22,015 nucleotides of DNA, from positions 1 through 22,015 of the forward strand of contig CANKNP010000034.1 of NCBI GenBank assembly GCA_947483545.1, given 5' to 3'. The notes under the pieces are model-generated. The model did not search any database and had not been told where the DNA came from. It saw only the letters and a list, made by a program, of their open reading frames with translations. Source of the stretch: Deltaproteobacteria bacterium (GTDB taxonomy: Bacteria > Myxococcota > UBA796 > SXON01). Below, piece by piece: positions 1 through 22,015 of the stretch (its first letter is position 1; each line of letters opens with the position of its first letter). The translations under genes and the position numbers were made by a program.

Positions 1-122
1 AACCACGCCACGAGCATGTCGTCGGCGGAGAATCGGTGCCCGTCGCGCAGTTGGAGGATCTTCCAGGTTCCGGCGAGACGATCGAGGGTCGTCTCGCCCG
101 GGGTCGGCGCTCCGGGGGTCAC
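1..122 (-). CDS. Probable tRNA1(Val) adenine-N6-methyltransferase-like protein, N-terminus only
   Basis: Only the first 40 codons are inside the window; the gene runs off the left edge. A GTG start (122-120) overlaps the TGA stop of the Hsp70-PilZ gene in a GTGA, the same junction style used elsewhere in this operon, which supports the start. After a short Pro/Thr-rich leader the protein reads RLAGTWKILQLRDGHRFSAD and continues DMLVAW. This resembles the N-terminus of TrmN6/YfiC-like SAM-dependent methyltransferases, which typically have a short strand followed by a G-[HY]-R-[FY]-S-x-D-x-x-L-x-A stretch before the SAM-binding motif. The SAM motif and the catalytic NPPY-type motif would lie outside the window, so the call rests on the N-terminal signature alone. 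Confidence 0.45.
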   Translation of the reverse strand, partial: MTPGAPTPGETTLDRLAGTWKILQLRDGHRFSADDMLVAW

Positions 123-2941
123 AGGCGGTCGATCACCCGCTCGATGCTCCGGCGCTCCGTGTCCGACAGGCGGTACTCGATGCCCATGCCCGCTTCTTGC
201 CCGGGCCCGCTGGTCGCGACGAATGTGACGACCGCGGGGAACAACAAGGTGTCGTCCAGGCCTGGGGCGGTCACTTCGCAGATGCACTCGCGGCCGACCT
301 GCAGGGGCTTCGGCGTCTTGATGAACGTGCCCCCTTTCCGTAGGTTCTCACGGTACTCCTCGCCGAGCCGGGAAGGGTCGGGATACCGCAGCCGCACACG
401 GGCAGGCTTCCGATTGGAAGCGGGGGCCGGATCTGTCGGCCGCACGAAGGGGTCAGGCCCCAGGTCCACCGGGCGGGCCGGGGTGACCGGCACCGCTTCG
501 GACTCGGACCAGGCCCAGCCCCGACGCATGACGGCGGTGTCATCCTCGTTCGGGGTGCGCGCGCTCTCGGCGCCCCGATCCGCTCCGCTCACAGACCGCA
601 CGTGATCCGCCGAGCCCGGCACGGATTGCAGCGCCGAGGGCTCCGAGGTGGGGATGGAGAACCGCTCTGCGATCTCCTCCTCGGGCACCGCAAATCCGCC
701 GCGTGGCGACGAAGCCTCGCCCCCCTCCTCCACGAGCTCGCCGACGTCCGCGAAGTCCGCGTCGTCCGGCGACGCGCGAAAATCGAACCCGCCCTGCGAG
801 TCGTTGGGTGCAGCCAGCGGCTCATCCCATGCGACGGGGAGAGCCCCCGGGTCTGTGAGTTCGCTGCGCAGGTTCTCGAATGGGTTCTGCGACATCCGAT
901 TCACGCTCAACAGCTCAGACGGCGCCTCAGACGGCGAGTCCTTGACCGCATCCCTGAAGCCGCCCCCCGCTCCATAGGCGCCTCCGGCGATGCCCACCGC
1001 GACCGGCGGCTCCACCTGCTCATCGGTGTCTTCCACCGGGGTGTCGAGGATCACCCCGTCCTCGTCCTGCACCGCGAACATCTCGTCGATCCGTCCGGGC
1101 GTGGGCAGCGGCATGATGATCCCGGGCTCCGCGACCGCTGGAGCCGCGACCGGTGGTGGCTCCGGGGCCACAGGGGCATCTTCGCTGTCCAAGATCCGGG
1201 GGCTCGCTGCAAGCTCAGGGGCCCCAGGGGGCGCGATGGAGGCGGCGGCAGGCGCGGCAGGTGAGGTCGGCCCGACCTCCTTCACTGGTATGATCGGCTT
1301 CTTGCGCTTGAGCGCCCCAAAAATGCCGTCCAAGAGCCCAGGCCGCTTGCCCACGGGCTCGGCCGCGCTCGAAGCCTGTCGCTTGAGCCGCTCCGCCTCC
1401 GCGACCCGCGCCTCCTCTGGGGCGGGAATGTGCGGCGATGCCGCATGCTCCGCGTAGTTGCGGATCGTGATGTTCTTTCGCTCCCCCGAGCCCTTCTCGA
1501 TGGCTGAGACGTGCAGCATCCCGTTCCCATCGATCCGAAACGTCACGTCCACCTTGGTCATCATCCGAGCAGCCGCGGAGAGCCCCGTGAGCACAAACTC
1601 GCCGAGGAACTCATTCTCCACGCTGTTTCGCGACTGGCCTTGGCGCACGGTCACCCGGACGGACTCCTGGTTGTCGTTGGCGGTGGCGAACGTGCGGGTC
1701 TCCGTGGCGGGCACCCGGCTGTTTCGATGGACGATCGGCACGAACAGCCCACCGGCGCTGTCGATGCCCAGGTCGAACGGCGTGACATCGAGCAGGACGG
1801 TACGGCTCTGGTCAGCGTCCGCAAGGTTCGCCGCATGCACGGCAGCCCCGACGGCCACGGCCTCTTCCGGGTGAACCGTCCGCGAGGGCTCGCGGCCAAG
1901 CAGCGCGCTGATGGCCTCGCGGATCCGCGGCATCCGTGTCTGCCCGCCGACGAGGATGACCTCGTCCACCTCCGAGAGCTTGAGCCCGCCCTCCAGGACC
2001 GCTCGGCGGGCGATGTCCACGCAGCGCTGGACCAGATCCGCGGTGATCTCCTCCAACTTCAACCGCGTGAGCACCAGATCGATGCTGTGCTGCGGGGTGA
2101 CGTGGGGGATGACGATGTTGGTGCGGTCGGAGAACGACAGCTCACACTTGGCCCGCTCTGCGGCGTCCCGGATGCGCTGCACGGCGTTCTTGTCGTTCGT
2201 CAGGTCAACCCCGGACCGGTCGCGGAACGCGCCGACAAGGTGATCGACGATGCGGGAGTCGATGTCCTCACCGCCGAGGTAGCTATCCCCGAGCGTCGAG
2301 AGGGTCTCATAGATCCCGGACGAGAGGCGGAGCACGCTGACGTCGAACGTGCCGCCCCCAAGGTCGAAGATCAGGATTGTGCGCTCGACGTTCTTCCGGT
2401 GTCCAAACGCCAACGCCGCGGCCGTCGGCTCGTGCAGGAGCCGGTCGCATCGGAGCCCCGCCATCTCCGCAGCCTCGATCGTCGCCTTGCGCTGGGCGTG
2501 GTTGAAGTACGCGGGGACTGTGATGACCGCCTCCTCCACGCGCTCCCCCAGCGCCTTCTCGGCGATCGAGCGGGCCACCTGTACTACCACCGCCGCGACC
2601 TCCGTCGGCGACATCCACTGGTCACCCACCATCAACTCGACACCGCCATCCGGCGCCGGCCGAACCTTGTAGTTCACCCGCCGAATTGCCTCTTGCACCT
2701 CGGGGCTATCAAACCGCCGGCCGATCAGCCGCTTCGTGCTGTACACCGTCCGCTCAGGGCGCGTCAGGATCAGGTTGTGGGCGGCTTGGCCGACAACGAA
2801 CTTGCCCTCCCCCTTCGCAGAGATGACCGACGGGAGCACTTTGTACCCTCGCTCGTCCTCGATCACGCGCGGCCGACCACCCTCCATCACCGCCACAGCG
2901 GTGTTGGTCGTACCCAGATCGATCCCGATGATGCGAGGCAT
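119..2941 (-). CDS. Hsp70 (DnaK-like) chaperone fused to a C-terminal PilZ-like domain
   Basis: This 940-residue protein starts at ATG 2941 with a GGAG Shine-Dalgarno (2951-2948) six bases upstream. Residues 1 to about 380 form a complete Hsp70 ATPase domain: GIDLGTTNTAVAV near the start, DLGGGTFDVSVL in the middle and the VGGQTRMPRIREA adenosine motif. A substrate-binding beta domain follows to about 505. The alpha-helical lid and EEVD-type tail of DnaK are missing. Instead there is a long, low-complexity Pro/Ala/Glu/Asp-rich linker (about 510-840) and a 100-residue C-terminal domain starting around 841. That domain resembles PilZ, especially the Myxococcus paralogous type TIGR02266 (RKPARVRLRY, then EYRENLRKGGTFIKTPKPLQ). 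RxxxR is present at 844-848; the second c-di-GMP motif is N866-L-R-K-G-G, with Arg where Ser is usual. The gene lies 21 bp downstream of the purF homologue and is probably the fifth gene of the purine transcript. It is likely cytoplasmic. Its client and ligand are unknown. Confidence 0.9.
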   Translation of the reverse strand: MPRIIGIDLGTTNTAVAVMEGGRPRVIEDERGYKVLPSVISAKGEGKFVVGQAAHNLILTRPERTVYSTKRLIGRRFDSPEVQEAIRRVNYKVRPAPDGGVELMVGDQWMSPTEVAAVVVQVARSIAEKALGERVEEAVITVPAYFNHAQRKATIEAAEMAGLRCDRLLHEPTAAALAFGHRKNVERTILIFDLGGGTFDVSVLRLSSGIYETLSTLGDSYLGGEDIDSRIVDHLVGAFRDRSGVDLTNDKNAVQRIRDAAERAKCELSFSDRTNIVIPHVTPQHSIDLVLTRLKLEEITADLVQRCVDIARRAVLEGGLKLSEVDEVILVGGQTRMPRIREAISALLGREPSRTVHPEEAVAVGAAVHAANLADADQSRTVLLDVTPFDLGIDSAGGLFVPIVHRNSRVPATETRTFATANDNQESVRVTVRQGQSRNSVENEFLGEFVLTGLSAAARMMTKVDVTFRIDGNGMLHVSAIEKGSGERKNITIRNYAEHAASPHIPAPEEARVAEAERLKRQASSAAEPVGKRPGLLDGIFGALKRKKPIIPVKEVGPTSPAAPAAASIAPPGAPELAASPRILDSEDAPVAPEPPPVAAPAVAEPGIIMPLPTPGRIDEMFAVQDEDGVILDTPVEDTDEQVEPPVAVGIAGGAYGAGGGFRDAVKDSPSEAPSELLSVNRMSQNPFENLRSELTDPGALPVAWDEPLAAPNDSQGGFDFRASPDDADFADVGELVEEGGEASSPRGGFAVPEEEIAERFSIPTSEPSALQSVPGSADHVRSVSGADRGAESARTPNEDDTAVMRRGWAWSESEAVPVTPARPVDLGPDPFVRPTDPAPASNRKPARVRLRYPDPSRLGEEYRENLRKGGTFIKTPKPLQVGRECICEVTAPGLDDTLLFPAVVTFVATSGPGQEAGMGIEYRLSDTERRSIERVIDRL

Positions 2942-2962
2942 ACAAGGCTCCAGCGGGTCAGC

Positions 2963-4261
2963 TTACCAGACGGAGGCGGGCTTCGGGAAGAGCGGGATCT
3001 GCGGGTCCAGGGGAACGACCGGGTAATCCCCTGAAAAACAACCGTCGCAACATGCCGTCGAATCGTGCCCGACGACCACGTGCACTGTGGTGCGCTCGGG
3101 ATGAGCGAGGCTGTCCGCATCGAGCCACGCCCGCATCCGCGGAATCTCGAACCGGTTCCCGAGCAAATCGTCCGTCGGCGGGCCCACGACTCCGTACACG
3201 CAACTGCCGATCAGCGGCATGGCGCCCAACCGAATGTGGACCTCTGCGGCGCCGGCCACACGAAGCGCCGCCACGGCCCGCCGGGTCCGCTCCCCGCTCG
3301 CAAAAAGGTTCACCAGGAGCGCGACGCGCTGCCCGTGGACGCCGGCGCTGGCGCGCATCTGACCTGACACGTCGCCGACGAGGCAGGGCAGCGCCCGGAC
3401 CTGGCTCTTCGCCGCGAACCCCGCGGCGAGCGCCTCGCTCCCCGGCATCGGCACGACGAGATCACAGCGCACCGGAAACGCCTCGGCCAACGCCGCGCCC
3501 ATCCGCTCCCGCACCAGCACGACGTCCACCCCGAACACCCGGGCGTCCGGCGCCGCGAGCCCGAGCCACTCCGCGACGCAGGGCCGCGGCGCCATCTTGG
3601 GAAACGGCCGCAGACTCTGCAACTGTGCGCCTTCCACCACGACGACCTCCCCCGGTTCCACCTCCCGCTCGTAGCTCGCGCCGCTCGCCCGGAGCGCCCC
3701 CCCCTCGGACGCCACCACCCATCCGCCGCCCCGCCGACCGATGCACAACGGCCGCAGGCCCCGCACATCCCTGGCCGCCACGAGGAACTCCCCCGTGAGC
3801 ACCACCACCGCGAACCCCCCTTCGATCCTTGGTAGCGCCTCCAGCATCCGGTTCATGAACGTCCGCCGTTCGCTCTGCGCCACCAGATGGATGAGCAGCT
3901 CGGCCAGCGACTCCCCGGCGAACAGCGCCCCCCGCGCCATCAGCGCGCCGCGCAGCACCACGGCGTTGGTCGCCCGCCCGTCCGCCACCACGGCGACAGC
4001 GCCGCTGCGGTCCGCGAACACCATCGGCGCATCCCCGCCCATCCGCACCAGCGCCGTATCTGCGACACCCCGGAGGTCCGGACCGGGTCGCCGAGCGTCC
4101 GGCGCCACGGCGACGACCCCTTCCTCACCTCGCACGGCGAGCGCCGCGCTTTGAACCCCCTCCCCCACCCGCGCCGACAACGCCGGCAGGGCCTCCGCCA
4201 CCGTCCGCGCGGCGTCGAGCACGCCGTGAACGGCGAACAGGGCGCACGCCGGCCGCATCAC
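2963..4261 (-). CDS. Degenerate amidophosphoribosyltransferase (PurF-like) homologue, probable pseudoenzyme
   Basis: PurF normally makes phosphoribosylamine from PRPP and glutamine, the first step of purine synthesis. This 432-residue intact reading frame follows purL and aligns with PurF end to end. It has a Cys nucleophile candidate (Cys6, in [10 protein letters not shown]), then [16 protein letters not shown], then [15 protein letters not shown]. Equivalents of all four Bacillus-type Fe-S ligands are kept (RPCVAEW, GSCVYG, CCDGC). The key catalytic elements are gone: QHRGQ is absent, HNGN is ADGR, the TSSD loop is AGES, and the PRPP loop VDDSIVRGTT is [11 protein letters not shown] saw no reading frame that restores these motifs, so this is not a simple frameshift. 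The start is GTG 4261 (GTGA overlap with the purL stop) or the next codon, ATG 4258. A structural, regulatory or altered catalytic role is inferred. A canonical purF should exist elsewhere if the organism makes purines. Confidence 0.85.
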
Positions 4262-6429
4262 GCCTGGATCCAGCTCGCAAACGCCGCCCCATGCACGTCG
4301 CGCAGCGCCTGGACGGGCCAGCTCCTGCCGCCTGCGGACAGCGTCTCGCCGCCGGTCGCGCCGAGCACCCGCATCTCGACGCTGACCAGCGCCCGGACCG
4401 CATCTCGCGCCTCCGGACGGTAGGCGATCAGCGCACGGCCGTGATCCTCTCCGTACAGCGCACCCGCATCGCCCCCCACGTCGAACCTACCGCCCACCCC
4501 GCCGAGGCAGCACTCCGCCAGCGCGACGAGCAAGCCCCCATCGGACAAGTCGTGCGCGACCTCCAGGACGTCGGCCTGAACCAGCGCGCGAAGCGTCTCA
4601 TGCAGCGCCCCCTCCTTCGCGAAGTCCACCGGGGGCGGCGCCCCGTGCCGGTCGAACCCGAGCTGGCGGGCGTAGATCGAGCCAGCGAGCCATCCCACGC
4701 CCTCCGCACCGAGGATCGCCACCTCCAGCCCCTCCGAAAACCGTGCCCGGACCCGGGGTGGGGGGCCTTCATACAGCCCCACCATCGCGAGTCCCGGCGT
4801 CGGGAGAATGCCGACCCCATCGGTCTCGTTGTACAGCGACACGTTCCCCGAGACGACCGGGATGCCCAGCGCTCGGCAGGCCTCGGCCATACCGTCCACC
4901 GAGCGGGCGAACTGCCACATGATCTCGGGCTTCTGGGGGTTACCGAAGTTCATGCAGTCGGAGAGGCCGATCGGCGTGGCCCCCACACAGGCGAGGTTGC
5001 GGGCGCACTCCGCCACCTGCCCCGCCGTGCCGATCGCGGGGTCCAGGTACACATGCCGCCCGTTGCTGTCGCAGACGAACCCCAGATGCTTCCGCGTCCC
5101 CTTGATCCGGACCAGCGCGGCGTCAGCACCTGGGCCCACGACCGTGTCCGTGCCTACCTGGTGGTCGTACTGGCGCCAGATCCATGCCTTGTCGGAGATG
5201 TCCGGATCCGCCAGGATCGCCAGCAGGCGGCCGGCCGGGTCTGCGTCCACCAACTCAGGCAGGTCGGGCAGGCGTTTGGGGGCCTGCTGCGGTCGGTCGT
5301 ACTTCGGTGCCGCGTCCGTCAGCACGGCGACCGGGATCGCCGCGACCTCCTCCCCGTGCCAACTACAGCGCCAGATCCCGTCGTCGGTGACCTCGCCGAT
5401 CTCGGCGACCGAGAGGTCCCACTTCTGGAACACCGCGAACACCTCTGCCTCCCTCCCCGGCTCGATGACGATGAGCATCCGCTCCTGGCTCTCGGACAAC
5501 AGCAGCTCGTACGGGACCATGCCCGTCTCCCGCATCGGGACCTGATCCAGCCGCAAATGCAGGCCTCGCCCGCCCCTTCCTGCCATCTCGACCGAGCTGG
5601 ACGTGAGCCCCGCGGCACCCATGTCCTGAATGCCGACGATGGCCGTGCCCTGCATCAGCTCCAAGCACGCCTCGAGCAGCAACTTCTCCTGGAACGGATC
5701 GCCAACTTGCACCGTCGGGCGCTTCTCTTCGCTGCCCTCGCCGAACTCGGTCGAGGCCATCGTGGCGCCGTGAATCCCATCCCGCCCGGTCCCGGCCCCT
5801 ACGTAGAACACCTTGTTGCCGGGCGCGCCGGTCGTGCCCAGAAAGATCCGGTCGCTGGCGACGATCCCGCAGCAGAACGCGTTCACGAGGCAGTTCCCGT
5901 CGTACGAGCGATCAAACCGCGTCTCGCCCGCCACCGTGGGGATCCCCATGCAGTTCCCGTACCCGGCGATGCCGGCCACCACGCCTTTTACGAGCGCGCG
6001 CGTGCGCGGATGCTCCAGGCGGCCGAACCGCAAGCTGTCCATGAGGGCGATCGGCCGGGCGCCCATCGTGAACACATCCCGGAGGATCCCGCCCACTCCC
6101 GTCGCGGCACCCTGGTAGGGCTCAATGTAGGACGGGTGGTTGTGCGACTCCATCTTGAAGCACGCCGCGTACCCATCGCCGAGGTCGACGACGCCTGCGT
6201 TCTCGCCGGGGCCGATGAGCACGTTCGGACCTGTCGTCGGCAACCGACCCAGGTGGATCCGGCTCGACTTGTACGAGCAGTGCTCAGACCACATCACGCT
6301 GAACACACCCAGCTCCACGAACGTCGGCTCCCTGCCGAGCACTTCGAGGAGCCGCTGATACTCGTCGGCGGACAACCCGTGCTGTTGCACGACTTCGTCT
6401 GTGATCTTGCCGGTAGTGCCGGGGGTCAC
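4258..6429 (-). CDS. purL: Phosphoribosylformylglycinamidine synthase subunit PurL
   Basis: PurL is the ATP-dependent synthase subunit that converts FGAR to FGAM, using ammonia delivered by PurQ in a PurS-PurQ-PurL complex. At 723 residues it has the length of the small, Bacillus-type PurL. Visible signatures are the N-terminal [13 protein letters not shown] with catalytic His50, the Mg/ATP region [10 protein letters not shown] (Glu94, His96, His98) followed by a glycine-rich [20 protein letters not shown], the internal [16 protein letters not shown], and a second-half [16 protein letters not shown]. The start is GTG 6429, which overlaps the purQ stop in a GTGA. The gene ends in an overlap with the purF homologue. 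Because the small PurL lacks a glutaminase domain, it needs the purQ and purS genes immediately upstream. Confidence 0.97.
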
Positions 6430-7118
6430 GCCGTCACCTCCACGTCTTCCGCGGTGGCGAGCGCGCCGGCCAGCGATCGGAACACTCCAGCACCGTCGAT
6501 CCCGCCGAGATCGGCCTCTACGTAGCGCTCGGGGTGGGGCATCAGCCCAACCACGTTGCCGGCGAGGTTGCTCACGCCCGCGATGTCATGGAGCGCACCG
6601 TTGGGGTTATCCTCGATGTACCGGAAGATCACCTGGCCCTCGCCTTCGACCCGCGCCAGGGTCTCCTCGTCCGCGAACCAATTGCCCTCAGCGTGGGCGA
6701 TGGGGAGCCGCAGCTCGGCGCCCGCAAGGCCGCGCGTGAACGGCGTGGCCTTCCCCTCGACCCGGAGCCGCACATCTCGGCATTGAAACAAGAGCCCCGC
6801 GTTCCGTAGCAACACCCCGGGGACCAGCCCGCACTCGGCGAGGATCTGGAACCCGTTGCAGACGCCCAGGACCGGACCCCCATTCGTGGCGAAGCGGATC
6901 ACGTCCGCCATCACCGGCGAGAACCGCGCGATCGCCCCGCAGCGCAGGTAATCCCCGTAGGAAAACCCGCCGGGAAGCAGCACTGCATCCACCTTCGGCA
7001 GGCTCGGCTCCTTGTGCCACACGGCGACCGCCTTCATGCCGAACAGGGTGACGGCGTGGCGCAGATCCGCGTCGCAGTTCGACCCCGGGAACGTCACCAC
7101 CGCGACCCTCGCGCTCAA
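6426..7118 (-). CDS. purQ: Phosphoribosylformylglycinamidine synthase glutaminase subunit PurQ
   Basis: PurQ is the class I glutamine amidotransferase subunit of FGAM synthase; it hydrolyses glutamine and channels ammonia to PurL. The 230-residue product begins [19 protein letters not shown], as PurQ proteins do. It carries the [13 protein letters not shown] segment, the nucleophile elbow LGVCNGFQ (Cys87), and the remaining triad members in LMPHPERY (His195, Glu197). The start is a TTG at 7118 that overlaps the purS stop in a TTGA, with GGAG just upstream inside purS. The weak start codon suggests that translation depends on coupling to purS. Confidence 0.96.
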
Positions 7119-7351
7119 AGGAGCTCCACGCGGAACGACTCGATGACCACATTAGCCAGGAGCTTCCGACACATCTCCTCCAACCGCACCTTCGGATCCA
7201 GCGTGCCGTCGGCGATCTCCATGTCAAAGAACTTGCCGATGCGAACCCCGCGAACCTCCTCGTAGCCCATGCTCTGGAGACCGCCCTGCACCGCGGTGCC
7301 TGCCGGGTCATGGACGCCGGGCTTGAGGGTGACGTAGACACGAGCGCGCAT
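7115..7351 (-). CDS. purS: Phosphoribosylformylglycinamidine synthase subunit PurS
   Basis: PurS is the small structural subunit that bridges PurQ and PurL. The 78-residue product has the usual PurS length and pattern: [20 protein letters not shown], then a [20 protein letters not shown] core and a C-terminal [17 protein letters not shown] 7351 was chosen because a GGAGG (7361-7357) lies five bases upstream and because the family begins at this point. The frame stays open further upstream, but that stretch has no PurS-like sequence. It is the first gene of the minus-strand operon, so the promoter should lie in 7352-7610. Confidence 0.95.
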
Positions 7352-7610
7352 CGAGGCCTCCGAGGGGCGGCGGGTAACGCGCGCCGGGCTGGCCCGCCCT
7401 CGCACCCCCTCCCGGTTTGGGGTACCCTGTGCGCTCCCCGGATGTGCTCTTGCTACGCTCGATCTTCGCCGATTCTCCCGCCCCGCGAGGGCGCGGCGCT
7501 GGCGCATCGGCCAGTGTTGGCCAAGAACGCCCGCATTCGCGGGCTCGTGTTCGCGTCGATTCGGCCGGGTCCGGCGCTCCCGCGCCGTTCCCGCCCGAGA
7601 CGCAAACACA
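7352..7610. other. Divergent intergenic region between purS and the lipoprotein operon
   Basis: About 260 bases without a convincing gene separate two divergent transcription units, so both promoters should be here. I see no clear sigma-70 -35/-10 pair on either strand. Several short inverted repeats are visible: GGCCA...TGGCC around 7508-7522, CCCGC...GCGGG around 7530-7543, and GGCGC...GCGCC around 7573-7586. They are clustered on the lipoprotein side and could structure its leader RNA. No purine-riboswitch-like sequence was recognised. Confidence 0.5.
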
Positions 7611-7660
7611 GGAGCCAGCTTTGAAGGCGCGCACTTCGTGCCGCCTTCAATTCTGGCTCC
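7611..7660 (+). promoter_or_regulatory. Long hairpin enclosing the ribosome binding site and start codon of the lipoprotein gene
   Basis: The sequence forms a nested inverted repeat. GGAGCCAG (7611-7618) pairs with CTGGCTCC (7653-7660), TTGAAGGCG (7621-7629) pairs with CGCCTTCAA (7642-7650), and GCAC pairs with GTGC around a TTC loop. The interruptions are one 2x2 internal loop and one bulged C, giving 21 base pairs. The outer arm contains the Shine-Dalgarno GGAG and the inner arm begins with the TTG start codon, so the folded RNA would hide both. No T-tract follows, so it is not a typical intrinsic terminator. It could be a translation switch or a palindromic repeat captured at a gene start. 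Confidence 0.6.
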
Positions 7661-8484
7661 CCGTTCTCCTCCTGGCCGCCTGCTCTGACTACAAGTTGGG
7701 CAACGGCCAGGACAGCCCACCGCCTGCCGGAGACTCCGACGCCAACGACCAGGACTCCGACTCCACGGACTCCGACTCCCCGGACTCGGACACCCAGGAC
7801 TCCGACTCCCCGCCCGATCCCAACGAAGAGGTGTGCGACGGGGCCGACAATGACGCCGATGGCGAGGTGGACGAGGGCTTCGACGCGAACAGCAACGGCA
7901 TCGCCGATTGCCTGGAGACCACCGAATACTGCACCCCCTTCGACGACTTCTCCGGCTGGTCCTATACCGGCGAGGGCGATTGGTATGTCGAGTCCGGCTA
8001 CCTGACGGAGGGCCGGGCAGGGAGCTACGCCGGCATCGCGTACACGGCGGACATGGGTCTGGGCACGGCGTTCAGCATCGAGACCGGCACCGCCTGGACC
8101 GGCAACGACAACGACCTGACCGGGATCGCGTGGGCGGTGAACGGCGAAAATGCCTACGTCGCGCGTTGGGACGACCCGCAGGGCGACTATGAGCGCTACA
8201 CCCCGACGGGGGGAATGGACATCTCGCGCTGCGACTCGTCTGGTTGTACCGTACTTTACGCGGACTCCTCGGCCGATCTGTACTGGCCCGCGGACCTGAC
8301 CTTCGCGATCTTTCGCGTTCAGGTCAACGGCGCCGATGTCCAGGTGATCGTGAACGGCGCCGTCGTGCTCACGGCGAACCTCCCGGAGATCGCGGGCACC
8401 GGACCCGGCGTCGTGGGCGTATACAGCAACGACAACGACGGCGGCGTGTGGTTCGACGATTTCTGCGTATGGTCCTCGGGATGA
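7621..8484 (+). CDS. Secreted lipoprotein with Ser/Asp linker, MopE-type metal-binding motif and jelly-roll-like domain
   Basis: The start is TTG 7621, six bases after GGAG. It gives a 287-residue protein with a short basic N-region and a lipobox ending LLLAAC (Cys21), so it is probably exported and lipidated. Next comes an acidic Ser/Asp/Pro linker (about residues 34-66), then EEVCDGADNDADGEVDEGFD, which matches the repeat called the putative metal-binding motif of MopE-like proteins (normally DNDCDG; here the second Cys is Ala). The remaining ~190 residues, rich in Gly, Asp and aromatics and ending GVWFDDFCVW, look like a concanavalin/laminin-G-type beta sandwich. Function is unknown; surface binding of a metal, glycan or phosphate ester is possible. 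The stop overlaps the alkaline phosphatase start (ATGA), so the two are probably made together. Confidence 0.8.
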   Translation: MKARTSCRLQFWLPVLLLAACSDYKLGNGQDSPPPAGDSDANDQDSDSTDSDSPDSDTQDSDSPPDPNEEVCDGADNDADGEVDEGFDANSNGIADCLETTEYCTPFDDFSGWSYTGEGDWYVESGYLTEGRAGSYAGIAYTADMGLGTAFSIETGTAWTGNDNDLTGIAWAVNGENAYVARWDDPQGDYERYTPTGGMDISRCDSSGCTVLYADSSADLYWPADLTFAIFRVQVNGADVQVIVNGAVVLTANLPEIAGTGPGVVGVYSNDNDGGVWFDDFCVWSSG

Positions 8485-10388
8485 TCGGGAAGTACACTGG
8501 CACAATGCTCCTCCTCCTCGCCTTGTTCGGTTGCGCGGGAACGGCGGCCACCGACGTGGTGTTGGACAGCTCGCCGACCGACTCGCCTTCGGACTCTCCC
8601 CTGGACAGCCGCGACTCCCCGCACAGCGAAGACACCGCGCCCGCCGGCCCACCTCAGGTCGTGCTCTTCATCGGCGACGGCATGGGCCTTGAGCAGGTCG
8701 GGGGCGGCGGCCTCTACAAGAACGGCGAGGCCAGCACGCTCGGGCTCGACGCCATGCCGATCCAAGGGCGCATCCGCACCGCCTCCTTCACCGGGGTCAC
8801 CGACTCGGCGGCCTCCGGCACGGTGATGTCCACCGGCACCAAGACCTACAACGAGTACCTGGGCCTCGACATCGACGGGAACACGCTTGAGAACGTCGTC
8901 GAGGTCGCCCGCGCAAGGGGCATGGCCACCGGCGTCGTGACCACCGACCGCATCTCCGGGGCCACGCCCGCGTCCTTCCTTGTACACATCGAAGATCGCG
9001 GCGACTACGCCGATATCTGCGCGGCCATCGCCCTCTCCCTGCCCGACGTGCTGCTCGGCGGCGGGACGGGCGATTGCGACGAGGTCGTGTTCGACACCAC
9101 GACCATCGACTACCTGACCACCGCCGACGAATTGACCGCCTGGATCCCCGCGGGTCGTCCGCTGCTCGGCATGTTCGACGACGGCACGTTCCCCTATGTC
9201 TTTGACGGGTACGACACCCAACCGTCCCTGTCCCACATGACGACCACCGCGATCACCACGTTGCTCGCCGATCCCGACGGCTTCTTCCTCATGGTCGAAG
9301 GCGCCCGCATCGACCACGCCTCGCACTCCAACGACTCCAGCCGGGTGTTCCCCGAGATGGTGGCCTTCGACGACGCGATCACCGCGGGCATGGCCCTGCT
9401 CGGCCCCGACGCGACCGTACTTGTGACCGCCGACCACGAATGCGGCGGCCTTCACGTGATCAGCGGCAACGGCGTCGGCGAGGCCCCGGACGCCGAATGG
9501 CGCGACAATTGGCACACCAACGCCGATGTCGGGGTCTGGGGGAGCGGCACCCTGCCTGAGCTCTTTGCCGGCGGGCGCTTCGACAACGCCTGGATCCACG
9601 CCGCGCTGCTCGCTGCCATCACGCAATCCGGGGTGATCGCCCCCAACGAACCCGCCCTCGTTGACGGTTGGTTGGGCGACCTGTCCGATGCCATCGTGAG
9701 CCAACCTTGGGAGAGCTCCTTCGACCCCGCGTTCAACCGCATCGACGCGCTTCGGATCGGTAGCGACGCCACCGGTCTTCGCATTGGCGTGGACGGCGTT
9801 TTCGAGGACGACGCCAACGCCCTCGTCCTGTTCCTCGACACCGACTACAGCGACAGCACCGGCTTCCCCCACACCGGGGATCTCACGGACATCGACGGCG
9901 ACGGGGACACCGTGATCTCCTCGCTCAACGTGGCCTTCGCGGACGAGACGTTCGGCGCGGAGCGGGTGATCATCAGCGTTCACGGCCAGTATGCGTTCCG
10001 CGGGAGCAGTGGGGGCGACAACGCCGGCGTGCGGGACATCACCAGCGTGGACGACTTTGGATGGTTGGAGAGCGCCATCAATTTCGACAGTGACAACATG
10101 TCCCTGTTCAACGCCGAAGCCCCCGACGCCGGTGTCGCCGAAGAGGGCTTCGAGATCCAGATGCCCTGGGACTCGATCTACGGGGCTTCCTCGCCCGAAG
10201 TCGAGCGCAAGATGGCCGTCGTGGCCGTGCTCGTGAACGACACCGGGACCTACGTCTCCAATCAGGCCCTGCCTCCGTTCTCCGACGAAACCGAGCCCGG
10301 CAGCGCGCTCGCGACCCTGCCCGGCGAGGTTCACTTCGTGGTGGACGGGCTCGGCGACCTGGTCGGCACGCCGGTCGTGGTCCCGTAG
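8481..10388 (+). CDS. Alkaline phosphatase family lipoprotein with C-terminal accessory domain
   Basis: This is a probable extracytoplasmic phosphomonoesterase of the PhoA family. ATG 8481 overlaps the preceding stop in an ATGA; an in-frame ATG at 8469 is the alternative. The N-terminus is hydrophobic and ends LLLALFGC, a plausible though imperfect lipobox, followed by a Ser/Asp/Pro linker. Active-site elements are in PhoA order: FIGDGMG (Asp66, metal), TDSAASG (Ser109 nucleophile), GATPASF, EGARIDHASH (Glu273, Asp278, His282), TADHECGG (Asp318, His319) and NWHTNADV (His345). All metal ligands therefore appear present. Residues from about 390 on form a separate beta-rich domain (RIDALRIGSDATGLRIGVDG and onward) that resembles DOMON/CBM9-like extracellular domains; this is inferred. 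The total of 635 residues is long for the family because of this domain. Role: probably phosphate scavenging at the cell surface. Confidence 0.92.
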   Translation: MIGKYTGTMLLLLALFGCAGTAATDVVLDSSPTDSPSDSPLDSRDSPHSEDTAPAGPPQVVLFIGDGMGLEQVGGGGLYKNGEASTLGLDAMPIQGRIRTASFTGVTDSAASGTVMSTGTKTYNEYLGLDIDGNTLENVVEVARARGMATGVVTTDRISGATPASFLVHIEDRGDYADICAAIALSLPDVLLGGGTGDCDEVVFDTTTIDYLTTADELTAWIPAGRPLLGMFDDGTFPYVFDGYDTQPSLSHMTTTAITTLLADPDGFFLMVEGARIDHASHSNDSSRVFPEMVAFDDAITAGMALLGPDATVLVTADHECGGLHVISGNGVGEAPDAEWRDNWHTNADVGVWGSGTLPELFAGGRFDNAWIHAALLAAITQSGVIAPNEPALVDGWLGDLSDAIVSQPWESSFDPAFNRIDALRIGSDATGLRIGVDGVFEDDANALVLFLDTDYSDSTGFPHTGDLTDIDGDGDTVISSLNVAFADETFGAERVIISVHGQYAFRGSSGGDNAGVRDITSVDDFGWLESAINFDSDNMSLFNAEAPDAGVAEEGFEIQMPWDSIYGASSPEVERKMAVVAVLVNDTGTYVSNQALPPFSDETEPGSALATLPGEVHFVVDGLGDLVGTPVVVP

Positions 10389-10389
10389 G

Positions 10390-11847
10390 TTGGAGGCCCC
10401 AGTCCTCCCCGCACCGGCCCGGCGCGGTCGCTCCCGCTCCGCCAAGACCGCGGGCGGGGTCTCCCTGGAGCCCTCCGGCGCCGAACTTCAGGCGATGCTC
10501 ACGCTGGTCGGCGGCCGACTTGCCGCGTTCCTCGACCGCATTGGGGACATGCCCGCCACCAACACCGACGGCGGCGCGAAGTTGGCGCGTTCCCTGGCCG
10601 AGCCCCTGCCGGAGGAGCCCGCATCCCTTCGACACTTGCTGCGGGTGCTCTTCGAACAGGTCGTGCCCACCGCCTTGCACACCTCTGGCCCCGGCTACCT
10701 CGCCTACATCCCCGGCGGCGGACTCCCGGCGTCTGCCCTCGCGGATCTCATCGCAGGCATCACGAACCGGTATGTCGGACTCTGGATGGCCGCGCCCGGC
10801 CTCGTGCAGCTCGAGACCAACGTGCTCAAGTGGTTCTGCACGATGGCCGGCCTGCCGCCCACCGCCGGCGGGATCCTGACCAGCGGGGGTTCGATCGCCA
10901 ACTTGACCGCGATCGTGACTGCCCGGCGCGAGCGGCTGCCGGTGGACTTTCTCCGCGGCACCCTCTACGTCTCCGCCCACGCGCACCACTCGGTGCGCAA
11001 GGCCGCCGTGATCGCTGGCTTCCCCGTCGAAAACCTCCGGGTCATCCCCCTCGACGCGTGCTTCCGCATGCGCCTCGACGCCCTGGCGGAGGTCGTCGCG
11101 ACCGACCGCGCCGCCGGGTTCACCCCGTTCTGCGTGGTGGGCAGCGCAGGCACGACCGCTGTCGGCGCTGTGGATCCGCTGGGTGCGCTCGCCTCCTTTT
11201 GCCAGGACCAACGCCTCTGGTTTCACGTGGACGCTGCCTATGGCGGCTTCTTCCTGTTGACCGACCGTGGCCGGGCCACCCTGCAGGGCATCGAGCGCGC
11301 GGATTCCATTACGCTCGATCCGCACAAGGGCCTCTTCTTGCCGTACGGCACCGGGTGTGTGCTCGTCCGTGACATCGAGACCCTGCGCCGCGCCCACTCC
11401 GTCGCGGACGGCGGCTACCTTCCCGCCCCCCAGACCGACGGCGACCGCTGGGACTTTGCGGCGCTGGGCCCTGAGCTCTCCCGCGACGCCCGCGGCCTTC
11501 GCGTATGGCTCCCGCTCAAGCTGGCCGGCGCCGGGGCCTTCCGCGCCGCCCTGGACGAAAAGCTCGATTTGACGGCCGTCGCGGTCGAGATCATCCGCGC
11601 CCATCCCGGCTTGGAGATCGTCGCCGCCCCTGACCTCTCGCTCTTCGCGTTCCGGGTGCGCGGCCCCGGGGATGAGCCCACGCGACGGCTGCTCTCCGCG
11701 ATCAACCGCCGAAAGCGCGTGTTCCTCACAGGCGTGCCGCTCGACGACCACGGGTTCGTCATCCGCGTGTGTGTGCTCTCGTTCCGCACCCACGCAGCCC
11801 AGATCACCGCTTTCGCCGAGGACCTGGGCGCCTGTCTGCCTGCCTGA
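10390..11847 (+). CDS. PLP-dependent group II amino acid decarboxylase family protein
   Basis: This 485-residue protein belongs to the fold-type I decarboxylase family that includes aromatic amino acid and glutamate decarboxylases. The PLP site is clear: SAHAHHSVRKA with the stacking His200, FHVDAAYGG with Asp281, and ITLDPHKGLFLPYGTG with the Schiff-base Lys313. The substrate entry segment HTSGPGYLAYIPGGG is also typical. The substrate cannot be read from sequence. The start is uncertain: TTG 10390 is one base after the phosphatase stop but lacks an upstream Shine-Dalgarno, and the next in-frame start is ATG 10495, which would remove a basic, poorly conserved leader and part of the first helix. 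The gene is probably cotranscribed with its neighbours, with argS 11 bp downstream, but a functional link is not evident. Confidence 0.9.
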   Translation: MEAPVLPAPARRGRSRSAKTAGGVSLEPSGAELQAMLTLVGGRLAAFLDRIGDMPATNTDGGAKLARSLAEPLPEEPASLRHLLRVLFEQVVPTALHTSGPGYLAYIPGGGLPASALADLIAGITNRYVGLWMAAPGLVQLETNVLKWFCTMAGLPPTAGGILTSGGSIANLTAIVTARRERLPVDFLRGTLYVSAHAHHSVRKAAVIAGFPVENLRVIPLDACFRMRLDALAEVVATDRAAGFTPFCVVGSAGTTAVGAVDPLGALASFCQDQRLWFHVDAAYGGFFLLTDRGRATLQGIERADSITLDPHKGLFLPYGTGCVLVRDIETLRRAHSVADGGYLPAPQTDGDRWDFAALGPELSRDARGLRVWLPLKLAGAGAFRAALDEKLDLTAVAVEIIRAHPGLEIVAAPDLSLFAFRVRGPGDEPTRRLLSAINRRKRVFLTGVPLDDHGFVIRVCVLSFRTHAAQITAFAEDLGACLPA

Positions 11848-11858
11848 TACCCGCCCGC

Positions 11859-13553
11859 ATGATCCCGACCCTGCTTCACGACATGTTCGCCGCCATCGCG
11901 GCCGCCGCCGATCCCGACGGCACCACGCCTCTTGAGCCCGTCGCCCCGACCGGAAACCCCGCGCACGGCGACTACCAGTGGAACTTTGCGTTTCGGCTCG
12001 CCAAGGCGCGCAAGCAGAACCCGCGTGCGCTGGCCGAGTCCCTCGCGGGCCAGATCCAACACCCGCTGATTCGAAAGGTCGAGGTGATGGGCCCGGGGTT
12101 CATCAACCTGACCTTCGATGATCAGGTGTTGGCCCGAGTGTTGGCCGACCAGGCCGCGGCGACCAGCTTGGGCCTGCCTCAAATTGGCGCGGGGAAAACC
12201 GCGGTGATGGATTACAGCTCCCCAAATGTGGCCAAGCGCATGCACGTCGGACACATGCGCTCCACGCACATCGGGAACGCGCTGTATCGGCTGCACGGCG
12301 CCGCGGGCTTCAACGTGATCGGGGACAACCACATCGGGGATTGGGGCACCCAGTTCGGGAAATTGATCGTGGCTTGGAAATCCTGGCGGGACGATGCCGC
12401 CTACGCGGTGGATGCCATCGGGGAGCTGGAGCGGTTGTATGTGTTGTTTGGGACGCGCGCAAAGGAGGACGTGGGCCTGGGGGATGTCGCCCGCGCGGAG
12501 ACCGTGAAGTTGCAGCGGGGAGACCCAGAAAACCTCGCCCTCTGGCAACAGTTCATGGACGTGTCGATGGCCGAATTCAATGCCGTCTACGCGCGCATGG
12601 GGGTTCAGTTCGACGTGACGCTCGGCGAGAGCGCCTACCGCGACGACACCGATCGCGTCGTCGAGGAGCTCAAGGCCGCTGGCATCGCCGAACCCTCCGA
12701 GGGCGCCTGGATCGTACGCTTTGAGGAGCCCTCCCTGAAGAACAGCCCGGTGATTGTGCAGAAGCGCGACGGGGCTTCCAACTATACGACGACGGACCTG
12801 GCGTGTATGCAATACCGCATCGCCCGCTGGAACCCTGACCGCATCGTGATCGTCACCGACATGCGCCAGCAGTTGGTGTTCAACCAGCTGTTCGCGATTG
12901 CCCGGCGGATGGGCATCACTGTGGAGTTGACCCACGCCTGGTTTGGCATGCTGGTATTGCCCGAAGGCGCCATGTCCACCCGCGCCGGAAACATCATCCG
13001 GCTCGTGGACCTCTTCGACGAAGCCGTAGCCCGAGCCCGCGCCATCGTGGACGAGCGCAACCCGACCCTCTCGGACGCCGAGCGCGCCCACATCGCGGAG
13101 GCTGTCGGCATGGGCGCCATCCGCTACGCCGATCTCTCCCAACACCCGCAGACGAACATCACGTTCTCCTGGGAGAAGATGCTGTCCTTCGAGGGTAATA
13201 CGGCGCCCTACCTCCTTTACAGCCACGCCCGTTGCGTCACGTTGTTGGCCAAAGCAGACGAGGTGCCGGACCCCGCCGCCCTGCGTTTGGATCACCCGTT
13301 GGAGCGCGAGCTTGGGTTGTCCATCCTCCGCACCCCGGAGGCTGCGCTGGCCGCATTGACACACGCACGCCCGAACCTTCTGGCCGACCACCTGTTCGAC
13401 CTTGCCAATCGGATCCACCGCGTCCACCATGATCTTCCCGTCCTCAAAGGCGGCGAGTACCGCGCGAGCCGCATCGCCCTCCTGGATCTCGCCCGCCGGG
13501 CCTTGAGCACCGGCATGGGCTGGCTGGGACTCCCAATCCTCGACCGGATGTAG
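11859..13553 (+). CDS. argS: Arginyl-tRNA synthetase
   Basis: ArgS charges tRNA-Arg with arginine. The 564-residue protein has all expected parts. The N-terminal additional domain contains GDYQWNFAFRLAKARKQNP. The catalytic domain has the HIGH motif as HVGH within SSPNVAKRMHVGHMRSTHIG. The arginine-specific region has RDGASNYTTTDLA. There is also the conserved MLSFEGNTAPYLLYSHAR stretch and a C-terminal DALR anticodon-binding domain ending GWLGLPILDRM. The KMSKS loop reads GAMSTRAGN, without the first Lys, a variation known in ArgS. ATG 11859 gives the normal N-terminus; there is no strong Shine-Dalgarno, and the open frame further upstream overlaps the decarboxylase. The gene is the last of the plus-strand unit and is followed by the repeat array. 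Confidence 0.97.
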   Translation: MIPTLLHDMFAAIAAAADPDGTTPLEPVAPTGNPAHGDYQWNFAFRLAKARKQNPRALAESLAGQIQHPLIRKVEVMGPGFINLTFDDQVLARVLADQAAATSLGLPQIGAGKTAVMDYSSPNVAKRMHVGHMRSTHIGNALYRLHGAAGFNVIGDNHIGDWGTQFGKLIVAWKSWRDDAAYAVDAIGELERLYVLFGTRAKEDVGLGDVARAETVKLQRGDPENLALWQQFMDVSMAEFNAVYARMGVQFDVTLGESAYRDDTDRVVEELKAAGIAEPSEGAWIVRFEEPSLKNSPVIVQKRDGASNYTTTDLACMQYRIARWNPDRIVIVTDMRQQLVFNQLFAIARRMGITVELTHAWFGMLVLPEGAMSTRAGNIIRLVDLFDEAVARARAIVDERNPTLSDAERAHIAEAVGMGAIRYADLSQHPQTNITFSWEKMLSFEGNTAPYLLYSHARCVTLLAKADEVPDPAALRLDHPLERELGLSILRTPEAALAALTHARPNLLADHLFDLANRIHRVHHDLPVLKGGEYRASRIALLDLARRALSTGMGWLGLPILDRM

Positions 13554-13565
13554 GGGCCCCGGCCG

Positions 13566-13700
13566 GAAGTGACCCCTCCACTTTGAGATGATCATCATCC
13601 CGAAGTGACGCCACCACTTTGAGATGATCATCATCCCGAAGTGACGCCACCACTTTGAGATGATCATCATCCCGAAGTGACGCCATCACTTCGGGATGAT
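13566..13700. repeat. Left array of 36-bp palindromic REP-like repeats (four units)
   Basis: Units with a period of exactly 36 bases start at 13566, 13602, 13638 and 13674; the first two bases-rich blocks are gaagtgacgccaccacttt and gagatgatcatcatccc. Read in palindrome phase, each unit is a 35-base imperfect hairpin: atcatcccgaagtg, a 7-base loop, then cactttgagatgat, with one mismatch and one G-T pair. Palindromes lie at 13594-13628, 13630-13664 and 13666-13700. The first unit has a diverged left arm and two changes in the loop region. One free base separates adjacent palindromes. Confidence 0.9.
13666..13700. repeat. Perfect 15-bp palindrome that contains the transposase stop codon
   Basis: The last unit of the left array differs from the others in its right arm so that both arms match perfectly: atcatcccgaagtga (13666-13680), loop cgcca, tcacttcgggatgat (13686-13700). 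Read on the minus strand, the right arm supplies the last codons of the transposase (Ile-Ile-Pro-Lys-stop). The strong hairpin could slow or end transcription from either side, although no T-tract follows. Confidence 0.85.
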
Positions 13701-14525
13701 CGCGCCGAGTAGAACGATCGCCGGCTGGAACGCGGGGTCCTGCTCGGCCACCGAAGACCACCTCCGCACCGTCTGCTGGGTGACCGCCAGGACCCGACTC
13801 GCCGCGGCTACGCCTACCTCCCGGACAAGCGCCCACGCCAAGACAATGCGATCACGTTTCCCCCCGCGTTCGGCGTCCAGGAGCGTCGCTGGGCGCGTCC
13901 CGCACACCCGGGACACGGCCACGACGACGCAGTCGACCCTTCCGTCGAGTTGAGGCTGCATCACGACGAGCGCCGCTCGGTCCTCCAAGTACTGTTGCAG
14001 CGTAGCGGGGTAGCTGCCCTCGAACAGGTCGAAAACCTCACCAGGCTGCAGCCAGTCCTGCGCTGCGCCCGACATCCAAGCGGCCTGACTGGATCGCAAC
14101 CCGACATCGAGTCGCCGAAGATCGGTGCTGTTCGGCGCCGGATTCGCGTGGATGTACATCGCGAGCGTCATCAGGTATGCGGCGCTGTCCGCGGGCATCC
14201 GCCAGAACGAACGCTGGAAGATCCCCCCCCGCTGCTGCATCCGCCGGTTCAGGTTCTGCGCGGGCGGCCCCAGAAGCCGCTTCATGACCACGGGCAGGCG
14301 ATCCGGGTCCGCCAGACCAATCAAGGAGTGCATGTGCGACGACATGAAGGTGTAGGCCGCGATCGCGCATGCTGCGCCGCTCACAGCCTCGAACCCTCGG
14401 AAAACATCTCCGCGAACGTCCCGATCGTCAAAGACCGGGCGGTCCTGATTGCCTGTCGCGATCACATGAAAGTAGTGCACGGTCCTCTCCCGCCCCGCCT
14501 CTACCCCGTCTTCCACGCAGCGCAA
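13686..14525 (-). CDS. REP-associated tyrosine transposase (Y1/IS200-like, RAYT type)
   Basis: The 279-residue frame has the Y1 transposase plan. HYFHVIATGNQDRPVF is the first strand, corresponding to YHVTSRGN in relatives. FMSSHMHSLIGL carries the HUH pair (His64, His66), and LAMYIHANP carries the candidate catalytic Tyr124, in the place of the usual YIHxNP motif. A GKRDRIVLAWALVREVG segment followed by SRVLAVTQQTVRRW near the C-terminus looks like a helix-turn-helix, as found in many RAYTs. The enzyme is expected to nick and rejoin single-stranded hairpin DNA, here presumably the flanking palindromes. The start is uncertain: TTG 14525 is the longest, GTG 14516 is possible, and GTG 14480 has the best Shine-Dalgarno (GGGAGAGG just upstream) and starts directly at HYFHV. 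The frame is intact with no missing core motif, so it may be active. Confidence 0.85.
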   Translation of the reverse strand: MRCVEDGVEAGRERTVHYFHVIATGNQDRPVFDDRDVRGDVFRGFEAVSGAACAIAAYTFMSSHMHSLIGLADPDRLPVVMKRLLGPPAQNLNRRMQQRGGIFQRSFWRMPADSAAYLMTLAMYIHANPAPNSTDLRRLDVGLRSSQAAWMSGAAQDWLQPGEVFDLFEGSYPATLQQYLEDRAALVVMQPQLDGRVDCVVVAVSRVCGTRPATLLDAERGGKRDRIVLAWALVREVGVAAASRVLAVTQQTVRRWSSVAEQDPAFQPAIVLLGAIIPK

Positions 14526-14533
14526 GGTTCGTC

Positions 14534-14640
14534 ACCACCCCGAAGTGACGCCACCACTTTGAGATGATCATCATCCCGAAGTGACGCCACCACTTTGAGA
14601 TGATCATCATCCCGAAGTGACGCCACCACTTTGAGATGAT
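14534..14640. repeat. Right array of 36-bp palindromic REP-like repeats (three units)
   Basis: Three palindromes at 14534-14568, 14570-14604 and 14606-14640 match the left array in sequence, spacing and orientation; the first has two changes in its left arm. The units are otherwise identical to those about 1 kb away, which suggests recent amplification or gene conversion. The last right arm ends at 14640, the final base of the transglycosylase stop codon (TGA, 14642-14640 on the minus strand). The region upstream of the transposase start (14526-14533) is unique sequence. Confidence 0.9.
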
Positions 14641-16637
14641 CACCCCCCGTAGACTCTCCGATACTTCTGGAAATAGCCCAGCACGCGCCTCACATAGCGG
14701 CGGGTCTCGGTGAAGGAGATGTCCTCTGCGAAGCGGTCGGCCTCGGGGATCTCGGACGAGGCGGAGAGCCAACGATCGACAGCGTTCGCACCCCCGTTGT
14801 AGCCAGCGATGACGAGGGGCAACGACCCGCCGTGCAGGAGCGCCCTGGACTGAAACTTCCCGTGCAATAGGCCCAGCTCGGTCGTACCCAAGCGGGTGTT
14901 CACGCCCGCGCGATACAAATCGTCCACCATGAACCCTGCCACACGGCCCTTGGCCAGTTCGGTCGCCAGGGCCGGCATCAACTGCATGAGCCCACGCGCC
15001 CCGGCGGGCGAAGTGACGGACGGATCCAACCCGCTCTCGGCGGTCATGATCGCGTAGGGCAAGAGCGCGGGGAGCCCGGATTCGGCTGCGATGCGGTCCA
15101 CCACGGCGCGGTAGGGCCGCGGCGCCGAAAATCCACGGCCGGCGGGCGTGGACGCAAAGTTTTTGGCCAACTTCTGGGCGGCTTGGATCCGGTCGAGATC
15201 CATGAGCAAGCCGGCCATCGCCAAAGCGGTGGTCTCGGAAGCCTTGCTGGCCTCGATCTCTGAAGTGGGAACCAAGGCGAGCTCGCCAAGCCCGGCGTCT
15301 GCGAGGTCTCGCGCGTCCCGAACGGTCCGGTGGGCGGCCAGGTACGATTCGGGAAATGCGGGTGGGTCGGCCGTGAGGGTCGCCGTCCAGGTCTTGCCCA
15401 ACCGTGCCGCGGCAAAATAGGCGTAAGAGGTGTCCGGGTGCTTTTCGAGCACCTCGCGGAGGCCATCGTCCGACGATGTGGCCCGGGCTCGCCAATACCG
15501 CGCGGCGGCGGCCAATTCCCCGGCCCCGGAATTCGCGCCCGCGATCACCTTGTCAAAGGCGACCAGCGCTTCCTCCCTCCGCCCAAGCCGATACAATGAC
15601 CAGGCGCGCAACCATCGGGCGTCCCAAAGGAATTTACCCTGGGAGTGACCGTTGATGTAGGTGGCAAACAAATCCACGGCGGGCGCGAGGTGCCCCGCGT
15701 CGTATTCCATGTACGCGGGCTTCCAAGCGGCTTCATCGGCCTCGGCAGAGGTAGGCCAGCGCGCGATGAGCGCCCCGTATTTCTTCGCCGCCGTGGGGTA
15801 ATCCCCCGCCCGCGCCGTCCCCAGCGCCTCGTGAAACGCAGTTACCGACGAGGTCGTGGACGCCCCCGCCCGCCCAAACCACTCGACGGCTCGCCCATAG
15901 ATCTTCGCGTCGAACAGCGCCTCCGCCATGTACATGACTTGGGCCCCCGTGAAGGGTGCCGCCGCATTCACCCCATCGAGCAGCGGGATCGCCATCGGCG
16001 CCTGCTGAATCGCCAGGAGTTTTTTGGCCCGCGCGAGCGCCAGGGTTCGCCCCTCCGCCGTCGTGTAGTCTGGCACCGGCCTCCCCAAATTGGCGAGCGT
16101 GACCTCAGCGCGCGTCGAAAACTCCGACGTCGGGTATTGGGTCCATACCGATTGTAGCAAGCCCGCTGCATCCACGCCTACGATCACGGTCCCCGCGATG
16201 CGTGCCTGCGCCGCGGCCTCGCCCGTCCAGTACAGACGGGCGTCGGATGCCCCGGCCGGGGGGGTCCCCAAGGTCCGCACCGCGTCTACCGCCAATCCCG
16301 CCACGATCTGCGCCCTTCCCCGCAGGACCAGCTCCGCGTCGCCCGGCAGATCGACCCCGGCGAGCGTCGCCAGCGCGGAACGACCGTCCCCAGCCTCGAT
16401 CTGCGCGTGTGCAAGCTCCCCTTTGGCGTGGCTCGCAAGGGTCCCCCCGACCGCTCCGAGCACCTCCGCGGCCCGCGCCGCGGCCCCCGTTCGCGCGTAG
16501 CACCGGCCCGCTACAAATCGCTCGACATCCGTCGTGGGCGCCACCAACTTCGCCAGCACTGCACCGCAGTCGCCGATCTGCAGATCCGCGGCCCAGGGGC
16601 TCGCCGCAAGCGCAACAGACAGCAGGGGGAACAGCAT
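14640..16637 (-). CDS. Soluble lytic murein transglycosylase (Slt family)
   Basis: This enzyme cleaves peptidoglycan between MurNAc and GlcNAc in the periplasm. The 665-residue protein starts at ATG 16637, with GAGG five bases upstream, and begins with a signal peptide (MLFPLLSVALAASPWA, likely cut after ALA). Residues about 25-500 are an alpha-helical, TPR-like superhelix as in Slt70. The C-terminal SLT domain has the catalytic Glu534 in IMTAESGLDPSVTSPAGARG, then LMQLMP, GYNGGANAVDRWL and DISFTETRRYVRRVLGYFQ. The product ends YRRVYGG and its stop codon touches the REP array, so the array may have set or replaced the original 3' end. It is divergent from the chalcone-isomerase-like gene. Confidence 0.93.
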   Translation of the reverse strand: MLFPLLSVALAASPWAADLQIGDCGAVLAKLVAPTTDVERFVAGRCYARTGAAARAAEVLGAVGGTLASHAKGELAHAQIEAGDGRSALATLAGVDLPGDAELVLRGRAQIVAGLAVDAVRTLGTPPAGASDARLYWTGEAAAQARIAGTVIVGVDAAGLLQSVWTQYPTSEFSTRAEVTLANLGRPVPDYTTAEGRTLALARAKKLLAIQQAPMAIPLLDGVNAAAPFTGAQVMYMAEALFDAKIYGRAVEWFGRAGASTTSSVTAFHEALGTARAGDYPTAAKKYGALIARWPTSAEADEAAWKPAYMEYDAGHLAPAVDLFATYINGHSQGKFLWDARWLRAWSLYRLGRREEALVAFDKVIAGANSGAGELAAAARYWRARATSSDDGLREVLEKHPDTSYAYFAAARLGKTWTATLTADPPAFPESYLAAHRTVRDARDLADAGLGELALVPTSEIEASKASETTALAMAGLLMDLDRIQAAQKLAKNFASTPAGRGFSAPRPYRAVVDRIAAESGLPALLPYAIMTAESGLDPSVTSPAGARGLMQLMPALATELAKGRVAGFMVDDLYRAGVNTRLGTTELGLLHGKFQSRALLHGGSLPLVIAGYNGGANAVDRWLSASSEIPEADRFAEDISFTETRRYVRRVLGYFQKYRRVYGG

Positions 16638-16751
16638 CGGGACCTCGTTGACGCGTCAAGTAACCCTGGGGATGTGGAGCGGAGTCCCGCAGCGGTGTCA
16701 GACCTCCCCATGGAGGGACCAAGCCGCCCACCCGAGGGTTATATCGGCCGC
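16638..16751. promoter_or_regulatory. Divergent promoter region with a perfect 12-bp palindrome
   Basis: These 114 bases lie between two divergent genes for secreted proteins. A perfect palindrome, TTGACGCGTCAA, occupies 16648-16659, about 10 bases before the transglycosylase start, and could be an operator. TATATC at 16740-16745 resembles a -10 box for the plus-strand gene. A start site at the usual distance would fall about at its ATG (16752), giving a leaderless or nearly leaderless message, but no good -35 box is visible. These assignments are tentative. Confidence 0.3.
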
Positions 16752-17276
16752 ATGCTCCCCCTCCTCGCACTCCTCACCCACGCCTCGGCCGGCACGCTCG
16801 CCGGGGTGACGCTCCCCGACACCGCCTCGGTCGGGGGCAGCACCCTGGCGCTGAACGGCCTGGGCCTCCGCGAGAAGCTGTTCATCGACATCTACGTCGG
16901 TGGGCTGTATCTCTCGACCGCCACGCACGACGGCACGGTGGCCGCCACCACGGACGCTCCCAAGCGCATCGTGATGCACTTTGTCTACAAGGTGAGCAAG
17001 TCGCAGATGGTGGACAGCTTCAACGAGGGGTTCGCGGCTTCGCCGGGAGCGACGCCAGACCAGATCGCCACGCTGCTGGGGATGATGCCCGATTCCATCA
17101 ACGTCGGTCAGGAGGTGGTGATCGACTATGTCCCAGGGACAGGCACGTCGTTCACCATCGGTGGGGTCAACCGGGGCACGATCTCCGGCAGTACGTTCAT
17201 GAAGGCGCTGTTCGGCATCTACGTGGGCCCGCACCCGCCCACCGAGGATCTGAAGAAAGGCATGCTCGGGAGCTGA
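16752..17276 (+). CDS. Secreted chalcone-isomerase-like protein
   Basis: This 174-residue protein has a signal peptide (MLPLLALLTHASA, probably cut after ASA) and a domain of the bacterial chalcone isomerase-like family. Signatures are GLGLREKLFIDIYVGGLYL, the following APKRIVMHFVYKVSKSQM stretch, and a C-terminal GSTFMKALFGIYVGPHPPTE. Such bacterial proteins share the chalcone isomerase fold. Their role is unclear; they are generally thought to bind small hydrophobic ligands rather than to act in flavonoid synthesis. ATG 16752 was chosen because the signal peptide begins there. An in-frame ATG at 16710 would add a polar leader but has no better ribosome site. The stop lies only 4 bases from the end of the convergent TPR gene, so no terminator fits between them. 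Confidence 0.85.
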   Translation: MLPLLALLTHASAGTLAGVTLPDTASVGGSTLALNGLGLREKLFIDIYVGGLYLSTATHDGTVAATTDAPKRIVMHFVYKVSKSQMVDSFNEGFAASPGATPDQIATLLGMMPDSINVGQEVVIDYVPGTGTSFTIGGVNRGTISGSTFMKALFGIYVGPHPPTEDLKKGMLGS

Positions 17277-17280
17277 GCGC

Positions 17281-19287
17281 TCACCAATCCCGCAAAAACT
17301 TTTCGACCTCTTCGCGCTCGATCACGCCCAAAGACGTATCCATACAGTCCGCGCAGACGTCCACGCGCGTGACGCGGTAGACCCCGCGCGTCTCCATCTG
17401 CGTACGACCGCATAGGTGGCAGACCGCGCTGTCCGGCGCCATATGGCTTCGACGATCCTTCGCGATGAGCTGGACACACAGGTCGCAAACCACCGCTTGG
17501 GTGCCTGACAACAGGTGGGTACACTCGGCGCCCGTGCGCCCACAGGACGAGCAATGAACGTCGCCCACGTTTCGCACCGTCTGCGGGACGGCCAGCCGGC
17601 CCGCGGGTTGCACCACCGCGATCAATCGCTCCACAAGGTGGGCGGCGCCGCGCTCCTGGCCCTTGCGCAACAATGCGCGTTGGGCATCCGCATCCCCACA
17701 AATCACCTGGGCAGCCAACACAGCGACTTGAAGATCCGGGTCGGCGTCCTTGCCCCACACCGCAAGCAATTGCCTCGCCGACCGAGACCGCCGCGTCGCG
17801 ATGGCCAGCAGCAGCAAGGCTTGGTGGGCCCTGGCCACGTCGCGTTCGGCCTCGATCGCCCGCCGATGCGCTGCGATATCGGACTGATTGCCACGGCGCT
17901 CGACCGTCTGGCGTTGAATGTCCTCCATCGTCACGTTCAGCCCGGCCGTCAGCGCCGGCTCCGGTAGCCAAGCCGCCGCCGCCAGCGCATTTCGTGCCAG
18001 ATGGACCGCGTACGAGTGTCCGGGCTCCCGGAGCCTGGAAGCGACCTCGTCCGCGACGTGCCCGCCGGCGAGCGCGCATGCCTCTTCCCACAGGAAGAAG
18101 CGCAGGCCTTCGTCCTCGAGGGTGTCGATCGCGGAGAGCACCGTGGGGATGCTGGAGGGGCCGACCGCGCGAAGCTCCTCGAGCAGGATGGCGATGCGCT
18201 TGCGTGTGACGACGCGGGGCGCGCCTTCCCCCCCGGTGATGGGCAGCCTGTCGAACCCCTCGACCTCCGTCTGCAACGCCTTTTGCAGCCAGGGATAATC
18301 TTGAAGCCGACGACGCAGGCGCGCGAGCTCGAGGTAGCTCGCCGCATCCGACGGATGATCCGCCAGCGTGTTGCGCAGCACCTTCATCGCCTCACTGACC
18401 TGGCCCTCTTCGATGAGCGTGCAGGCCAGCGCATGCCGCGCGCCGAGGTGGTCCGGGTCGAGCAGGAGCGCGCGGTTGCAGTGCTCCCGGGCGCGGGGCA
18501 GCTCCCGCAGGTGCAGGTAGGCCAGGCCCATCTGCGCCAGCACGTTGGCCTCCTCGCCATGGCTCTCGCTGTAGCTCCTGTAGTGTTGGATCGCGTTCTT
18601 GTATTTGCCCAATGCGAACGCGACCTGCCCCAGGTATTTCCGCGCGAGTGGCGCGTACTTTTGGTGCTCCTTCAGCCGCACGAAAAGCTTTTCGGCCTCG
18701 GGGTAGCGTTGGGTTTGAAGGCACGTCACGCCCAAATCCAGCATCAACGGTTGCAGCAAATCCGTGGGAGGCTGCAGGCGCAGCGCCTGGACGAGGTGGT
18801 ACTGGCTCCGCTCAATCAAGCGCGGCTCGTCGGTCTCCCGGGCTCGCTCGCCCAGCGTTCGCCCGAGCAGCAAGTGGGGCTCCCAGGACGTTGGCGCCAG
18901 CCGCACGGCGGTCTCCAGATGGCGGATCGCAAGGTGCCGATCCGACTGCGCCCGGTACATCGCTCCGAGGGCCACGTGGAGATCCGCTCGCTCCGGCTGC
19001 AAGCGCGTCGCCTCGTCGAGGTACCGCTGAGCGGCCTCAGCGCGATCCATCCCGACGAGGCAGGCGCCGGCGATGACCATGCCCTCGACGGACTGCGGCT
19101 CCTCGGACAGCACCTTTTTGGCGTGCTGGAGCGCCATCGGGAGCTGAACCTCTGGCTGGCCGTGGAACAGACCGCGAGAAAGGCAGATTCTGGCAAGCTC
19201 CAGGCGGGTCGGCACCTCGTCCGGATGCTCGGCCAGGCGAGCCTCCAGCCGGGTCGCGTTCCAGTCGAGCGTGGCGTGCGGGTACAT
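17281..19287 (-). CDS. Tetratricopeptide-repeat protein with two C-terminal ClpX-type zinc fingers
   Basis: This 668-residue, apparently cytoplasmic protein starts at ATG 19287 and has no signal peptide. Residues about 10-330 contain several TPR units, for example AAQRYLDEATRLQPERADLH and HLETAVRLAPTSWEPHLLLG, implying a protein-protein interaction scaffold. The middle (about 340-570) is helical without a recognised domain. The C-terminus has two CxxC...CxxC modules: Cys579/582 with Cys601/604, and Cys623/626 with Cys645/648. Each is about 26 residues long with a CGRT start, as in the ClpX N-terminal zinc-binding domain (CSFCGK...CDECIEL type). No AAA+ domain is present. A role in delivering or recognising protease or chaperone partners is only inferred. 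The adjacent genes give no clear functional link. Confidence 0.85.
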   Translation of the reverse strand: MYPHATLDWNATRLEARLAEHPDEVPTRLELARICLSRGLFHGQPEVQLPMALQHAKKVLSEEPQSVEGMVIAGACLVGMDRAEAAQRYLDEATRLQPERADLHVALGAMYRAQSDRHLAIRHLETAVRLAPTSWEPHLLLGRTLGERARETDEPRLIERSQYHLVQALRLQPPTDLLQPLMLDLGVTCLQTQRYPEAEKLFVRLKEHQKYAPLARKYLGQVAFALGKYKNAIQHYRSYSESHGEEANVLAQMGLAYLHLRELPRAREHCNRALLLDPDHLGARHALACTLIEEGQVSEAMKVLRNTLADHPSDAASYLELARLRRRLQDYPWLQKALQTEVEGFDRLPITGGEGAPRVVTRKRIAILLEELRAVGPSSIPTVLSAIDTLEDEGLRFFLWEEACALAGGHVADEVASRLREPGHSYAVHLARNALAAAAWLPEPALTAGLNVTMEDIQRQTVERRGNQSDIAAHRRAIEAERDVARAHQALLLLAIATRRSRSARQLLAVWGKDADPDLQVAVLAAQVICGDADAQRALLRKGQERGAAHLVERLIAVVQPAGRLAVPQTVRNVGDVHCSSCGRTGAECTHLLSGTQAVVCDLCVQLIAKDRRSHMAPDSAVCHLCGRTQMETRGVYRVTRVDVCADCMDTSLGVIEREEVEKFLRDW

Positions 19288-19350
19288 TCCACCGTCGTAT
19301 CCCGCTGGCCAGGGCTACACCCCTTGTGCGTCGCGCAATAGACGGGCGCC
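19288..19350. other. Short divergent intergenic region
   Basis: The 63 bases between the TPR gene (minus) and the membrane protein gene (plus) must hold the start signals for both. I see no clear promoter motif or strong Shine-Dalgarno; GGTGGA lies directly before the TPR gene start. Confidence 0.4.
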
Positions 19351-21948
19351 GTGCTCTACTTCTTGTTCTTCTGCTCAGGCGCCACCGGCCTTGTCTACGA
19401 GACCGTCTGGGGGCGCGAGCTCCACCTCGTGTTCGGGACCAGCCAATTTGCGATCGCGACTGTGCTGGCGGCGTTTATGTCGGGCCTGTCGCTCGGGGGC
19501 TGGGTCGCGAGCCGGTACGCCGGAAAAATCGCCAATCCGATGGTCGCCTACGCTGCCTTGGAGGCGGTGATCGGCGCCTTTGCGCTCGCGTTTCCGTGGA
19601 TCCAAGAGGTCATCGCGCCGCTCTACAGGGGGTTCTACGAGGTAGCGTCGCCCGGGCCCGTCCTCTTCGGCGCGTTCCAGTTCGTGCTGCTCGGCGCCAC
19701 GCTTTTGATCCCGACAGCGTGCATGGGCGCGACCCTGCCGATCCTCGCGCGGTTCGTGGAGGGTCAGGCACCCCCATCGCCGGAGTCAGAGACCGCGCGG
19801 ATCCGGGGCCCAGGGAGCCAAATCGGCCAGCTTTACGGCGTGAACACCGCCGGCGCGGTCTTCGGCGTGTGGCTCGTCGGGTTCCACCTCCTGCCCGGGC
19901 TGGGGGTTCAGTCCACGACCTGGTTGGCCGCCGGTGCGAACCTGACACTCGCGGCGGCCGCGCTGTGGCTCGGCCGTGGACGCGCGATGAAGCCTGCGCC
20001 CTCGACGCTTGTGTGGGCCACCGACCCGCCGGCACAGGACCACCGCTGGCTCCTCGTCGCCGCCCTCTGCGGGTTCGGCAGCCTGGGATTGGAGGTCGCC
20101 TGGTTTCGGCTGATGGCGCTCACGTTGGGAGCCAGCACCTACGCCTTCTCGGTGATGCTGCTGGCGTTCCTCGTCGGGATCGCTGGCGGAGGCTACGTCG
20201 GCGGCGAGATCGCGGACCGGATCGCACCCGCGGGGGCAGGCCCCGACCGGCTGTCCGCCATCGCCAAGGCGGTCGCGCTCGCCCAGCTCTCGGTTGGCGC
20301 CTTGGCCTGGGGAGCGATGTGGCTTTGGCCGTACCTCCCGTTCAGCTTCGTCTGGTTGTACTTTCAGATTCGCGATGTGCCGGAGCTGATTTGGACCATG
20401 AAGTGCGTGATCGCCATGGCGGTCATGACCCCTGCCGCCCTCGCGATGGGCGTCACGTTTCCACTCCTCACCCGGGCCGCCGGGATCGCGAGTGAACACA
20501 GCACACTGTCCAGGACCGTTGGAAGGGTCTACGCGGCGAACACGGTGGGTAGCCTGCTTGGGGCGTTCCTCGCCGGGTTTGTGCTTCTGCCCGGCCTCTG
20601 GGTCTCTGGGACCACGCTGCTGTGCATCAGCGTGAACCTCTCCGCAGCGTGGGTCGCCAACAATGCCGGACGCAGCCCGACCTCATGGCGCTCGGCCGCA
20701 GCCTGGGTCGCCGCCATCGTGCTCCTCTGGACGTTTCGGCCGCCTTGGGAGCCGCTGCTGATGACCAGCGGCGTCTACAAATACGTGGACAATCTTCACG
20801 AGCCCACGATGGCGCATATGCGTAGTCTGTTGATCGACCGTTACGAGCTACTCTACTACAACGAGGGCCTTTCGACGGTGGTGACCGTCGCGCGGGATCG
20901 CTCGAGCGGAAACATGTGGCTCGCAAACAACGGCAAAATCGACGCGAGCACCAGCGCGGACATGCCCACACAGGTGCTCGTCGCCCACCTGCCAATGATG
21001 TTTCTCGACCCAGACAGCGACAGGGCGCCGCGGAGCGCCATGCTCATCGGCCTCGCCAGCGGGATCACCCTCGGCGCGATGACGCTCCATCCCGACCTCG
21101 ACACCATCGACGTGGTCGAGCTGGAGCCCTCCATGCCAGAGGCCACCGCGCTTTTCCGTCGTTACAATCACGACGCGCTCTCCGATCCCCGTGTGCGAAT
21201 CATCGGAAACGACGGGCGCAACCAGGTGCTGCTCACGCCCTCGGCGACCTACGATCTGATCGTTGCGGAGCCCTCCAACCCCTGGCTCACGGGGGTCTCC
21301 AACCTGTTCACTCGAGAGTTTTTTGAGATGGGCAAGGCACGCCTCAAGCCCGGGGGGGTCTGGAGCCAGTGGGTACAGATGTACGGCATGGACAGCAGGG
21401 ACCTCATGAGCGTGATGCGAACGTTCAGCGAGAGCTTTCCGCATGTACTGTTCTTTTCCAGCATCCGGGACGCGGACATGGTGATGGTGGGGTCCAACGA
21501 CCCTATCGAGATGACCGCGGCCCGTGCTGCGGCGGTGGTAGACAAGACCGTTGGTTTGGAGGGCGAATTCGCCAACATCGGCGTGCTCGACGGCTACGAC
21601 CTGCTCGCGGACTACCTGTTCGACCGCGATCAGGCGATGTTCATGACCCAGGGCATCCCCCTCAACACCGACGACAACCTGCTCGTCGAGTACAGCGCCC
21701 CAAAAAACCTCCACCGCACCACGTCGGCGGAGAACATGCTGATGCTGCTCCCCGTCGCGCGCGTCCCGGTCGAGAGCGTGCCCACCGTGGCCGGTCTGGT
21801 ACGTCTCGCAGATGCCTACGCCGAGCGTGACGACGTCATCCGCGCGCTCATCGCGCTGCGGGAGGCCCGCCTTCGGGAGCCGGATCGGTACGACGTGGAG
21901 GAGCGGACCGTGCGGTACGAGGCGGAGCTACGGGAGTGGCTCAAGTAG
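19351..21948 (+). CDS. Fused MFS-transporter-like / spermidine-synthase-like membrane protein
   Basis: This 865-residue protein starts at GTG 19351 and begins directly with a membrane helix (LYFLFFCSGATGLVYETVWG), the usual N-terminus of this fused family. About 12 or 13 hydrophobic segments fill residues 1-475, in two related halves: each has a glycine-rich GATLPIL or GVTFPLLT segment and a YGVNTAGAVFG or YAANTVGSLLG segment. The remainder is a Rossmann-fold, spermidine-synthase-like domain: MLIGLASGITLGAM (residue 564 on), DVVELEPSM and IIGNDGRNQVL. The catalytic Asp region of true spermidine synthases (VDSSDP) is replaced by VAEPSNPWLTG (Glu640), so polyamine synthesis is unlikely; SAM or nucleotide binding may be kept. 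The last ~60 residues are charged and helical. Substrate and role are unknown. Confidence 0.85.
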   Translation: MLYFLFFCSGATGLVYETVWGRELHLVFGTSQFAIATVLAAFMSGLSLGGWVASRYAGKIANPMVAYAALEAVIGAFALAFPWIQEVIAPLYRGFYEVASPGPVLFGAFQFVLLGATLLIPTACMGATLPILARFVEGQAPPSPESETARIRGPGSQIGQLYGVNTAGAVFGVWLVGFHLLPGLGVQSTTWLAAGANLTLAAAALWLGRGRAMKPAPSTLVWATDPPAQDHRWLLVAALCGFGSLGLEVAWFRLMALTLGASTYAFSVMLLAFLVGIAGGGYVGGEIADRIAPAGAGPDRLSAIAKAVALAQLSVGALAWGAMWLWPYLPFSFVWLYFQIRDVPELIWTMKCVIAMAVMTPAALAMGVTFPLLTRAAGIASEHSTLSRTVGRVYAANTVGSLLGAFLAGFVLLPGLWVSGTTLLCISVNLSAAWVANNAGRSPTSWRSAAAWVAAIVLLWTFRPPWEPLLMTSGVYKYVDNLHEPTMAHMRSLLIDRYELLYYNEGLSTVVTVARDRSSGNMWLANNGKIDASTSADMPTQVLVAHLPMMFLDPDSDRAPRSAMLIGLASGITLGAMTLHPDLDTIDVVELEPSMPEATALFRRYNHDALSDPRVRIIGNDGRNQVLLTPSATYDLIVAEPSNPWLTGVSNLFTREFFEMGKARLKPGGVWSQWVQMYGMDSRDLMSVMRTFSESFPHVLFFSSIRDADMVMVGSNDPIEMTAARAAAVVDKTVGLEGEFANIGVLDGYDLLADYLFDRDQAMFMTQGIPLNTDDNLLVEYSAPKNLHRTTSAENMLMLLPVARVPVESVPTVAGLVRLADAYAERDDVIRALIALREARLREPDRYDVEERTVRYEAELREWLK

Positions 21949-21950
21949 CG

Positions 21951-21986
21951 ATGACCCCGAAGTAGTGCTCGCACTCAAGAGAAAGA
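21951..21986. repeat. Possible decayed copy of the REP-like palindrome
   Basis: Two bases after the stop codon of the membrane protein gene, atgaccccgaagt (21951-21963) matches the left palindrome arm at 11 of 13 positions. After a similar distance, cactcaagaga (21972-21982) resembles the right arm if one base is inserted. An inner agtg/cact pair could still form a hairpin. The match is short and by eye, so it could be chance. Nothing else was recognised to the window end. Confidence 0.35.
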
Positions 21987-22015
21987 GCAGCGCCCAAGCG
22001 CACCCGAGCCGAGGG

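Follow-up and report, generated by a model that had tools for sequence, protein, structure and literature searches.

A maintained PurF pseudoenzyme that keeps its cluster cysteines in a purine operon of Myxococcota

INTRODUCTION

PurF commits the cell to purine synthesis. The residues with which it binds its substrates have been approached both by mutation and by simulation. In the Arabidopsis enzyme, single changes of the Asp, Asp and Ser of the PRPP loop are described as markedly lowering activity (PMC7056826), and simulations of E. coli PurF are described as bringing the flexible loop (K326-L350) and Arg73 into contact with substrate analogues (PMC7953260). Homologues of pathway enzymes that lack catalytic activity are also on record. 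The ATCase of Pseudomonas is described as requiring an inactive dihydroorotase, pDHO (PMC7053772), and HisZ is described as the regulatory partner of HisGS (PMC9734150).

Here we describe pseudo-PurF, encoded in a stretch of 22,015 nt from contig CANKNP010000034.1 that was analysed as a whole and is called the window below. Its closest described relatives are the [4Fe-4S] PurFs of the Bacillus type (1gph and 1ao0, profile TIGR01134, and 6lbp from Arabidopsis), with which it shares the predicted fold of the whole chain and the four cluster cysteines. A position after purL is common to pseudo-PurF and to part of the canonical copies in sister genomes. Unlike Bacillus-type PurF, it has no conserved N-terminal nucleophile, glutamine-loop Arg, HNGN motif, PRPP-loop Asp pair or flexible loop, and it scores below the family cut-off. 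Like pDHO of the Pseudomonas aeruginosa ATCase, pseudo-PurF is a catalytically dead homologue of a pathway enzyme that is maintained in nucleotide synthesis, but the fold and the pathway are different, and for pDHO it is proven which enzyme it partners and that this enzyme needs it, whereas a partner is proposed for pseudo-PurF (PMC7053772). HisZ is likewise a non-catalytic enzyme homologue, acting at the first step of a pathway that uses PRPP. It descends from histidyl-tRNA synthetase, is a paralogue of an aminoacyl-tRNA synthetase and not of the enzyme that it controls, and is not known to carry an Fe-S cluster, unlike what is proposed for pseudo-PurF. A search of the full-text literature, judged by titles and the beginnings of abstracts and covering few subscription journals, returned no report of a dead PurF paralogue with 4Fe-4S cysteines.

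RESULTS

An intact frame with the PurF fold

The pseudo-purF frame is intact, starts with GTG and overlaps the stop codon of purL; purL, purQ and purS lie upstream on the same strand (Table 1). The first-pass annotation had read this frame as an unbroken PurF homologue of 432 codons coupled to purL, which is confirmed by alignment to TIGR01134 (residues 78-414, 157 bits, E 7.8e-46) and to Bacillus PurF in 1gph and 1ao0 (residues 78-416, E ~4e-45). The score against TIGR01134 is far under the 350-bit cut-off of that family, and residues 1-77 align to PurF in multiple alignments and in the predicted model only. An AlphaFold2 model built on a 65-row alignment has a pLDDT of 93.8 and a pTM of 0.90, although the alignment includes canonical PurF rows, which favours a PurF fold in the model. 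The best 17 PDB matches of this model in Foldseek are all PurF, with TM scores by query length of 0.89 (6lbp), 0.89 (1gph) and 0.86 (1ao0), so that by its predicted model the protein belongs to the PurF fold.

Table 1. Features of the pseudo-purF locus, in coordinates of the window
Feature	Position	Strand	Basis or remark
Hsp70 with C-terminal TIGR02266-like stretch	119..2941	-	next gene after pseudo-purF; conserved neighbour
pseudo-purF	2963..4261	-	432-codon frame; PurF fold, neither active site
codon of Cys407, matching Bacillus PurF Cys440	3038..3040	-	1gph alignment; kept in 24/26 pseudo rows
codon of Cys404, matching Bacillus PurF Cys437	3047..3049	-	1gph alignment; kept in 26/26
codon of Cys353, matching Bacillus PurF Cys382	3200..3202	-	1gph alignment; kept in 24/26
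PRPP-loop site (DDSIVRGTT in canonical PurF; here [10 protein letters not shown])	3284..3313	-	alignment
codon of Cys227, matching the cluster ligand Cys236 of Bacillus PurF	3578..3580	-	1gph alignment; kept in 24/26 pseudo rows
former glutaminase HNGN motif, now ADGR	3974..3985	-	alignment
purL (small type)	4258..6429	-	NF002290, 947 bits; stop overlapping pseudo-purF start
purQ	6426..7118	-	NF002957, 314 bits
purS (start codon not fixed)	7115..7366	-	PF02700, E 2.1e-26

Promoter and terminator scans of positions 2500-8300 gave no more hits than shuffled sequence. The Hsp70 gene that follows pseudo-purF has a long linker between its N-terminal part and a C-terminal stretch that matches TIGR02266 at 47.6 bits, below the cut-off of 68.7. 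Its N-terminal part is closest to DnaK (584 bits) and scores 458 bits against HscA, the Fe-S chaperone, both below cut-off. This Hsp70 adjoins PurF-A (the canonical copy described below) or pseudo-PurF at every family locus read except that of G006, where the contig ends. That it might be a dedicated chaperone of an Fe-S pseudo-PurF is a thought that we mention in passing.

Both active sites are lost and the cluster cysteines are kept

In the window the PRPP loop DDSIVRGTT has become VNLFASGER(T), QHRGQ has become SARVG, and the glutaminase residues are gone as well, with Ala in place of the glutamine-loop Arg, ADGR in place of HNGN and SLAE in place of SDTE; the losses of the PRPP loop, HNGN and QHRGQ had been pointed out before and are borne out by the alignments. 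The flexible loop is deleted here and in all 11 pseudo rows of the family. Across the class, 26 of 26 pseudo rows have lost the glutamine-loop Arg and the HNG motif, and the PRPP-loop Asp pair is changed in every one of them. Since the lost residues are those described as important for activity or simulated in contact with substrate analogues (PMC7056826, PMC7953260), the substitutions support a loss of catalysis. New consensus residues have appeared in their place, namely ..GR for HNGN, Ala in SDTE and Gly in PDSG, each in at least 20 of the 26 rows. When 17 canonical PurF-A rows are taken as reference, 210 columns are invariant, and 56 of these are retained by all 11 family pseudo rows; retention is 3/41 within the catalytic motifs versus 53/169 elsewhere (Fisher p 0.0014).

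The equivalents of Bacillus Cys236, Cys382, Cys437 and Cys440 had also been reported as present, and the alignment to 1gph bears this out (Table 1; protein numbers are a hand count along that alignment with Met2 as 1). The protein thus has the four ligand residues of the Bacillus class, the cluster itself being putative. Six cysteines are invariant in canonical PurF-A. The four cluster ligands are kept in 11/11 family pseudo rows, one other is lost in 11/11, and the sixth, at the nucleophile position, is kept in six of the ten closest rows and missing in G006. A hand calculation from 56/210 puts the chance of retaining four named columns together at ~0.005. A comparison of the cysteines with the catalytic sites in relatives, which the first-pass annotation had proposed, therefore separates the two: the cysteines are kept throughout the family and the catalytic positions are not. 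The four ligands occur together in 24 of the 26 rows across the class; the two exceptions, G043 and G044, have each lost three of the four, as expected if all serve one cluster. The nucleophile Cys, present in the window and given weight at first, is found in only 7/26 rows overall and is not a maintained feature of the family.

The operonic gene probably descends from a canonical copy and in related genomes coexists with a second purF

The closest relatives of pseudo-PurF are eight proteins at 61-65% identity, after which identity falls to 39% at canonical PurFs (among the best 120 of 590 matches). Eleven loci were found, five of them close homologues (G001-G005), and the order purS-purQ-purL-pseudoPurF-Hsp70 is kept in all five of these. 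The linkage to purSQL is kept at every locus read in the clade of the window (window, G001-G005 and G006). A search for a canonical purF had been suggested; run on the relatives, it finds in 5/5 close-homologue genomes, and also in G006, a copy on another contig. In the five genomes this copy scores 423-432 bits, over the cut-off, and has full motifs, its activity being judged by sequence. We infer from these relatives that the genome of the window has a second purF of its own.

This second copy, PurF-B, is matched on another contig in 22/22 family genomes (412-432 bits). Fifteen of the 22 also have a PurF-A over the cut-off, G019 has one in two contig-end pieces, and G001-G006 have the below-cut-off copy instead; 16 family genomes thus carry PurF-A and six the pseudo gene, and none carries both. 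All 15 of these PurF-A copies retain full motifs, and each is a neighbour of the same Hsp70 (one contig stops after a short part of that gene), which indicates that the pseudo gene is a PurF-A that lost catalysis beside PurF-B. In the flanks read, purL adjoins 7/15 PurF-A copies. Among the other eight genomes, six give only a low-scoring purL match, which lies in a frame of 1287-1340 residues that we interpret as FGAM synthase of the large type; G007 and G012 have no purL match at E 1e-50. As to the rest of the pathway, purD is found in 4/6 and purH in 5/6 pseudo-bearing family genomes, the misses falling in the two smallest assemblies.

Some further observations concern these genomes. All 22 (G001-G022) have two PurF-type genes. 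In five genomes in which it was read, PurF-B begins with MCG and has no propeptide, and at five loci its neighbours are presumably an exonuclease-like frame on one side and a methyltransferase-like frame on the other, names that we give from appearance. One locus (L002) stands in a record titled Bifidobacterium breve and has the same gene order as, and close homology to, the Myxococcota-like loci; it is probably a mislabelled assembly.

The pseudo gene is under purifying selection

The frames are open in all 11 family pseudo rows used. A dN/dS comparison had been put forward as a check. In codon models of five genomes, omega = 1 is strongly rejected for the pseudo gene (2dlnL 1083), and neutrality is rejected in a second codon test as well (2dlnL 181). 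The five genomes give omega values of 0.036 (pseudo gene), 0.018 (PurF-B) and 0.023 (PurL), with dS probably saturated; saturation in most pairs makes omega there rough. An unsaturated pair of the class, G028/G029 (dS 0.41), also gives 0.036 for the pseudo gene, and three canonical pairs (dS 0.7-1.9) give 0.017-0.020. In two genome pairs dN is 0.14 for pseudo-PurF versus 0.056 for PurF-B and 0.23 versus 0.075, that is ~2.5-3x higher, so that the constraint on pseudo-PurF is weaker but real. Loss of catalytic residues, a kept frame and purifying selection are found together, and it is well supported that pseudo-PurF is a maintained pseudoenzyme and not a product of plain decay.

Pseudo copies recur across the class

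Pseudo copies are present in 21/71 genomes of the class. A scan of the class returned second purF matches far below the cut-off, and the reading of 16 genomes yielded 15 further pseudo copies, all without the glutamine-loop Arg, HNG and the PRPP-loop Asp pair; 13 of the 15 keep the four cluster cysteines. A purL lies beside five of them, of the small type in G030, G037, G047 and G048 and of the large type in G042, and Hsp70 lies beside one (G049); these neighbours are counted within the flanks read, some of them cut short by the end of the contig. Twelve of the 15 copies are accompanied by a canonical purF that passes the cut-off; G036 and G044 have truncated pieces, and none was found in G029 in the class scan. 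The second copy of G050 (L186) has lost its glutaminase residues and keeps EDSIVRGT together with the cluster cysteines, a half-dead protein that has taken another route; with its PRPP-like loop it was not counted as pseudo. An apparent fusion in G028/G029 to an upstream part of ~700 residues was rejected by eye as a GC-rich non-coding frame opposite a longer frame.

PurF-A-like copies occur in 33/71 genomes, pseudo copies in 21/71, and none is counted with both, which has a chance of 5e-8 if the genomes were independent, as related genomes are not. The count is loose: six matches of 482-504 bits were left out (G027, G028, G039, G052, G063, G071), of which the three that were read group with PurF-B, and counting that of G028 would give one overlap; six counted PurF-A-like copies (G065, G066, G068-G071) fall on the PurF-B side of one tree.

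Beyond these genomes, 238 homologous proteins were compared, namely the best 120 of 590 matches and the best 120 of 2637 (the latter with a profile from eight of the 15), a selection by best score that may miss rows without the cysteines. Within this set 89 proteins have none of the three sites tested, two of these through a gap at a site; the four cysteines are kept in 89/89, and the final position of HNGN is Arg in 76/89.

One or several origins

In a first tree of 28 rows, the 11 pseudo rows are nested within the PurF-A group of the family (100/100) and lie together (95/99, with a long-branch warning). The joint tree of the class unites 25 pseudo rows on one side of a split (100/100) and likewise carries a warning of long branches; the G050 copy and the G036 copy (which lacks its start at a contig edge) were left out of this tree and of the trees on reduced sets that follow. 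When the other class members and G006 are removed, the clade of the window joins the canonical PurF-A of the family (97/89), and when that clade, G006 and G049 are removed, the remaining pseudo rows go with a different canonical set (SH-aLRT 96). A smaller joint set also keeps the pseudo groups united (SH-aLRT 99), but a tree constrained to hold the window's clade with PurF-A survives the AU test (p 0.21). The position of G006 is not fixed by a species tree built on gyrB, secA and PurF-B (AU p 0.35 and 0.34). As the trees vary with the rows included and the tests reject neither reading, neither one nor several origins is favoured.

The joint trees and the shared substitutions, 13 derived ones along with a one-residue gap and the loop deletion common to the clade of the window and G006, point to one origin, or to long-branch attraction combined with strong convergence. 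In-place change in several lineages is instead suggested by the common locus, by the lack of any family genome with both copies and by the family-like neighbours. The PurL of the window is 77% identical to that of G011, which has a canonical PurF-A, versus 55-61% to those of four class members with pseudo copies. Mean identities reveal no extra similarity between the pseudo groups, and 23 columns that mark groups split 6, 5 and 12. We advance only tentatively, and with considerable doubt, the idea of a class-wide family of Fe-S-bearing dead PurFs in which at least two losses of catalysis in operonic PurF-A would have occurred in place and converged on ..GR, Ala in SDTE and Gly in PDSG, each product becoming a subunit that controls the first purine step of PurF-B.

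DISCUSSION

What could a PurF without active sites contribute to a purine operon? The early suggestion of a maintained pseudoenzyme is supported by the canonical purF of relatives, the kept cysteines, the codon models and the intact predicted fold. We interpret pseudo-PurF as the operonic PurF-A of this lineage after loss of the glutaminase and PRPP-transferase functions, in a gene that purifying selection maintains. The protein would still bind a structural [4Fe-4S] cluster and, made in step with PurS, PurQ and PurL, may act, without catalysis of its own, as a partner subunit in assembling or regulating a complex for purine synthesis formed by PurSQL and/or the active PurF-B. On balance we lean towards this explanation as a whole, a dead, Fe-S-bearing PurF-A kept as a non-catalytic partner in purine synthesis, in which the partner role is suggested by analogy with pDHO of the Pseudomonas ATCase and with HisZ of HisGS. 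Several observations weigh against this explanation. Canonical PurF-A already stood next to purL, so that this position says little on a new role, and purL of either type is near only 5/15 class members outside the family. Pseudo-PurF evolves faster than PurF-B, two class members have lost cysteines, and in 3/15 no canonical purF passes the cut-off. An identity of only 25-28% between pseudo-PurF and PurF-B also makes a mixed tetramer less than evident.

Alternatively, the cluster could do more than staple the structure and serve for sensing, pseudo-PurF then being an Fe-S sensor of oxygen or redox state or some other regulator of purine synthesis. Four ligands kept in nearly every row while the substrate sites are lost would suit a sensor, but a structural cluster would yield the same conservation. 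Moreover, Pfam finds glutamine-amidotransferase domains only, with no DNA-binding or output domain, the predicted fold is that of a plain PurF, and G043 and G044 keep the gene despite three lost ligands, so that we judge a sensor unlikely. Slightly less probable still is a function outside purine synthesis, with the operon position as a leftover. The new residues at HNGN, SDTE and PDSG are compatible with it, as are the 10/15 class members that do not stand beside purL in the flanks read, but the unbroken purSQL linkage in the clade of the window argues against it.

An amidophosphoribosyltransferase that is still active, or dependent on ammonia, with unusual motifs could draw on the intact predicted fold and on a short Gly/Thr stretch (GERT) at the old phosphate-loop site of the window; it is very improbable given an Asp pair changed in 26/26 rows, a flexible loop deleted in 11 family rows and a marked loss of activity described for single Asp, Asp and Ser changes in the Arabidopsis enzyme (PMC7056826). 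A pseudogene in decay, observed before its frame was interrupted, would fit the faster protein-level change relative to PurF-B in two genome pairs, but is hardly credible against open frames in 11 family rows, omega far below 1 (2dlnL 1083 and 181) and 89 dead proteins, each with four cysteines, among the 238 listed.

What are the implications of a dead PurF with its cluster ligands? A twin of this kind, with the ligands and without the active site, separates two possible roles of the PurF [4Fe-4S] cluster, in catalysis and in support of structure or assembly, and through it the role of the cluster becomes testable. It also adds a member from the purine pathway to pathway pseudoenzymes such as pDHO and HisZ. 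In addition, several dead homologues are labelled amidophosphoribosyltransferase in their sources, and purine prototrophy inferred from the name alone can be wrong.

Proteins that carry this name in their source records and are dead homologues include P0121, P0124, P0127, P0134, P0135 and others. Scans of the whole window for tRNA genes and for Rfam families at the gathering threshold gave no matches. Elsewhere in the window, positions 13566-14642 hold 36-bp tandem repeats (3.8 and 3.1 copies) on either side of a frame that resembles an IS200-like/REP-associated tyrosine transposase, a weak match at 39.7 bits in NCBIfam (cut-off 80) and 25.2 for Pfam Y1_Tnp (cut-off 23); it is perhaps a REP-type element.
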